Origin: Gammaproteobacteria bacterium
Lineage (GTDB): Bacteria; Pseudomonadota; Gammaproteobacteria; Pseudomonadales; Azotimanducaceae
Direction of reading: 5' to 3'
Length of the DNA: 64,000 nt
Assembly (NCBI GenBank): GCA_026708185.1
Contig: JAPOVK010000017.1
Location: 248,001-312,000 of the forward strand
Under the pieces are notes generated by a model, which was given only the letters and a program-made list of their open reading frames with translations, did not search any database and was not told the origin of the DNA. The translations under genes were made by a program, and so were the position numbers. Position 1 is the first letter of the stretch, and each line of letters starts with the position of its first letter. Positions 1 through 64,000 of this stretch are shown here, in pieces.

Positions 1-151
1 CATGACCCTGGCCGCCGCGCGCGAAGTGGATGCGCGCATGCCGCTCGCGGCGCTGGTCGATCAGTTCTACGCGGACGTGCAGGCCTTTGGCGGCGGGCGC
101 TGGGACACCTCGAGCCTGATCGAGCGCTTGCGCCGGGTGGAGGAGTCGTGA
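1..151 (+). CDS. 3-hydroxyisobutyrate dehydrogenase-like protein, C-terminal end only
   Basis: The gene enters from outside the window; only about 49 codons, in frame from position 2, and the TGA at 149-151 are present. The visible residues (LAAAREVDARMPLAALVDQF, then a tail ending SLIERLRRVEES) look like the last helices of the NAD-binding beta-hydroxyacid dehydrogenase family (3-hydroxyisobutyrate, tartronate semialdehyde or 6-phosphogluconate dehydrogenase-like), where this segment packs against the partner subunit. The Rossmann fold and catalytic lysine lie upstream and cannot be checked. The stop overlaps the GTG start of the next gene (GTGA), which suggests translational coupling. Confidence 0.55.
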   Translation, partial: MTLAAAREVDARMPLAALVDQFYADVQAFGGGRWDTSSLIERLRRVEES

Positions 152-1104
152 TCCAACGCCGCCCACGGTTTCCGCAAGCGGAAGACGACTATCCGGTCGT
201 CACCCTGGAGGACACGGACAAGCCGCTACCCAAGAGCATCAATCCCCATACGCGCTATGCGTACTTCAAGACCATCGCCCGGGGTGGACGGTCGATCATC
301 CAGTCCTGCAAGGATCTGCACTTGATGCGGGTCGTCTGCTACAAGACGCTGAAGCCGGAGTTCGCCGAAGACGCCGACCACCAGCGTCGTTTCGTGCGCG
401 AGGCACGCGTGTCGGCGATGCTGCAGCACCCGAACACCGTGCCGACCTACGAGATCGGACGCGATATGGTCGGCCACTACTACTTCACCATGAAGCTCGT
501 GCACGGTTACACGCTGCGCGAGATCTTCGACTTCCGTGAACGCTACGACCTGACACGCCTCGTGGAAGTCGTGATCCAGGTGGGCCATGCGCTCGAGTAC
601 GCGCACGGGCATGGCGTGGCGCACCGCGACATCAAGCCCGAGAACGTCCTGGTCGGGCCGTTCGGCGAGGTCCTCTTGATGGACTGGGGACTGGCCAAGG
701 TGTGGCATCCCGACGGCGAAGCCGAGGCGGTGGATCGCACCGCGGCCGGTGCGCAAGGGAATCGACGAACCGACGTCACGGATCAAGGACTCGAGGGGAC
801 GATCTCTTACATGTCGCCGGAACAGATTCGCAACGACGGCGAGCTGGACTATCGGACCGACATCTACAGCCTCGGCGCCGTGCTCTACGAAGTCCTCACG
901 GGACGTCCGCCGGTCGTCGGCGAAACTGTCGATGAGATCCTCAATCAGACGCTGGCCGGAGACCTGGCGCCGCCGTCACAGGTCGCCAACACCCTCGTTC
1001 CGTCGCGCCTGGAGACGATCTGCATGCAATGCCTGCGGCTGGCTGCGGACGAGCGCATCCAGACTGCCGGTGAACTGATTAGGGAGCTCCAGGAAGACTG
1101 GTAA
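148..1104 (+). CDS. Serine/threonine protein kinase, Hanks type
   Basis: A 318-residue cytoplasmic protein kinase consisting of little more than the catalytic domain. Visible motifs: ATP lysine K66 (VVCYKTLK), helix C glutamate in VREAR near 85, catalytic loop HRDIKPEN at 159-166, a DWG metal-binding triplet (D179) in place of DFG, and the APE-like MSPEQ segment. The glycine-rich loop is degenerate (ARGGRS instead of GxGxxG). There is no transmembrane segment or sensory domain, unlike PknB-type receptors, so partners must be supplied elsewhere. The GTG start overlaps the previous stop by four bases. The key catalytic residues are present, so activity is likely; the substrate is unknown. Confidence 0.88.
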   Translation: MIQRRPRFPQAEDDYPVVTLEDTDKPLPKSINPHTRYAYFKTIARGGRSIIQSCKDLHLMRVVCYKTLKPEFAEDADHQRRFVREARVSAMLQHPNTVPTYEIGRDMVGHYYFTMKLVHGYTLREIFDFRERYDLTRLVEVVIQVGHALEYAHGHGVAHRDIKPENVLVGPFGEVLLMDWGLAKVWHPDGEAEAVDRTAAGAQGNRRTDVTDQGLEGTISYMSPEQIRNDGELDYRTDIYSLGAVLYEVLTGRPPVVGETVDEILNQTLAGDLAPPSQVANTLVPSRLETICMQCLRLAADERIQTAGELIRELQEDW

Positions 1105-1108
1105 CGGT

Positions 1109-2635
1109 CTACTCGGACGTCGGCACCTCTGCCGCCTCGGCGGCGTCGAGCCTCTCGAGCGCGCGGGCCGCGCGTTCCCGCCACGACGCTTCCGAGTCCC
1201 AGTACTGGGTCTTGCGCAGGTGGCGGCGGGCCAGGTCGACCACGCCAAGCATGCCGAACGCTTCCCCGAGATAGTAGTTGACCCGCGGCGACCAGGGCGC
1301 GCGGGTGTAGGCCATCGCCAGGTATTGGAGCGCTTCCTCCGGTTGTCCTTCGCGGAGGTACACCATGCCCAGGCCGAATGCGGCATCGGCGCGGTCCTGG
1401 TCGGGTCCCAGGGCGACCTGGTAGAACGCCTTGGCCGCATCCCAGTCGCGGACGCAGTCGACGACGCCTTCCTCGCAAGGCGCGACGCTGAGTTGGGCCA
1501 TGCGCAGGTTCACGGCCGGATCCTGCGGTTCCTCCGCGTAGGCTTGCTGGGCTGCCTGCTCGCGGAGCTCGCTGTCTGGGTGGACGCGTGATCGGCCTAG
1601 CAGGGCGCCGACGTGCCGCGGCTTGCGGGCCAAGATGTCGTCATAGAGCTGACCGGCGAGGTCCGCGCGCCAGAACCCGACGGCATCGGCGAGCACCTGG
1701 CGCGCCTCGACCCCGTCGAGGCAAGTGCGGTCGAACGCCGGCATCTCGTAGTCGGCCACCGCGTACTTGTACACGCCGAGCGTGCTCTCCTGGCTGCCGT
1801 CGTAGTAGCCCCGCATCAGGCCCTGGAGTTCGCTGGGGTCGAAACCCAAGTGCTCCCGCATGGCGTTCGCCGACGATGCACCCTGGTCGATCGCGTCGAG
1901 CATGTCGCCGAGTTGCGCTGCGTACATGGTGCCGTCCGACCGCCGCGCATGGTGCAGGAAGCGCACGATGCCCCAAGCGAGGGTGTAGACGTTGGACAGG
2001 TCGTGCCGCTGCCAATCGAGCCGGAAGCGCTCGGCGATGATGTCCTCCAAGGCCAGTTCCGGCTGCTTGACCGCGAACGCCAACAGCGGGGCGGGGCCCC
2101 GACCGACGGTGACGACGCCTGCCGGATCCATGTCCAGCGTGGAGAGATACGAGGCCAGCCCTTCCTCGTACCACACCGGTAGGTTCACCGTGGCCCGGCT
2201 GCGCACGAGGTAGTGCGTGTACTCGTGAAAGGCGATCGCGTGCAGGTAGCGCCCGTTGCGGTCGGGTCCGAACGCCAGGAGGCTCTGGTTGAGCGTCGGG
2301 CGCATGAACCCCGCGATGTTGGGCGAGCGGTAGAACAGCGCGAAATCCCGGGTGCTCTTGAAGACCAGGATCTTGAGCGGGGCCGGGTGCTCGGGCGGCA
2401 GCCCGGGCAGTAGCGCCGAGGCCGCTGCCCGGAATCGGTCCAGGGAGTAGAACAGCTCGGCCGTGCGCCGCAGATCCAGGTCCGTGACCAGGTCGAAGTG
2501 CTCGGTCTTGGTCCGGCACCACTGGTGGTCTTCGATCGCGCCGTAGACCGGCACTGCCGCGAAGGCAAGGGCCGCGGCGAGCGCGCCCGTCCACGCCCGC
2601 ATTGCGCGTACGAGCCGCTCAGCCATGCGCGGCAT
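1109..2635 (-). CDS. Secreted gluzincin-type peptidase-like protein with TPR repeats
   Basis: A 508-residue protein with an N-terminal hydrophobic signal (residues about 14-32, ending near VYGA). A zinc-peptidase signature FHEYTHYLV places HExxH at 137-141, followed by [11 protein letters not shown] (about 156-165), which would supply the third, glutamate, ligand; this is the arrangement of DUF1570 and peptidase-MA families. The C-terminal half (about 330-500) is TPR-like helical repeats with alanine-rich pairs. It probably acts in the periplasm or on the envelope. The start overlaps the end of ugd by 17 bases, so the two are probably co-transcribed. The other in-frame ATG (2626) would lose only three residues. 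Substrate not predictable. Confidence 0.75.
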
Positions 2636-3977
2636 GGTGGCGCAAGCCTCGGCCGATGCCGATGTGGTCGAAGCCCCGCTCGCGGAGCATCGCGGGGTCG
2701 TAAAGGTTGCGGCCGTCGAATACCACGGGTTGGCGCAACGCCGCCTTCACGGCGTCGAAGTCGGGACTGCGGAACTCGTTCCACTCGGTGACCACTGCCA
2801 GCGCGTCCGCGTCCTCAAGCGTCTCCTGCGGGGTCGCGCACAGCACGAGGTCGGGCCGTTCGCCGTATATTCGGCTGGCCTCGCTCAGAGCCTGCGGGTC
2901 GTACGCGCGAACGCGTCCGCCAGCCGCCCAGATCGCAGCCATCACGTCCTGGCTCGGCGCCTCGCGCATGTCGTCCGTGTTGGGCTTGAACGCCAGTCCC
3001 CACAGCGCGATCGTTCTGTCGCGCAACTCGCCGAAGTAGTCGATCATCTTGTCGACCAAAAGCGACTTCTGCCGGTCGTTCACGGCCGCCACGCCGCGCG
3101 TGATCTCGGTGTCGTAGCCAACGTCGCGGCCCATGCGGATGAGCGCCCGGACATCCTTGGGGAAGCACGAGCCCCCGTAGCCGCAACCGGGGTAGATGAA
3201 GTGGTAGCCGATGCGTGGATCGGCGCCGATGCCTTGACGCACGGCCTCGATGTCCGCGCCGAGGCGGTCGGCGAGATTGGCGACTTCGTTCATCAGGCTG
3301 ATCTTGGTGGCGAGCATGACGTTCGCCGCGTATTTGGTCAGCTCTGCCGAGCGCACATCCATGTGCAGAACCTTGTCGTGGTTGCGGGTGAAGGGCGCGT
3401 ACAGGCGTTCGAGGCGCCGCGCGGCGTCCGTGTCGAACTCGACCCCGCGGTCGCTCCCGATCACGATGCGATCCGGCTTCATGAAGTCGTTGACGGCCGC
3501 GCCTTCCTTGAGGAACTCGGGGTTCGAGAGCACGGCGAAGCTTATGTCGGCACCGCGCTCTGCTAGAGCGCTCGCGATTGCAGCGCGAAGGCGGTCGGCG
3601 GCCCCCACCGGGACGGTTGACTTCGTTACCACGACACTCGGCCTGGTCATGTGCGCCCCGATCATGCGGCCCGCTTCCAGGACATGGGCCAAGTCCGCGG
3701 AGCCGTCTTCGTCGGAGGGCGTGCCGACGGCGACGAAGTTGATCTCGGCGTGGTGGACGCCGACGGCGGCATCCGTGGTGAACAGCAGCCGACCGGCATC
3801 CTGGTTGCTCGCCACCATGGCCGTGAGTCCTGGCTCGTAGATAGGCAGGACGCCGCGCTTCAGGCCGGCCACCTTAGCCTCGTCCACATCGACACAGACG
3901 ACTTCGTTGCCCATCTCCGCAAAGCAGGCGCCCGTTACAAGCCCGACATAGCCGGTGCCGAAGATGGTGATATTCAT
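2619..3977 (-). CDS. ugd: UDP-glucose 6-dehydrogenase
   Basis: A 452-residue enzyme oxidising UDP-glucose to UDP-glucuronate with two NAD+, supplying precursors for surface polysaccharide. It begins at ATG 3977 with the Rossmann motif [12 protein letters not shown]; upstream in-frame codons do not belong to the family. Conserved features: TKSTVPVG near 118-125, SNPEFLKEG at 151-159, and the catalytic cysteine C271 in GGSCFPKDV. The C-terminal NAD/UDP domain contains [15 protein letters not shown]. Length matches the family. It is divergent from gor across about 100 bp that should hold both promoters. No other sugar-nucleotide or polymerising genes are nearby. Confidence 0.95.
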
Positions 3978-4076
3978 GAAAACCGGGCGACGGCGGCAGT
4001 GGTGTGGGGTGGATTGTAGCCGCTCGGAAGTCGGTAGACTCTCGGACAACCAACCACGGAGCCGCCGTCCGATCCC

Positions 4077-5429
4077 ATGGCTCACTACGACTACGACCTG
4101 TTCGTCATCGGCGCGGGGTCCGGGGGCGTTCGTGCCGCGCGCATGTCGGCATCGTTCGGCGCCCGCGTCGCGATCGCCGAGGAACGCTATCTCGGCGGCA
4201 CCTGCGTGAACGTCGGCTGCGTGCCCAAGAAACTCTTCGTCTACGGCGCGCATTTCGCCGAGGACTTCGAGGACGCCGCGGGCTACGGCTGGCAGGGCAA
4301 CGGCGCACAGTTCGACTGGCCGACCCTGCGCGACAACAAGACCCGCGAGATCGAGAGGCTGAACGGCATCTATCGCGGGCTCCTGACGAACGCGGGCGTA
4401 GAGATCCTCGAGGCGCGGGCGGTGCTCGAGGACGCGCACACGATCCGCGTCGCCGGTTCGACCGTGACGGCCCGCGACATCCTGGTCGCCACAGGCAGTT
4501 GGCCCAGCGTGCCGGACTTCCCGGGCCGCGACGCGACCATCACCTCGAACGAGGCGTTCTACCTGCCGGAGTTCCCCGACCGCGTGCTGATCCTCGGCGG
4601 CGGCTACATCGCGGTCGAATTCGCCGGGATCTTCGCCGGCCTCGGTGCCGACGTCACCCTGGCCTACCGCGGGGAGCTGTTCCTGCGCGGTTTCGACGAA
4701 GGCATCCGCCGTTTCGTCCTCGACGAGATGACGACCAAGGGCGTGACCGTGGCCACGTCCAAGCGCATCGAGTCCATCGAGCACGCCGATGGGACGAAAC
4801 GGTGCCGTTTCGACGACGGCACCAGCCTCGACGTGGACCTCGTGCTTGTCGCCACCGGCCGGCGCCCCGCGAGCACCGGGCTGGGGCTGGAAGCCGCCGG
4901 CGTTGCGCTGGCCGAGAACGGTGCCGTCGTCGTCGACGATGCCTACCGGACCAACGTGCCCAACATCTACGCCATCGGGGACGTGATCGACCGGATGCAA
5001 TTGACGCCGGTCGCCATCGCCGAGGGGATGTGCATCGCGCACAACCTGTTCCGTGGCGAAGAGCGCCGCATCAACTACGCCAACGTGCCGACGGCGATCT
5101 TCTGCCAGCCCAACATCGGGACGGTCGGTCCGACCGAGGAGGAGGCGCGGCAACGCTACGCCAACCTCGTGGTCTACGAGTCCGCGTTCAAGCCGATGAA
5201 ACACACCCTGTCGGGGCGTCCCGAGCGCACGCTGATGAAGCTCTTGGTCAACGCCGACGACGACCGGGTTGTCGCAGCGCACATGTGCGGCCCGGAGGCG
5301 GGCGAGATCATCCAGGGCTTGAGCGTGGCCATTACGGCGGGCGCGACGAAGGCGGACTTCGATGCCACGATCGGCATCCATCCGACGGCGGCGGAAGAGT
5401 TTGTGACGATGCGCGATGTGACGAGGTAG
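4077..5429 (+). CDS. gor: Glutathione-disulfide reductase
   Basis: A 450-residue FAD/NADPH flavoenzyme reducing oxidised glutathione, a cytoplasmic redox defence. Seen: FAD-binding [10 protein letters not shown] at 12-21, redox-active disulfide [14 protein letters not shown] (C43, C48), the second Rossmann segment [16 protein letters not shown]-contacting AIGDV, and the C-terminal dimer-interface HPTAAEE with His435 and Glu440, which complete the active site with the other subunit. The GxxxxK-type cysteine motif and length separate it from lipoamide dehydrogenase. The stop lies four bases before the alkaline phosphatase start, so the two may be co-transcribed. Confidence 0.95.
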
Positions 5430-5433
5430 ATCC

Positions 5434-6828
5434 ATGAAAAACAACTGGTTGAAACTGGTCCTTAGTGTGTTTTGTGCCGTCTTTGGCGTGGCGGCGGGTG
5501 CCGCGCCGACAGACGACGGGATTCGCAACGTCATCCTCTTCGTCGGCGACGGCATGGGCGTCTCCACCGTCACCGCGGCGCGCATCTTCGCCGGCCAGCA
5601 GCGCGGCGAGCCGGGGGAGGAGGGCTACCTCTCGTTCGAGGAGTTCCCGCACCTCGCGCTGATCAAGACCTACAACGTCGACGCCCAGGTGCCCGACTCG
5701 GCCGGCACGATGACGGCGCTGGTCACGGGGCACAAGGCCCGGGCCGGGGTCCTCAGCATCGCGCCCGCAGCAGCCCGCGGGGACTGCGCAGCAGGCGCGC
5801 AGAACGTCCTGACCACGTTGCTCGAAGAAGCCGAGCAGCAGGGCCTGAAGACCGGCCTCGTATCGACCGCGCGCATCACCCACGCCACACCGGCTGCCGC
5901 CTACGCCCATGCGCCCGACCGCAACTGGGAACTCGACGCCGCGGTACCCGAGGACGCACGCGAGGGCTGCAAGGACATCGCCCGCCAACTGATCGAGTTC
6001 CCGTACGGCGACGGCGTCGACGTCGTGCTCGGCGGCGGTCGTGCGATGTTCTTGCCCGCGACGATGGCGGATCCGGAGGACGAGGGCCTCACCGGCTACC
6101 GGCAGGACGGCCGCAACCTGATCGAGGAGTGGCTGGCCGGCGACGACGCCCGGCGCTTCGTCCACGACCATGCCGGGTTCAGCGCGCTCCCGCCCGAAGG
6201 CCAGGTGATCGGCCTCTTCGAGGTCTCGCACATGGAGCACGAAGCCGATCGCCCGAACGACGCGGCCGGGGAGCCGGCCTTGGCGGACATGACGCGCTTT
6301 GCGATCGACCGGCTCACCGGTGGGCCTGGCTACTTCCTGATCGTCGAAGCCGGTCGCATCGACCACGCCCACCACGCCGGCAACGCGTACCGCGCCTTGA
6401 CCGACACCGTCGCATTCGCGGACGCCGTCGCCGTTGCCCAGACCATGACCGATCCCGGCAGTACTCTGATCATCGTGACCGCGGATCACAGCCACACGCT
6501 GACGATCTCGGGCTACCCGGCGCGCGGCAACCCGATCCTCGGCTTCGCCGCGAACGCAGCGGGCGAGGCGCTAACGGACGCGGCCGGCACCCCCTATACA
6601 ACGTTGGGTTATGCCAACGGTCCCGGTGCCGAGCGGGGCGGTGAGGAACTTAAGCCCACCGATCGGGACTATCGGCAAACGGCCACGCATCCGATGGCGG
6701 CGGAGACCCATGCGGGCGAGGACGTTCCGGCGTACGCCTACGGCGTCAACGCGGCCCGCGTCGGCGGCGTGATGGATCAGCACGAGTTGCACGCGGTGAT
6801 GCGCGAAGCCCTGTTCGGCGCACCTTAG
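5434..6828 (+). CDS. Alkaline phosphatase, PhoA superfamily, secreted
   Basis: A 464-residue periplasmic phosphomonoesterase. The signal peptide is clear ([20 protein letters not shown], cleavage near AGA-AP). Metal and catalytic motifs: FVGDGMG with an Asp near 39, nucleophile Ser89 in [21 protein letters not shown] (Zn ligands), and TADHSHT (second Zn site). Family members release phosphate from organic phosphoesters, usually under phosphate limitation; no Pho box was identified here. An AGCS symporter follows 25 bp later. Length is normal for the family. Confidence 0.93.
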
Positions 6829-6853
6829 GTCAGGCCGCAAGGGGAGGGAGATC

Positions 6854-8548
6854 GTGGCCGCTTTCGAGGGCTTCCTGCACACCCTCGACGGGCACCTGGG
6901 CGCGGCGGTCTACTTCCCGTGGCTGCTGCTCCTCGTCGGGCTCTTCTTCACGCTGTACCTGGGGTTTCCGCAGATCCGCTACTTCAAGCGGGCCTGGGGC
7001 ATCCTCTCCGGCCGCCACACCCGTCCCGACGCCGAAGGCGACACGTCTCATTTCCAAGCCTTGTCGACCGCCCTGTCCGGCACCGTCGGTACCGGCAACA
7101 TCGGCGGCGTCGCGCTCGCGATCTCCCTCGGTGGACCGGCCGCGCTTTTTTGGATGTGGGCGACCGCCTTCGTGGGTATGACGACCAAGTTCGTGGAAGT
7201 CACCATCTCCCACAAGTATAGGGTCAAGGACGACCAGGGCCGGATCGCGGGCGGCCCCATGTACTTCATGGAACGCGGCTTGCCGCTCGATCTCAACCTC
7301 GGCGGCGATCGCGTCCTGCGCTTCGGCAAGTGGCTCGCGGTGTTCTTCGCCATCGCCACCGTCTTAAGCACGCTCGGTTCCGGCAACATGCCGCAGAGCA
7401 ACAACATGGCATCGGGCCTCAACGCTTCGTTCGGCATCCCCACCTGGGTGAGCGGGGCCGTGCTCGCGACGGTGATGTTCCTCGTCATCATCGGCGGCAT
7501 CAAGTGGATCGCGCGGGTCGCCTCGACCATCGTGCCGGTGATGGGCGTGCTCTACACCATCGGCGCATTCGCCGTGATCAGCTCGAACCTCGACCAGGTC
7601 GCGCCGTCGTTCGTGGCCGTGTTCCGCGACGCGTTCACCGGCTCGGCCGCTGGCGGCGGGTTCCTCGGCGCGAGCTTCGCGTATGCCTTCAACCGCGGGG
7701 TGAACCGCGGCCTGTTCTCCAACGAGGCGGGGCAGGGGTCGGCCCCGATCGCGCATGCGGCCGCGCGTGGGGACGAGCCTGTCTCGGAAGGCATGGTGTC
7801 GCTGCTCGAGCCGTTCATCGATACGCTCATCATCTGCACCCTGACAGGCCTTGTGATCCTGTCGTCCGGGGTCTGGAAGGAGAAGTTCGACAACGAGTTC
7901 CAGGCCTTCGACACCGACTTCATCGCGGGCGTCTATACGGACGACAACCCGGCGGACGTGCAAGCCCTTTTCGACCACCTGCACGGCCATGCGCCGCTCG
8001 AAAGGGCGGACGGCGTGTTCGACGTGGTGGACGGACGGCTTGACGGGGCAGCAGTCACGGTGCTTCACAACCGCTCGGTTGCCGAGGACGTGGTTTTCCT
8101 GGCGGACAGCGCGCCCTACACAGGCGAGATCACCATCGCGAACGGGGTCCTGGTCGACGACGTCGCCATGCACGGCAAGTCGCTCCTGCACTCCGTGCCG
8201 CTGACGGCCGAGGCCTTCAAGCAGAGCTTCCTCGGCGATTACGGGCAGTACGCCGTCACACTGGGGCTGGTGCTGTTCGCGTTCAGCACGGCGGTCGCCT
8301 GGTCCTACTACGGCGACCGCGCGGTGACCTACTTGTTCGGCGGGTCCACTGCCGCCGTGTTGCCGTATCGACTGTTCTACGTGGCGGCGTTTTTCCTGGC
8401 CACCGTGGTCGACACGTCGCTCGTCTGGCTGGTGTCGGCCGTGACGCTAGCGCTGATGGCCCTGCCGAACCTGTTCGGCATCGTGCTGCTCGCGCGCGAG
8501 ATGAAGGCTACGGTGCGCGACTATTGGCGCGGGGTGGATTCGTCCTGA
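6854..8548 (+). CDS. Sodium:alanine/glycine symporter (AGCS family) with a large extracytoplasmic insert
   Basis: A 564-residue inner-membrane carrier coupling sodium to small neutral amino acids. Starts at GTG 6854 behind GGGGAGGG. Family signatures: [15 protein letters not shown] (about 76-90), [25 protein letters not shown] and [16 protein letters not shown]. Typical AGCS proteins are 440-480 residues; the excess is a hydrophilic segment of roughly 100 residues (about 7880-8200) between the helix ending [12 protein letters not shown] and the helix containing [13 protein letters not shown], rich in Asp and His and probably facing the periplasm. The insert is in frame with normal codon use, so it looks like a real domain rather than an error. 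Confidence 0.9.
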
Positions 8549-8558
8549 GTAGGTGCCC

Positions 8559-10364
8559 TTAGTCGTTCAGCTGGCAGGCCTCGCACACGGCGTAGACGTG
8601 CCGCGGGTCGTTGAACGCGCCAATCGCGCGGAGCCGTTCGGTCAAGCGTTCCGTAATGCCGGGTGACTGGTCGGCGTTCCTGACGAGGCCGAAGTTCTCC
8701 ATGGCCTGTTGCAGCAACATCTCCTGCGGCGACAGCGGCTCCTCGATGTAGCGCACCTTGAAGCGTTCGACGTCGGCGAGGGCCGCAGCGCTGTCGACGG
8801 CGTCGCCGAGATGGCCGAGGTGGTCCACGAGGCCCAGCTCGTGGGCTCTCTCTCCAGTCCAGACGCGGCCTTCGGCGACGGCTTCGACTTCCTCCGTGGT
8901 CATGTCCCGGCCGCTTGCCACCAGGTCGATGAACTGCCGGTAGCCGTAATCGACGGTGGCCTGCAGCACGCGCGCCGTCGCGTCGCTGATCCCGCCGGTG
9001 GTGGAGTCGCCCACCAGAGGTCCCGTGCGTACGCCGTCATAGGTCACCCCGACGCGTCCCAACGTCTCCTCGAACGTCGGTACGAGCCCGAAGATGCCGA
9101 TCGATCCGGTGATGGTCGTCGGCGCCGCCCAGATCTCGTCTGCGGTCGCCGCGATCCAGTAGCCGCCGGACGCCGCCGTTCCGGCCATCGATGCGACGAC
9201 GGGCTTGCCGGCGTCCTGCACGCGCAGGACTTCGCGGCGGATAATCTCGGATGCCAAGGCGCTGCCGCCTCCCGAGTCGATGCGCAAAACGACGGCCTTG
9301 ACCGCGTCGTCCTCGCGCGCCTGGCGGAGCAGTCCGGCCATGGACTTGGCCCCGATGGTGCCTCGCGGCGCTTCGCCCATGACGATGGAACCCGTCGCCG
9401 CGATGACGCCGATGACGTCCCCGAACAGCGGCGGGATGCGCGGCTGCACGTAGTCGCCGAATCCCACGCGGCGATAGGACTCGCCGTCTTCGCCGACGAC
9501 CTCCCTCAAGCGTTCCGTCACTTCCTGGTTCACCAGGATGCCGTCCACAAGACCGTGCTGCAGGGCCAGTTCCGCCGCATTGCCGCTTACCCCGGCGAGC
9601 AGTTCGTCATAGCGGGCCACGTAGTCGATGAACGCCTCGGGCTCGATGCCCCGGTTCTCGGCGACCCGATCCACGTAACGCGACCACAGGCTGTCGACGA
9701 GGGCCTGGTTGGCCTCCCTGGCCGCTGGAGACATGTCCGTGCGGGTATAGGGCTCCACGAACTCCTTGTACGTCCCGACGCGGAACACGTGCACGTTGAC
9801 GTCGAGCAGGTCGAAAAGGCCGTAGTAGTAGTTGCGGAACATGCCGTAGCCGGTCGGCATGACGTCGCCCATGGGATGGACGTAGATCTCGTCGGCGAAG
9901 CTCGCGAGGTAGTACTGGTCGCGGCCGTAGAAACGGCTCTTGGCGACGATCGTTTTGCCGTCGTCGGTGCGGAACGTCTCGAGCGCCGCGCCGATCACCT
10001 CGAGTTGGGCCGGCGCCACGTAGCCGAGCGAGGTGACGTCGAGAACGAGCGTGCTGATGCGGTCGTCGTCACGCGCCTTGGCGATGCCGTCGAGGAGATC
10101 CGGGAGGACGGTCTGGCCCTGCACCCCGCCGGTCAGCAGCGTGAGCGGATCCTGGGCGCCGGCCTGCTCGACGATGGAACCGCCGGGGGCCGCCACCAGG
10201 GCGCCGCCGTCCGGCACGTCGACGGGGTCCGGCCCCGCGAACAGCAGCACGATGCCGAGCGCCATGATCGCGAGGATCAGTAGGTTGGCGATCGTGACCC
10301 GCAGGAACGCCAACCCGCGCCCGATGCCAACGAAGAAGGCCTTCAACATGTCAAAGACGGACAT
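8559..10364 (-). CDS. sppA: Signal peptide peptidase SppA, 67K type
   Basis: A 601-residue membrane-anchored serine protease that degrades cleaved signal peptides in the envelope. One N-terminal helix (about 20-43, LLILAIMALGIVLLF) is followed by two tandem crotonase-like protease domains, as in Escherichia coli SppA. The catalytic lysine should lie in the first domain near TIVAKSRFYG, and the nucleophilic serine in the second in GTAASGGYWIA, next to RIDSGGGSALASE. Length fits the long tandem form. It is convergent with the symporter (10 bp apart), and a hydrolase lies upstream on the same strand. Confidence 0.93.
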   Translation of the reverse strand: MSVFDMLKAFFVGIGRGLAFLRVTIANLLILAIMALGIVLLFAGPDPVDVPDGGALVAAPGGSIVEQAGAQDPLTLLTGGVQGQTVLPDLLDGIAKARDDDRISTLVLDVTSLGYVAPAQLEVIGAALETFRTDDGKTIVAKSRFYGRDQYYLASFADEIYVHPMGDVMPTGYGMFRNYYYGLFDLLDVNVHVFRVGTYKEFVEPYTRTDMSPAAREANQALVDSLWSRYVDRVAENRGIEPEAFIDYVARYDELLAGVSGNAAELALQHGLVDGILVNQEVTERLREVVGEDGESYRRVGFGDYVQPRIPPLFGDVIGVIAATGSIVMGEAPRGTIGAKSMAGLLRQAREDDAVKAVVLRIDSGGGSALASEIIRREVLRVQDAGKPVVASMAGTAASGGYWIAATADEIWAAPTTITGSIGIFGLVPTFEETLGRVGVTYDGVRTGPLVGDSTTGGISDATARVLQATVDYGYRQFIDLVASGRDMTTEEVEAVAEGRVWTGERAHELGLVDHLGHLGDAVDSAAALADVERFKVRYIEEPLSPQEMLLQQAMENFGLVRNADQSPGITERLTERLRAIGAFNDPRHVYAVCEACQLND

Positions 10365-10412
10365 GACACGCGCCTCAACAGGACTAAGCGACGAATTGTA
10401 AACAACCGGGCG

Positions 10413-11141
10413 TCACCGGGACTGAAGGATGTGTGCGATGGCCTCGCGCATGGCTGTGCGGAGTTCATCCGCGTGCGTCAGCCAAACCGTGTGCGCAGCT
10501 CCTTCGATTTCAACGTAACGCCCGTTCGGGATCAGGGCCGCCAATTGCCGGGTCGGCCAGCTTGGCCGGATGTCCTCCGAGCCGTTGATGAACGTCGCGG
10601 GAATGGCGAGGTCTGCGATCTCCCGGAACATCTCGGGGCGCTTGATGTACTCCCGCCACGTCCGGTTGCCGATGTCGTTGACGTTCTCGTCGGCCTTGAA
10701 GACGACGCCGCCGAGATCCTCGCCGACACACTCGAGGTTCTTGTGGTAGGCCACGCTCCACGTCCGGTCGTTGACCACGTTGCCGCCGGCGATGCCGACG
10801 AGCCCGAGGGCCCTGGCCGGGTAGCGGAGCGCGTAGGCGAGCGCGGCGCTTGGGCCGAAACTGTGCCCGCCGACGATGCAGCGCTCGAGACCGTAGGCAT
10901 GACGCACGGCCTCGGCGTCGTCGAAGAGGGTCTCGACGTCGTAGCGGCCGTCCCAGTCGGAGCGGCCGCAGCCCCGCGGCTCGAAACGGACGACTTCGCA
11001 CAGGTCCTCGATCATGGCCGCGACTGGAGCGAGATAGTCGTCGCATCCGGGTCCGCCGTTGAACATCAGGAACGGCGTCCCGGTTCCCGTTGCACATGTC
11101 CAGAGCCGGGCCTCGCCCGAACGCACGTATCGTTCCTGCAT
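10413..11141 (-). CDS. Alpha/beta hydrolase, proline iminopeptidase-like (S33)
   Basis: A 242-residue cytoplasmic hydrolase. The oxyanion region FNGGPGCDDY (about 27-36) is typical of prolyl iminopeptidases; nucleophile Ser94 sits in GGHSFG, the acid is probably Asp in NGSEDIRPSW, and the histidine is in GAAHTVWL near the C-terminus. The cap domain is short, so the protein is smaller than classical proline iminopeptidases (about 310 residues) and the substrate may differ. It lies 48 bp upstream of sppA on the same strand and is divergent from murF across about 80 bp. Confidence 0.8.
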   Translation of the reverse strand: MQERYVRSGEARLWTCATGTGTPFLMFNGGPGCDDYLAPVAAMIEDLCEVVRFEPRGCGRSDWDGRYDVETLFDDAEAVRHAYGLERCIVGGHSFGPSAALAYALRYPARALGLVGIAGGNVVNDRTWSVAYHKNLECVGEDLGGVVFKADENVNDIGNRTWREYIKRPEMFREIADLAIPATFINGSEDIRPSWPTRQLAALIPNGRYVEIEGAAHTVWLTHADELRTAMREAIAHILQSR

Positions 11142-11222
11142 CGTCGTTGTCCGTCCGCGTGGGGCCGCGCATGTTAACCAACGTCTTTGCGCCTTGAGCG
11201 CCTGGCGAGGGTGTGGTGAAGT

Positions 11223-12596
11223 GTGGGCGTGGACAGGAGCCTTTGGTCGTACAGGGAGTTGACCGCCGCGCTCGGTCTGCCGCGCACGGCGGGACCGGCC
11301 GTGCGCGGTGTTGCGATCGACTCGCGGCTGACCGAACCGGGCGACCTATTCGTGGCGCTGCCCGGGGACCCCGGTCCCCGTTTCCAGGCGACGGTGCGAT
11401 CCGACCGCGATGGCCACGACTTCGTGCCCCATGCGGTCGAGAACGGGGCCGTCGCCGTTCTCGTGCACCGCGCCATCGCTGATCCCGGCATCCCCCAACT
11501 GCGCGTCGCGGATACGTTGGACGGGCTCTGGAGCTTAGGCCGCGCAGGCCGGGAACGCCTCGATGGCCCCGTCGTGGCGGTGACGGGCAGCAGCGGCAAG
11601 ACGACGTTCAAGTCGTTCGCCGCAGCCGCGCTCGATGCGTTCGCCACGTCGGGCAGCCTAAACAACCACATCGGCGTGCCGCTCTCCTTGGCACGAACCC
11701 CGCGCGAGTCCACCGCGGCGATCTACGAGATCGGTACCAACCATCCCGGCGAGATCGAGCCGCTCGCGCGGCTGGCCCGCCCCGACGTGGCGGTCCTGCT
11801 GAACGTCCACCCCGCCCATATCGAGAACTTCGGCTCGCTCGACGCCATCCGTGAAGAGAAGACGACGATTGCCCACGGGTTGGAGCCGGGCGGCACTTTC
11901 GTGCGTCCGAGCCACATCGATGGCCCCGGCCGCTCGCTTATCTTCGGCACCGATGCCGCGGCCGACGTTCGACTGGTCCGTTCCGCCGGCACGGTCGCCG
12001 AGTTCGAGACGCCTGCTGGACCTTTCGAGTGCGGGGTGCCGGGCGGCGGCGAGCACCGGGCGATGTCGGTCTGCGCGCTGGCGGCCGTCTTGGTCGCGCT
12101 GGACTTGCCACTGGATCGCCTGAATCGCCTCGTCGACGAGGCCGTGCCGAAAGGGCGCGGCAACCGTGCGTCCGTTCGGGGGATCACCGTGATCGACGAG
12201 AGCTACAACGCGAACCCCGCGAGCATGGCGGCGACGCTCACCGCATTCGTTGCCGAACCCGGCCGCCGGATAGCGATCCTCGGCGACATGTTGGAGCTGG
12301 GAGAGGACGCACGCCGCTACCACGCGGACCTCGCCGGACACTGCGGCCCAATCGACGGCGTCTTCTGCGCCGGCGAGCAGATCCGCGTTCTTTACGACGC
12401 CCTGGCGCCGGGCCAACGTCTGGGATTCGCCGACCGACCGGATGCGGCTTTCGTCGATCTGTGCGCGACGGCGCTGCGCCCTGGCGACCGCGTGCTGGTC
12501 AAGGCGTCCAACGGAATCTTCTGGGCCAACGGCTTCGTCGATGCCCTGATCGCGGCGCTCGACCGCGCAGATGACGTATCATCGACGCCTCCTTGA
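11223..12596 (+). CDS. murF: UDP-N-acetylmuramoyl-tripeptide--D-alanyl-D-alanine ligase
   Basis: A 457-residue Mur ligase adding D-Ala-D-Ala to UDP-MurNAc-tripeptide, the last cytoplasmic step of peptidoglycan precursor synthesis. Starts at GTG 11223. Domain order: N-terminal uridine-binding domain (VRGVAIDSR, PGDLFVALPG), ATP-binding VTGSSGKTTFKS, EIGTNHPGEIE, HPAHIENFGS, and the C-terminal ligase domain with DESYNANPASM and LGDMLELGE, the MurF signature. It is unusual to find it outside the dcw cell-division cluster: the neighbours are a hydrolase and moaA. Whether another murF exists in the genome cannot be told. Confidence 0.92.
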   Translation: MGVDRSLWSYRELTAALGLPRTAGPAVRGVAIDSRLTEPGDLFVALPGDPGPRFQATVRSDRDGHDFVPHAVENGAVAVLVHRAIADPGIPQLRVADTLDGLWSLGRAGRERLDGPVVAVTGSSGKTTFKSFAAAALDAFATSGSLNNHIGVPLSLARTPRESTAAIYEIGTNHPGEIEPLARLARPDVAVLLNVHPAHIENFGSLDAIREEKTTIAHGLEPGGTFVRPSHIDGPGRSLIFGTDAAADVRLVRSAGTVAEFETPAGPFECGVPGGGEHRAMSVCALAAVLVALDLPLDRLNRLVDEAVPKGRGNRASVRGITVIDESYNANPASMAATLTAFVAEPGRRIAILGDMLELGEDARRYHADLAGHCGPIDGVFCAGEQIRVLYDALAPGQRLGFADRPDAAFVDLCATALRPGDRVLVKASNGIFWANGFVDALIAALDRADDVSSTPP

Positions 12597-12615
12597 GCGG
12601 GGGACACCGCGCCGC

Positions 12616-13581
12616 ATGATCGTCGACGCCCACGGCCGTCGTTTCCGCAATCTGCGCGTCAGCCTGACCGCGGCGTGCAACTACGCCTGCACGTACTGCG
12701 TCCCGAACGGCAAGCGCCTGCAGGCGGCGGTGGCGGAACTCGGACCGGACGAGTTGCTGCGCGCCGTCCGGCTACTGGTGGAGACGGCGGGCATCGACAA
12801 GCTGCGCATCACCGGCGGCGAGCCCCTTCTGTCGCCGAAGTTCGACCATTTCCTGCCCCGGGTCATGCAACTGCCGCTCAAGGACGTCTCCGTCACGACC
12901 AACGGCCAGTTCCTGCCGCAGAAGGCGGATCTCATCGCCGACGCGGGCCTGGAACGCATCAACGTCAGCCTCGATACCCTGAACCCGCACCGGTTCCGAG
13001 CCATCGCCCGCAGCGGCGATCTCGACACCGTCCTCGAGGGCATCCGCCTGATGCTCGCCGCCGGGCTCAAGGTCAAGGTGAACATGGTGCCGCTCAAGTC
13101 CGCCAACGTGGATCAGATCCTGCCGATGCTGGACTACTGCCTGGAACGCGGCATCGAGCTGCGCTTCATCGAGCTCATGAACATGGGCCATCTGAAGTAC
13201 GGCCCGGGCTATCAGCGCGACTTCTTCGGCATGGACGACATCCTCGCGCTGATCGGGACGCGCTACGAGTTCGAGCGCACCGATGCGGCCTACGACTCGA
13301 CGTCGGTGCGCTACGAGATTCCCGGCAAGGGCGTCTTCGGCATCATCGCCAACGAATCGGCGCCGTTCTGCGCCTCGTGCACACGGCTGCGGCTGTCGTC
13401 CAACGGCTACCTGTACGGGTGCCTGTCGAGCAGCAAGCGCCACGCCATCACGGATCTCCTGAAGCTCGACGACGAGCAGGCTCGCACCATCCTGCAGACG
13501 CGCCTGATGGGAGCGCTGGGCGACAAGCAGAGCCTGCAGTTCACCGGCGAGGTCACGGTGATGAAGTTCATCGGGGGCTGA
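12616..13581 (+). CDS. moaA: GTP 3',8-cyclase, molybdenum cofactor biosynthesis
   Basis: A radical-SAM enzyme (321 residues from this start) converting GTP to the cyclic pyranopterin precursor with MoaC. The N-terminal SAM cluster CNYACTYC gives C21, C25 and C28; the C-terminal GTP-binding cluster is in APFCASC and YLYGC; the chain ends FIGG, matching the conserved MoaA Gly-Gly tail. TGGEPLL and SLDTLNP are family signatures. ATG 12616 follows GAGCGGGGGA at suitable spacing; an in-frame ATG at 12571 would overlap murF by 26 bases and add 15 residues unlike the family. No other molybdopterin gene is in the window. Confidence 0.9.
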   Translation: MIVDAHGRRFRNLRVSLTAACNYACTYCVPNGKRLQAAVAELGPDELLRAVRLLVETAGIDKLRITGGEPLLSPKFDHFLPRVMQLPLKDVSVTTNGQFLPQKADLIADAGLERINVSLDTLNPHRFRAIARSGDLDTVLEGIRLMLAAGLKVKVNMVPLKSANVDQILPMLDYCLERGIELRFIELMNMGHLKYGPGYQRDFFGMDDILALIGTRYEFERTDAAYDSTSVRYEIPGKGVFGIIANESAPFCASCTRLRLSSNGYLYGCLSSSKRHAITDLLKLDDEQARTILQTRLMGALGDKQSLQFTGEVTVMKFIGG

Positions 13582-13600
13582 ATCCCTCGGCTCGATCGGC

Positions 13601-14137
13601 ATGCCAAGCCCGTTCCAGGAACTCCTCGCCACCGCCAAGGACCGCAGCCTTCCGCCCGTCGAGCGCTGGGCACCCGAGCGCGTTGGGGAAATCGACATCC
13701 GCATCGCCGCCAACGGCGACTGGTACCACGAGGGTAGGCGCATCGAGCGTTTCGCCATCGCCAAGCTCTTCGCGACGATCCTGCGCCTGGACGACGGCGC
13801 CCACTACCTCGTCAATCCGTACGAGAAGCTCCGAATCCAGGTTGACGACGCCCCGTTCATCGCCACGGACATGGAGTCGCAAGGGGAGGGCAGGGAGCGG
13901 CGCATCCTCTTCTCGACCAACGTCGACGATGTCGTGTTGGCGGATGCCAAGCACCCCATCGTCGTCGAGGATCGCAATGGGCAACCGCGGCCCTACGTCG
14001 AGGTGCGCCGTGGTCTGCGTGCGCTCATCGCCCGCAGCGTCTTCTACCGGCTGGTGGACTTGGCGGCGGACGATGGGGAAGGCGAGTTGAGCCTCTGGAG
14101 CGGGGGTGTCCGTTTCGTGTTGGGCCATGCGGAATAG
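13601..14137 (+). CDS. DUF1285 family protein
   Basis: A 178-residue protein of the proteobacterial DUF1285 family: ERWAPERVGEIDIRIAANGD, WYHEGRRIERFAIAKLFATI, then LVNPYEKLRIQVDDAPF and a C-terminal ARSVFYRLVDLA. No signal peptide or membrane segment is present, so it is probably cytoplasmic. The family has no established biochemical role. It starts 19 bp after moaA and its end overlaps the next start, so the three genes may form one transcript. Confidence 0.85.
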   Translation: MPSPFQELLATAKDRSLPPVERWAPERVGEIDIRIAANGDWYHEGRRIERFAIAKLFATILRLDDGAHYLVNPYEKLRIQVDDAPFIATDMESQGEGRERRILFSTNVDDVVLADAKHPIVVEDRNGQPRPYVEVRRGLRALIARSVFYRLVDLAADDGEGELSLWSGGVRFVLGHAE

Positions 14138-15584
14138 CGTGCGCGCCATGGCAACGGTCGTCGGGGCGCTTGCCGCGGCGACCTCCGCGGCCAACGGGGA
14201 CGACGATCGACCGTTCTGGCACGCCGACGCGGGCACGCCCTTGCAGCGTTTCGAGCTGGCCAAGCGGACCGAGCCCGAACTCATCGCGTTCCTGCGGCGG
14301 TTTCCCAAGGGCGCGGATCTGCACAACCACGCGGGGGGCGCCGTCTACAGCGACTACGTCATCGACGCCGCCCGGGCCAAGGGCCTCCGCTATGACCCCG
14401 TGGACAGAGGGTTCACGGCCAGCGAGGAGGCGCACACCGTGGGCCTCGACGAACTGGAAGCCGACGCCGCCATGCTCAAGGCGTTCTTCGAGACCGTGAG
14501 CATGCGCGGGTGGTATCCGCACACCGACGACGGCCACCACCACTTCTTCGAGACCTTCTCGTACCTAGGCTCGGCCCAACGAACGCCAGCCCAGGTTCTC
14601 GCCGAGATCGTCCGCCGCAACCGCTACCAGAACGTCAACTATCTCGAACTGATGTTCAACGCCGCGCCACCGGCGATCTGGGGGCGGCTCTACGACATAC
14701 CGGTCGAACTCGACATGGACGATCTGCCGGCCAGCCTGGCGCCACTCGAATCGCTCATTGCGGATCCGGCAACCGCTCGCTCGTTCACCGAATACATCGA
14801 CGAACTCGAGGCCGAGGCGTCCCGGGAACTCGGCCTCTCGCCGGCGCTGGGCGAGCCTGGAACCGAAACCGCCGTCGCCTACATCGGCTCGCTGCTGCGT
14901 ACCGGCCCGATGGACCCGTTCTTCCGCAACGCGGTCCTTGTGTTCACCGCCATGCAGTCGGATGAACGCGTCGTCGGCCTCAACATCGTGGCACCCGAGG
15001 ACCACCCGGCGTCGCGACGGCAGTTCGACGACCAGATGAAGATCCTCGATTTCCTGTGGCGGCGCTTCGACGAGCCCGCGATCACGCTGCACGCGGGCGA
15101 ACTGACCCTGCGTTACGCGCCGGTCGCGTCGATGTGGGACCGGATCCGCCGCAGCATCGACGAGGGCCATGCCCGGCGCATCGGCCACGGCATCTCGATT
15201 GGCTGGGAACGGGACATCGTGGGGCTGCTCGAGCAGATGGCGCGAGACGACGTGCTGGTTGAGATAAACATCACCAGCAACGAGAGCATCCTTGGCGTCC
15301 GCGACGACGCCCATCCTTTCGACCTATATCGCCGCGCCGGCGTCCCGGTCTGCCTGACCACCGACGACGAGGGCGTCAGCCGCTCGAACCTCACGATGGA
15401 GTACGTCAAGGCCGTGCAGCGCTACGACCTCGACTACGACGACATCAAGACGATCTCGCGGGACTGCCTCGCCCACTCGTTTCTGCCGGATGAGGTGAAA
15501 GGCGAACGCCTCGCCATGCTGGAAGCGGCGTTCAGCCGTTTCGAGGAATCACTGGCGACGGGGTTTCGGGAGCGCGGTGACTGA
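14127..15584 (+). CDS. Secreted adenosine deaminase-like enzyme
   Basis: A metal-dependent amidohydrolase of the adenosine/AMP deaminase superfamily (485 residues from ATG 14127; a GTG at 14106 would add seven). Motifs: metal-binding DLHNHAGG, catalytic TLHAGE, RIGHGISIGW and LTTDDEGVSRSNLTMEY. A short hydrophobic N-terminus (VRAMATVVGALAAATSA) looks like a signal peptide, and length and the N-terminal extension resemble secreted ADGF-type deaminases rather than the 330-residue cytoplasmic enzyme. Probable role: deamination of extracellular purine nucleosides; a nucleoside transporter and adenosine-kinase-like gene lie about 17 kb away. The start overlaps the DUF1285 gene by 11 bases. Confidence 0.85.
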   Translation: MRNSVRAMATVVGALAAATSAANGDDDRPFWHADAGTPLQRFELAKRTEPELIAFLRRFPKGADLHNHAGGAVYSDYVIDAARAKGLRYDPVDRGFTASEEAHTVGLDELEADAAMLKAFFETVSMRGWYPHTDDGHHHFFETFSYLGSAQRTPAQVLAEIVRRNRYQNVNYLELMFNAAPPAIWGRLYDIPVELDMDDLPASLAPLESLIADPATARSFTEYIDELEAEASRELGLSPALGEPGTETAVAYIGSLLRTGPMDPFFRNAVLVFTAMQSDERVVGLNIVAPEDHPASRRQFDDQMKILDFLWRRFDEPAITLHAGELTLRYAPVASMWDRIRRSIDEGHARRIGHGISIGWERDIVGLLEQMARDDVLVEINITSNESILGVRDDAHPFDLYRRAGVPVCLTTDDEGVSRSNLTMEYVKAVQRYDLDYDDIKTISRDCLAHSFLPDEVKGERLAMLEAAFSRFEESLATGFRERGD

Positions 15585-15628
15585 GAAGCCCGAAGGGTGA
15601 GACGCTCGCATCGGGCGCGCCGGTCCGT

Positions 15629-16900
15629 CTACCACGTGGTGCCGTGCTCGGTCGGAGCAGTTCCGTCGTCGGTGCCCAGTTCGCCTGCGGCCCAAACGGC
15701 CATCGAAGGTATGGCTACCGACCACTCGTTTCGTCGGGGCCCGCGTGACAGAACGCCCTTCTCGAACAACGCGTCGGCGAATTCGGTCGCCGTTGCCCCC
15801 CGCGCAGCAAACAGCTCCGATAGCCCCGCGTCGGCGATGACGTCTCCACAGAGATGCTCCAGCCTTCGCCCGTCCCCGGTCGCTCCGCCCGCGACTTTGA
15901 CCACGACTCGCAGGGCCAAGACTGGGTCTATTCCAAAGATGGGGTGGTCGAGTCTTTCGGTGTAGTAGGCGGCCTGGCGGGCGTCGGCATCGGCCTTGAT
16001 CTGCTCGGTGTCGATGTCCTGGAGCAGTCCCCCGACCCGCACCAGCTCGCCGCAAAGCGCCTTCTGCGCGCTGCGCAGGTGCTGCGGCCAGCCCTGTGCT
16101 AGTTCCGCAGCCAGGGCCGCGGCGTCAGTGTGTTCTGCTGGCTTACCCGTCGCCTTCAGCGCTTCGAGCATGGCAGCCGTCGACTGAGCGCACTCGGCCG
16201 CCGACATGGCCCCCATCTCAACTACCGCGTTGTCTCCGAGCCGCGACAACCCCGGAATGGACGCCACGGTTCTCTTCGTGTGGCCAAGGCCGGTCATCAG
16301 CACAACACACGGCACTCCAACTCCCGACGCATGCAGATCCCGCAGAACGTCGGCGCAAGCCAGCGCTCTCGCATGCGCTTCGTCCAAGTGCAGCACGAGG
16401 CGAGACGTGCCACGCGCCGCGAGTTTCGCAGCCTGGGCGCGTAGGCCATCTGCAGCGACCGCGGACTTGAGATGAGCCGACACCATCTCGACTAACGCTG
16501 ATCCGATCCGGGCGGCGGAATTGCCAGAAGTCGGCGAAGCTGCGCGAATTCGCATGCGCAACGCATCGGCGTTCCGCAAGTGTTCCGGGTCGACGGTGAC
16601 GAAGAGGAGGTCCTTAGATCGCGTTCGCGCGAGGTGGTTCGCCAACGAGGTCTTGCCGCAGCCCGGCGCACCCTGGTAGATGCGGAACGTCGCTTGTGGC
16701 TTGTCGGCGGCGAACCGAACAGCCGCGTCGAACGATGCGATCTCGGTTTCCCGTCCCGCGAAAAAGCGGGCCACATCACGGTCGTCCGTGCCTAGCAGTC
16801 TTTCGGCGAGGTCCGCGTCCAAGGACGTGCTCGCGCTGTGGCGAAAGAGTGTGCGGATTCTACGCTCATTGGGCCCAGCGCAGCGCCCAATGAGCACCAA
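15629..16900 (-). CDS. AAA family ATPase of an accessory islet
   Basis: An ATPase of up to 423 residues: Walker A YQGAPGCGKTSLANHLA (about 74-90), Walker B RLVLHLDEAHA, a sensor-like VVLMTGLGHTKRT, and a C-terminal helical region around GWPQHLRSAQKAL resembling the lid of Orc1/Cdc6- or ExeA-like AAA proteins, followed by a possible winged helix. The family is shared by plasmid, phage and transposon helpers, and the function here is unknown. The start is doubtful: the outermost codons (TTG 16900, GTG 16897) lie at the edge of an inverted repeat (16864-16895) and have no ribosome site; later in-frame codons (TTG 16822, GTG 16774) are possible. It may be N-terminally truncated. Confidence 0.7.
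   Translation of the reverse strand: MVLIGRCAGPNERRIRTLFRHSASTSLDADLAERLLGTDDRDVARFFAGRETEIASFDAAVRFAADKPQATFRIYQGAPGCGKTSLANHLARTRSKDLLFVTVDPEHLRNADALRMRIRAASPTSGNSAARIGSALVEMVSAHLKSAVAADGLRAQAAKLAARGTSRLVLHLDEAHARALACADVLRDLHASGVGVPCVVLMTGLGHTKRTVASIPGLSRLGDNAVVEMGAMSAAECAQSTAAMLEALKATGKPAEHTDAAALAAELAQGWPQHLRSAQKALCGELVRVGGLLQDIDTEQIKADADARQAAYYTERLDHPIFGIDPVLALRVVVKVAGGATGDGRRLEHLCGDVIADAGLSELFAARGATATEFADALFEKGVLSRGPRRNEWSVAIPSMAVWAAGELGTDDGTAPTEHGTTW
16864..16895. repeat. 11-bp perfect inverted repeat downstream of yoeB
   Basis: Arms GCTCATTGGGC (16864-16874) and GCCCAATGAGC (16885-16895) are separated by 10 bases. It lies just after the yoeB stop on the minus strand and overlaps the earliest possible codons of the AAA ATPase. 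It could be a Rho-independent-type stem without a T tract, or the edge of a rearrangement. Confidence 0.7.
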
Positions 16901-16911
16901 AGGAGGCTATC

Positions 16912-17184
16912 TCAGTAATGGTAGCGCGCCGCGAGAAAGTACACCCGGTCCTGACTCACCTCGTAGACCAAGCGATGCTCCTGATCGATGCGACGGGACC
17001 ACTTCCCACTGAGTTCGCCTCTAAGCGGTTCGGGTTTGCCTGCCCCGGTAAACGGGTCGCGAAGCACATCCTCCACGAGTCTAAGGGTCCGTAGGGCGCG
17101 TCGTCGGTCGGTTCGAGTCCAGTACTCAAGGTCGGCGATGAAGGCGGAGTCCATGACTGCGTCACGCGTTCCGCCGGTACTCAC
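16912..17184 (-). CDS. yoeB: YoeB/Txe family ribosome-dependent mRNA interferase toxin
   Basis: A 90-residue toxin of the RelE superfamily that cleaves mRNA on the ribosome. Family signature throughout: [33 protein letters not shown] and the C-terminal ARYHY, which contains the catalytic His-Tyr pair. GTG at 17184 overlaps the yefM stop (GTGA), the usual antitoxin-toxin coupling; an internal ATG at 17154 would give a length closer to Escherichia coli YoeB (84 residues). Catalytic positions appear intact, so it is probably active and neutralised by the upstream antitoxin. Confidence 0.93.
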
Positions 17185-17465
17185 TGCTCGGTTAACCCCA
17201 GGCGTGCCCTAAGCTCTTCGACATCCATGGTTTCGCCTTCTCGCTGCCTCGCACGCTCGCTGGCCTCCAATAGCCTACGTGCGTTCTTGGGCGACCGCAG
17301 CAGATAGGCCGTCTCTAGCCAACTCGCAAGTTCGTCCGCGGCGATCAACGCGACTGGTTCTCGACCACGGCGGAGAATGAGCACGGGCTCGCGGGTGTCC
17401 GTAACCTGATCCATCAATGACGCGAGTCGTTCACGCGCTTTCGTATAGGTAGTCTCGTGAATCAT
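17181..17465 (-). CDS. yefM: YefM/Phd family antitoxin
   Basis: A 94-residue antitoxin beginning at ATG 17465 ([20 protein letters not shown]). The N-terminal Phd/YefM DNA-binding and dimer fold is followed by [20 protein letters not shown] and an acidic, helical C-terminus ([16 protein letters not shown]) that wraps the toxin in this family. It is first in a two-gene operon with yoeB and should repress its own promoter; a TGTACA operator lies 20 bp upstream of the start codon. The open frame continues upstream of the ATG but has no family similarity there. Confidence 0.92.
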
Positions 17466-17475
17466 CTCGGCGATC

Positions 17476-17502
17476 CGGTACTTCTGTACAGGCATACGGT
17501 AC
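17476..17502. promoter_or_regulatory. Probable YefM-YoeB operator
   Basis: A TGTACA hexamer (17485-17490), the core reported for the Escherichia coli yefM-yoeB operator, is flanked by direct CGGTAC hexamers at 17476-17481 and 17497-17502, exactly 21 bp apart. The group lies 11-37 bp upstream of the yefM ATG, where an autoregulatory site is expected. No confident -10/-35 pair was picked. Confidence 0.5.
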
Positions 17503-17517
17503 GTAAAGAACGCCTGA

Positions 17518-17608
17518 TGTGCAACCCAGACGGCTGCCGTCTGGGATACGTTGGCGGAGTCCGGGGATCTGGTGGTCACCAAGAACGGTCGCCCCATTGC
17601 CGGGCCCG
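17518..17608 (+). pseudogene. Remnant of a Phd-type antitoxin
   Basis: Without a start codon in the right place, this stretch reads AAVWDTLAESGDLVVTKNGR then PIAG, closely resembling the core of Phd/YefM antitoxins that partner PIN toxins (WDxLAEEGELVVTKxGKPIA pattern). It is preceded by a stop at 17515 and, after PIAG, runs out of frame into the PIN gene; the C-terminal half of the antitoxin is missing. This looks like an internal deletion in a former antitoxin gene. Confidence 0.6.
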
Positions 17609-17908
17609 ATGAGGCTGGCCATAGACACGAACGTCCTAGTCTCCGGCTTGCTCTCGCCCTTCGGTCCGCCAAGCGTCATCGTTGGTTGGATCGCCGCAGA
17701 GCGCCTGCGCCTTTGTTACGACGCCAGAATGTTGACCGAGTACCACGATGTACTCCGCCGCCCGGCCTTCCCGTTCGCCGAGGGAGACGTAGCGGCATTG
17801 CTCGCATCGATTCGGGCCGTCGGTGAGTTGGTCGTGCCGGAACTACCACCCGTCGCGCTGGACCACGAAGCTGACAGGCCCTTCCTCGAGGTCACGAACG
17901 CTCCCTAA
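17609..17908 (+). pseudogene. C-terminally truncated PIN-domain toxin (PIN_3 type)
   Basis: Starting at ATG 17609 the protein reads MRLAIDTNVLVSGLLSPFGP, a clear PIN ribonuclease start with the first catalytic Asp, then ARMLTEYHDVLRRPAFPF and DHEADRPFLEV. Family members continue with about 35 more residues containing the last acidic residue (GADxLVTGD pattern); here the frame stops at 99 residues with NAP. With the damaged antitoxin just upstream, the pair looks like a dead toxin-antitoxin module. Confidence 0.65.
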
Positions 17909-17924
17909 GAACCGTACGTGCGAG

Positions 17925-18170
17925 TTACGTTGATGGGGTGGCATCAGGATCGGATTCGGTCTTTTCGTCCTTGAGGGACGAGCCGATGTAGTGTCCGACG
18001 ACGCCACCGACCACGGCAAGCGCGCAACAACCGAGGAGTAAGATGACTCCGACCAGTAGGAGCGGCCAGGTTCCAGCGACGACGGCGTCCAGTGCGGCGG
18101 TGGCCATATATGCACCCGCGCAGCCGCCTACTACCCCGCCGGCGACTTTGCCAAACGTCTTCTTCCTCAT
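17925..18170 (-). CDS. Small two-helix membrane protein, glycine-rich
   Basis: An 81-residue protein with a basic N-terminus (MRKKTFGK), a glycine-zipper-like first segment (VAGGVVGGCAGAYMATAALD) and a strong second hydrophobic helix (about 34-60, LLLVGVILLLGCCALAVV). The acidic tail is probably cytoplasmic. No family is recognised. It sits in the accessory islet next to toxin-antitoxin remnants; a small hydrophobic product could be a toxin-like or immunity protein, but nothing shows this. Confidence 0.5.
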   Translation of the reverse strand: MRKKTFGKVAGGVVGGCAGAYMATAALDAVVAGTWPLLLVGVILLLGCCALAVVGGVVGHYIGSSLKDEKTESDPDATPST

Positions 18171-18456
18171 GACCTAGCCTTCGCTCTTTTGGATTTGCGC
18201 GTGGCAGTTCGGATGGACCAGCACCCGTTATCGAGGGCGTTGGTGCCACCACCGGGGTACGGTAGACAGCATGGTGGTCGTGCCACCCGCTCTCCTAAGT
18301 GATAGGGACGCCACCGTCGGTGCAGTTGCCGTTGTGCCGTCGGCAAGCTCAAGATCTGCGAGCGGTACCCGATCTGGTCACCTCGCCGCCGTGCTCCGTT
18401 CCTTAGCGTTGGCGTAACTACCACCTACGGTGAAAACGCGACGCTCTCGTCGGTAC
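18171..18456. other. Intergenic stretch without a recognisable gene
   Basis: About 285 bases between the small membrane protein and the end of the ETF-QO gene. The reading frames here give compositions unlike protein (runs of Arg, Pro and Cys). No RNA, promoter or repeat was recognised. It probably marks the right edge of the accessory islet. Confidence 0.5.
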
Positions 18457-20118
18457 CTACATATTCCCGTAGTTCGGTCCGCCCGCGCCCTCCGGCGTGA
18501 CCCAGTTGATGTTCTGAGCCGGATCCTTGATGTCGCAGGTCTTGCAGTGCACGCAGTTCTGGGCGTTGATCTGGAATCTGGGCTGGCCGTTTTCCTCGAC
18601 CACTTCGTAGACGCCGGCCGGGCAATAGCGTTGGGCGGGTTCGTCGTAGAGCGGCAGGTTGTCGCGGATCGGCAGTTCGGCGTCGGCCAGCGTCAAGTGG
18701 CAGGGCTGGTCCTCCTCGTGGTTGGTGTTCGACAGGAACACGGAGGACAGCTTGTCGAAGGATAGGACGCCGTCGGGCTTCGGGTAGTCGATCTTCGCCG
18801 CCTGGTGCGCCGGGACCAGCTTGTCGTGGTCGGCAACCGGATCGGCGAGGGTGAACGGCATGTAGCCGCGCGCGATTTTTTGATCGACGAACGTGTAGGC
18901 CATGCCGAACAGCGTGCCGAACTTGTGCAGCGCTGGTCCGACGTTACGCACGGAGCGGAGTTCCTTGCCGAGCCAGGAGCCGTCGACGCGGGCACGGAAA
19001 TCGTGGAGTTCGGTGTTGGCTTCGCCGCGGTCGAGCGCGTCGAAGACCGATTCGGCGGCGAGCATGCCCGACTTCATCGCCGTGTGCGTGCCCTTGATCT
19101 TGGCCATGTTCAGGAAGCCGGCGTCGTCGCCGACGACAAGGGCGCCGGGCACCGAGAGCTTCGGCAGCGCCTGCAGACCGCCCTTGACGATGGCGCGCGC
19201 GCCGTAGGCGACGCGGCGACCGCCGGCGAGGACGTCGGCGAACAACGGGTGGTGCTTCAGGCGCTGCAGTTCGTCGAACGGCGACAGGTGCGGATTCTTG
19301 TAGGCGAGGTCGACGATGATGCCGAGCGCCACCTGGTTGTTCTCCTGGTGGTAGAGGAACGACCCCATCCCGGGGCTGAACATCCGGCCCAGGGGCCAGC
19401 CCACGTTGTGCAGGATGCGCCCGGGGACGTGGCGTTCCGGGTCGATGTCCCACAGTTCCTTGAGGCCGATGCCGTAGTGTTGGGGGCCAGCGTCGGCACG
19501 CAGGTCGAACTTGTCCATCAACTGTTTGCCGAGGTGGCCGCGGCACCCTTCGGCGAAGACTGTGTACTTGGCGTGGAGTTCGTAGCCGGGCTCGAAGGTC
19601 GCCTTGCGCTCGCCGCCCGCGTCGACGCCCATGTCCTGGGTGGCGACGCCTTTGACGCTGCCGTCGTCGTTGTAGAGGATCTCCGACGCGGCAAAGCCGG
19701 GGAAGACGTTGACGCCCGCGTTCTCCGCCTGTTCGCCAAGCCAGCGGCACAGATTCCCGAGGGAGAGCGTGAAGTTGCCCCGGTTCTGGGTTGCCGTGGG
19801 TACGGTCCAGGAGGGCAGGAGGATGCGGTTGGTGTCGTTGACGAGGTAGTAGAAGAAGTCGTCCGTGACCGGTACGCCGAGCGGGGCGCCTTGTTCGCGG
19901 GCGTCCGGAAACAGCTCGTTCAACGCACGCGGGGCCAGGACGGCCCCGGACACGATGTGGGCGCCGATTTCGGATCCCTTCTCAACAAGGCAGACCATGA
20001 GCTCGGTGTCGTTTTCCGCAGCGAGCTGCATCAGCCGGCAAGCCACCGCCAGCCCGGCGGGACCACCGCCGACGATCACAACGTCGAACTCCATCGACTC
20101 ACGAGCTTCTTCGGCCAC
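18457..20118 (-). CDS. Electron transfer flavoprotein-ubiquinone oxidoreductase
   Basis: A 553-residue inner-membrane-associated FAD and 4Fe-4S protein passing electrons from ETF to ubiquinone. Seen: FAD-binding DVVIVGGGPAGLAVACRL, GAHIVSGAVL, the ubiquinone/FAD domain around GMGSFLYHQENNQVALGI, and the C-terminal cluster-binding NCVHCKTCDIKDP ending GGPNYGNM, as in the bacterial family. GTG 20118, five bases after GGAGG, gives the family's usual short lead-in; the ATG at 20094 lacks a good ribosome site. It is divergent from etfBA, its electron donors, across about 170 bp. Confidence 0.95.
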   Translation of the reverse strand: MAEEARESMEFDVVIVGGGPAGLAVACRLMQLAAENDTELMVCLVEKGSEIGAHIVSGAVLAPRALNELFPDAREQGAPLGVPVTDDFFYYLVNDTNRILLPSWTVPTATQNRGNFTLSLGNLCRWLGEQAENAGVNVFPGFAASEILYNDDGSVKGVATQDMGVDAGGERKATFEPGYELHAKYTVFAEGCRGHLGKQLMDKFDLRADAGPQHYGIGLKELWDIDPERHVPGRILHNVGWPLGRMFSPGMGSFLYHQENNQVALGIIVDLAYKNPHLSPFDELQRLKHHPLFADVLAGGRRVAYGARAIVKGGLQALPKLSVPGALVVGDDAGFLNMAKIKGTHTAMKSGMLAAESVFDALDRGEANTELHDFRARVDGSWLGKELRSVRNVGPALHKFGTLFGMAYTFVDQKIARGYMPFTLADPVADHDKLVPAHQAAKIDYPKPDGVLSFDKLSSVFLSNTNHEEDQPCHLTLADAELPIRDNLPLYDEPAQRYCPAGVYEVVEENGQPRFQINAQNCVHCKTCDIKDPAQNINWVTPEGAGGPNYGNM

Positions 20119-20286
20119 GCACGCCTCCACGCCTAAGGGAACCGCCGGATTATACGCACGGACTTCAGCGTGCCGCTTTCTTGCAGCGGGCGAATGCGGC
20201 AAAATGCGCGCCCTTGAAAACGGCGTCCGGGCCTGTCGACAAGGTGCCCCGGGGATCGCTGCAGGCTTCCGAGGGAGAGCTTTCGC

Positions 20287-21042
20287 ATGAAGGTATTGGT
20301 TCCGGTCAAACGCGTCGTGGACGCGAACGTCAAAGTGCGCGTCAAGCCGGACGGCACCGGCATCGACCTCGCCAACGTCAAGATGGCCGTGAACCCGTTC
20401 TGCGAGATCGGCATCGAGGAAGCGGTACGGCTGAAGGAGGCGGGCGTCGCCGAGGAAGTGATCGCAGTGGCGGTCGGCGAGTCGTCCTGCCAGGAGCAGT
20501 TGCGCACGTGCCTCGCGCTCGGCGCCGACCGGGCCATCCTCGTCGAGACCGAGGCGGACTTGGAGCCCCTCGCCATCGCCAAGCTGCTGAAGGCGATCTA
20601 CGACCAGGAGCAGCCCGGCATCGTCATTCTGGGCAAACAGAGCATCGACGGCGACAACAGCCAGACCGGCCCGATGTTCGCGGCGCTCACCGGCCTCCCG
20701 CAGGGCACGTTCGCATCGAACCTCTCCGTGGACGGCGACACCGCCGAAGTCGTGCGGGAAGTGGACGGCGGGCTGCAGACCGTCTCCCTCAAGATGCCGA
20801 TCGTCGTCACCACCGACTTGCGGCTCAACGAACCCCGCTACGCCTCCCTGCCGAACATCATGAAGGCGAAGCGCAAGCCGATGGACACCATGACGCCGGA
20901 AGCGCTCGGCGTCGACGTCGGTCGGCGCACCGAGGTCACCAACGTCGCACCGCCTCCCGAGCGCCAAGCCGGGATCAAGGTGGAAAACGTCGATGAGTTG
21001 GTGGACAAGCTGAAAAACGAAGCCAAAGTCATTGAAGCATAA
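20287..21042 (+). CDS. etfB: Electron transfer flavoprotein, beta subunit
   Basis: A 251-residue subunit that, with EtfA, carries electrons from acyl-CoA dehydrogenases. The N-terminus [20 protein letters not shown], the AMP/FAD-site [15 protein letters not shown] and the recognition-loop region [19 protein letters not shown] are diagnostic. GAGGGAGAG precedes the ATG at proper spacing. First gene of an etfB-etfA-SDR operon. Confidence 0.96.
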
Positions 21043-21066
21043 GGCTAAAGAGAGCAGGGGAGCCCA

Positions 21067-21999
21067 ATGAGCACGCTAGTAGTAGCCGAACACGACAACG
21101 CCGCACTTCGGCCAGTCACGCTATCCGTCGTCGCCGCAGCCCAGGCAATCGGCAACGATTTCGACATCCTCGTCGCCGGCGCTGCTTGCGCCGCGGTGGC
21201 CGAGGAAGCCGCGCAGATCGGCGGCGCCCGCAAGGTGCTGCTGGCGGACAACGCCGCCTACGAATACGCGTTGGCGGAGAACCTCGCAGCCTTGGTCGCC
21301 GAAGTCGCAAGCGGCTACGACCACGTGCTGACCTCACACACGACGACCGGCAAGAACTTCCTGCCGCGCGTCGCGGCCCTGCTCGATACGCAGATGGTCT
21401 CCGACATCATCGGCGTGGAGTCGCCGGATACGTTCCTGAGGCCGATCTACGCGGGCAACGCCATCGCCACGGTGAAGTCGAACGATGCCAAGAAGGTGGT
21501 CTCCGTACGCGGTACGGGCTTCGACCCGGCACCCGCGGACGGTGGCTCGGCAGCGATCGAGACCGCCGATGGCGCGCACGATGCCGGGGTATCGACCTTC
21601 ATCGGCGAAGAGATCGCCAAGTCAGAACGGCCCGAGTTGACCGCGGCTTCCGTCGTCATCTCCGGCGGCCGTGGCATGCAGAACGGCGAGAACTTCTCGT
21701 TGCTGGAGGGCATCGCCGACAGGCTCGGAGCGGCGATCGGCGCCTCACGCGCCGCGGTCGACGCCGGGTTCGTGCCGAACGACATGCAGGTGGGTCAAAC
21801 GGGCAAGATCGTCGCTCCCGATCTGTACATCGCGGTCGGCATCTCGGGCGCCATCCAGCACTTGGCCGGCATGAAGGACTCCAAGGTGATCGTGGCAATC
21901 AACAAGGACGAGGACGCGCCGATCTTCCAGGTGGCGGACTACGGTCTGGTCGCGGACCTGTTCCAAGCGCTGCCGGAACTCGAGGCCGCACTCGACTGA
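21067..21999 (+). CDS. etfA: Electron transfer flavoprotein, alpha subunit
   Basis: A 310-residue FAD-binding ETF subunit. The C-terminal FAD domain shows [15 protein letters not shown], the [20 protein letters not shown] signature and [20 protein letters not shown]. It lies 24 bp after etfB with a GGGGAGC ribosome site. Together they feed the divergent ETF-QO; likely donors include the acyl-CoA dehydrogenase 1 kb downstream. Confidence 0.96.
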
Positions 22000-22028
22000 G
22001 CCAGGCCTTCTGGCCACGAGGATCGCCC

Positions 22029-22835
22029 ATGCCGTTGGACATCCCAGCGAGCGACGGTCTCGACGGAAAGGTCGCCATCGTCACAGGTGCGGGCGCGTTG
22101 GACGACGGCATCGGCAACGGGCGCGCGGCGGCGATTCTCTTGGCCGTCAACGGCGCCAGGGTTCTCTGCGTCGACCGCGACCTCGCGTTGGCGCAACGCA
22201 CGGTGGCTATGATCGAGGAAGCCGGCGGCAATGCGCTGGCCTGCGAGGCCGACGTCACGCAGGCGAGCGACTGCGAAGCGATGGTCTCGGCTGCAACGAC
22301 GCGCTGGGGGCGGCTGGACATCCTCGACAACAACGTCGGCATCGGCAGTCGCGGCAACATTCTCGAAGAGGATCCCGCGCGCTGGCGCCGCGTGATGGAA
22401 GTGAACGTCGACAGCATGTTCCTGGCGAGCCGGGCGGCCATTCCCGCGATGCGGGAGGCTGGCGGCGGCGCCATCGTCAACGTGTCGTCGATCTCGGCGC
22501 TTCGTCCACGCGGGCTGACCACCTACAGCGTCTCCAAAAGCGCCGTCATCGGCCTGACGCAGGCGATGGCGGTGGACCATGGCCCGGACGGCATCCGCGT
22601 CAACTGCGTGGCACCGGGACCGGTGTACACGCCGATGGTCTACGGCGGCGGGATGTCGCCCGAAGCGCGCAGTCAACGGGCGCAGGCGTCCGTGTTGGGA
22701 TTGGAGGGGTCGGGCTGGGATATCGGCCACGCGGTGCGCTTCCTGGCTTCCGATCAGGCGCGCTACATCACGGGACACGTGCTCGTGGTCGACGGCGGCA
22801 CCACGTTGCGGGGACCGAGCAGGGACGTTCGTTAG
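22029..22835 (+). CDS. Short-chain dehydrogenase/reductase
   Basis: A 268-residue classical SDR. Cofactor site [20 protein letters not shown] (a longer glycine loop than the usual TGxxxGxG), NNVG for the structural Asn-Asn, catalytic Ser in VNVSSISAL, Tyr and Lys in YSVSKSAV, and a C-terminal [17 protein letters not shown] 22029 follows GAGGA; the open frame extends far upstream inside etfA but only this start fits the family. Being 29 bp behind etfA, it may act on hydroxyacyl substrates in acyl-CoA oxidation, but the substrate is not determinable. Confidence 0.88.
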
Positions 22836-22864
22836 GCTGAGTCCCTAGGCCTAAGCCAATCTCA

Positions 22865-22892
22865 ATTTAACATAATACGCATTATGCGAAGT
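22865..22892 (-). other. Chromosome dimer resolution site dif
   Basis: A 28-bp XerCD-type site. Read on the minus strand it has a left arm ACTTCGCATAA, a 6-bp centre TGCGTA and a right arm TTATGTTAAAT. The right (XerD) arm is identical to Escherichia coli dif (11/11), and the left arm keeps the CGCATAA core. It stands in an AT-rich gap between two convergent genes, as dif sites usually do. It differs from Escherichia coli dif at two centre positions and three outer left-arm positions. This would mark the replication terminus. Confidence 0.85.
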
Positions 22893-22922
22893 TACGGTGG
22901 GTACCCAGGTCGCGAGTCCGTT

Positions 22923-24536
22923 TCAGCCGTTCAGTAGCGCTCGCCCGACAACCTTGAGAGCCAGCGTTTCCTCGGCACCCTCGAAAATCGACAAGACGCG
23001 GGCGTCGGCGAAATACCGGCTGACAGCCGTTTCCTCCGCGTAGCCCATGCCGCCGTGGACCTGCATGGCTTCGCGGGTGACCCATTCGGCCGTCTTGCAT
23101 GACAACAGTTTCACCAGACTCGCCTCAAGCTGGCCTTCGCCACGGTCCATCATGCCCGCGACCGCGTAAGTGAACTGGCGGCATGCCACGATCGCGGCGG
23201 CCATGCGAGCCAGTTTCTGCAACGTCAGGCCATAGCCGGCCACGGGCTTCCCGAACACGTGACGCTCCTCGGCATACCGCAGAGCGTCTTCGAAGGCGGC
23301 GCGCATCAGACCGCAGGCTCTCGCTGCCGTCTGCAACCTGCCTCCTGAGAATCCACGCATCGTGTAGTAGAAGCCTTTCCCTTCGCCGTCGTCTTCGCCC
23401 ACGAGGGCGTTGTGCGGTAGGAAGTAGTCGTCGAAGAACAGCTCGAACGAGTGCATGCCCCGGTAGCCGATCGTCGGAATCGCGCGACCGCTCAAACGGC
23501 CGCCGCCCGGACTCTCGCAGACGAAGCTCTTGCCCTCGAAGCTCGGCTTTTCGACCACGAACAGCGACAGCCCGCGGTGTGGCGGAGACGCCTCCGGGTC
23601 GGTGCGCGCCAGCACGAGCAGGCCAGCCGCCCTGCCGGCGAACGTGCACCACGTCTTGGCGCCGTTCAAAAGCCAGCCGCTTGTGCTGTCCCGCACCGAC
23701 CGTGTCGCACGAAGTGCCACGGATGCAACGTCCGACCCCGTTCCCGGTTCGGTCACCGCGACCGCGACCAGGGGGTTGCCCGCCGCAATGCCCGGTAGCC
23801 AGCGCGACTTCTGCTCGTCGGTCCCACCCTGCATGACAGCGCGGGCGATGATCTCCGGCCGCGTGATCAAGCTGCCCGCGGCGCCGAGGGAGCCACGCGA
23901 CAGTTCCTCCGTAACGACGACCATCCCTAGGCTGTCCTCGTGGTCGTCGGGCTTGAGGCCCCCGTAGCGTTCCGGCACGGACAACCCGAAACAGCCGAGC
24001 TCCCGCAACCCGTCGATTATGGTGTCCGGGATCATCGTGTCGTTGCGGTGCACGTCGCCGGCCGCCGGCGCCACCCGTTCGTCGCTGAACTGCCTGAAGG
24101 TCTCGCGCATCAGCGTCTTTTCGTCGTCCAAGTGGTCTGGCGGCAGCACACCGTGGCCTTGACGAATACGCTCGCCCACTGCGGCCAGCTTGGCGGGGCC
24201 GAGCCGGGAATCGACGAAGCCCGCCAAGCCAGGCGTCGTGAGCTCGGCCGCACGCAAGCCGTAGGCCGTGGGTCGCAGACGCAGTCGCGCGGTCAGATTG
24301 GCCAGCGCTTCGGCGCAAAAGGTGGTCGCGAGAGCGTCCTTGAAGGCGGCGTCGGTGGGATCGGCCGGTATGGCCGCGTAGTCCATTGCGACTCGGGCCG
24401 CGTGCAGTTCCGCGGATGAGAAGGCGAGATCGTAGGCCTCGATCTGCACGTCGTCGACGTCGCGGCCGGCGAGATGCGCCCTCGCCCGCCCGAACAGCTC
24501 GGTGGCATCGTCGACTGCGCCGCGGGCGGAATCCAT
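22923..24536 (-). CDS. Acyl-CoA dehydrogenase with an N-terminal extension
   Basis: A 537-residue FAD enzyme introducing a trans-2 double bond into an acyl-CoA and passing electrons to ETF. The dehydrogenase core starts near residue 130 (HLDDEKTLMRETFRQFSDER), with LSVPERYGG, VAVTEPGTGSDVA, WCTFAG, FGKPVAGYGLTLQKLA and the C-terminal QVHGGMGYAEETAVSRYFAD. About 130 residues of helical sequence precede it; ordinary enzymes have about 380 residues in total. A similar extension is found in methylsuccinyl-CoA-dehydrogenase-like and some FadE-like enzymes. Divergent from the CoA transferase (54 bp). Confidence 0.9.
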   Translation of the reverse strand: MDSARGAVDDATELFGRARAHLAGRDVDDVQIEAYDLAFSSAELHAARVAMDYAAIPADPTDAAFKDALATTFCAEALANLTARLRLRPTAYGLRAAELTTPGLAGFVDSRLGPAKLAAVGERIRQGHGVLPPDHLDDEKTLMRETFRQFSDERVAPAAGDVHRNDTMIPDTIIDGLRELGCFGLSVPERYGGLKPDDHEDSLGMVVVTEELSRGSLGAAGSLITRPEIIARAVMQGGTDEQKSRWLPGIAAGNPLVAVAVTEPGTGSDVASVALRATRSVRDSTSGWLLNGAKTWCTFAGRAAGLLVLARTDPEASPPHRGLSLFVVEKPSFEGKSFVCESPGGGRLSGRAIPTIGYRGMHSFELFFDDYFLPHNALVGEDDGEGKGFYYTMRGFSGGRLQTAARACGLMRAAFEDALRYAEERHVFGKPVAGYGLTLQKLARMAAAIVACRQFTYAVAGMMDRGEGQLEASLVKLLSCKTAEWVTREAMQVHGGMGYAEETAVSRYFADARVLSIFEGAEETLALKVVGRALLNG

Positions 24537-24590
24537 GGGCGGCGGATTCTACTTCATAATGCGCGACTTCCTTGATCCGGTGGACCGCCC

Positions 24591-25772
24591 ATGACCATTC
24601 TCCACGGCACGCGCGTACTCGATTTCGGCCGCTACATCGCCGGGCCGTTCTGCGGCGCCCTGCTGGCCGACCTCGGTGCCGACGTAATCCGCATCGAGAA
24701 GGTCGCCGGGAGCGAAGACCGGTTCACGGCCCCGGTCACGGAGGACGGCCAAGGTAGCGGCTTTATGGCCCTGAACCGCAACAAGCGCGGCTTCACGCTC
24801 AACCCGCGCAAGTCGAAGGGGCAAGAGGTGCTTCGCCGCCTCGTGGCGACCGCCGACGTGGTCATCGCCAACCTGCCCCCTGACACCCTCGAATCCATGG
24901 GCCTCGACTACGCGACCCTGTGCGGCATCAAGCCCGACATCATCCTCACGACGAGTACGGCGTTCGGATCCGCCGGACCGTACGGGACGCGCGTCGGCTT
25001 TGACGGTGTCGCCCAGGCCATGTCCGGCAACATGCACCTGACCGGCTACGAGGACGAGCCGATGCGCAACTACTTTCCGTACGTCGACTACACCACGGCG
25101 TCGTTGAACGCCTTCGCCACCTTGGCGGCGATCATCCACCGCATGAACACCGGCGAGGGGCAGCACGTCGAAGGCTGCCTGCTCGCCTCGGCGCTGACGA
25201 TCGCCAACGGCACGCTGATCGAACAAGCGATCCTCGACAACAATCGCGTCGCCACAGGCAATCGCGGGCAGACGGCTGCGCCCATTGACGTATTCCGCAC
25301 GCGCGACGGCTGGATCCTGGTGCAAGTCGTCGGCAACCCGTTGTTCGAGCGTTGGGCGCGGCTGATGGGCGAACCGCATTGGCTGAGTGACGCCAAGTAC
25401 GCGACCGATGAGGCCCGGGGCGACAACAGCGCCGAGATCAGCGCCCGGATGGGTACTTGGACGGCGGGACGCACGACGGCGCAAGCGATGACCGAGCTGG
25501 CGGAGGCCCGCATTCCTTGCGGAGAAATCCTGACCCCCGCCCAGGCGCTGACCAACGAGCAGGTGGTCGCGCGTCGATTCCTCGTCGGGACCGACTATCC
25601 GGGTCTGCCCTGCCCCGCGCCGGTCGCCCGCATGCCGGTGGATTTCTCGGCTGCCGACACGGGCGTCCGGCGCCGCGCGCCGACTCTCGGCGAACACACC
25701 GCCGAGATTCTCGAGGAACTCGGCTACACCGAAGTCGAGATCGACGAACTGCGAGCCATGCGCGCCGTCTGA
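24591..25772 (+). CDS. Class III CoA transferase (CaiB/BaiF family)
   Basis: A 393-residue enzyme moving CoA between carboxylic acids through an aspartyl-CoA thioester. Features: GTRVLDFGRYIAGPFCGALL, LNRNKRGFTLNPRKSKG, TTSTAFGSAGPYG, and GFDGVAQAMSG, which holds the probable catalytic Asp; then NTGEGQHVEGCLLASA and a C-terminal APTLGEHTAEILEELGY. Family members act on short and branched acids such as carnitine, formate/oxalate, mesaconate or succinate. Pairing with the divergent acyl-CoA dehydrogenase suggests activation of its substrate. Confidence 0.92.
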   Translation: MTILHGTRVLDFGRYIAGPFCGALLADLGADVIRIEKVAGSEDRFTAPVTEDGQGSGFMALNRNKRGFTLNPRKSKGQEVLRRLVATADVVIANLPPDTLESMGLDYATLCGIKPDIILTTSTAFGSAGPYGTRVGFDGVAQAMSGNMHLTGYEDEPMRNYFPYVDYTTASLNAFATLAAIIHRMNTGEGQHVEGCLLASALTIANGTLIEQAILDNNRVATGNRGQTAAPIDVFRTRDGWILVQVVGNPLFERWARLMGEPHWLSDAKYATDEARGDNSAEISARMGTWTAGRTTAQAMTELAEARIPCGEILTPAQALTNEQVVARRFLVGTDYPGLPCPAPVARMPVDFSAADTGVRRRAPTLGEHTAEILEELGYTEVEIDELRAMRAV

Positions 25773-26013
25773 CGCGTACCGCTTGTGGATAACTCTGGGG
25801 ACAGAATCCCGACTTCCTGAGCACAAGCCGTGGAATTGGTCTGTTGGACCAGCCTAGTGCGGCATTTTCACAGTCAACCTAGATATTTACGTGTCTTTAC
25901 TAAAGTCAATCCGAATAATCTGGCAGCAATTTGCGCTTTGTGCTCTAGACCCCTGTTGTGCATAACACGGAGACGGGCACGGCGAACGCGGGCGTCGGGG
26001 TCGCGGTCCTGCA
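25773..26013. other. AT-richer convergent intergenic region
   Basis: About 240 bases between two convergent genes, visibly AT-richer than the rest. It contains a small palindrome TGGTC-TGTTG-GACCA (25837-25851) that could be a weak hairpin or a GntR-like half-site pair, but it is downstream of both genes. No gene or RNA recognised. Confidence 0.4.
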
Positions 26014-26361
26014 TCAGATTCGCACGACCAAGTTGTCCACGACCCGCACGACGCTGGGAATCGCCTTTGCGACCTCGACGGCCCGTTGCCGCTCGGCCTC
26101 GGTGCGAACCTTGCCGGACAGCGTGACGACGCCCTTGCTGACATCGACGTTGATGCGCAAACCGCGCACGTCCTCATCGCGGAGCAGGCGGGTTTTGATC
26201 AACGTAAGGATGGTCAGGTCGTCGGTCACCTCGCCGGGTGTCCGCGACGCGGCGTCGTCGAGGTAGGTCTGGCAGCCGGCAACGCCCAAGAGGAGGACGA
26301 TCGCCAAGGCCGCCAAGGGCGCTCTCAAGTCGCTATTCAGTTTCAAGCGCGTTAATTCCAC
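26014..26361 (-). CDS. BON-domain lipoprotein
   Basis: A 115-residue envelope lipoprotein. The hydrophobic signal ends in a lipobox LGVAGC (Cys about 30), followed by one BON domain: DDLTILTLIKTRLLRDEDVR, VDVSKGVVTLSGKVRTEAER and a C-terminal SVVRVVDNLVV. It resembles the single-BON relatives of OsmY and DolP, which bind phospholipid surfaces and support envelope integrity. It should sit on the periplasmic side of a membrane. Divergent from the SMP-30-like gene with only about 40 bp between starts. Confidence 0.88.
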   Translation of the reverse strand: MELTRLKLNSDLRAPLAALAIVLLLGVAGCQTYLDDAASRTPGEVTDDLTILTLIKTRLLRDEDVRGLRINVDVSKGVVTLSGKVRTEAERQRAVEVAKAIPSVVRVVDNLVVRI

Positions 26362-26399
26362 TGTGGTGTAATAGCGATTTTAGCGACGGACCGAAGGGA

Positions 26400-27335
26400 A
26401 TGGGCGAGCCCGAAATCACCGTGATGGCCACCGGGCTGAAGTTCCCGGAGGGTCCGATCGCAATGGCGGACGGTTCCGTCTTGGTCGTCGAGATTGCGCG
26501 CGGCACGCTGTCCCGCGTCACGCCCGCGGGCGCGGTCGAGATCGTGGCGGAGACTGGCGGCGGTCCCAACGGCGCGGCGATTGGGCCGGACGGCCAGTGC
26601 TATGTCTGCAACAACGGTGGATTCGCGTGGACGGAGCGTCGCGGACGCATCTACCCCGGCGACCTGGCGGACGACTACCGCGGCGGACGGATCGAACGGG
26701 TGGACTTGGGCACCGGCGCGGTCGAGGTTCTGTACGAGGAAGCCGACGGCATCGCACTGCGGGGGCCGAACGACATCGTCTTCGACGCCAGCGGAGGCTT
26801 CTGGTTCACCGACCACGGCAAGACGGGGCCACGCCAGAGGGACCGCACCGGTGTTTTCTACGCCAAGGCGGACGGTTCGCACATCGAGGAGGCGATCTTC
26901 CCGATGGAGGCACCGAACGGCATCGGACTGTCGCCGGCCGAGGACGAACTGTATGTGGCGGAGACCCCCACGGGCCGACTGTGGGCATTTCCGCTGAGTG
27001 CGCCGGGCAAGCTCGTCGGCGAGAGGGCGGACCGTCCCGACGGCGGGCGCCTGGTGCCGGGACGCCAGGGCTATTTCCTGTTCGACTCGCTCGCCGTGGA
27101 CAGCCAAGGCGGGGTGTGCATTGCCACGATCATCGATGGCGGAATTACGATCCTGCGACCCGACGGCGGCGAACCCGACTTCGTACCCATGCCGGACCGT
27201 CTGACCACGAACATCTGCTTCGGCGGCGTAGACCTGAAGACCGCCTATGTGACGCTGTCATCGACGGGCCAGTTGGTGTCCCTGCCTTGGCCCACGGCCG
27301 GTCTGCCATTGAACTTCCTGAACAAGACCGAGTAA
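26400..27335 (+). CDS. SMP-30/gluconolactonase-like hydrolase
   Basis: A 311-residue six-bladed beta-propeller of the SMP-30/gluconolaconase/LRE family, calcium- or zinc-dependent lactonases. Signatures: LKFPEGPIAMADGSVLVVE (metal-binding Glu), GGGPNGAAIGPDGQCYVCN, RGPNDIVFDASGGFWFTDHG (Asn and Asp ligands), MEAPNGIGLSPAEDELYVAE and a late DSLAVDSQGGVCIAT. ATG 26400 follows GAAGGGA at short spacing. It directly precedes tctC (3 bp), so a role in metabolising an acid or lactone imported by the Tct system is plausible but inferred. Confidence 0.88.
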   Translation: MGEPEITVMATGLKFPEGPIAMADGSVLVVEIARGTLSRVTPAGAVEIVAETGGGPNGAAIGPDGQCYVCNNGGFAWTERRGRIYPGDLADDYRGGRIERVDLGTGAVEVLYEEADGIALRGPNDIVFDASGGFWFTDHGKTGPRQRDRTGVFYAKADGSHIEEAIFPMEAPNGIGLSPAEDELYVAETPTGRLWAFPLSAPGKLVGERADRPDGGRLVPGRQGYFLFDSLAVDSQGGVCIATIIDGGITILRPDGGEPDFVPMPDRLTTNICFGGVDLKTAYVTLSSTGQLVSLPWPTAGLPLNFLNKTE

Positions 27336-27338
27336 GAG

Positions 27339-28349
27339 TTGCCCTTCGCGCTGTTTTCCGTGGCTGCCGTTCACGCTCGGCAACGTATCGCCGCCATCGC
27401 ATGGATTCTGGCTATTGGCGTTTGCGCCACGGCCGTTGCTGAACGCATGCACATCGTGATTCCGGCCGGCCCCGGCGGTGGCTTGGACGGCACGGCCCGG
27501 GAGACCGGGCGCGCCTTGGTCGAACTCGGGCTTGTTGAGCAGGTCTCGTTCGAGAACGTCTCCGGCGGCGGCGGTGGCCGTGCGATGGCCTACTTCCTCG
27601 AGAACGCGGAACGGTTCGACTTGCCCGTGCTCGTCAACTCGACGCCCCTCGTCCTGCGCAGCCTCCAGGGCCTGTTTCCGTTCGGCTTTCGGGACTTGAC
27701 GCCGGTCGCTGCCCTGGTGGGCGATCACGGCGTCTTCGTGGTGCGGGCGGACAGCGCGATCGAACACTGGGACGCCGTCCTCGAAACGCTGAGGAACAAC
27801 CCCGGAAAGATGGTGATCGGCGGTGGTTCCGTACGTGGCAGCCTCGACCACGTCGTTCTGGCGCTCGCGCTTGAGGCGGCTGATCTGCCGGTCCGCGCAG
27901 GCCGCTACGTGCCGTATGACGGCGGAGGCAAGGCTATGCTCGCCCTCTTGGGCGGCGAAGTGGAGCTGCTTTCCACGGGACTCGGCGAGTCCATGGCGTT
28001 CGTTGCCGGCGGAGAAGCCCGCGTGCTCGCGGTGACATCGGCGACGCGCATCACTGCCCTCCCCGACGTCCCGACGCTCAAGGAACTCGGCTACCCGGTG
28101 GTGTTCGCGAACTGGCGCGGCCTGTTCGGGTCGCCGACGATGGCGCCGCAGGTCCGGCGAGAGCTGGTCGACCAGCTCAGCGCGATGCGGACTTCACCGC
28201 ATTGGGAGGACGTCCTGGAAAGACGCGGCTGGACGTCCTTGGAGATCGACGCCGCGGCCTTTGGCGCCTATCTCGAAGCCCAGGAGACACAGCTCGCGGG
28301 CACGATGCGCAACCTTGGCTTTCTGGCACCGTCCGACGATGGCGGCTAA
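27339..28349 (+). CDS. tctC: Tripartite tricarboxylate transporter substrate-binding protein (TctC)
   Basis: A periplasmic carboxylate-binding receptor of about 336 residues. An N-terminal hydrophobic signal (AAIAWILAIGVCATAVA) is followed by IVIPAGPGGGLDGTARETG, the family's substrate-binding start, then VIGGGSVRGSLDHV, YDGGGKAMLALLGGEVE and DVPTLKELGYPVVFANWRG, typical of Bug/TctC proteins. It begins with TTG 27339 right after the upstream stop; GTG 27360 is an alternative. Together with tctB and tctA it should import a di- or tricarboxylate with sodium. Confidence 0.9.
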   Translation: MPFALFSVAAVHARQRIAAIAWILAIGVCATAVAERMHIVIPAGPGGGLDGTARETGRALVELGLVEQVSFENVSGGGGGRAMAYFLENAERFDLPVLVNSTPLVLRSLQGLFPFGFRDLTPVAALVGDHGVFVVRADSAIEHWDAVLETLRNNPGKMVIGGGSVRGSLDHVVLALALEAADLPVRAGRYVPYDGGGKAMLALLGGEVELLSTGLGESMAFVAGGEARVLAVTSATRITALPDVPTLKELGYPVVFANWRGLFGSPTMAPQVRRELVDQLSAMRTSPHWEDVLERRGWTSLEIDAAAFGAYLEAQETQLAGTMRNLGFLAPSDDGG

Positions 28350-28388
28350 GTTCATGTCGTCGGCACCCTGCACCAAGACGCGGGACGT

Positions 28389-28847
28389 TTGCATCTGAAC
28401 TGGTCTGCCGCTACGCAGCGCTTGGTGCCGCTAGCCTTGGCCGCCTTCGCTGTCGTCTACTTGGTGGCGGCCTGGAACATCCCCCTCGATCCCTGGTCGG
28501 CGGCCGAGACGGTCAATGCCCGAGCCCTGCCGATCGTCTACGGCGTTGGCCTCCTGGTCGTTTCGATCGCGCTGCTGGCCGTGGCACCTGCCCCGCAAGA
28601 CACCCGTCGAGGCGCTCGGTGGACGACCCTCGGGGCGCACTGCGTCGCCATCGCGGCGTTCGGTCTGCTAATCCCCTACGCCGGTCTGTGGATCGCCACG
28701 GCAGTCCTGCTCCTCGCCGCGCTGCTCATCGCGGGAGAGCGTCGCCTGGCCGTGCTAACCATCGCACCCGTCGCGACGGCGGCGACCGCGTGGTTCCTGA
28801 TCGTGGTCGCTCTCGACATCTACATCGACCCCGGCATCTGGCTTTAG
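28389..28847 (+). CDS. tctB: Tripartite tricarboxylate transporter small membrane subunit (TctB)
   Basis: A 152-residue protein with four predicted helices (near LALAAFAVVYLVAAW, ALPIVYGVGLLVVSIALLAV, VAIAAFGLLIPYAGLWI and a C-terminal ATAATAWFLIVVALDIYI), the layout of TctB. No ATG fits; TTG 28389 is the likely start. It lies between tctC and tctA, and its stop is two bases before tctA. Confidence 0.85.
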   Translation: MHLNWSAATQRLVPLALAAFAVVYLVAAWNIPLDPWSAAETVNARALPIVYGVGLLVVSIALLAVAPAPQDTRRGARWTTLGAHCVAIAAFGLLIPYAGLWIATAVLLLAALLIAGERRLAVLTIAPVATAATAWFLIVVALDIYIDPGIWL

Positions 28848-28849
28848 AG

Positions 28850-30331
28850 ATGTGGGAAGGGATCACCGCCGGACTGACCACGGCGCTCGACCCGGGCAAC
28901 CTCGCGTGGGTCGTCGCCGGCTGTCTTGCGGGCACGCTCATCGGCATGCTCCCCGGCCTCGGTCCCATCACCGCGATCGCGCTCATGATCCCGGTGAGCT
29001 ACTCCTTGGACCCTGCCGCCGGCATGATCATGATGGCCGGGGTCTACTACGGTGCCGTCTTCGGCGGCTCGACGTCGTCGATCCTCATCAACGCGCCCGG
29101 CGTGGCGTCGACCGTGGCGACGTCGTTCGACGGCTATCCCATGGCCCGAAAGGGTCAAGCGGGTCGGGCGCTGGCGCTCGCCGCCTACGCGTCGTTCGCT
29201 GGCGGGGTCGTGGGTGCCGTAGCGCTTCTGCTGTTCGCATCGACCCTCGCGGCTCTGGCGACTGCGTTCCAGTCCCCGGAGTACACCCTCATCCTGGCGT
29301 TCGCCTTGTCCAGCATCGCGGCTTTCGCCGATCGCGGCCAGGTTCTGCGCTCACTGGCCGCAGCACTCGTCGGGCTCATGCTCGGCACGGTGGGTACCGA
29401 CCAGTCGGCGGGCGTACAGCGGTTTACGTTCGGGCGGCTGGATCTGACGGACGGATTGAGCTTCGTACTCGTCGCGATGGCGACGTTCGCCCTGGCGGAG
29501 GCGTTCCGCATGGTCCTCGCCGGCGATGACGACGCCGCGTCGACGAGGTTCGCCCATGCCCGTCTGCATCCCGGGGATGCCCGTGCCGTGGCCCCTGCCG
29601 TGGGCCGGAGTTCGGTGCTTGGATTCCTGGTGGGCGTCTTGCCCGGCGCCGGCGCCACGCTCGCCAGCTTCTTCGCCTACGATCTGCAAAGGCGTTTTCG
29701 GCGAAGCGACGCGGCCGACGGCGCGCGCGGGATCGCCGCCCCGGAATCCGCCAACAACGCCGCGTGCACCGGGTCGTTCGTCCCGCTCCTGACGCTCGGC
29801 ATTCCCGGATCCGGCACTACCGCCGTCCTCCTCGGCGTCATGCTGAGCTACGGCGTACAACCCGGCCCGCGGCTGCTCGAAGCGGAGCCCACGATGTTCT
29901 GGGGCGTGATCGTGTCCATGTTCATCGGCAACGTCGTCCTGCTTGCTCTCAACCTGCCGTTGATTCCGTACATCTCACGCATCGTCTACCTGCGCCGTCG
30001 GGTACTCGTGCCGTTCGTGATCGTTTTCTCCTTGCTCGGCGTCTACCTGACGTCGCTCAACAGCTTCGACATCTTCCTGATGTTGGCCTTCGCGTTGGCG
30101 GGCTTGGCCCTGCGCCTAGCCGGGTTCCCGCTGGCGCCACTGTTGCTCGGTTTCATCCTGAGCGGCATGCTGGAGGAGAACCTGCGGCGCACGGTGCTCC
30201 TCGCCGACGGGTCGTGGACTTTCCTGCTCGACCGACCCGTATCGTTGGTTCTGCTCGTCCTCTGCGTGCTCGTCTGGCTTGGTCCGCTGAAGCGCCTGCT
30301 CGCCCGAAAGCGAGGCACGCAGGGACATTGA
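28850..30331 (+). CDS. tctA: Tripartite tricarboxylate transporter large membrane subunit (TctA)
   Basis: A 493-residue multi-pass carrier forming the transport channel with TctB. Diagnostic segments: AGTLIGMLPGLGPITAIALM, MMAGVYYGAVFGGSTSSILI with NAPGV, FLVGVLPGAGATLASFFAYD, and PESANNAACTGSFVPLLTLG with IPGSGTTAVLLG. ATG 28850 lies just after the tctB stop; the open frame continues upstream but without family similarity. The operon order C-B-A is the usual one. Confidence 0.95.
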   Translation: MWEGITAGLTTALDPGNLAWVVAGCLAGTLIGMLPGLGPITAIALMIPVSYSLDPAAGMIMMAGVYYGAVFGGSTSSILINAPGVASTVATSFDGYPMARKGQAGRALALAAYASFAGGVVGAVALLLFASTLAALATAFQSPEYTLILAFALSSIAAFADRGQVLRSLAAALVGLMLGTVGTDQSAGVQRFTFGRLDLTDGLSFVLVAMATFALAEAFRMVLAGDDDAASTRFAHARLHPGDARAVAPAVGRSSVLGFLVGVLPGAGATLASFFAYDLQRRFRRSDAADGARGIAAPESANNAACTGSFVPLLTLGIPGSGTTAVLLGVMLSYGVQPGPRLLEAEPTMFWGVIVSMFIGNVVLLALNLPLIPYISRIVYLRRRVLVPFVIVFSLLGVYLTSLNSFDIFLMLAFALAGLALRLAGFPLAPLLLGFILSGMLEENLRRTVLLADGSWTFLLDRPVSLVLLVLCVLVWLGPLKRLLARKRGTQGH

Positions 30332-30448
30332 AAATGGCAGTGTTCCAGCTAGGCACCGCGGTCGCGATCCGCTAGCACGCCTTTGACGGTTGCACTACAC
30401 TCACCCGTCCATTTGAACGCACGCCGCTGCTAAGGGAGGGATTGGCGA

Positions 30449-30853
30449 ATGCGCAAATCGAGAGCGCGCGAAGAAGGCCAGGACAGCAAGATCAACCTGA
30501 CGCCCATGCTGGACGTCGTGTTCATCATGCTCATCTTCTTCATCGTCACGGCGACGTTCGTCAAGGAGATCGGCCTCGACGTCAACCAGCCCGAGGATGA
30601 CAAGCCGAAAACGGTTGATCCCGACAAGAAGAGCATCGTCGTACGAATCACCAACCGGGACCGCGTCATCATTGCGCAGCGCGATGTGGACATCCGCTCG
30701 GTGCGCGCGAACATCGAACGGCTGCATGCCGAGAACCCGGAGGCACCGGTCATCATCCAGCCCCACCCGGAAGCCACGACGAAGACCATCGTGCACATCA
30801 TCGACTCCGCGCAGCAGACGGGTGCGGCCTGGTCTCTCGCTGCCGGGAGCTGA
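30449..30853 (+). CDS. exbD: ExbD/TolR family biopolymer transport protein
   Basis: A 134-residue inner-membrane protein with a short cytoplasmic basic start, one helix (INLTPMLDVVFIMLIFFIVT), which carries the conserved channel Asp of ExbD (LTPMLD), and a periplasmic domain ending in an HIIDSA-like segment. ExbD works with ExbB to power TonB; neither partner is in the window, so it may serve a complex elsewhere. AGGGAGG precedes the ATG at good distance. A stop and new start separate it from threonine aldolase by 54 bp. Confidence 0.88.
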   Translation: MRKSRAREEGQDSKINLTPMLDVVFIMLIFFIVTATFVKEIGLDVNQPEDDKPKTVDPDKKSIVVRITNRDRVIIAQRDVDIRSVRANIERLHAENPEAPVIIQPHPEATTKTIVHIIDSAQQTGAAWSLAAGS

Positions 30854-30907
30854 CGACGCGCCGTCGAGCGGCGGTGGCCAGGCGTCCGCCGCACAGATGA
30901 TCGATCG

Positions 30908-31918
30908 ATGGCGCCGATGCCCATAGACCTGCGGTCGGACACCGTCACCCAGCCTTCCCCCGCCATGCGTTCGGCGATGGCCGAGGCCGTGGTCGGGGAC
31001 GATGTCTACGGCGAGGATCCAACGGTCAACCGCCTCGAGGACGCCTGCGCGGAACGACTGGGCTTCGAAGCCGGGTTGTTGCTGCCGAGTGGTACCCAGT
31101 CCAATCTCGCCGCATTGCTCTCGCACTGTGGCCGGGGGGACGAGTACATCGCCGGCCAGGATGCCCATACCTACCGCTACGAGGGTGGTGGGGCCGCGGT
31201 ATTCGGCGGGATCCAGCCGCAGCCCCTCGCGTTCGACGACGACGGCACGTTGCCGCTCGACGCCGTGGAAGCCCTTGTCAAGCCGGACGACTTCCACTAC
31301 GCCAAGACGCGCCTCCTGTGCCTGGAGAATACGCAGGCCGGGCGTGCCGTCGGAGCGGCATACTTCGCCGACGCGCGCGCGCTCGCCGACCGGCTTCGTC
31401 TCAATGTCCACCTGGACGGCGCGCGGCTCTTCAACGCATCCGTCGCGCTCGGCCTAGACGCCACGGAGATCACGAGACATTGCGACTCCGTTTCCCTTTG
31501 CCTGTCCAAGGGCCTCGGCGCCCCGGTCGGTTCGGTGCTGTGCGGCACTTCGGCATTCGTCGACAGCGCCCGGCGCTGGCGCAAGGTCCTCGGCGGTGGC
31601 ATGCGCCAGGCCGGCGTGATCGCGGCGGCTGGTCTCTATGCCCTGGAAAACAACGTCGACCGACTCGCCGAGGATCATCGCCGCGCTCGAACGCTCGCGC
31701 ACCGCCTGCGCGGTCTCGACCTGCATGCCGAGGAGCGCACGAACATGGTCTTCGTCGAGGCGACCGATGCGACCATGGCGACCCACCTAGCCGCCGCCGG
31801 GATCCAGGTGTCGGGTCCCCGTTGGGTCATCCACCTGGACATCGACGACCAGGCGATCGACCACGTGGTGACAGCGGTCGAGGGCTGGGTCCACTCCCTA
31901 CGGCGGCGACGCGCCTAA
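30908..31918 (+). CDS. ltaE: Low-specificity L-threonine aldolase
   Basis: A 336-residue PLP enzyme splitting L-threonine or allo-threonine into glycine and acetaldehyde. Fold type I signatures: DLRSDTVTQPSPAMRSAMAE, GDDVYGEDPTVNRLED, LPSGTQSNLAALL, LENTQAGRAVGA, HLDGARLFNA and the PLP lysine in LCLSKGLGAPVGS. ATG 30908 or 30917 could be used. Its stop overlaps the convergent nucleoside transporter by four bases. Confidence 0.93.
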   Translation: MAPMPIDLRSDTVTQPSPAMRSAMAEAVVGDDVYGEDPTVNRLEDACAERLGFEAGLLLPSGTQSNLAALLSHCGRGDEYIAGQDAHTYRYEGGGAAVFGGIQPQPLAFDDDGTLPLDAVEALVKPDDFHYAKTRLLCLENTQAGRAVGAAYFADARALADRLRLNVHLDGARLFNASVALGLDATEITRHCDSVSLCLSKGLGAPVGSVLCGTSAFVDSARRWRKVLGGGMRQAGVIAAAGLYALENNVDRLAEDHRRARTLAHRLRGLDLHAEERTNMVFVEATDATMATHLAAAGIQVSGPRWVIHLDIDDQAIDHVVTAVEGWVHSLRRRRA

Positions 31919-33159
31919 ACGCGGGTCACCAGCCCGGCGATCGCACCCGTCAGGCAGGCAACGAGCGTACCTGCCAGGACCGCCCTGGGCCCGAGGCGCA
32001 GCAACTCGTCGCGACGGTCCGGTACCAGCGCGCCCACGCCGCCGATGAGGATGCCCAGACTGCCGAAGTTCGCGAACCCGCAAAGCGCATAGGTGAGGAT
32101 GATGCGCGTCGACGACGATAGGCTGTCGCCCGTTGCCGCGAACTGCAGATATGCGATCAACTCGTTGAGGACGACCTTGGTGCCGAGAAATGTACCCGCG
32201 GTGCTGGCTTCAGCCCAAGGCACCCCCATCAGCCAAGCGACCGGCGCGAATACCCAGCCCACGATGCGTTGCAGCGTCAGCGGTGCTTCGTCGACGGCGA
32301 TCGCACCCAGGACGTAGTTGACCAGAGCGACCAACGACACCAGCACGATCACTGTCGCACCAACGTTGGCCACTAGGCGCAGCCCGTCCAGCGTGCCACG
32401 ACTTACGGCATCCATCGTGCTGCCGTAGCTGAGCGCGTCGTCCGCCAGGTCGCCCGCAACGCCGACCGCGTCTTCCGGCACCATGATTCGCGCGACGACG
32501 ACGGCCCCGATCACGTTGATCACCGACGCGATGAGGACGTGGCCGAGGGCACCGTCGACAACGGGCGATAGCACCGTCGCGTAGATCACCATGATCGAAC
32601 CGGCGACCGTGGACATGCCGCAGGTCATGACCACGAAGAACTCGGACCGCGACAGGCTCCTGAGGTAGGCCCGGATGACCAATGGCGACTCCACCATGCC
32701 GAGGAAGACGCTGGTCGCGGCGGCGACGCCCACCGCGCCGCCAACGCCGAGCGTCTTGCGCAGCGCCCAGGCGAAGCCACGAATCACCCAGGGCAATACG
32801 CGCCAGTGCCACAGGAGCGCGACGATGACGCTGAATACGAGAATCTGCGGCAGAACCCGGAACGCGAAGATCTGCAACGTCGCGGCGGCGCCCTCCTCCA
32901 GGACGTAAGGGGCCGGGTCGCCGCCCAGGAAGCCGAACATCAGCGACGTGCCCGCCGTTGTCGCCGTCTCGATCGCCCTGACCAGGTGGTTGACCAGGAA
33001 CAGCGCATCGCGGACCTGCGGGACGTTCAGAAGCAGGAACGCCAACGCGAACTGGATCGCCAGGCCGACGCCCACCTGCACGTAGCGGACCTCGCGCTTG
33101 CGCTCGCTCAAGAGCCACGCGAGGCTCAAGAGCGCGACGACGCCAACAAGTGCTTGCAC
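31915..33159 (-). CDS. Concentrative nucleoside transporter, CNT/NupC family
   Basis: A 414-residue inner-membrane nucleoside:cation symporter. Starts at GTG 33159. Family segments: VFLGMVESPLVIRAYL (matches the G-Q/E-SPL nucleoside-binding region), FVVMTCGMSTVAGSIMVIYA, FAPVAWLMGVPWAEASTAGT, FLGTKVVLNELIAYLQF and ILTYALCGFANFGSLGILIG. It is divergent from an adenosine-kinase-like gene, which suggests import followed by phosphorylation of a purine nucleoside. Confidence 0.93.
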   Translation of the reverse strand: MQALVGVVALLSLAWLLSERKREVRYVQVGVGLAIQFALAFLLLNVPQVRDALFLVNHLVRAIETATTAGTSLMFGFLGGDPAPYVLEEGAAATLQIFAFRVLPQILVFSVIVALLWHWRVLPWVIRGFAWALRKTLGVGGAVGVAAATSVFLGMVESPLVIRAYLRSLSRSEFFVVMTCGMSTVAGSIMVIYATVLSPVVDGALGHVLIASVINVIGAVVVARIMVPEDAVGVAGDLADDALSYGSTMDAVSRGTLDGLRLVANVGATVIVLVSLVALVNYVLGAIAVDEAPLTLQRIVGWVFAPVAWLMGVPWAEASTAGTFLGTKVVLNELIAYLQFAATGDSLSSSTRIILTYALCGFANFGSLGILIGGVGALVPDRRDELLRLGPRAVLAGTLVACLTGAIAGLVTRV

Positions 33160-33224
33160 GCGCCATTCCCGAACTGATAAACCGTCGTCAGTGTACTCGA
33201 CGGGAGTCGGCCATCACGCCAGCC

Positions 33225-34169
33225 GTGCCCAAACGGATCCTGCTGACCGGCACCTTGGCCATCGACTACGTGGGCGAGTACCCGGGCACGTTCTCCCGGC
33301 TGCCGAAGCACGACGGCATCAACCTGTCCGTGCAATTGGCGAGGATCGAGCGGCGGTTCGGCGGCTGCGCGATGAACATCGCCTACACGCTGAAAGCGCT
33401 CGGCGAGGCCCCGACGCCGTTCGTGTTCGTTGGCCTCGACTTCGATCAGGACTATGCGCGACACCTCGACGCCCACCGCATCGACGTCTCCGGCGTGAAT
33501 CTCGTCGAGGCTCCCTACTCGTCCCACGGGTTCATCTTCACGGACCGGGAGCAGAACCAGTTCACCGGCTTCTTCGGCGGGCCCGCCGCGCACCACGACC
33601 TCGCGCCGCCGTTGCGCCGTTTTGTCGCCGACCAACGCTTTGATTTCGGCCTGCTCGCGCCGGACATCCCGACGAACATGATCGCCGCGGCCGAGGCCAT
33701 GCGCGAGGCCGGGATACCCTTCCTGACCGACCCGGGCCAGAACCTCACGGACTTCGACGCATCAGGCGCTCGTCAACTCGTCGGCCTGTCACACGCGATC
33801 GTGGTCAACGAGTACGAACACGACACGCTCCGCACACTGGCGGGCGACGCGCTCGATGACCTCGACCTGCTGCTGGTCACCGAAGGCGAGCGCGGCACCC
33901 GATGGGTGTCGCGGACCAGCGAATCCGGCCGCGAGCACGCCGCACCGGCCAGCGTGGTCGACTCGACGGGATGCGGTGACGCGTTTCGTGGCGGATACCT
34001 GCACGCGTCTCTGCGCGGTGCCGACATCCGCAGCGCGGTGCGCGCCGGCGGCGTGACGGCCGCGCTGGCACTCGAGACCCGGGGGACACAGAACCACGAC
34101 TGCCGCGATTTCGCCGCGCGTTACCGCGCCGCCTGGGGTGACGACCCGCCGTGGCGGGAGTCCGAATAG
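33225..34169 (+). CDS. PfkB-family kinase, adenosine kinase-like
   Basis: A ribokinase-fold kinase (314 residues from GTG 33225). The N-terminal LLTGTLAIDYVGEYPGTF and RRFGGCAMNIAYTLKALG resemble bacterial/archaeal adenosine kinases more than sugar kinases; the C-terminal STGCGDAFRGGYL has the anion hole and catalytic Asp. The start is uncertain: GGGAG lies near an ATC codon, while GTG 33225 is the nearest usual start. Divergent from the nucleoside transporter (65 bp), supporting a purine salvage role; the substrate remains inferred. Confidence 0.82.
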   Translation: MPKRILLTGTLAIDYVGEYPGTFSRLPKHDGINLSVQLARIERRFGGCAMNIAYTLKALGEAPTPFVFVGLDFDQDYARHLDAHRIDVSGVNLVEAPYSSHGFIFTDREQNQFTGFFGGPAAHHDLAPPLRRFVADQRFDFGLLAPDIPTNMIAAAEAMREAGIPFLTDPGQNLTDFDASGARQLVGLSHAIVVNEYEHDTLRTLAGDALDDLDLLLVTEGERGTRWVSRTSESGREHAAPASVVDSTGCGDAFRGGYLHASLRGADIRSAVRAGGVTAALALETRGTQNHDCRDFAARYRAAWGDDPPWRESE

Positions 34170-34834
34170 TGGCGGGTTCGATCATCCTATTGAACGGCTG
34201 TTCGAGCGCGGGCAAAACCACGCTCGCGCTGGCCATCCAGGACGCCAGCCCGCGACCGATCCAGTACATCGCCCTCGACCACTTCCGCGACGGCATGCCG
34301 GGGAAGTATCGGGGCATGAACTCGCTACCCGGTGAACCGGGTGCCCGCGGCTTGAACATCATCCCGCGCGACGGACGCACGGAGTTGCGGTTCGGCGACG
34401 TGGGCCTGGCCGTCCTGCGCGGCATGCGGCGGGCGATCGCCGCGTTCGCGATCAGCGGCGTCGACGTCGTGGTGGACGACCTGCTCCTCGAACGCGCCTT
34501 CCTGCTGGACTACCTCGACGCCTTGGCCGGGCTCGACGTCGTGTTCGTCGGCGTCCGTTGCGACCTCGACACGGTGAACCGGCGCGAGAGTTCGCGACCG
34601 GGCCGCTTTCCCGGTACAGCCGCCGCCCACTACCTCCGCGTGCACCAGGACTGCGAATACGACGTCGAGGTGGACACGGCGGCCTGTTCGCCGCGCGAGG
34701 GCGCACGTCGGGTGATCGCCGTCCGTCAGGCATTGCCGCGACCGACGGCCTTCGACCGCCTGCGCATCGGATTGAGCCCTCGCATGGAACATCCGCCAAA
34801 GGGAACGCAGCGACCGTCGACGGATGTTCCATGA
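34169..34834 (+). CDS. Chloramphenicol phosphotransferase-like P-loop kinase
   Basis: A 221-residue nucleotide-dependent kinase. P-loop LLNGCSSAGKTTLA near the N-terminus, then an ALDHFRDGMP segment with an acidic residue at the catalytic position, VVVDDLLLE, and the family hallmark FVGVRCDL with HQDCEYDVEVDTAA. This matches the Streptomyces chloramphenicol 3-O-phosphotransferase family, most of whose proteobacterial members have unknown substrates. GTG 34169 overlaps the upstream stop by one base, with GGGAG at good spacing (GTG 34151 would overlap more). An inverted repeat covers its stop codon. Confidence 0.8.
   Translation: MAGSIILLNGCSSAGKTTLALAIQDASPRPIQYIALDHFRDGMPGKYRGMNSLPGEPGARGLNIIPRDGRTELRFGDVGLAVLRGMRRAIAAFAISGVDVVVDDLLLERAFLLDYLDALAGLDVVFVGVRCDLDTVNRRESSRPGRFPGTAAAHYLRVHQDCEYDVEVDTAACSPREGARRVIAVRQALPRPTAFDRLRIGLSPRMEHPPKGTQRPSTDVP
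34783..34833. repeat. 13-bp perfect inverted repeat over the end of the CPT-like gene
   Basis: Arms CATGGAACATCCG (34783-34795) and CGGATGTTCCATG (34821-34833) are exact complements with a 25-base spacer; the right arm ends inside the TGA stop. It could form a stem in the mRNA 3' end, but there is no T tract. The arms code for MEHP and TDVP, unusual residues for the family, so the gene's tail may have been remodelled. Confidence 0.75.
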
Positions 34835-34920
34835 TCGACGGCGGGGCTCAGCTGGATGCACCTGCGGCCTTCCGTGATGCATGATGTAGATAACAGCAAT
34901 GTTAGGGTTCCACGGCACCG

Positions 34921-35688
34921 ATGAACGCTGAACGCATGGCGGACCTGGACGCCTTCCGGGACATGATCGACGCTGCCGAGCGGATCGTCGTCTTTACGGG
35001 CGCCGGGATCAGCACGGAGTCCGGGATTCCCGATTTCCGGAGTCCGGGCACCGGTCTGTGGAACAAGATCAAGCCGATCGAGTTCCAGGAGTTCGTGGGC
35101 TCCGATGACGTCCGCCAGGAGTCCTGGCGAAGGCGTTTCGAATCCAAGGACAGCAACTGGGCCGACGCGAAGCCCAACAAGGGCCACCTCGCCGTGGCCA
35201 AGCTGATCGCCCACGGCAAGGCCACGGCGGTCATCACCCAGAACGTCGACAACCTGCACCAGGACTCCGGCGTTCCGGATTCCCAGGTGATCGAACTGCA
35301 CGGCAATACGCGCTACGCCAAGTGCCTGTCCTGCGAGACCCGTTACGAACTGGCGGAGTTGAAGGCGCAGTACCAGACCCTCGGCCGCGTCGAGCCCTGC
35401 AGCCGTTGCGGCGGCATAGTCAAGACGGCCACGATCTCGTTTGGTCAGGCCATGCCGGAACGGGCCATGGCCGAAGCCCAGGAGGCGACCAACGCCTGCG
35501 ACATGTTCGTCGTCATCGGCTCGTCGCTGGTCGTCTATCCCGCCGCCGGCTTTCCGGAATACGCCAAGCGGCTGGGGGCCAAGCTCGTCATCGTCAACCG
35601 GGAACCCACGCCGCTCGATGGCATCGCGGACCTTGTCCTGCACGAAGAGATCGGCCCGACGATGAGCTACGTGGTCGGGGTGAACTGA
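34921..35688 (+). CDS. cobB: NAD-dependent protein deacylase, Sir2 family
   Basis: A 255-residue sirtuin removing acyl groups from lysines using NAD+. NAD site FTGAGISTESGIPDFRSPG (about 25-43), TQNVDNLHQDSG, catalytic His127 in ELHGN, and a structural zinc site C135, C138, C160, C163 (CLSC, CSRC). FGQAMPE and GSSLVVYPAAGFP follow. It is more like the class II/U bacterial type than the desuccinylase class III CobB, because the characteristic Ala-Tyr-Arg segment is not seen. ATG 34921 or 34936. Confidence 0.93.
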   Translation: MNAERMADLDAFRDMIDAAERIVVFTGAGISTESGIPDFRSPGTGLWNKIKPIEFQEFVGSDDVRQESWRRRFESKDSNWADAKPNKGHLAVAKLIAHGKATAVITQNVDNLHQDSGVPDSQVIELHGNTRYAKCLSCETRYELAELKAQYQTLGRVEPCSRCGGIVKTATISFGQAMPERAMAEAQEATNACDMFVVIGSSLVVYPAAGFPEYAKRLGAKLVIVNREPTPLDGIADLVLHEEIGPTMSYVVGVN

Positions 35689-35709
35689 GCGCCCCACGGA
35701 AGGTTGAGT

Positions 35710-36510
35710 GTGGATTTGCATGAGGCGATGATCCTTGCGGCGGTGATGCTCGCCGCATCCGGCCACACCGAAGAGGCCGACGAGCGGGAAGCGGACGTCA
35801 CCGTCATCGCGGAGCGGATCCCACCGTCGGAGATGTCCTTCGATGACATGGAGTTCGTGGCGGTGGCCATCGATTGCGGCAAACGGCTTTTCGTGGACGG
35901 ACAGGAGGCCGCCGCGTGGCCCTATCTCCAGATGGGTGCCCGCTACGGCGACGTGGACAGCCAGTTCTGGGCGGCGAGCATGCTCGGACGGGGCGAGCAC
36001 GTGCCACAGAACTGGACAGAGGCGGTCGGCTGGCTCGGCGTCGCCGCCGACGGCCATCTCAAGCCCGACGCCACGAAGATGCTGCGCGAGACGAAGGAAT
36101 CGCTGTGCGGGGGGCGCGACGAGTGTGGCGAGCAGTTTGACACGGTCGTCGCCGAGTACGTGCGGCGTTTCGGTCGGGAGTCCGGCGGCATGGCCTGCCG
36201 CCGCGCTACGGGTCAACGCGGCGCCGGGGTCTCTTCGCTACGCATCAATCGCGGCTCCCGGCGGGTCGACTGCGTCTTTCCCCGGCTGTTCCGGGCGCGG
36301 GGCGTTCTGGACGACTTGAACCTCGAGGCGGCGATCCGCCCAGGGGTATCGGAACCCGACGCCACCGAGGGAGGGCCGGACCGGCCCGACCTCGCGGCCA
36401 CCTACCCCGCCATTAGCGAGTTCGAAGTACAAGTGCCGGGCGGCCCGTCCACACGACGCGAGAACATCCGCTGCCCGGACCTCGGCACCGGGCAGGGAGA
36501 TGGTACCTAG
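35710..36510 (+). CDS. Sel1-like repeat protein, probably secreted
   Basis: A 266-residue protein. An N-terminal stretch (MILAAVMLAASGHTEEADER) could be a weak signal peptide. One clear Sel1-like unit covers GQEAAAWPYLQMGARYGDVD and SQFWAASMLGRGEHVPQNWT with EAVGWLGVAADGHLKPDA. Cysteine pairs follow, and the last 90 residues are low in order (Pro, Gly, Arg). GTG 35710 follows GGAAGG; TTG 35704 is an alternative. Function unknown; lies 21 bp after cobB. Confidence 0.6.
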   Translation: MDLHEAMILAAVMLAASGHTEEADEREADVTVIAERIPPSEMSFDDMEFVAVAIDCGKRLFVDGQEAAAWPYLQMGARYGDVDSQFWAASMLGRGEHVPQNWTEAVGWLGVAADGHLKPDATKMLRETKESLCGGRDECGEQFDTVVAEYVRRFGRESGGMACRRATGQRGAGVSSLRINRGSRRVDCVFPRLFRARGVLDDLNLEAAIRPGVSEPDATEGGPDRPDLAATYPAISEFEVQVPGGPSTRRENIRCPDLGTGQGDGT

Positions 36511-36534
36511 CGTCGGCGGTGCCCGCTGTAGCGG

Positions 36535-37911
36535 TCACCGCGCCGCCACCAGCAGCCGGTCCGCAAACCGCTCGATGTCACGTATCTTGTTGCAGGTCTC
36601 CACCCGGAAGCAGTGCGGCGCGTAGCGGCGCATTTCCGAGTCGCCCTCCCGCCATTGATCCCGCGTCTCCGGGTTCAGCCAGAAGGTCTGCTTGACCCGC
36701 CGCGACAGGTCCTTGAAGACATCGGGTCGCGGATCGTAGTAGTTGTTGCGGCCGTCGCCGAGCACGATCAGCGTCGAGCGTGCATTCAGGTCCATCGCGC
36801 AGAGTTCGCGGAAATCCATGAAAGCGCGAGCGTAGTCCGTATTGCCCTTGCCCCAGGAGAACAGCGCCTCTTCGATCGCCGCCTCCGACGGCTTCGCGCG
36901 CATGATGTCGGTGATCTCGCCGAGGCGACTCGAGAACGCGAACGCCCGGATGCTTGGCAACACGTCGGTGAGTTCGTAGAGGAACAACAGCAGAAACCGG
37001 GCCACGCGCGCGACCGAATTGCTGACATCGCAGAGCACGAATACCGTGGCCCGTTCGCGCTTCTGCTGGCGCCACCGGAGGTCGAACACCGAGCCGTCGT
37101 AGGCGACATTGCGGCGCAACGTGCGCTTGATGTCGAGAACGCCCCGGTTCGTTTGGCGGGCCCGCCGACGGTGTTCCTTGGCGAGCTTGTCGGCGAGTCT
37201 CTTGACGACCCGGCGAACCTCCTCGTGGTAGGCCTGGGGGAGTTGGTTCAGATGGGACTTGAGCGCCGCCTCGAGGATCGCCCTTTTGCCCGAGGCGTCG
37301 GCATGCAGCCGATACTGCGCGTCGACGTAGGCCCGGATCTCGTCGTGGAAATAGTGGCGCAGGTAGCGCAGCAAGCCGCGCAACTCGTCCGAGATCGCTC
37401 CAGCGCCGTCGCCGCCGCCAGTCACGTAGGCGTCCAGCTCTGGGACGGCGAGCTCGTTCGCAATCTGTCTCGAGAACACAGCTTTCTCGCGCAAGCTACT
37501 GATCTCGTGAATGTTGAGCGCGGCGCCAACTTGCTGGACGCGCACCGCCAGGGCGGTGCGATCATCGTTCAGAACGGCTCCGACGGCGTCGACCAGTTCC
37601 GCCGAGATTTCGCCCTGCAGCACTTCGAGCGCGGCTTGGCGATCGGCCTCGGTATCGAACTTGGCGAGGAAGGTGTGCTTCGCGGGTTCCTGGAATGCGA
37701 GTTGGAAGAAGAACCGCTCAAACGTATCGTCGAAGCGCGACTTCTCGGCCTTCGACTTGGCGAGCGCCAAGGCCAGCGAGTCCTTCAACAGGGCCTGATC
37801 GGCGATCCCGACGCGCCGTACAACGTCGAATGCCGTCAACGTCTCGGCTGGCGATACGCGGACGTCGGCGTTGCGCAGGGCGGAAACGAAACGCGCGAAG
37901 GTGACGTCCAC
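36535..37911 (-). CDS. VWA-domain protein, CoxE-like
   Basis: A 458-residue cytoplasmic protein. The N-terminal helical half (DVTFARFVSALRNADVRVSP, a typical CoxE start) leads to a C-terminal von Willebrand A domain with the MIDAS motif VLCDVSNSV, then DIMRAKPSEAAIEEALFSWG and IVLGDGRNNYYDPRPD. CoxE proteins normally pair with a MoxR-type AAA ATPase to insert or activate metal centres, as with CO dehydrogenase. Here no MoxR gene is adjacent; six bases upstream on the same strand is a diiron ferritin-like protein, the obvious candidate client. Confidence 0.85.
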   Translation of the reverse strand: MDVTFARFVSALRNADVRVSPAETLTAFDVVRRVGIADQALLKDSLALALAKSKAEKSRFDDTFERFFFQLAFQEPAKHTFLAKFDTEADRQAALEVLQGEISAELVDAVGAVLNDDRTALAVRVQQVGAALNIHEISSLREKAVFSRQIANELAVPELDAYVTGGGDGAGAISDELRGLLRYLRHYFHDEIRAYVDAQYRLHADASGKRAILEAALKSHLNQLPQAYHEEVRRVVKRLADKLAKEHRRRARQTNRGVLDIKRTLRRNVAYDGSVFDLRWRQQKRERATVFVLCDVSNSVARVARFLLLFLYELTDVLPSIRAFAFSSRLGEITDIMRAKPSEAAIEEALFSWGKGNTDYARAFMDFRELCAMDLNARSTLIVLGDGRNNYYDPRPDVFKDLSRRVKQTFWLNPETRDQWREGDSEMRRYAPHCFRVETCNKIRDIERFADRLLVAAR

Positions 37912-37917
37912 CCTTTT

Positions 37918-39078
37918 TCAGCGGTCGATCGAAGAGCCTTCAGCCGGGGAGCGCGAGGGGCTTTGCCCCTCGCAAGCAAGAACGTCCAGGGGCCGCTCCA
38001 GCGCCCGCCAGTCGATGTCCCCGTCGGTGGCCAAGTTCTCGAAGTCGAGCACGCCCATCTCCTCGAACTTCGGGCGCACGCGGTCCGTCAGGAGGCCGAT
38101 GCGCTTCAGGTTCGGGATGATCCGGGCATAGAGCATGTTGAGGAAGTCGGCGTTGAGTCCGCGCTCGACCAGTGCGCCCCGAGCGTCCTCGACGTCCCAG
38201 CCGAAATAGCGGAAGACGTCGTTGCTGATCAGGCGGTCCCGGCTGACGATGCAGGCTTGGTAGGCGAACTCCGCCCGCGCCTCGCGTTCCTCATCGGACA
38301 AGGTTGCGATGAACTCCTCGAGATAGTTGACGCCGAATGTCACGTGGCGGGCCTCGTCGCGAATCACGAGGTAGAGCAGCTCGTCCAAGACGGGATCATC
38401 GGTGTCATTGCGGGCGACGTGGAAAGCCGCCAACGCTAGGCCCTCGAGGATGATCTGCATGCCGATGAACTTCAGGTCCCAGCGCTGGTCGGTGAGGATC
38501 TTGTCGAGCAGGTCTTTCAGGCCTTGCGTGACCGGGTACGCAAAGCCAACCTTGGTTTGCAGGTAGCGATTGAATACCTCCACGTGGCGTGCCTCGTCGA
38601 ATGTCTGGGAGGCCGCGTAGAGCTTGGCGTTGAAGCTCGGCGCGCAGGACGCCAATTGCGATGCCACCAGCAAGGCCCCCTGCTCGCCATGCAGGAACTG
38701 CGAGAGCGACCAGGTGAAGTCATGGCGGATGAACTTCAGCTTGTCCCGGGTCGCGAGTTCGTCGAAAGGACGGTAGCCGGTCCAAGGGTAGCTCTCGATC
38801 AGTTCGTCGGCCGCATCCGGGGCCAGCGGCGGATGATCGCCGTAGTCGGGGTTCTGCCCCCAATCGATCGCTGTGCTGGCGTTCCAGTTGAGCTCCTTGC
38901 CGAGCTCGTAGAGACGCTTGATCCGGTTGTCGGCAACCCGGTAATCCCAGTTGTAGGAACCGTCGAGCGGAGTATGGAAGAGCTCGGCGAGATGCGCGAT
39001 GTCGTCCGGCTCGAAATCCACCTCCGGATCGAAACTCGCGAGCTTGCGGGGGGCACTGTCGACGTAGCGAATGTCCAT
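37918..39078 (-). CDS. Diiron ferritin-like protein, ribonucleotide reductase R2/oxygenase-like
   Basis: A 386-residue four-helix-bundle protein. Two ligand sets are readable: E132 (LHGEQGAL), E162 and H165 (FDEARHVEVF), then E212 (LEGLALAAF), E242 and H245 (RDEARHVTFG), the pattern of R2-like and AurF-like diiron oxidases. No radical tyrosine assignment is possible by eye. ATG 39078 follows GGAGG at six bases; upstream ATGs lack this. It is co-transcribed with the VWA protein. Substrate unknown. Confidence 0.85.
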   Translation of the reverse strand: MDIRYVDSAPRKLASFDPEVDFEPDDIAHLAELFHTPLDGSYNWDYRVADNRIKRLYELGKELNWNASTAIDWGQNPDYGDHPPLAPDAADELIESYPWTGYRPFDELATRDKLKFIRHDFTWSLSQFLHGEQGALLVASQLASCAPSFNAKLYAASQTFDEARHVEVFNRYLQTKVGFAYPVTQGLKDLLDKILTDQRWDLKFIGMQIILEGLALAAFHVARNDTDDPVLDELLYLVIRDEARHVTFGVNYLEEFIATLSDEEREARAEFAYQACIVSRDRLISNDVFRYFGWDVEDARGALVERGLNADFLNMLYARIIPNLKRIGLLTDRVRPKFEEMGVLDFENLATDGDIDWRALERPLDVLACEGQSPSRSPAEGSSIDR

Positions 39079-39166
39079 CCGTCGCCTCCGGTCCATGATT
39101 TCGGAACAATGCGGCGGGCATTGTACGCTTGAACCCAATCCTGTTCGACGCAAGGCACGCAAACAC

Positions 39167-40012
39167 GTGGATCATGATCGGGACAAGGTGCTGGCGGTGG
39201 CCCGCGAACTGTTGCCGGCCTGGCCGACACGAGCCGACTGCCGCATCGAATACCTGCCCGGAGGCTATAGCAATCGCAACTACCGGCTCAACATCGGCGG
39301 CGCGGCGTACTCTTTGAGAATCGTCGATGGTGTCAAGCCTCGGGCAGGTGAGCGGCAATACCTCGCCGTCGCCGCGGCACCGGACCTTGTCGGCTACGAT
39401 GAGCGGACAGGGCATATGCTGACACGGTGGATCGACGGTGAGCTCCTGGCGGCGAGCCCGCCAAGCCCTGCCGAAGGCGGTCGCTACCTCGCGGACCTGC
39501 ACGCCGAGATACCGTCAGGAATACGGCACTACGACTATCAAGCCGAGGTCGAGGCGCTACTGGCCGACGCGGTGCATCCCGACCCAGACGTCGTGTCTCG
39601 CTTCCGGAAGCTCGCATGGGCCGCGTCCGAGCACCGCGGCTGCCACAACGATCTGAATCCGTGGAACGTGATCCGTGCATCGCGCAAGGCCGAGGCCGAG
39701 CAATCGCGCTTCAGGACGCTCGACTGGGAGTTCGCCGGCGACAACGACCGGCTCTTCGACCTCGTGGGGCTGGGACACGGCCTGCATTGGACTTCGGCCC
39801 AACTCGCCGCCTGCGCCGAGGCGTACGCGGGCACGCCGACAGGCCAAACCTGCCCCTTGCACGCCACGCCTAGGCGCCTGGAGGACACGGTTTGCGCCTA
39901 TCGGATCCGCGAGTACGCCTGGGCCGCGGCGCAGATCGGCGTCGGCAACGACCGGCCCGAGATCATCGAGCAGGCGGTGACGATGCGACGGGCGATCGTG
40001 GCCTCAAGCTGA
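39167..40012 (+). CDS. Choline kinase/aminoglycoside phosphotransferase-family protein
   Basis: A small-molecule kinase of the APH/choline kinase fold (281 residues from GTG 39167). The N-lobe shows LPGGYSNRNYRLNIGG for ATP binding and AYSLRIVDG; the catalytic loop is GCHNDLNPWNVI (Brenner motif HxDxxxxN), and the metal-binding LDWEFAGDND follows, with DLVGLG. LicA-like choline kinases share this spacing. The start is uncertain because the open frame extends upstream into the divergent diiron gene. Its end overlaps the convergent kinase gene by 50 bases. Confidence 0.78.
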   Translation: MDHDRDKVLAVARELLPAWPTRADCRIEYLPGGYSNRNYRLNIGGAAYSLRIVDGVKPRAGERQYLAVAAAPDLVGYDERTGHMLTRWIDGELLAASPPSPAEGGRYLADLHAEIPSGIRHYDYQAEVEALLADAVHPDPDVVSRFRKLAWAASEHRGCHNDLNPWNVIRASRKAEAEQSRFRTLDWEFAGDNDRLFDLVGLGHGLHWTSAQLAACAEAYAGTPTGQTCPLHATPRRLEDTVCAYRIREYAWAAAQIGVGNDRPEIIEQAVTMRRAIVASS

Positions 40013-40571
40013 GAATCGGCGCGGCGGCCTGGACGGCAGCAGCCGTTCGCGCAGCGCCCGTGCCCTGGATTTCGACGAAGCGCAAACCCCGTTCGGTCAG
40101 CAGGTCCCGGTAGATGTCGAAGAGCCGGTCGAGGTCGTGGGGCGATTCGCGCAACGGATCCGGGCGCCAACCGATGTCCGGGCGGCACAGCAGGTAGAGG
40201 CGCGGCGCCTGACCCGCCCAGGCTTGATCAATCCACTGAGGCACGGCCCCGTACTTCTCCTGCCACCAGACGAAGATCACCGCCAAATCCGTATCGAGGA
40301 CCACGGGGCTCTCGGTCCGCTCCAGCAAGGCGCGCTCTCTCCGCCACTGCTCCCGGGCGATCGTGGCCACGGTATCGCGGTCATAGCGTGTCCCGCCGGG
40401 AGCACCTGCGCCGCTCCCGCAAGCGGTCAGGTGTTCACGCGCGTACTCGGCGAGCCACGGGACGCCGAAACGCCTGGCCAGCGCCTGGCACAACGTGGTC
40501 TTGCCCGTGGACTCGGGACCTGTGATGCACACTATGCGCACGGTTCCTTCGCACCTTGGGCCGCCGACCAT
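39963..40571 (-). CDS. NadR-like P-loop nucleotide kinase
   Basis: An ATP-binding protein of about 200 residues. P-loop CITGPESTGKTTLCQALARR, then PWLAEYAREHL, VVLDTDLAVIFVWW and YLLCRPDIGWRPDPLRE, the pattern of the ribosylnicotinamide kinase domain of NadR and the AAA_28 family. It lacks the adenylyltransferase and DNA-binding domains of full NadR. Start is uncertain among ATG 40571, GTG 40541 (just behind GAAGGA) and an upstream ATG at 40613. The 3' end overlaps the convergent phosphotransferase gene. Confidence 0.75.
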   Translation of the reverse strand: MVGGPRCEGTVRIVCITGPESTGKTTLCQALARRFGVPWLAEYAREHLTACGSGAGAPGGTRYDRDTVATIAREQWRRERALLERTESPVVLDTDLAVIFVWWQEKYGAVPQWIDQAWAGQAPRLYLLCRPDIGWRPDPLRESPHDLDRLFDIYRDLLTERGLRFVEIQGTGAARTAAAVQAAAPILSLRPRSPVASSPPAR

Positions 40572-40652
40572 GGTGGCCAGTCTACGCGCCCCAGAGCCGA
40601 ACGCGTCAGGCAAGCGAACGCGTTAGCTTGCCTAACGCGGTAGAATCGCCGG

Positions 40653-41348
40653 ATGCCCAAGCTGATCGCCATTGTCGAGGACGATCCCGACCAGCGCGCA
40701 AACTACAGCGACGCGATCACGTCCAAGGGCTATGAAGTGGCGGCCTATGCCAGTCGCCAGGAAGCCTTGGACGGATTCGACGCCCGCATGCCCGACCTCG
40801 CCGTGCTGGACATCATCCTCGGTGAAGAGGTCGATGCCGGGTTCGAGCTGTGCCGCGATTTGCTCACGCGCAACCCGAACCTACCCGTCATTTTCCTCAC
40901 CGAACGCGTCAAGGAAGTGGACAAGATATCGGGCCTCAGACTCGGTGCGTGGGACTACCAGTCCAAGCCCATTACGCTGGACTACCTTGCGGAACGCATA
41001 TCCTCGCTGCTGCGCATAAACGAAGTCCGCGCCAACGTCGATAACCGCAGCGCCACCGCCAAGCAGGTCGGCGACCTCATGCTGGACCAGGACGCACTCC
41101 TGGTCTCCTGGCGCGGCACGCGCATCGACCTGTCGGCCACCGAGTTCAGGATGCTCGCCAAGCTGGTGCGCGCGCCGGGGCATGCGGTGAGCTATCAGAC
41201 CTTGATGAACGCGACCATGCAGTCCCTGGTGACCAACAACACGATCAACACGCACATGCGCAATATCCGGAAGAAATTCGAGAAGGTTGACCCCGGATTC
41301 GCCTGCATCAAGAGCGAATACGGCTTCGGTTACCGCTGGTCGTCGTGA
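40653..41348 (+). CDS. pdsR: Response regulator, PdsR-like (dedicated sortase system type)
   Basis: A 231-residue OmpR-type regulator. Receiver: acidic pocket EDD near 10-12, phosphoacceptor D53 (AVLDIILGEEVDAGFELCRD), T83, and K105 (DYQSKPI). The winged-helix output domain has LSATEFRMLAKLVRAPGHAV and NNTINTHMRNIRKKF, ending GFGYRW. Both halves closely resemble the proteobacterial dedicated sortase system regulator PdsR. Overlaps the kinase gene by four bases. No sortase or LPXTG target gene is in this window, so the assignment rests on sequence character alone. Confidence 0.75.
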   Translation: MPKLIAIVEDDPDQRANYSDAITSKGYEVAAYASRQEALDGFDARMPDLAVLDIILGEEVDAGFELCRDLLTRNPNLPVIFLTERVKEVDKISGLRLGAWDYQSKPITLDYLAERISSLLRINEVRANVDNRSATAKQVGDLMLDQDALLVSWRGTRIDLSATEFRMLAKLVRAPGHAVSYQTLMNATMQSLVTNNTINTHMRNIRKKFEKVDPGFACIKSEYGFGYRWSS

Positions 41349-43612
41349 TCACGCCGATCCGGCCGCGCCTCACGACCGGCGCACGCCGGTTGCTTCGCAT
41401 TGCCGGTCGGGAGCGCCGGATTCGTGGCCTTCGCCTAGGCACCAAGCTGATGCTCCTGGTGCTCACCCTGACGCTGGTCCTGGTGCCCTGGCTGTCCTTT
41501 CTGGCCTTGGACGAGGTTGGCCGCGCACTCGCCCAGATGCAGTCCCACGACCAACTCCTGACCGCCAAGAACATCGCCACGGTGTTCAACGGTCGTGAGG
41601 ACCTCTTAGCCGACCTCCCGGTTGAACCGAGCGACTACGAGCGTCTGATCGTGCGGGCGATCGAGGGAACCGTTCGCCTCGACGGTCGGGCTGCGGACTG
41701 GGGCGAGGCGCCTTCCGAGCCGTCGGTTTTCGGCGTTCCCGGTGAGGACGGTTCGTTCGCGCTGAGTCTCGGCAATCGCCGCGACATGCTCTTCATCTAC
41801 GTCGAAGTCGTCGACGACACCCACGTCTATCGCGACCCGCTGTACCTGCGGCTCGATAACGCGGACCAACTGCGGCTCAGTTTCGTCCGCGAAGACGGCG
41901 AGGACGGCCGCATCGCGGTCATGCTGTCCGAGTCCGGCCAGACGACGGCGTTCTGGATGGACGCGGACTGGCAGTTCGCCGAAGCCTTGGATCCCGATGC
42001 CGAGCTGGCCGGCCCGCCGGAGACGCGCGTGCAAGGCTTCGTGCGCGAGACGGACACCGGTTACGCCCTGGAATTGCGGGCCCCGTTCGACATTTTCGGC
42101 ACCAGCGTGGACGAACAGGCCGGCCGGATCCGGGTCTTCGGACTCGCCTTCGTCGACGTGGACGACCCGGAGTCCCGGACCATCCGTGCGGTCACCCATA
42201 CGCTGCCAACCTCGCAGAACAGGGAGAGTTTCGGGTTGGTGACAGTGCGCTCGCCCGAGGCCCAGAAGATCATCGAGGGTCTAGCGTACGCCGACCTCTA
42301 TATCCGCGTGATTGACGCCGAGCGTGTCAACCGCGCCGCAACCGGCAGTTACCGGATCACCGAGGCGGCGACCGAACGATCCTGGGAAGCCCGCGCAATG
42401 GGCTGGCTCGCCGCGGGCGGCAATGCGCTCGGAGGCCTGCTGCGCGAGCAGCGGGAACCCGCGGTCGACGACACCGAGGCGCCACTCAAGGAGGTGATGG
42501 ACTCCGCCTTGGCGGGCGAGTCGAGGGCACTGCGCCGACGGGTCGGCGAGATCGAGACCATCATCGCCGGCCATCCGATCATCTCGGGCGGGGCCGTCAT
42601 CGGCCTGATCGCCGTCGAAAAGAACATCGACGACATCCTGCTCTTCCAGCGCGAGTCGATCGACAAGATCGCGCTCGTGGCGGTATCGAGCTTCCTCGTC
42701 GTGTTGTTCTGCCTGATCGTATTCGCGGGGCGCTTGACCTGGCGCATCCGGCGGCTGCGCCAGGAGACCGCCGCCGCGATCGACGACTTCGGCCGTCTCC
42801 GCGCCAACGTGGTGGCGAGTGGCATGACCAGTGCCGACGAGATCGGCGACCTCGCCCGAAGCGTCTCGGGCATGCTCGGCCGTCTCGCGCAACACAACAC
42901 TTTCCTGCAGCGCATGCCGCGCACGCTTCGGCATGAAATCAACAATCCGCTGAACACCCTTCATACCTCCCTCGAACACTTGGCGCAGGAGTCGACGGTG
43001 GTGCGCGACAGCAAGTACCTCGAGAGCGCCAAGCGTGGCGTGCTGCGCATCGGTGCCATCGTCGAGAACCTCGCGGACGCCGCCAATCTCGAGGACTCCT
43101 TGGTCGCCGAGGATCCGGACGTGGTCGACATCCAGCAGATCGTCGAGAGCTACGTCGACAACTACAGCGCCATGCACGGGGACCACGCGCTCGTCTATCA
43201 AGGCACCGGTGAGCCGGCGTACGCCCGGATCGAGGACTACCGCATCGAACAGATTCTTGACAAGCTGATCGACAACGCCGTGGACTTTCACCGCGCCAAC
43301 AGCCCGATCACGGTTCAACTCGACGTCCGGCGGGACACCTTGCGGCTCACCGTGGCCAACCGCGGGCCCATGCTCGCGCCCGAGATCGCGGCGTCGGTGT
43401 TCGAGTCCATGGTGTCGCGGCGCGGCGCCGAGAACAGGCTGCACTTCGGCCTCGGCCTGTACGTCGTGCGGGTCATCGCCGAGCAGCACGGCGGCTCCGT
43501 CCGGGCCATGAACCTCGTCGACGGTTCTGGCGTTGCGGTCATCGTCTCCTTGCCGGTCGTGGATGCCGCCAGTGAGATTGAGGACACCACCCCGGTTGCC
43601 GCCGCCGTGTAG
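41345..43612 (+). CDS. pdsS: Sensor histidine kinase, PdsS-like
   Basis: A 755-residue membrane kinase. TM1 at about 35-56 (LMLLVLTLTLVLVPWLSF), a large periplasmic region with a carbohydrate-binding-module-9-like fold (LDGRAADWGEAPS, then IYVEVVDDTHVYRDPLYL), TM2 at about 441-461, HAMP, a HisKA box with phosphorylated His near 529 (TLRHEINNPLNTL), and HATPase (DKLIDNAVDFH, FGLGLYVV). GTG 41345 overlaps the regulator stop. The N-terminal layout is that of PdsS. The ligand may be a glycan or envelope signal; this is inference. Confidence 0.78.
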   Translation: MITPIRPRLTTGARRLLRIAGRERRIRGLRLGTKLMLLVLTLTLVLVPWLSFLALDEVGRALAQMQSHDQLLTAKNIATVFNGREDLLADLPVEPSDYERLIVRAIEGTVRLDGRAADWGEAPSEPSVFGVPGEDGSFALSLGNRRDMLFIYVEVVDDTHVYRDPLYLRLDNADQLRLSFVREDGEDGRIAVMLSESGQTTAFWMDADWQFAEALDPDAELAGPPETRVQGFVRETDTGYALELRAPFDIFGTSVDEQAGRIRVFGLAFVDVDDPESRTIRAVTHTLPTSQNRESFGLVTVRSPEAQKIIEGLAYADLYIRVIDAERVNRAATGSYRITEAATERSWEARAMGWLAAGGNALGGLLREQREPAVDDTEAPLKEVMDSALAGESRALRRRVGEIETIIAGHPIISGGAVIGLIAVEKNIDDILLFQRESIDKIALVAVSSFLVVLFCLIVFAGRLTWRIRRLRQETAAAIDDFGRLRANVVASGMTSADEIGDLARSVSGMLGRLAQHNTFLQRMPRTLRHEINNPLNTLHTSLEHLAQESTVVRDSKYLESAKRGVLRIGAIVENLADAANLEDSLVAEDPDVVDIQQIVESYVDNYSAMHGDHALVYQGTGEPAYARIEDYRIEQILDKLIDNAVDFHRANSPITVQLDVRRDTLRLTVANRGPMLAPEIAASVFESMVSRRGAENRLHFGLGLYVVRVIAEQHGGSVRAMNLVDGSGVAVIVSLPVVDAASEIEDTTPVAAAV

Positions 43613-43624
43613 TCGCTGGGACGC

Positions 43625-44200
43625 TCAGCCGGGTCCGGCGGCCAGAAGCAGCTCCTGACGGTTGTGCTCGAGAAGCACCGCGCGGCTCACGCTGAGCGGC
43701 CACAGGACCCGGCCGATCACCTTGTTCGTGTGTCGATGGGGTGTCGGCCCGCGTTCCGACAGTATGCGGATGCGGGTCTCGTCGCGTAGCTCGAAGCGCA
43801 GACCCGTCAAGTCGGACACCGTTGTGAACGCGGCAAAGGCGTGCGCGCGCGAACCACTGTGCAAGTGCTTTCTGAGCGCCCGACCGAACTCGCGGAGGTC
43901 GGTCGCGCTCAGGTAGTTGAGGAAGTCCCAGAACAGGCAGACGTCGTAACGGACATCCCCCAAGTCCTCGAACAGTCGCCCCGCGGCCGCCATTCCTGCC
44001 TCGCCAGCGCCGAGGTCGTCGAACAGATCCGCGAACACGACGTGGCAGCGGAAGCTGCCGAAGAAACGCACGCTGGCCGCACCTCCCGGCCCGGCGTCCA
44101 GGATGGTCAGCCGGCGGCGCGGATCGACGTCTCGGAAAATCTGAGGCAGCAGCCGAGAAACAAGCTCTCTTCGCTGGTCAACGGCGAGATCCGCCGTCAA
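43625..44200 (-). CDS. Methyltransferase-like protein of the bactofilin pair
   Basis: A 191-residue protein with a SAM-binding-like first motif ILDAGPGGAASVRFFG, followed by VVFADLFDDL and YDVCLFWDFLNYLS, as in class I methyltransferases, although the fold is short. The C-terminal part (RHTNKVIGRVLWPLSVSRAV) is unlike common families. TTG 44200 is the only start near the bactofilin stop (two bases away), so the genes are surely one transcript. It could be a bactofilin-associated factor; methyl transfer is not shown. Confidence 0.6.
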   Translation of the reverse strand: MTADLAVDQRRELVSRLLPQIFRDVDPRRRLTILDAGPGGAASVRFFGSFRCHVVFADLFDDLGAGEAGMAAAGRLFEDLGDVRYDVCLFWDFLNYLSATDLREFGRALRKHLHSGSRAHAFAAFTTVSDLTGLRFELRDETRIRILSERGPTPHRHTNKVIGRVLWPLSVSRAVLLEHNRQELLLAAGPG

Positions 44201-44202
44201 GG

Positions 44203-44727
44203 TCAGGCCTGCCCGGCAACTTGCCTAGTCGATCCGTCCCCGGCACTGCGTGCTTCGGCTTGCGGCGCCCGGGTTGGCGGCGCAGTTTTCTTCGTCTCGG
44301 CGGGCGGATCCATGTCGATGCTGCCCTTGAACTTGGCACCGTCGACCAGGATTACGCGCGGCGCGACGATCGTGCCTTCCATTTGGCCCGTGGCCGTGAT
44401 GACGACCTTGTCGGCGCAGCGAAGGTCGCCCGCCACACGGCCCTCGATCTGCACCGCGTTGGCAGAGACATCCGCCTCGACGTGGCCCCCCTTGGAAACC
44501 ATGAGCGAGTTCTTCGGCAAGGAGATCTTGCCTTGGAACCGCCCCGCGACGACGACGTCCTCATCCCCCGACAACTCGCCACTGACGAGCAGGGCGGTGC
44601 CGATGATCGCGGGGTCCGCTTGGGGGGCCTGCGCCGTCGCCCTCGGCGGCGACTCTGACGCCGGTCTGCCCCCCGGCGGGGACGCTGTCTGCGTCGACCG
44701 GGCCTGATCCTTGCGCTTGTCGAACAT
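44203..44727 (-). CDS. Bactofilin, polymer-forming cytoskeletal protein
   Basis: A 174-residue bactofilin. The central DUF583 beta-helix (about 45-135) shows regular short repeats: ALLVSGELSGDEDVVVAGRF, VSANAVQIEGRVAGDLRC and ATGQMEGTIVAPRVILVDGA. Flanking tails are disordered (Pro, Ala, Lys), as usual. Bactofilins polymerise without nucleotide and organise cell-wall or polysaccharide enzymes at the membrane. ATG 44727 opens a two-gene operon with the methyltransferase-like protein. Confidence 0.93.
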   Translation of the reverse strand: MFDKRKDQARSTQTASPPGGRPASESPPRATAQAPQADPAIIGTALLVSGELSGDEDVVVAGRFQGKISLPKNSLMVSKGGHVEADVSANAVQIEGRVAGDLRCADKVVITATGQMEGTIVAPRVILVDGAKFKGSIDMDPPAETKKTAPPTRAPQAEARSAGDGSTRQVAGQA

Positions 44728-44871
44728 GTGCGATTCCCCCGTTTCGAGACCCTACATCATAGCGCCAAAGCAAGCGAAAGCGAGCGGCCGCGCTGTGCCG
44801 TGCAAGGCCCGCGCGCTTAAGCCGGCGTCGGCGTGGGGCAAGCGGCTCGCCCCGGTGCCGGGCGGTCGCGC

Positions 44872-45858
44872 TTACCCGGCGTAGCCGCTGGCCCTTTCGC
44901 CGACAGCGGCCGTCGTTCCACCGTAGCGCCGGTCGTTGACCTCCCGGCGCAATAGGGTCAGCTCTGCTTTCAGGGCGTCGCGTCCGGCCCGGGCGGCAGG
45001 GTCCGTCGGATAGTAGGCCAGTTCCGTCGCGGGGTCTCCGGCGACCCGGGTCCCGATCAACACCCGCGCGTCGCCGTAGTCGTAGGGCTTGGCGCGATGC
45101 AACAAGGCACGGTTGTCCCATAGCAGCGTGTCGCCCGGTCGCCACTTGTGGCTGTACACGCGCGCCGCGTCGGACACGACGAAGTCCACCAGCCCGCGCA
45201 GCAGCTTGCGACTCTCCTCGCGCGGAAGGCCCGGGATTCCGAACGCATGGCGTCCCACGAACAGATTCTTGACGCCGGTTTCCGGGTGCACCTTGACCAG
45301 CGGTCGCAGGTACGCCTCGCCGTGGTAGATGCTGTTCTCGTCTTGGGGCGGGAAGTCGCCAACGTCGTTGGCTTGCGAATACTGCGTCGAGTGATAGGCG
45401 CTCAACGCGCCGATGCGGTCCTTCGTGGCCGCATCGAGGGCGGCATAGCCCGCACGCATGTCGGCAAGTTCCGTTTCGCCGCCGGTGGCGGGAACCTTGA
45501 CCGCTGACAGCATCGCGCACTTGCTGCTGACGGGCTTGTACGTCGAGTCCGTGTGCCACGCTTCGTTGCCGACATTGGTCCGCATCCGCTGCGTATTCAA
45601 CCCGTAGATGCGCCCATAGTCGCCGTCCGGACGTCGCTCCTGGTTGGACATGGGGCTGGCGGCGAATTCGAGCTCGCCGAAACGCGCCCCGAACGCCGCG
45701 CTCGATTCATCCGTCAGGAACTGGCGGGGGAACAGAAGGAACCCGTACTCCAGGAACGCCTCTCGGATCCGATCGAACGCTTCGTCCGTCAGTGAGTCCA
45801 AGGCGAGTTCCGTGACGATCGCGCCGAAGACCTTTCCGTTTACTGGTGTGATATGCAT
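44872..45858 (-). CDS. TauD/TfdA family Fe(II)/2-oxoglutarate dioxygenase
   Basis: A 328-residue alpha-ketoglutarate-dependent oxygenase. The iron facial triad is readable: H102 and D104 in EAWHTDSTY and distal H254 in DNRALLHRAKPYD, followed by an arginine region DARVLIGTRV for 2-oxoglutarate. GGETELADMRAGYAAL is shared with the second dioxygenase at 50198. ATG 45858 is the start that fits the family; the frame runs on upstream. Substrates of such enzymes include taurine, sulfonates and phenoxyacids; it cannot be chosen here. Confidence 0.9.
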   Translation of the reverse strand: MHITPVNGKVFGAIVTELALDSLTDEAFDRIREAFLEYGFLLFPRQFLTDESSAAFGARFGELEFAASPMSNQERRPDGDYGRIYGLNTQRMRTNVGNEAWHTDSTYKPVSSKCAMLSAVKVPATGGETELADMRAGYAALDAATKDRIGALSAYHSTQYSQANDVGDFPPQDENSIYHGEAYLRPLVKVHPETGVKNLFVGRHAFGIPGLPREESRKLLRGLVDFVVSDAARVYSHKWRPGDTLLWDNRALLHRAKPYDYGDARVLIGTRVAGDPATELAYYPTDPAARAGRDALKAELTLLRREVNDRRYGGTTAAVGERASGYAG

Positions 45859-45923
45859 GCCATGTGCTCGCTTGGAGCTACGCTCGCCGCAAATATAGCG
45901 CGTCGCCGCGTCGTTGGGTCCTG

Positions 45924-46868
45924 CTAGCCGGCCAAGCGGAACTCGGCACCGACGGCGAGTTCGCCCTCGCACACCACGTCGCCCCGTTCGACCATGTAGG
46001 CCATCGCCGCGAACACGCTGCGCGCGGCGGCCGGGTGCAGTTGCTTGGCGACCCCGGCGTACATCGTCGGGACCATCTCCGCGATTCGGCGAGTCCCCCG
46101 CGCAAGGCATTGGCGAATCTGCTCTTCGCGCTCGCGTCGATGGGCGATGAAGGCGCGCACATGCGGCTTCGGATCGGTGATCGCCGGACCGTGCGTCGGC
46201 CAGTAGATGGCATCGTCGCGTTCGAGCAAAACCTCGAGGCTCTCCATGTAGCTGGCCATGTCGCCGTCCGGGGGCGAGATCACGCTTGTCGACCAACCCA
46301 TCACGTGATCCCCGGAGAACAGCACACGGCCTTGCTGAAGGGCATAGCAGACGTGGTTGGACGTGTGGCCCGGGGTGTAGACGCATTCGACCGACCAACC
46401 GTCGCCCTCTATGGTCTCACCCCCAGCCACCGTGACATCCGGCGTGAAATCCATGTCGCCGCCCTCCTCGACCTGCACGCCGTCGGCAATCTTGCCGGCG
46501 CCATGCGGCCCGAAGCCGAACGTCGGTGCGTCCGTATGGTCGGCCAGCAGGCGGCAGCCCGGGGAGTGGTCCATGTGCGTATGCGTCACCAGTACGTGCG
46601 TGATGGTCTCGCCGTCCGTGGCACGCGCGATCGCTTCGATGTGGGCGGAATCCGGCGGGCCCGGATCAATCACGGCCACCTCGCCATGGCCCAGGATGTA
46701 GGTCCCGGTACCGTACAGAGTGAACGCGCTCGGATTGCGCGCGATCACGCGGCGAATCCCCGGCGCCAGCTCCGTCACCTCGCCGTAGGCGAAGTCGAGT
46801 TCTCGCTTGAACGGAATGTTGGCCAACTTCGCTACCTCGTGGGATGTGTCGCGCTCGGGAGCCGCCAT
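45924..46868 (-). CDS. MBL-fold metallo-hydrolase, LACTB2-like
   Basis: A 314-residue metallo-beta-lactamase-fold hydrolase. The metal motif VTHTHMDHSPG gives H96, H98, D100 and H101; further ligands are likely in TPGHTSNH and FSGDHVMGW, with a late HGPAI. The C-terminal helical domain (RREREEQIRQCLARGTRRIA) resembles LACTB2/Gloxylase II-like RNases and hydrolases. ATG 46868 starts after the upstream kinase stop; an earlier in-frame codon (46907) would overlap it. Confidence 0.85.
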   Translation of the reverse strand: MAAPERDTSHEVAKLANIPFKRELDFAYGEVTELAPGIRRVIARNPSAFTLYGTGTYILGHGEVAVIDPGPPDSAHIEAIARATDGETITHVLVTHTHMDHSPGCRLLADHTDAPTFGFGPHGAGKIADGVQVEEGGDMDFTPDVTVAGGETIEGDGWSVECVYTPGHTSNHVCYALQQGRVLFSGDHVMGWSTSVISPPDGDMASYMESLEVLLERDDAIYWPTHGPAITDPKPHVRAFIAHRREREEQIRQCLARGTRRIAEMVPTMYAGVAKQLHPAAARSVFAAMAYMVERGDVVCEGELAVGAEFRLAG

Positions 46869-46887
46869 TCTAGCGGACGAGAAGCCG

Positions 46888-49122
46888 CTACTCGGAACCT
46901 GGGCCAAGCGGCGCGATCTCGGCCTGCCACTGCTCGCGTTGGGCGCGCCACCGCCCGATGCCGGGAGTCACGGCGAGCGCCAGATCCAAGTACTGAAGCG
47001 CCTCGTGGCGCAGACCCACGGTATAGGCCTCGCCCGCCACGTCGGCCAGGCGTGTCGCCGACACCGACAGCAGCCGGATGCCGTCGCTGTTGTCCGGGTC
47101 GAGCCTGAGCGCTTCACGCAAGAGCGCAACGGCGTTGTTGTCCGGGTTCGGACCGGTCACGTAGCCCTGGCGATAGAGCTCCTCCGCCTTGGCGATCAGG
47201 TCGAGGACGGTCGCGATGCGCTGTAGTTCCTGGTCGTAGCGGGTGTCCATCTGGGCAAGCAGGTCGTCGCCGATGTCCGCGGCAGCGGCCAAGTCCTTGA
47301 ACTCGCGGGCCGCTTCGAGCGTCCCATCGCGCAAGAGGCCGTCGAATTGCGCCAGCACGGTCGCGGCGATCTCCGAAACCGCTTGCAGAGCGACCTCATT
47401 GTCCGGGTCGATCGCCAGGACGCCCCGGTAGACGTCCAGTGGATTCGCTTCGGCTGGACTGATCAACGCGCCGGCTTGCCGGAGGTCTGCCGCTCGTTGC
47501 AGATCACCCTCGATCTCCTCCTGGACGTCTTCGGCCGCGCGGAGCGTTGAACGCACGGCGTCGATGCCTGGGAACTGGGCATCGGCTGCGACGGCGCGCT
47601 CCAAGCTGTCCCGAGCCGCTGCAAAGTCGGTTGCCGCAAGCCCTTCGGCGGCTGCACCGTAGTGAAGGGCGATCTCGGTCAGTCCCCGGGCGGCGCGTTC
47701 GTTGCCGGGATCCAGGCGGAGCACTCCCTTGTATGAGGCAATCGCGGCATCCACGGCACGCACATCGCCCAACCCGCGCCGCGCGAGCTGCCGGCTGGTG
47801 CCGGCCAGCAGTTCCTGGACCTGGCTTTGAACCTCGAAGCGCCGCACCAGGCGACCCAACTCGACATCGAGCGGAAACACCGTCGCAAGTTCATCGAGCT
47901 TGGCGTCCGCGAGTCCTAGTTCGCTGGCGGCCAAGGCGGCGTCGATCTCGCTCCGCCAGCGCTCGGCGGCGCTCTCAATCGCTTCCACCGCACCGACATG
48001 GCTCGCATCGATTGCCAAGACACGCCGGTAGGCCGATACCACTGCACTCAGGCTCTGGTTCCGATCCGATGCCAAGTCTTCCGCCTGTTCCCACGCCAAT
48101 GCGGCGTCAGGATGCGGAGCGAGCCCCAAGAAGGCCAACGCGCGGCTCCAGCCGCTCTGGTCGGACACGTAGCCAACGCCCGCCGCCACGGCGATGACGG
48201 AGATCAGGACCGCGGCCAACACCGGCCCGCGGAACGGCAACGGCGACCGAGTTTCGCCCGGGGACGCAGGCTTGAGTCGCGCATGGGAATTCTCTGCGGA
48301 CTCGATCTCCTGAGCTGTCACCGCTTCGGTACGCACCGCCGCGTCCGGCACCGCGTCGCGGGCCCGCAGGTCATCCAAGGCCGCCGCGAGTTGGAGGCCG
48401 TTTTCGAACCGGTCCCCGGGCGACTTCGCCAACAGGCGGTCGACGACCGGGCGGAAGGCATCAAGCTGGAGTGGCAGCGGCGGCTCGTGCAGACGCACGA
48501 CCGTGCCACCGGCCCCGCCCGTTCGGTTCCCGTTCGGTAGCCGACCAGTGAGCATCTGGTAGAGGATCACACCTAGGCTGTAGAAGTCCGAGCGTGGGCT
48601 CAATGGCCCGCCCGCAGCCTGTTCTGGACTGCAATAAGGGGAGACCCCGACCGCTGTCGACGCGGGCATGGCGAAGCCGGAAACGCGCACGGCGCCCTGT
48701 TCGTCGAAAAGGATGTTGCCCGGACGCAGATCGCCATGGACCACGCCGCGACCGTGCGCGTAGTCGAGCGCGGCCGCGACATCCTTGGTCGCCATCAACA
48801 GGTTCTGCAGGTGCAGGCCACTGGCCAGGTTGTGCTCGAGGTCACCGCCGCGTACGAGTTCCATGACCCGGTAGTACCCGCCGTCGAGTTTCCCGACCTC
48901 CAAGACGCGCACGATGTTGGGATGTTCGAGTTTTCCGGCTGCCTGCCCTCCCTCCAGGAATTGCTCAGCCACTCGTGGATCATCAATCGGGACCTTGGTC
49001 ACCTTGATGGCGAACGTCCCGCCGCGTGCGCGGTGCGATGCCGAATAGACACGCGACCGGGCGCCACGCCCGATTTCGGCGTGTAGCCTGTACCCTGGGA
49101 CTTCAACATCGGCCATCGGCAA
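46888..49122 (-). CDS. Protein kinase-like TPR membrane protein, probable pseudokinase
   Basis: A 744-residue protein: kinase fold (about 8-255), TM helix (about 299-319, VLAAVLISVIAVAAGVGY) and a long TPR-like C-terminal region (about 340-740) predicted outside. The glycine loop IGRGARSRVYSA and lysine K40 (TFAIKV) are intact, but the catalytic loop reads HGDLRPGN (R to G, K to R) and the DFG site reads SGF (148-150), lacking the metal-binding Asp. MSPEQ-like SPYCSPEQAA and DFYSLGV remain. ATP may bind but catalysis is doubtful. It lies eight bases after the MORN gene on the same strand. Confidence 0.85.
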   Translation of the reverse strand: MPMADVEVPGYRLHAEIGRGARSRVYSASHRARGGTFAIKVTKVPIDDPRVAEQFLEGGQAAGKLEHPNIVRVLEVGKLDGGYYRVMELVRGGDLEHNLASGLHLQNLLMATKDVAAALDYAHGRGVVHGDLRPGNILFDEQGAVRVSGFAMPASTAVGVSPYCSPEQAAGGPLSPRSDFYSLGVILYQMLTGRLPNGNRTGGAGGTVVRLHEPPLPLQLDAFRPVVDRLLAKSPGDRFENGLQLAAALDDLRARDAVPDAAVRTEAVTAQEIESAENSHARLKPASPGETRSPLPFRGPVLAAVLISVIAVAAGVGYVSDQSGWSRALAFLGLAPHPDAALAWEQAEDLASDRNQSLSAVVSAYRRVLAIDASHVGAVEAIESAAERWRSEIDAALAASELGLADAKLDELATVFPLDVELGRLVRRFEVQSQVQELLAGTSRQLARRGLGDVRAVDAAIASYKGVLRLDPGNERAARGLTEIALHYGAAAEGLAATDFAAARDSLERAVAADAQFPGIDAVRSTLRAAEDVQEEIEGDLQRAADLRQAGALISPAEANPLDVYRGVLAIDPDNEVALQAVSEIAATVLAQFDGLLRDGTLEAAREFKDLAAAADIGDDLLAQMDTRYDQELQRIATVLDLIAKAEELYRQGYVTGPNPDNNAVALLREALRLDPDNSDGIRLLSVSATRLADVAGEAYTVGLRHEALQYLDLALAVTPGIGRWRAQREQWQAEIAPLGPGSE

Positions 49123-49129
49123 CCCCCGC

Positions 49130-50026
49130 CTAAGGTTCGAGGCTGATCGAGGTCAACTCGCCGGACACCAACTGGCCGAGCACGAAGCGGCCGTCCTCGA
49201 TGTAGGCCGAGCCGTCCAGGCGCACGGCCGTGCCGCGGCCGTGCGCCAGCCCGTTGATGCACTGGTCGCCGTCGAACATCCACAGCGCGCTGTCGATGAC
49301 GAGTTGACATCGCTCCACCGCCATGACGCCGGTGGCGCCGACCAACCGTCCCGCATCCCAGACTTCGAACGACAGCTCGCCGTTCGGTGTCTCCTTGACG
49401 CCCGGACCGTTCTGCCGGCCAAAGGCGAAGTGCCCTTTGAACAGCGTTCCGTCCTGTGACCGGTAGTGCCCGAGTCCGTGGCGCTCGTCGTCGGCAAACC
49501 AGCCTCGGTAGCGCGTCCCGTCCTGCTGGAGTTCGCCGAACCCGGCTTTCGCGCCTTCCTCGAATTGGCCCCGGTATACCGTCCCGTCCGCATACTCGTA
49601 AACACCGTCGCCGTGCGGGACGTCCGCGACCAGGGCGCCGCGGTATTGGGCACCGTTGCGCCAGAGGTACGCGCCGCGGCCAGTGCGCTCGCCGTCAACG
49701 AAATCCCCTTCGTAGACGTCCCCGTTGGTCCACTCGAGCCGGCCGCGTCCGGTCATCGCGTCGCGCTGGAACGCGCCGGTGTAGACGTCGCCGGTCGGCA
49801 ACAACAAGGTCCCCTGGCCATGGCGTACGCCGTTTTCGAACTGCCCCTCGTAACGGGAGCCGTCGGCCCATGTCAGCACACCGTGCCCCGACCGGACGCC
49901 GTCGACGAGTTCACCTTCGTAGACGACTCCTTCACGGTCGCCCTCGCCCATCTGCGCCGCTGCGAATACGCACGTACCGACGACAGGGACGAATAGGATG
50001 GCCCGCAAGGCGCCACGTGGGTCCAT
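49130..50026 (-). CDS. MORN-repeat protein, exported
   Basis: A 298-residue protein with a signal peptide (GALRAILFVPVVGTCVFAAA) and about eight MORN units of the YEGxxxxGxxxGxG type (YEGELVDGVRSGHGVLTWAD, YEGQFENGVRHGQGTLLLPT, YRGQFEEGAKAGFG). A cysteine pair occurs in the non-repeat C-terminal domain. MORN repeats are used for membrane or protein scaffolding. ATG 50026 follows GGAG. Placed directly upstream of the kinase-like TPR gene, with which it is probably translated. Confidence 0.88.
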   Translation of the reverse strand: MDPRGALRAILFVPVVGTCVFAAAQMGEGDREGVVYEGELVDGVRSGHGVLTWADGSRYEGQFENGVRHGQGTLLLPTGDVYTGAFQRDAMTGRGRLEWTNGDVYEGDFVDGERTGRGAYLWRNGAQYRGALVADVPHGDGVYEYADGTVYRGQFEEGAKAGFGELQQDGTRYRGWFADDERHGLGHYRSQDGTLFKGHFAFGRQNGPGVKETPNGELSFEVWDAGRLVGATGVMAVERCQLVIDSALWMFDGDQCINGLAHGRGTAVRLDGSAYIEDGRFVLGQLVSGELTSISLEP

Positions 50027-50197
50027 TTCCACTCCGCAACTCGGGGCGGATTGCCATTCACGCAGTCTGTCGATTTGCCAGCGGCTCGGCAAGGCGTGTC
50101 GCCTAGCGGCGACGCGCGGCTACATTGCCGCCCGTGCCTAGTCCTTCCTTTACCGAGTCCGGGTGTGCCGTCGTGGACAACCGTGTAACCTAGCTGC

Positions 50198-51052
50198 ATG
50201 CGCATCGTACCGAGCGACGCGACCCTGGGGGCGACGGTCACGGACGTCGACCTCGCCTCCCTTGACGAGGCGATGTTCGCCGCGATCGAATCCGCATGGC
50301 ATCACTACGCCGTCCTGGTGTTTCCGGACCAGGCATTGACCGACGCGGAGCACATCGCCTTCACGCGTCGCTTCGGTCGCCTGGAGCGAGGTCTCAAGCG
50401 CGCAGCCACGGCCGGCTTGGGGCGGCTATCGAACGTCGATCGCAACGGCACCGTCGTGCCCGCCGCGAACATCCAAGCCAGGTTCCAGCGCGGCAACCGC
50501 GAGTGGCATTCGGACAGCTCGTATAAGCGCGTGGGCGCCAAAGCGTCGATCCTCGCTGCGCACGTGACCCCTTCCGAGGGCGGCGAGACGGAGTGGGCCG
50601 ACATGCGGGCCGCCTGGACGGCCCTTGAGGCATCGCGCCAGGAATGGCTGGCCGACAAGATCGCCGTGCACAGCTATCGGTTCAGCCACACCTGGCACGG
50701 CGGACTGGAAATACTCAACGACGACGATCTCGCCGGCCTGCCGCCAGTCGAGCATCCGCTGATGCGTATCCATCCGGATACGGGTCGCCCCAGCCTTTTC
50801 GTAGGGCGGCACGCGAGTCATATCGTCGGCGAAGACGTCGACGACTCGCGTCGTCTGCTCCGCGACCTGACCCGCGAAGCCTGCCAGCCGCCGCGCGTCT
50901 GGCGACACGCCTGGCAACCCGGCGACATCGGGATCTGGGACAACCGCTGCGTCCTGCATCGCGGCCGGCCTTGGCCAGCGGACGAACCGCGTGTCATGGC
51001 CCGCTCGACGGTGGCCGGGGCCGAACCCGACAACGAGTGGGCGGTGCCGTAG
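50198..51052 (+). CDS. TauD/TfdA family Fe(II)/2-oxoglutarate dioxygenase, second copy
   Basis: A 284-residue alpha-ketoglutarate-dependent oxygenase related to the one at 44872: REWHSDSSYK gives H104 and D106, and DNRCVLHRGRPW the distal His. It shares GGETEWADMRAAWTALEA with the first copy. It is shorter by about 44 residues, mainly at the C-terminus. No sulfonate transporter is nearby. Ends about 180 bp before the RiPP-type cluster. Confidence 0.9.
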   Translation: MRIVPSDATLGATVTDVDLASLDEAMFAAIESAWHHYAVLVFPDQALTDAEHIAFTRRFGRLERGLKRAATAGLGRLSNVDRNGTVVPAANIQARFQRGNREWHSDSSYKRVGAKASILAAHVTPSEGGETEWADMRAAWTALEASRQEWLADKIAVHSYRFSHTWHGGLEILNDDDLAGLPPVEHPLMRIHPDTGRPSLFVGRHASHIVGEDVDDSRRLLRDLTREACQPPRVWRHAWQPGDIGIWDNRCVLHRGRPWPADEPRVMARSTVAGAEPDNEWAVP

Positions 51053-51192
51053 CGGCCCCAGACGCCCGACGCCCCGCATTCGAAATGGCCGCCGACACGC
51101 TGACCTGCGAAGCGCATTCGTCAGAGTCCTCCAGCCGGACGGTGAGCCCGGCAGCCAAGCCCCTCGCTCGAAACGTCGCCTAGACGCATGTA

Positions 51193-51206
51193 CAGTGTAA
51201 TCACTG
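51193..51206. promoter_or_regulatory. Palindromic operator-like site before the NHLP cluster
   Basis: Perfect inverted repeat CAGTG-TAAT-CACTG placed 27 bp upstream of the first gene's ATG, in a region with a TGTAAT -10-like hexamer. This position fits a repressor or activator site for the 51-64 kb operon. The binding protein is unknown. Confidence 0.4.
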
Positions 51207-51233
51207 CGCCAGCGCAGGCCCGACGGTGGTCCC

Positions 51234-51914
51234 ATGTTCAACAATCCGTTTGACTCGTTTCACAACACGGTTGCCGAAGCGAAGGAAGAACGCGAGCGAC
51301 TGTACCGGCTGCTGACCATCTCTACACCTCGGGAGCGCCTCCTCGTCGCCGGCATCGCTTCGTTGTTGCTCTTTCTCGCGGCATGGCTCGTTCTTGGCGG
51401 CGTGACCCGCACTGTCAGCGTGGTCGGTGTCCTGGTCGAGCCTGGCGAGGCCGCGTCCGAGGTAAACCGGCCGCTGGAGGCGCTGATGTGGATTCCGCGC
51501 GACGTTGCCCCGAGGCTGGCACCTGGCATGCGGGTGGTCGTCGAGTTCGCGAGGGCGGACGGGGGTGCGGACGCACGGGGCGGTCGAATCGCCATGATCG
51601 CCTCGGTGCCTTACTCGGGTCCGCTCGCAGGGCTTGAAGCTGCCGCCCCAGTCGCCGCACATCTCCTCCACGTCGCCCTCGACGAAGCGCCGGACGTCGA
51701 AGCCCGCGCCGGCACTCAGTGCCGCATCGCAATCGAACTCGGTAGGCAGTCTCTCGTCACGCTGTTCGGCGTGAGCGCCCCGGGGCCTAAGCCGCGCTTC
51801 GCTGCGCTGCGCGCGGATCCGCCTTCGGCCTCAAGGCCCCGCCGTCCTTTCACGAAAGCTGCGCCCGCGGTCACTTCGTTCCCTTGGCGCATCCTTCATG
51901 AAAGCGCCCCATAG
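51234..51914 (+). CDS. HlyD-like membrane fusion protein of the NHLP export system, minimal form
   Basis: A protein of up to 226 residues. N-terminus LYRLLTISTPRERLLVAGIA leads into one membrane helix (about 36-56), then a beta domain with TRTVSVVGVLVEPGE, APGMRVVVEFARADGG, a GRIAMIASVPYSGPL segment and IAIELGRQSLVTLFGV, as in NHLM-type bacteriocin secretion proteins. The coiled-coil hairpin usually found between the two halves of the lipoyl domain is missing. After VTLFGV (about residue 180) the sequence is Pro/Arg-rich and coincides with palindromic DNA, so the true end of the domain may be earlier. Confidence 0.72.
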   Translation: MFNNPFDSFHNTVAEAKEERERLYRLLTISTPRERLLVAGIASLLLFLAAWLVLGGVTRTVSVVGVLVEPGEAASEVNRPLEALMWIPRDVAPRLAPGMRVVVEFARADGGADARGGRIAMIASVPYSGPLAGLEAAAPVAAHLLHVALDEAPDVEARAGTQCRIAIELGRQSLVTLFGVSAPGPKPRFAALRADPPSASRPRRPFTKAAPAVTSFPWRILHESAP

Positions 51915-52090
51915 CCGTGTCCGGTACCTCGCGTTCGCTCGGCACCGGCGCGTGCCGCTTGCGGCACGCCGCCTCCGGCCCAAGGCCACTCCGACCGCGC
52001 ATGGAACAAACGCCGCCGGTCGCGTACGCTCCCTCTGGCCCTCGTACCGTGCGAGGCACCCGTAGGGTGCGCGCGAGTAGACCCAACAGG
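51780..52090. repeat. Palindrome-rich segment between transporter genes
   Basis: Contains several small inverted repeats: GCGTGCCGC-TT-GCGGCACGC (51950-51969), CTTTC-AC-GAAAG, GGCCT-CA-AGGCC and GCACCC-GTA-GGGTGC. It spans the Pro/Arg-rich tail of the HlyD-like frame and the Arg-rich head of the next frame, both unlike their families. It looks like a repeat insertion or a non-coding spacer read through by open frames. Confidence 0.5.
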
Positions 52091-54271
52091 GTGCCGGCTG
52101 CGGATCCGCAGAAACGCAGGATCACAACGCCGATTGTCCTGCAGATGCATGCGACGGAATGTGGCGCTGCCTGCATGGGCAGCGTGCTGGGGTACTTCGG
52201 ACGCTGGGTGCCGCTTCCGGAACTGCGCGAGAAGTGCGAGGTCAGCCGGGACGGCAGCAGCGCCGCGAGCATAGCGCGTGCGGCCCGGCACTACGGCCTC
52301 GAGTGCAACGGATTGAGCGTTCGCGCCGAACAGCTCAGGAAGCTGGAACTGCCCCTGATCCTGTTCTGGCAGTTCAGCCACTTCGTCGTCCTCGAAGGGT
52401 TCGATGCCGGCAACTTCCATCTCAACGATCCGGCCACGGGACGCCGAGTGGTCGCCGAGGACGATTTCATCCGGAGCTACAGCGGAATCGCGTTGCGATT
52501 CAAGCGCGGACCCGACTTCGAGCCCGGCGGCGAGCGCCCCGGCCTGTTCACGCAATTGCATGGCCTGCTGAGCGAGTCTCGCGGTGTCCTAGCGTTGGGG
52601 ATTGCCTGCGCGCTGCTGCTGACCCTGTTGACGCTTGTCGTACCCGTGTCGCTTGGCGTCTTCGTGGACGATGTCCTCGAGAACCGTGGTCCCTGGGGCG
52701 GACTGGTAGCGGCCCTGCTAGGCGGTGGGATCCTGGTGTACGTCCTGGCCCTGCTCAAGCACAGGTTCCTGCAACGGCTCGCGATCCGAATTTCCGTGAT
52801 CGGATACGACCAAGCCCTTTCGCGCATGCTCCGGTTGCCGGTGGAGTTCTTTGCCCACCGGCTGGTGGGCGACCTCACGGATCGGGTCTCGTCGATTGAC
52901 AGGATCGCGAAGAACCTGACGGACCGTTTCCTCGTCCTCCTCATCGACATGGCGATGAGCGCGATTCTGCTCGTGGCCATGCTGGCCTACGACGCTAGGC
53001 TCGCCCTTCTCGTCGTGGCACTAGCGCTCCTGCACGGCGTGCTTGCGCGCGCCCTCGGCCCGCTCCGCGCCGTGCGCAGCCAAGCGATGCGGCTCGAACA
53101 AGGCCTGCTGATCGGCGTCGGCATGCAGATGCTGAATCACGCGGACAACTTGCGGATGACAGGCTCGGACGACCGTTTCTACGCACGCTGGAGCGGGCAA
53201 CAGGCGCGCGAACTCCACGCGCGCCAGCTCTATGCCGAACTCGGCTCCGTCAACAACGCGCTGCCTGGCCTGATCGCGGTGTTTCGCGCCGCCGCGGTCC
53301 TGGCGCTGGGCGGCAGCCTGGTGTTGACGGGGGAGATGGGCTTGGGGACGTTGGTCGCGTTCTACATCCTCGCGGAGATGTTCCTCGCGCCCATCGGGCG
53401 GTTCCTCGAGTTCTCGGATCGGCGACAAGCCCTCGAGACCGATCTGCAGCGCCTAGACGACGTTGGCAGAGCCGCTGAAGACCCGACCACGCCTAGCCTG
53501 CGGAGTGCCGCCTCATCGTCCATCCCGACGTTCAACGGTCGGTTACAGCTCGCGGGTCAACTCGAGCTACGCGATGTCACTTTCGGCTTCAACCGGAGCC
53601 GACCACCGCTCTTGAAGGACTTCAACTTAGTGATCCGACCTGGCCAGCGCGTAGCCGTCGTCGGTCCCAGCGGTTCCGGCAAGTCGACCTTGGCGCGCCT
53701 GGTGGCGGGCGTCTATCGGCCGTGGTCAGGGGAGATCCTGTTCGATGGCTATCCAAGGGACGAGATTCCAGAGGAAGTCCTGCGCCGGTCCATCTCCATG
53801 GTGGACCAGGAGGTCGTACTCTTTTCGGCGTCTCTACGCGACAACATCACGCTGTGGAACCCGGCAATTCCGGACGAGCCCATCATCGCCGCGGCACGGG
53901 ATGCCCGCATCCATGACGAGATCCTCAAACGGCCTCTCGGCTACGCGACCCCCGTCGAGGAAGGCGGGGTGAACTTCAGCGGCGGCCAGCGGCAACGCCT
54001 GGAGATCGCGCGTGCGCTGACGGGTAACCCGACGGTGCTCATCCTGGACGAGGCCACCAGCGCGCTCGACGCGGCAACCGAGGAGGAGATCGACGATGCC
54101 ATGCGGCGGCGCGGCGTGAGCTGTCTGATCGTCGCGCATCGGCTCAGCACGGTGCGCGACTGCGACGAAATCATCGTGCTCGAGGGCGGCGTGGAGGTGC
54201 AGCGCGGCGTCCACGAAGAGTTGATCGCCGACGAGACGGGAACGTACTACAAGCTGGTCCGGTCGGGCTGA
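51917..54271 (+). CDS. NHLP-type bacteriocin export ABC transporter with C39 peptidase
   Basis: A peptidase-permease-ATPase, 784 residues from GTG 51917. C39 protease: catalytic Cys82 in HATECGAACMG, His155 in QFSHFVVLEG and Asp171 in HLNDPATGR, all present, so leader cleavage at a Gly-Gly-type site is expected. Six membrane helices follow (from about 235), then the ATPase with GPSGSGKSTLARL, SGGQRQRLEIARAL and LILDEATSALDA. The first 60-80 residues are Arg/Pro-rich and probably not translated: ATG 52001 or GTG 52091 would give a normal family start (TTPIVLQMHATECG follows). It overlaps the next gene by one base. Confidence 0.92.
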   Translation: MSGTSRSLGTGACRLRHAASGPRPLRPRMEQTPPVAYAPSGPRTVRGTRRVRASRPNRVPAADPQKRRITTPIVLQMHATECGAACMGSVLGYFGRWVPLPELREKCEVSRDGSSAASIARAARHYGLECNGLSVRAEQLRKLELPLILFWQFSHFVVLEGFDAGNFHLNDPATGRRVVAEDDFIRSYSGIALRFKRGPDFEPGGERPGLFTQLHGLLSESRGVLALGIACALLLTLLTLVVPVSLGVFVDDVLENRGPWGGLVAALLGGGILVYVLALLKHRFLQRLAIRISVIGYDQALSRMLRLPVEFFAHRLVGDLTDRVSSIDRIAKNLTDRFLVLLIDMAMSAILLVAMLAYDARLALLVVALALLHGVLARALGPLRAVRSQAMRLEQGLLIGVGMQMLNHADNLRMTGSDDRFYARWSGQQARELHARQLYAELGSVNNALPGLIAVFRAAAVLALGGSLVLTGEMGLGTLVAFYILAEMFLAPIGRFLEFSDRRQALETDLQRLDDVGRAAEDPTTPSLRSAASSSIPTFNGRLQLAGQLELRDVTFGFNRSRPPLLKDFNLVIRPGQRVAVVGPSGSGKSTLARLVAGVYRPWSGEILFDGYPRDEIPEEVLRRSISMVDQEVVLFSASLRDNITLWNPAIPDEPIIAAARDARIHDEILKRPLGYATPVEEGGVNFSGGQRQRLEIARALTGNPTVLILDEATSALDAATEEEIDDAMRRRGVSCLIVAHRLSTVRDCDEIIVLEGGVEVQRGVHEELIADETGTYYKLVRSG

Positions 54272-57210
54272 TGGACGCGGGGCCGCGCCATCCATCCGTT
54301 GCGGAACTCGCCGCCCGCTCCGGCACGGCTGTACCGTGTGCCGGCAACCTGCCGGTCAAGCTCGACGATCCGGACAGCGCCTGGTTCATCGAGCAGGGCG
54401 CGGTGAACCTCTTCGTTGTCGAGTTCGAGGATGGATCTGAGCGGGCGGCGCCGCAGCATCTGCTCCGGCGGGAGTCAGGCTGGCTGCTGCCCGGCGTCGC
54501 ACCCGACCACGGGGATGCTGGTGAAGCGACGTCGCTCAGTATCGTCGCCAAGGGGTTGCCCGGCACGCTCCTCAGGCGGCTGCCGGCGTCCGCCCTGTCC
54601 GAGGTGCATCCGGCGGAACTGGCGGACCAGATCGATACTTGGCTGAGCGCCTTCACCGACACGTTGTCGCGTTTCGCGGGTCGCCTCCCCCCTCCGACCG
54701 CCTTGGCCGAACCCGGCATGGCACGGACGCTTGCCCCCTGTGTTGTGTCCGCGCGGCGCGACGTGGTCTGGGTATCCGGCCTGCCCAGTGGCGCCGGGAT
54801 GTACATGGACATCGTCGACCCGTCGGAGCTGGTCGATGCGCGCGGATTGGAAGGAGCCGCGATACCGCTGACCCGGGCAAGCTGGCTCACCCTATTCGAC
54901 GAGGCAACCGTCCGCGGCCAGGCAACCCAGACGCTGGCGGCGCAGGGCATGCTGCAGCCGGCGCTGGCGGCCTTCCACGTGGTCGCCTTCGCCCTTGAGC
55001 GGCTCAACCGCCGTTTGGCCGTCGTCGACGAAGCGAATCTCGAACGGGCTCGGACAATGAGCCGCCACACCGCCGAGCAGGCTGCCCGGCAGCGGTTGTT
55101 CAACGTCTACGACCGGCCGCTCGAGCGTGATGCCCATGACGAGGACACGGCCCTGGCAGATGCCCTGCACACAATCGGCCGTCACCAAGGCGTCGAGATC
55201 AAGGTTCCGAAACGGTCCGGTTCGGTGGATTCTCCGCTCGACCTCAACGACATCCTGGATGCGTCAGGAGTTCGCGCCCGTCGCGTGCGCTTCCGGGACG
55301 AAGGCAAGTGGTGGCGCGGCGACAGCGGCCCGCTGTTGGCGTTCCGCGCCGAGAGCGGGCAGCCCGTCGCCCTGCTGCCCAGACTGTTCGGGCGCTACCG
55401 GGAGGTCGACCCGGTCGCCAAGCGCAGCGCCAACGTGACGGCGCATCGTGCCGCCGCGCTGCAAGACGAAGGCTGGATGTTCTATCGACCGTTGCCGGCT
55501 CGCGAGGCCAAGCCGACGGACCTGCTGCGCATGGCGCTGCATGGTTCGGCTGGCGACGTGGCGCGACTCGTGCTCGCCGGCATTCCGGGCGGCCTGATCA
55601 AGTTGCTGCCCGCGATCGCGCTCGGGTTCGTTGCGAATCAGGTCGTTGCCGGCACAGGTGACAGCGCGCTCTACGCCGTGGCCGTGACCCTCGCCGGATT
55701 CGGTTTGCTGGGCGCCCTGCTGCACATGCTGCAGAGCACGGCCATGATGCGGCTCGAGGGGCGGGCGGCATCCCAGGTCGAGGCGGCGTTCTGGGACCGC
55801 CTTATGCGCCTTCCTTCGAATGTCCTGCACGGCCGTCCCGCGGGCGATCTGGCCATGTCCGGCATGGCCTTCCAGAATCTTCGCGACGGCCTGCAAGGAG
55901 CGGTTGCCGACAGTTTGCTGTCGGTCGTCTTTCTGCTTCCGGTGTTCGGCGTCATCTTCTTCTACGATGCCGCGCTCGGATCCATCGCCCTCGGTTTCAG
56001 CGCGGCCTCGTTGTTGGTCACCGTGGCGCTCGGTCTGCGCCAGCTCTCGCCGCACGGGCGCATGATCCGCGCAATCCGCCGTGTGGCCGGCCGGCTATTC
56101 CAGATCGTGGGAGGCATCGCCCGGCTGCGCATGGAGAATGCCGAGGCATCGGCGTTCGCGATCTGGGCGGACGACTATCGCGAGCAGAAGCGCGCGGAAC
56201 TCGAGCTCGGAGAGATCGAGGGACACTCGCGGGCATTCGGCACCGCCCTTCCGTTGCTCGCGGCGGGCGTGCTGCTCTTGGCGGTGGTGGCGGTGGGTGA
56301 CCGGAACCTCCCCGTCGGCGACTTCCTGGTCGTCTACACGGTCTTCATCGCGTTCCAGTCCGCCATCGGCCGGCTCGGCGAGTCCTTGAGCGCGGTTGCG
56401 GCTACGCTGCCGGCTTTCGCTCAGATGCGTCCGCTACTCGCTGCCTCGCCGGAGACCGACACCGAAGGCGAGCCCGTTGACCGACTGGGCGGCGAAGTCC
56501 TGTTCGATCACGTTTCGTTTCGCTACGAGCCTGATGGCCCGTTGATCCTCAACGACGTGACGATTCATGCGCGTCCGGGCGAGTTCGTCGCCATAGCCGG
56601 CGAATCCGGTGCCGGCAAGAGCACCCTGTTTCGGCTTGCGCTTGGGGTCGAAGTTCCGACCGCGGGCGCGGTGTATTACGACGGGCGGGACCTCCGGCAC
56701 CTGAACCTGAAACAGCTACGACGCAAGGTCGGTACGGTGCCACAGGCCGTACGACTGCATCCCCAGGATATCTGGGACAACGTTGTTGCCCACCACGAGG
56801 GAACGACCACGGAAGAGGCATGGCAAATGGCCAGAGCCGCAGCCATCGAACGCGAAATCAAGGCGATGCCCATGGGCATGATGACGATGGTCGGAGATGG
56901 CAGCACCCTCCTGTCGGGCGGTGAGAGCCAGCGCGTCACCATCGCACGATCGCTGCTCGGCAGCCCGCGTGTCATGTTGCTCGACGAGGCAACCAACTGG
57001 CTCGACAACGAGAGCCAAGCCGAGGTCATGCGCAACCTTGCCGGACTGACGTCGACCCGAATCGTCATCGCGCATCGCCTTTCCACCTTGGAGAGCGCTG
57101 ACCGCATCTACGTGATGCAGGAAGGGACGGTAGTCCAATGCGGTACGTTCAGGGAACTGATGGAAGTCGAGGGCGCTTTCAAGCAACTCGTCAGCAGGCA
57201 GCTCGCCTGA
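54271..57210 (+). CDS. NHLP-type bacteriocin export ABC transporter, second subunit
   Basis: A 979-residue permease-ATPase partner without peptidase. The N-terminal third (about 1-420) is soluble and includes a cyclic-nucleotide-binding-like beta segment (DSAWFIEQGAVNLFVVEFED). Membrane helices from about 425 (GLIKLLPAIALGFVANQVVA) lead to an ATPase with AGESGAGKSTLFRL, LLSGGESQRVTIARSLLG and VMLLDEATNWLDNE; the last deviates from the usual DEATSALD. Starts on the last base of the first transporter's stop. Together they should form a heterodimer exporting a modified peptide. Confidence 0.92.
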   Translation: MDAGPRHPSVAELAARSGTAVPCAGNLPVKLDDPDSAWFIEQGAVNLFVVEFEDGSERAAPQHLLRRESGWLLPGVAPDHGDAGEATSLSIVAKGLPGTLLRRLPASALSEVHPAELADQIDTWLSAFTDTLSRFAGRLPPPTALAEPGMARTLAPCVVSARRDVVWVSGLPSGAGMYMDIVDPSELVDARGLEGAAIPLTRASWLTLFDEATVRGQATQTLAAQGMLQPALAAFHVVAFALERLNRRLAVVDEANLERARTMSRHTAEQAARQRLFNVYDRPLERDAHDEDTALADALHTIGRHQGVEIKVPKRSGSVDSPLDLNDILDASGVRARRVRFRDEGKWWRGDSGPLLAFRAESGQPVALLPRLFGRYREVDPVAKRSANVTAHRAAALQDEGWMFYRPLPAREAKPTDLLRMALHGSAGDVARLVLAGIPGGLIKLLPAIALGFVANQVVAGTGDSALYAVAVTLAGFGLLGALLHMLQSTAMMRLEGRAASQVEAAFWDRLMRLPSNVLHGRPAGDLAMSGMAFQNLRDGLQGAVADSLLSVVFLLPVFGVIFFYDAALGSIALGFSAASLLVTVALGLRQLSPHGRMIRAIRRVAGRLFQIVGGIARLRMENAEASAFAIWADDYREQKRAELELGEIEGHSRAFGTALPLLAAGVLLLAVVAVGDRNLPVGDFLVVYTVFIAFQSAIGRLGESLSAVAATLPAFAQMRPLLAASPETDTEGEPVDRLGGEVLFDHVSFRYEPDGPLILNDVTIHARPGEFVAIAGESGAGKSTLFRLALGVEVPTAGAVYYDGRDLRHLNLKQLRRKVGTVPQAVRLHPQDIWDNVVAHHEGTTTEEAWQMARAAAIEREIKAMPMGMMTMVGDGSTLLSGGESQRVTIARSLLGSPRVMLLDEATNWLDNESQAEVMRNLAGLTSTRIVIAHRLSTLESADRIYVMQEGTVVQCGTFRELMEVEGAFKQLVSRQLA

Positions 57211-57237
57211 CACCATCTTGGGCCACCCGGGACACTG

Positions 57238-58539
57238 ATGACCGAACCCATGGACGCCACGGCGCGGTTGCGCGCAAAGGCCGGGAGAGACCCGGACTTT
57301 CGCGCGCGGTTGCTCGCGAACCCGAAGCAGGCCATCGAGGAGGAACTCGGGCTGAAACTGGCGGAGGGGCACACGGTTCATGTCCACGAAGAGACCGACA
57401 CGGCAGCACACCTGGTGATCCCGCCAAAAGACAAGCTCAGTGCAGAGGAGCGGGAAGAAGCGAGGACCGGCGCCACATCGCTCGAGTTCCTGACGAAGAC
57501 GATGCACGATCCTGCACCTCCGAGGCGCGAACCAGCCCCCGTGAGCGTGTCTGCCCGCGCGCGGAAGGCGTCGCCCGACGCGTTGGCGGAGGCAGCGAGG
57601 GCGGGCATCCAGCGCGGTCTTGAGTTCCTCGAGTCCACCCTCGACGAGAACGGGGCTTGGCACTGCATCCGGTTCAACCTCGCAAGGCCCGAGGTTCCGC
57701 GACACTTCGAGAGACCTCCTTTCGTTTCCGCCCTTTGTGCGCTCGCCCTCGAAAGTTGCGACGAAGCGCGGGCCAGGACGATCTGCGCAGCGACCCGCGA
57801 GTACCTTGGCCAGACCATGGAACATCCTGGCTTCTGGCGCTACTACTTGCACCTTCCACAGGACCTCGACAGTACCGCACTGTGTGGAATGGTCCTGCGC
57901 TCGCACCCTTGGATCGCGCTTGAGCGGAACGTGCCGCGAATCCTGGCCAACCGCGACGAGGACGGTCGGTTCACGACCTGGGTGCTCGCCCCGGATGAGC
58001 CGGACGTGGTGGCGAGCTTCCGCATCGAAGCCGACCCGGTCGTCAACGCCAACGTCGTCGCCTACCTCGGCGACCGTCCGGAGACGGAGGATTGCCAACG
58101 ATGGCTGGAGACCTTGATCATGGAGGACGATGTTGAAGGCAGGTCCAAGTGGTATCCCGGCACGGTTACGGTCTACTACGCATGCACACGTGCCATGGTT
58201 CGAGCACAGCCGGCGCTTGCCAAGCTGCGTCCCTTGCTCGCCGATCGAATACTGGGGTTGCGCGATGCCCAAGGAGACTACGGCGACGTTCTGCACACCG
58301 CGCAGGCCGTCTCGGCGCTCCACAACATCGGAAGCCTCGGGAGGATCGACACGAGACGCACTGTTGACATGCTGCTGGCTACCCAGCAGGAAGACGGTAG
58401 TTGGCCGGAGCTGCTCGCTTTCGGGGATCAAGCGCTCAAGTGGGGGGCCGTCGGGCAGATCGGCCACGGTTCCGAGTCGGTGAGCTCCGCGTTCTGCATC
58501 GAAGCCCTTGCGCATCTCGAAAGAGCCCTAAGAGCTTGA
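57238..58539 (+). CDS. NHLP-leader domain fused to a terpene-cyclase-like toroid protein
   Basis: A 433-residue two-part protein. Residues about 7-75 read like an NHLP (nitrile hydratase alpha-like) leader: DPDFRARLLANPKQAIEEEL, GLKLAEGHTVHVHEETDTAA, HLVIPPKDKLSAEEREEART. A Pro-rich linker (90-115) leads to an alpha/alpha toroid of the prenyltransferase/squalene-cyclase type: QW-like units TLDENGAWHC, GLRDAQGDYGDVL and QEDGSWPE, and a DLDSTA motif (209-214) close to the DxDD acid of class II terpene cyclases, with the last Asp replaced by Ser. It lies between transporter and oxidase genes in the operon. The leader may recruit the YcaO protein. Confidence 0.8.
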   Translation: MTEPMDATARLRAKAGRDPDFRARLLANPKQAIEEELGLKLAEGHTVHVHEETDTAAHLVIPPKDKLSAEEREEARTGATSLEFLTKTMHDPAPPRREPAPVSVSARARKASPDALAEAARAGIQRGLEFLESTLDENGAWHCIRFNLARPEVPRHFERPPFVSALCALALESCDEARARTICAATREYLGQTMEHPGFWRYYLHLPQDLDSTALCGMVLRSHPWIALERNVPRILANRDEDGRFTTWVLAPDEPDVVASFRIEADPVVNANVVAYLGDRPETEDCQRWLETLIMEDDVEGRSKWYPGTVTVYYACTRAMVRAQPALAKLRPLLADRILGLRDAQGDYGDVLHTAQAVSALHNIGSLGRIDTRRTVDMLLATQQEDGSWPELLAFGDQALKWGAVGQIGHGSESVSSAFCIEALAHLERALRA

Positions 58540-58548
58540 ACCAGGCTC

Positions 58549-58571
58549 GCCCGATTGCCGGTCAATCGGGC
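58549..58571 (+). terminator. Intra-operon hairpin
   Basis: Perfect 9-bp stem GCCCGATTG / CAATCGGGC with loop CCGGT, ten bases after the toroid gene stop and 51 bases before the next start. No T tract, so it may attenuate, stabilise the upstream message or terminate partially. Confidence 0.5.
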
Positions 58572-58622
58572 CGATGCTAGGATGAATTCCAGCGGGAGTG
58601 ACGCCCCCGTGGAGCAACTGCC

Positions 58623-61007
58623 ATGGCGGAGCAGACGGTTGTAGGTGGTGTCCCTAACCAGGGCGAGGTGGTCGATCCGGGGCGTATCGAGCCCAAGTTC
58701 GCCAATGCCCTTCCGCACTACCTCCCGCTCGGCATCTTTCCACTGATTCTCCTCGCGGCTGTCCATGGCGGGTGGTGGCTACTGCCGCCGTTTCTCTTCA
58801 TGAGCGTGGCAGGACCGCTCGATCGCGCGCTGGGCCGGGATGGACGCACCATGGACCCGGCGGGAACGCCGGAGCGTCGACTGGTCTGGCACAACGTGCC
58901 GGTCTGGACGTGGGCCGTGCTGTGGCCGCCGACGCTCGCCTTCGGCATGTGGCAGATCCTGGTCGCGAATCCGTTCGCGGTCTGGGAAGAGGTGATCCTT
59001 GCCATCATCCTGACCATGGAAGCCCAGGCCGTGTTCGTCGTCGGTCACGAAATGGTGCATCGGCGCACGACCTGGGAACGGCGCTTCGGCGAGTTCCTGC
59101 TTGCCTCGGCTTCATACCCGCAGTACGCGACCGAGCATGTCTACATCCACCATGCCAAGGTCGGGACACCCCACGACGTCGGATCAGCCCCGAAAGGAGA
59201 GAGCTTCTGGAGGTACTTCCCCCGGGAAGTGGCAAGTAACTTGACCAACTCCTGGCGGGTTTCGGGTGAACGCCTGGCACGGCGCGGTCTTGCCCGGTGG
59301 CATTACAGCAACCCGTTCTGGCGGTACGGTGCCGCGCTCGCATTCTGGTATGGCCTCGTGCTCTGGATGGGCGGTGCCTGGGCCCTGCCGGTGTTCATCT
59401 TCCTGGGTTTGTCGTGCGTCTTTTCGATGAAACTGAGCAACTACTTCCAGCACTACGGTCTGCGCCGTGTTCGGCTGCCGACCGGTCGTTGGGAAAAGGC
59501 CTTGCCGCGCCACTCGTGGAGCGCGGACTGGAAGTTCAGCAACTGGATGTTCTTCAACATGCAGCGGCATGCCGACCATCACGCGATGGCGTCACGCCAC
59601 TATCCGCTACTCCAAGTGCCCGGGCCCGACGAGTCACCGGAGTTGCCGGGCACCTACTCCGACATGATGAACATCGTGCTGCGACCGAAGCGCTGGTTCG
59701 AGAGGATGGACCCATTGGTCGAGCAATGGCGCGAGCGGTTCTACCCGGAGATCGACGACTGGAGCGCGTACGACAGCCGCGTCACCTCGGCACGCCCCGA
59801 CGCCTTCGATGCGATCGTCGAGATCTTCGGCGCCGCGCCGCGGCTGGCGAGTTGGATCGAGCGCAACCCGGAGTTGCTGGACGTGCTGCATGATCGCGAG
59901 TTCACCGATTTGGATCTTCCGAAGGGTTTCGGACCGGATCCGGAATCCGAAGCGATCGCCAGGAGAGGTTTGGCGAGGCTCTATTGGACGCGCGAGATGG
60001 GCGTACGTGAGATGAAAGACGCGGCCAGCGAGTTACCGAGCGCCGACGCCAGGGAGACCGCCGAGGTGGTGCGGAACTGGTCGAACGACAAGGCCTTCCA
60101 GATCGGCATGCATGTCGTACGCGGGAACCTGTCGGCCCGGGAGGCGCAGGTCGCGCTGTCCAACCTGGCCGCAGCGTCGCTCTCGACCGTCCTCGCAGCC
60201 GTGGTCGCGGACGTCGTCGACCGGGTGGGAACACGGGGCGCAGCGGGGGTCGCCGCTGTCGCCTTGGACGACCTCGCCAGTCGCGAGGCGCATCCTGGTG
60301 TCGCGATTGACGTACTCCTTGTCCACGGCGGTTGGCGGCCGCGCGATGGCGAGCGCCTGTCCCGGCGTTTTCTCGACAGCATGCAGGCCCTGGGGCGGGC
60401 TAGCCTCTTGTTCTCCCCGGTTCCCAGTGATTCACCATGTTGCATGGCGCTGCCGCTTGACGACCTGGCCGCGCACTGCAGGAACTTGGCGGCGGGCGAA
60501 AGCCTGGCCCTCGCCCGGGCCGAGTGCATCTTCGAGTACGGGGATCTCGATCTCGGCCGCCGCTTCCAGGAGGCGCGACGCGAAGCCTTGGCGGGCTGGA
60601 GCGGCAAGGTCCGCTCTCGAGAGGCGCTTGCCGACCTGGCGGACACGGGCGTGTCGACCTATACGGTGATGCGTGGCGGGCTGGACGATGTCGAACGGGC
60701 GTCGCGGTTCCTGCAGTTGACCGATCCGGGGGCGTCTCTCGGCGACCCGGCGCCAACAGCGGCGAGGCTGTTGGCCGACCGTGGGGTCGACCCACTCGCG
60801 CAAGCTGCGGACTTGTGGCGCGATCTGCACGGCGTTGTCCGTCTCGTCGGTGGTGAAGGATTCGATGTGGCCTCGGCATGGCCCAAGGTCAAGGCGGTGG
60901 TCGCCGAAGCCTGCGGCTACGAGGACTTCGACGCGTTGAGTGCCGCGGTGGTCGAAACGGCGTCGCTTGCGGCCGCCGAGATCGATACTCTCGTCTCGCG
61001 CGGCTAG
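58623..61007 (+). CDS. AlkB-type diiron hydroxylase fused to a GlnE-like adenylyltransferase region
   Basis: A 794-residue fusion. Residues about 30-380: membrane hydroxylase with the AlkB histidine boxes HEMVH (142-146), EHVYIHH (171-177), NYFQHYGLRR (273-282) and MQRHADHH (313-320), plus about six helices. Residues about 390-794: resembles the GlnE glutamine-synthetase adenylyltransferase N-terminal half: WIERNPELLDVLHD, GLARLYWTREMGVREMKD, ESLALARAECIFEYGDLDLG and RFLQLTDPGASLG. The nucleotidyltransferase GSDxD site reads GVAID (559-563), so it is probably inactive. GTGGAG precedes ATG 58623. No such fusion is known to me. Confidence 0.82.
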   Translation: MAEQTVVGGVPNQGEVVDPGRIEPKFANALPHYLPLGIFPLILLAAVHGGWWLLPPFLFMSVAGPLDRALGRDGRTMDPAGTPERRLVWHNVPVWTWAVLWPPTLAFGMWQILVANPFAVWEEVILAIILTMEAQAVFVVGHEMVHRRTTWERRFGEFLLASASYPQYATEHVYIHHAKVGTPHDVGSAPKGESFWRYFPREVASNLTNSWRVSGERLARRGLARWHYSNPFWRYGAALAFWYGLVLWMGGAWALPVFIFLGLSCVFSMKLSNYFQHYGLRRVRLPTGRWEKALPRHSWSADWKFSNWMFFNMQRHADHHAMASRHYPLLQVPGPDESPELPGTYSDMMNIVLRPKRWFERMDPLVEQWRERFYPEIDDWSAYDSRVTSARPDAFDAIVEIFGAAPRLASWIERNPELLDVLHDREFTDLDLPKGFGPDPESEAIARRGLARLYWTREMGVREMKDAASELPSADARETAEVVRNWSNDKAFQIGMHVVRGNLSAREAQVALSNLAAASLSTVLAAVVADVVDRVGTRGAAGVAAVALDDLASREAHPGVAIDVLLVHGGWRPRDGERLSRRFLDSMQALGRASLLFSPVPSDSPCCMALPLDDLAAHCRNLAAGESLALARAECIFEYGDLDLGRRFQEARREALAGWSGKVRSREALADLADTGVSTYTVMRGGLDDVERASRFLQLTDPGASLGDPAPTAARLLADRGVDPLAQAADLWRDLHGVVRLVGGEGFDVASAWPKVKAVVAEACGYEDFDALSAAVVETASLAAAEIDTLVSRG

Positions 61008-61011
61008 CCAG

Positions 61012-63330
61012 GTGCTGCAACAGACCGCGTCGAGCCCCGGAGGCGGGCTGCTCCCGAGAACCACGCTGGAGGACCAAGGACGTGTGCGACGTCCGGCGCT
61101 CGCCCCGCATCTGCGGTTCCACGAGATCGGCGAAGGGCAGACACTGCTGGTTTCGGAGTCCTTCAACACTCTGCTGCACGGCAAACTCTACGCCAACCTG
61201 CTGGCTCTGCTCGACGGGGAACGCACGCTCGATTCCGTCGTGGCGGCGCTCAACGGCGCTCATGCCGCCACCGATGTGGTTTCGGCGATCGGCTCGCTTG
61301 CCAAGAGGGGTTACGTCGTCTCTGCGGACCATGGCATGGACCCCACGCGGGCAGCCTACTGGTCGAGCCTTGGGGCCTCGCCGCGTTGGGTCGAACAGCG
61401 CTTGAAGGCGTGCTGCATCGCAATCCTCGGCGACGACGGCCGCCTGGTGCGGCACTTGGAGGCATCGGGCGCCAGGGTCGGACAAGCCGATCCCGATCTC
61501 ACCGTGATCGTCTCCGACGACTACCTGGGCGACGCGCTAGCCGACGTGAATCGGCGTCACCTCGAACGGGGGAGCCCGTGGATACCGGTGCGCGCACGAG
61601 GCATGGAACCGCTCTTCGGCCCGGTCTTTCCCGCGGATGACACGGGGCCATGCTGGGCGTGCCTAGCCTACCGACTGCGCAGCCACCAGGAAGTCCACGG
61701 CTTCCTGCGCAATCTCGCCGGGGAGGAACGGGCGTTCAAGCCGTTCGCAACGGACCCGGTGGTGCTCGACGCGCTTCACGGGCTGGTCGCGGCGGAGATT
61801 CTCAAGTGGCTGGTACTGGACGAGACCGCCCCGCTCCACGCGCACGCGATCACGATGGACGTTGGCACGTTCGCAGCTGCCAAGCACCAGGTCGTGCGCC
61901 GGCCACAGTGCCAGGCCTGTGGCGACGAGGCCTTGTACCGGCCAGATCGACCGCCGCTTCCGCTACGCCTCGCCGCGAGTCCCAAGGCGCATCGCAACAG
62001 CGGCGGTGCGCGTGTCGTGGCACCGGAGGTCACCATCGCGAAGTACAGGCACCTCGTGAGCCCGATCAGCGGTGTCGTGACGTGGCTTTCGCGCACCACC
62101 GATGAGACCGATTCCTGGCTCCATGTCTACTGGGCGGGCAGCAATCTCGGCTTGAGAAGCCGCAGCCTGAGCTCGCTCAGGCGCAGTCTGCGCAGCAAGA
62201 GTGCCGGGAAGGGCAGCACGCGGGAGCAATCCGAGGTCAGTGCCCTCTGCGAGGCAGTCGAGCGCTACTCGGGAGCGCTGCATGGCGACGAGATTCGTGT
62301 GCGGAGGCGACTCGTCGACTTCGCGAGCGACGACGAGGCGATCCATCCCAACGCGGCCCAGCTTTTCAGCGACAGCCAACTCGACAACGCGCCGAGCATC
62401 AACGCGAAAGGTCATCCATACAACGTGGTTCCGCCACGCCTCGCACCCGATGCCGAAGTCGACTGGACACCGGTGTGGTCGCTGACGCAGAAGCGGCATC
62501 GCTATCTACCGACCTCCATGCTCTACAGCATGGCACCCGAACAGCGTGGACCGTCGGACCTTGTCGCGGACTCCAACGGCTGTGCCGCAGGCAACACGCT
62601 CGAAGAGGCCATCCTGCAAGGCTTCTACGAGCTTGTCGAACGCGATGCTTTCGCCATTTGGTGGTACAACCGCCTGCGCGTCCCCCGGGTCGATCTCGGG
62701 AGCTTCGACGACGAGTACCTCGCCTCGGCCCCCCGTCACTACGCTGACTACGAGCGCGACCTGTGGATGCTCGACATCACCTCCGACATCGGCGTTCCGA
62801 CGTTCGTCGCACTCTCGCGCAGACCGGACGGGGAAACCGAGGACATCATCTACGGGGCCGGCTGCCATGCCGACCCGCGCCTTGCCGCGTTGCGTGCGCT
62901 CTGCGAACTGAACCAGTGCCTCACGTGGCTGCCGCGGCCCGGCAAGCGTGACGGCCGGCCCATGATCGACGATCCACTGGCGCTCTGGTGGTGGAAGACC
63001 GCCCGGTTGGCTGACTGTCCCTGGCTGACGCCGGGCGCAGACAAGGCGCCCCGCGCGCGTCCGCAGGACAATGTGACCGAGTCCACGGACACGCGCGATG
63101 ACGTGGAGCTCTGTCGAGGGCTCGTCGAGGAGCGGGGCATGGAGTTCCTGGTGCTCGACCAGACACGACCGGACATCGGCATGCCCGTGGTGCGTGTCAT
63201 CGTGCCCGGCTTGCGACACTTCTGGCCAAGGTTCGCTCCCGGGCGTCTTTACGACGTACCGGTCGGCTTGGGCTACCGCGATCGTCCCCTCGCGGAGTCA
63301 GACTTGAACCCGGCACCCGTCATCGCGTGA
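61012..63330 (+). CDS. Fused TOMM cyclodehydratase: leader-binding ThiF-like domain plus YcaO
   Basis: A 772-residue protein from GTG 61012, four bases after the fusion gene's stop. The N-terminal half has an RRE/ocin-ThiF-like region (LRFHEIGEGQTLLVSES, LLDGERTLDSVVAALNG) with a four-cysteine zinc site, C214/C217 (CWAC) and C300/C303 (CQAC). From about 340 the YcaO domain: EQSEVSALCEAVERYSG, GCAAGNTLEEAILQGFYELV and ERDAFAIWWYN, the ATP/Mg-binding glutamates. YcaO enzymes phosphorylate the amide to make azol(in)es, thioamides or amidines. The usual Pro-rich C-terminus is only NPAPVIA. Confidence 0.9.
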   Translation: MLQQTASSPGGGLLPRTTLEDQGRVRRPALAPHLRFHEIGEGQTLLVSESFNTLLHGKLYANLLALLDGERTLDSVVAALNGAHAATDVVSAIGSLAKRGYVVSADHGMDPTRAAYWSSLGASPRWVEQRLKACCIAILGDDGRLVRHLEASGARVGQADPDLTVIVSDDYLGDALADVNRRHLERGSPWIPVRARGMEPLFGPVFPADDTGPCWACLAYRLRSHQEVHGFLRNLAGEERAFKPFATDPVVLDALHGLVAAEILKWLVLDETAPLHAHAITMDVGTFAAAKHQVVRRPQCQACGDEALYRPDRPPLPLRLAASPKAHRNSGGARVVAPEVTIAKYRHLVSPISGVVTWLSRTTDETDSWLHVYWAGSNLGLRSRSLSSLRRSLRSKSAGKGSTREQSEVSALCEAVERYSGALHGDEIRVRRRLVDFASDDEAIHPNAAQLFSDSQLDNAPSINAKGHPYNVVPPRLAPDAEVDWTPVWSLTQKRHRYLPTSMLYSMAPEQRGPSDLVADSNGCAAGNTLEEAILQGFYELVERDAFAIWWYNRLRVPRVDLGSFDDEYLASAPRHYADYERDLWMLDITSDIGVPTFVALSRRPDGETEDIIYGAGCHADPRLAALRALCELNQCLTWLPRPGKRDGRPMIDDPLALWWWKTARLADCPWLTPGADKAPRARPQDNVTESTDTRDDVELCRGLVEERGMEFLVLDQTRPDIGMPVVRVIVPGLRHFWPRFAPGRLYDVPVGLGYRDRPLAESDLNPAPVIA

Positions 63331-63339
63331 GGAGACAGC

Positions 63340-64000
63340 ATGGACATTGACGAGGCGGTCACCCTCACCCAGGACCGTCTTGCTGGCGAGGGCGCGACCA
63401 TGGCGGACCTGCTCGGGCACTTCCGCAACCGCGTATCGCCGATTCTCGTCGGCGATGCGTCATGGGCACGCATCCTCGAATGCGCAGGGCAACTTCCGAT
63501 CACCATGGGCGCCCTTCCTTTCGGCTTCGAACTCCCGCTGCACGACGTCCGGCCGCAGGCGGATTTCGGGGTGTCTCTCGCCAGCCGTACGAGGACGGCT
63601 GCGTTCTTCGCCGGGCGCGCGCGAACGGATCGGACGGATGAGACGGCCAGGGCGATCGGGCGGCTGTTCCAACAGATGGACACCCCAGACTCGCCGCTCG
63701 GCCAGATCGTCGGGCGTAAGCTGATGCTCGAGTACGACATCGGCTCTGCGAACGACGGCGACCGACCGCTTCCGGGACTGTTCCTGCGCCCCGGCGAACG
63801 TCCGGTCATCGGGGCCAGCGGGCAAGTCAAAGATGTCGCCACGGTGGTTGACGCACTCGTGTCCTGCGTTGGCTGGGAGAGCAGGAACGACGAACTCGCG
63901 TGTGCGGAGCGGGTCTACCGGGCACAGCCGGAAGATACGCGCCTCGATTCGTTCGGCGTGTTCCCGTCCCGGCCGCGGGCGGTCCGCCTGGCGGTCATGG
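63340..64000 (+). CDS. Unrecognised protein of the RiPP cluster, incomplete at the window end
   Basis: An open frame of at least 220 codons without stop, from ATG 63340 behind GAGGAGA, ten bases after ycaO. Readable parts: MDIDEAVTLTQDRLAGEGAT, GQLPITMGALPFGFELPLHD, RKLMLEYDIGSANDG and LPGLFLRPGERPVIGASGQ. No signal peptide, P-loop or metal motif. No family recognised; mixed alpha/beta composition. Its position as the last visible gene suggests a tailoring or scaffold role in the same pathway. Confidence 0.75.
   Translation, partial: MDIDEAVTLTQDRLAGEGATMADLLGHFRNRVSPILVGDASWARILECAGQLPITMGALPFGFELPLHDVRPQADFGVSLASRTRTAAFFAGRARTDRTDETARAIGRLFQQMDTPDSPLGQIVGRKLMLEYDIGSANDGDRPLPGLFLRPGERPVIGASGQVKDVATVVDALVSCVGWESRNDELACAERVYRAQPEDTRLDSFGVFPSRPRAVRLAVM

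Follow-up and report, generated by a model that had tools for sequence, protein, structure and literature searches.

GlnE, an enzyme of nitrogen control, is itself under the control of PII, and the AlkB enzymes with solved structures use alkanes as substrates. The srp proteusin cluster of sponge microbiomes was reportedly described by Nguyen et al. in 2021. In the portions of the later accounts considered here (PMC10858898, PMC10286304), the LCCCW core of the precursor SrpE is cyclised by the YcaO enzyme SrpC and brominated by SrpI: cyclisation of SrpE by SrpC was partial on co-expression in E. coli, and chimeric substrates were brominated by SrpI. The srp cluster with its LCCCW precursor, YcaO and halogenase is therefore not new. 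It is widespread, and its final product is not given in these portions of PMC10858898 and PMC10286304. The window analysed here is a stretch of 64,000 nucleotides from a gammaproteobacterial genome, and one of its genes joins an AlkB-type oxygenase to half of a GlnE, a domain that we call GLD (GlnE-like domain, a name coined only in the present analysis).

An AlkB-type oxygenase and half a GlnE in one reading frame

The AlkB-GLD fusion protein, of 794 residues, is encoded at 58623..61007 on the + strand, as are all parts of the protein and of the cluster that are placed in the window below; an AlkB-type half and a GlnE half share there a single uninterrupted frame. The AlkB-type membrane diiron oxygenase part covers about residues 23-374 (58689..59745; Pfam FA_desaturase 1.3e-25), within which residues 52-368 match the solved AlkB alkane monooxygenase 8f6t in sequence (E 1.6e-43) and residues 47-364 the AlkB structure 8sbb (E 1.5e-35). 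Alignment to 8f6t and to relatives places histidine box 1 (HEMVH, residues 142-146, 59046..59060), histidine box 2 (HVYIHH, residues 172-177, 59136..59153), the NYFQHYG box (residues 273-279, 59439..59459) and the last histidine box (RHADHH, residues 315-320, 59565..59582). All the AlkB histidine boxes are present, as originally predicted, and in an alignment of 81 rows their nine histidine positions hold His wherever a row is not gapped. We take these nine conserved histidines to be the metal ligands of the diiron site. The predicted model shows long helices in the AlkB part, but its pLDDT is below 50 at residues 294-303 and 307-340.

The C-terminal part matches Pfam GlnE over residues 473-540 (26.5 bits, cut-off 24) and NCBIfam PRK14108 with an E-value of 7.3e-18; the latter match, at 63.6 bits, is far below the cut-off of 724 set for the whole protein, and therefore the fusion does not pass as a full GlnE. 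The AF2 model of the GLD matches GlnE, and the fold of an adenylyltransferase half is present in it. Two tandem halves are absent from this 794-residue protein, in which AlkB stands in place of the first. The identity of both parts, an AlkB-type oxygenase and a GlnE half, is in our judgement practically certain.

A genome scan with the fusion protein as query gave 131 relatives, the best 80 of which were kept and are referred to below as the best 80. Both halves are at least partly spanned in all of the best 80, the identity in the best segment is 56-74%, and residues 22-779 or more are matched in 71 of the 80. The assembly that contains the window is in draft state (65 contigs, contamination 3.66%), so that one might think of a frameshift, a chimeric assembly or an annotation artefact; but the same fusion lies in one frame on 80 other contigs (the best 80 of 131), which excludes an assembly-made join, refutes the artefact reading and leaves it a negligible probability. 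The original prediction, according to which an AlkB and a GlnE fold share one frame, with a C-terminal half structurally like GlnE and neither frameshift nor assembly join near residue 385, is thus upheld by the 8f6t match, by the GlnE profile and AF2 matches, and by the in-frame fusion on these 80 contigs. At one locus (L040:3255-7976) AlkB-GLD and YcaO even share a single frame of 1574 codons. When 38 relative genomes were searched for sequences more than 50% identical to the AlkB part, 13 matches were found, 12 in frames of 799-979 codons and one cut by a contig end. Three genomes (G061, G067 and G085) have a second, diverged AlkB-GLD (L163, L164 and L165), which shares a contig with the first at a distance of 16 to 23 kb.

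The fusion gene as a constant part of the srp cluster

The upstream neighbours in the window are a short HlyD-like protein (51234..51914; TIGR03794 E 1.5e-4, a weak match), an NHLM ABC1-type exporter with a C39 peptidase (51917..54271; TIGR03796 822 bits, slightly below the cut-off of 853.3; Peptidase_C39 4.7e-32), an NHLM ABC2-type exporter permease/ATPase (54271..57210; TIGR03797 688.6 bits, slightly below the cut-off of 709.4) and, directly upstream of the fusion, an NHLP-type leader fused to an alpha/alpha-toroid-like protein (57238..58539; profile matches). Downstream lies a SrpC-like YcaO cyclodehydratase (60940..63330; Pfam YcaO 8.4e-96), whose listed frame overlaps the fusion gene and whose true start may be further in. 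It is followed by a protein of 372 residues to which the profile scan assigned no known family (63340..64000, running past the window end; L085:5341-6459, the window position being 57999 plus the L085 position). Two genes on the - strand lie outside the window, one for a Trp halogenase (L085:6499-7773; Pfam 2.3e-42) and one for an NHLP precursor ending GLCCCW (L085:7952-8275; TIGR03793 64.6 bits, cut-off 50.9). Because an LCCCW precursor, a YcaO and a Trp halogenase come together here, we identify the cluster as srp, and the window's gene very probably belongs to it. A TauD-type dioxygenase is found beside the cluster, at 50198-51052; no match to it of at least 80 bits was obtained in the best 80 loci, and therefore it is probably not part of the srp cluster.

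A YcaO was detected in 78 of the best 80 loci, and it lies directly downstream of AlkB-GLD in all 70 that have room for it; the toroid lies directly upstream in 65 of the 74 with room. AlkB-GLD is a steady member of the srp cluster. It had been supposed that neither fold is a usual partner of NHLP/YcaO clusters, which is contradicted by the 70 loci out of 70 in which the fusion directly precedes YcaO; the search for the same fusion beside YcaO genes elsewhere, proposed at the same time, found the two adjacent in each of these. The halogenase query was matched in 43 of the best 80, some of the matches being perhaps other halogenases. A precursor was found in 52 of the 60 loci with room among the best 80, and none was matched in the other 8. 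Precursors are known from 58 of the best 80 loci in all: the ending is GLCCCW in at least one copy at 57 of these loci and GLSCCW at the remaining one, and a second precursor, ending MCCCGI, is present in 4 of the 58. In 65 of the 68 loci that have the toroid, a leader-like match lies on its frame. At L088 and L089 (G000:C45), two adjoining NHLP-leader matches occur in one frame of 231 codons.

In the original prediction the peptide, a lipid or the toroid product was named as what the enzyme could hydroxylate, and the peptide may not be the substrate. One possibility is that the AlkB part oxidises a fatty chain or a membrane lipid, later joined to the peptide or acting with it, and that the GLD only recruits the tailoring complex. 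This would be in keeping with the alkane substrates of the AlkB enzymes with solved structures, to which the AlkB part is related; but in the scan of nine cluster proteins, one of which (the 372-residue protein) is without family, none was recognised as lipid-joining or as an acyl carrier, and we regard a lipid substrate as unlikely.

A lost active site and a conserved helical subdomain

Within the GLD, we distinguish a helical subdomain (residues 390-520, 59790..60182), which contains REFTDL (residues 425-430) and ARRGLARLY (residues 446-454) and is proposed as a docking surface on the basis of median dN/dS and shared columns; a pseudo-nucleotidyltransferase part (residues 521-700, 60183..60722), recognised from the AF2 model and its match to GlnE; and a C-terminal helical tail (residues 701-794, 60723..61004). 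The degenerate GlnE active site is GVAID (residues 559-563, 60297..60311): in the alignment, the S-D-x-D site of the window's protein reads VAID, with the first Asp lost and the second present. When the best-scoring half of each protein is considered, both catalytic Asp are kept in 47 of 47 canonical GlnE and in 5 of 6 proteins of the GlnE2 type (see below), in none of 86 AlkB fusions and in none of 20 RND fusions; the 86 AlkB rows exclude repeat copies of the same genes from whole genomes. Alignment A1 holds 22 of the 81 AlkB rows and 3 RND rows, and alignment A2 holds 49 of the 81. The change of the GlnE active site to GVAID had been noted in the original prediction, and the absence of the Asp pair from all 86 AlkB fusions speaks for binding over catalysis. 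To judge from these alignments, the GLD is presumably dead as an adenylyltransferase, and active transfer is unlikely. One could still imagine that it transfers nucleotides by way of a rebuilt active site, since among the 86 AlkB fusions the second Asp position is acidic (D or E) in 61, with D itself in 39; but the first position is D in 2 of the 86, never along with the second, and none of the 20 RND rows has either Asp. Such residual catalysis strikes us as very improbable.

Median dN/dS, taken over 132 non-independent pairs after those outside 80-97% identity or with saturated synonymous change had been dropped, is 0.077 for the AlkB part, 0.095 for the GLD helical subdomain, 0.29 for the pseudo-active part and 0.24 for the tail. 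The tail is deleted in 4 of the best 80 loci (L060, L061, L064 and L074), the same that carry the second precursor ending MCCCGI. From the dN/dS pattern and the tail deletions, it therefore seems that the GLD segment beside the oxygenase, rather than the old active site, carries function. The AlkB and RND forms share 28 columns, 23 of which are in the helical subdomain. The loose constraint on the pseudo-active part and the tail deletions would also suit a GLD that is merely a structural or dimerisation tail, retained by history, but the constraint on the helical subdomain comes close to that on the oxygenase, and the domain has been kept on two unrelated membrane proteins, which makes a purely structural role distinctly unlikely.

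The same domain on RND permeases

Pfam GlnE has matches at four places in the window's genome: the fusion gene and three long frames of 1550-1995 codons, which are RND permeases with a C-terminal GLD. One of the three was scanned and gave both Pfam ACR_tran (6.9e-145) and GlnE (1e-10) in a single protein. In other genomes, 15 further loci align to the RND part of one RND-GLD protein at 52-66% identity. The RND-GLD set is made up of L091-L093 (own genome), L106, L107, L173 and L203-L217, L107 being counted as RND because L213, which covers this gene in a longer frame, can be aligned to RND. Since RND permeases carry the GLD, it is not confined to the srp cluster, and such a restriction is ruled out. 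Nor do the two forms need one another in one genome: G007 (98% complete) has three RND-GLD and no AlkB-GLD, and G022 (97% complete) has AlkB-GLD and no RND-GLD, so that a common srp ligand is not required. GLD partners other than AlkB and RND were not recognised in the genomes searched, as judged by score and frame length; the genome sets of this partner search overlap in part, and in three surveys at most 4 candidates per genome were scored. Plasmid sequences gave no GLD match. A PII-like domain occurs within a 414-codon frame of L266 (G000:C23).

A tree of 73 GLD and GlnE domains was rooted on canonical GlnE. It comprises 27 AlkB rows (6 paralogues, every fourth of the best 80, and the window), 19 of the 20 RND rows (one partial row being left out), 6 GlnE2 and 21 of the 47 canonical GlnE. 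AlkB-GLD forms a single clade (99/90), as does RND-GLD (100/100); the two are sisters (100/99) and are joined with GlnE2 in a common clade (99/100), separate from canonical GlnE. The branching order within the GLD/GlnE2 clade is weak, and the AlkB rows L161 and L167 have long branches. By GlnE2 we mean a full two-half GlnE present in six bins named Alphaproteobacteria or Rhodobacteraceae (L155-L160). The mark AR.GL.R with the following Glu is found in 6 of 6 GlnE2 and in 0 of 47 canonical GlnE, a difference that may in part be due to a segment missing from the aligned canonical GlnE; F.DL is present in 6 of 6 GlnE2 and partially in canonical GlnE. The GLD is closest to the adenylylating half of a GlnE2-type protein, and the simplest reading of the tree would be that it derived from such a half, once. 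The second half of GlnE2 is GLD-like, and a further GlnE match, of ordinary score, occurs in three of the six genomes (G059, G063 and G073); the GlnE2 of L157 has APLN at its catalytic site.

Another reading is that the GLD retains GlnE's binding of PII or of a nitrogen metabolite, so that membrane enzymes and pumps would be gated according to the nitrogen status. PII is encoded in the window's genome, canonical GlnE is not matched there at E 0.001, and the AlkB and RND partners both put the domain at the membrane. However, no link to PII is seen in the GLD segment that is most conserved, and several marks of that segment are, with the reservation on the alignment made above, common to GlnE2 and absent from canonical GlnE. 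We therefore give a regulatory role a low probability.

By the NCBI names in their records, the best 80 relatives comprise 55 Pseudomonadota, 8 Acidobacteriota, 4 Latescibacterota, 3 Nitrospinota, 3 Nitrospirota, 2 Gemmatimonadota, 2 Myxococcota, 1 Binatota and 2 without phylum. Bin names are fallible: G090 and G091, named Gemmatimonadetes, are grouped with Latescibacterota genomes at phylum level in the genome collection. A few record names and the published srp habitat point to sponges as the source of most carriers. Among 398 evenly drawn genomes of the window's phylum, with at most 4 candidates per genome, fusion-type matches at E 1e-30 were found in the own genome only; matches in 62 other genomes have the frame length and score of canonical GlnE, and those of 29 of these genomes were aligned. 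With the same number of candidates, the 385 genomes of the class of G063 include 10 with matches in the AlkB-GLD range and 0 in the RND range, the only 1363-codon frame in them being GlnE2, and the 396 genomes of the phylum of G092 include 2 in the AlkB-GLD range. For the phylum of G088, such matches are present in 12 of all 16 genomes in the collection. Genomes were searched for 50 of the 80 loci, and 6 of these 50 AlkB-GLD genomes have long RND-type frames, 2 more having fragments of ambiguous partner.

Possible role of the fusion

The reading that we prefer is that the GLD would serve for docking, without catalysis, on the cytosolic side of the inner membrane face. The helical subdomain, at about residues 390-520, would hold a soluble partner, most likely the leader-bearing precursor (SrpE) or the downstream YcaO (SrpC), and, once this partner is docked, the membrane-embedded AlkB centre would oxidise the core peptide before export, either by hydroxylation of Leu or by oxidation at or next to thiazolines. 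On RND pumps, the related GLD would tether a different or a shared ligand. That the GLD brings the srp peptide or YcaO to the oxygenase is proposed from sequence and in a tentative manner, our confidence in it remaining below even, because several observations do not fit easily. The SrpC and SrpI steps are described without mention of an AlkB-type enzyme in the portions of PMC10858898 and PMC10286304 considered here, and therefore seem not to need AlkB-GLD; an oxidised srp product is likewise absent from these portions. No precursor was matched in the 8 loci mentioned above, each form of GLD occurs without the other in G007 or G022, and the pseudo-active part is far less constrained.

A broader proposal, which we put forward with considerable doubt, is that the GLD represents a new kind of accessory domain: half of a nitrogen-control enzyme, now dead, would have been taken up a single time to serve membrane proteins as a cytosolic receptor, and would afterwards have been placed on a RiPP oxygenase and on efflux pumps. 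If this were true, one docking principle would tie peptide making at the membrane to transport.

The original prediction that no AlkB-GlnE fusion had been described stands as far as the open-licence literature goes, in which we found no description of an AlkB-GlnE or an RND-GlnE fusion; the srp gene map of 2021 may already show the AlkB-GLD gene under another name. What appears to be new, as far as it can be read from the alignments and the tree, is a GlnE half that is catalytically dead, the occurrence of the same dead domain as the tail of RND permeases, and the placement of these sister clades with a GlnE2-type protein. AlkB-GLD points to an oxidation step beyond the srp descriptions in the portions of PMC10858898 and PMC10286304 considered here, and it offers a handle, through the GLD or through a single histidine, for finding this step. 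Half a regulatory enzyme would have become a dead yet conserved domain on two unrelated families of membrane proteins, a clear case for how pseudoenzymes acquire new work.

Comparison with known systems

The cluster resembles the srp cluster (Nguyen et al. 2021; PMC10858898, PMC10286304) in having the same NHLP precursor with an LCCCW core, a YcaO and a Trp halogenase; SrpE, SrpC and SrpI are named in the portions of PMC10858898 and PMC10286304 considered here, with an AlkB or GlnE part going unmentioned there. The fusion is like the AlkB alkane monooxygenases (8f6t, 8sbb) in sequence, in its histidine boxes and in their order, but unlike them it bears a GlnE-type domain of about 400 residues and sits in a RiPP cluster. 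Compared with GlnE (1v4a, 3k7d), the GLD has the fold of one half over its full length; it differs, however, in consisting of a single half, in the loss of the catalytic Asp pair and in its fusion to a membrane enzyme. The nearest group in the tree is GlnE2 (L155-L160), which has the F.DL and AR.GL.R marks in common with the GLD and differs from it by its two halves, by the catalytic pair kept in 5 of 6 and by the lack of a fusion. Finally, the RND (AcrB-type) permeases with a C-terminal GLD, sister clade of AlkB-GLD, carry the same dead domain at the same end of the protein, but they have a permease instead of an oxygenase, and in the window's genome none of their three copies is on the contig of the srp cluster.
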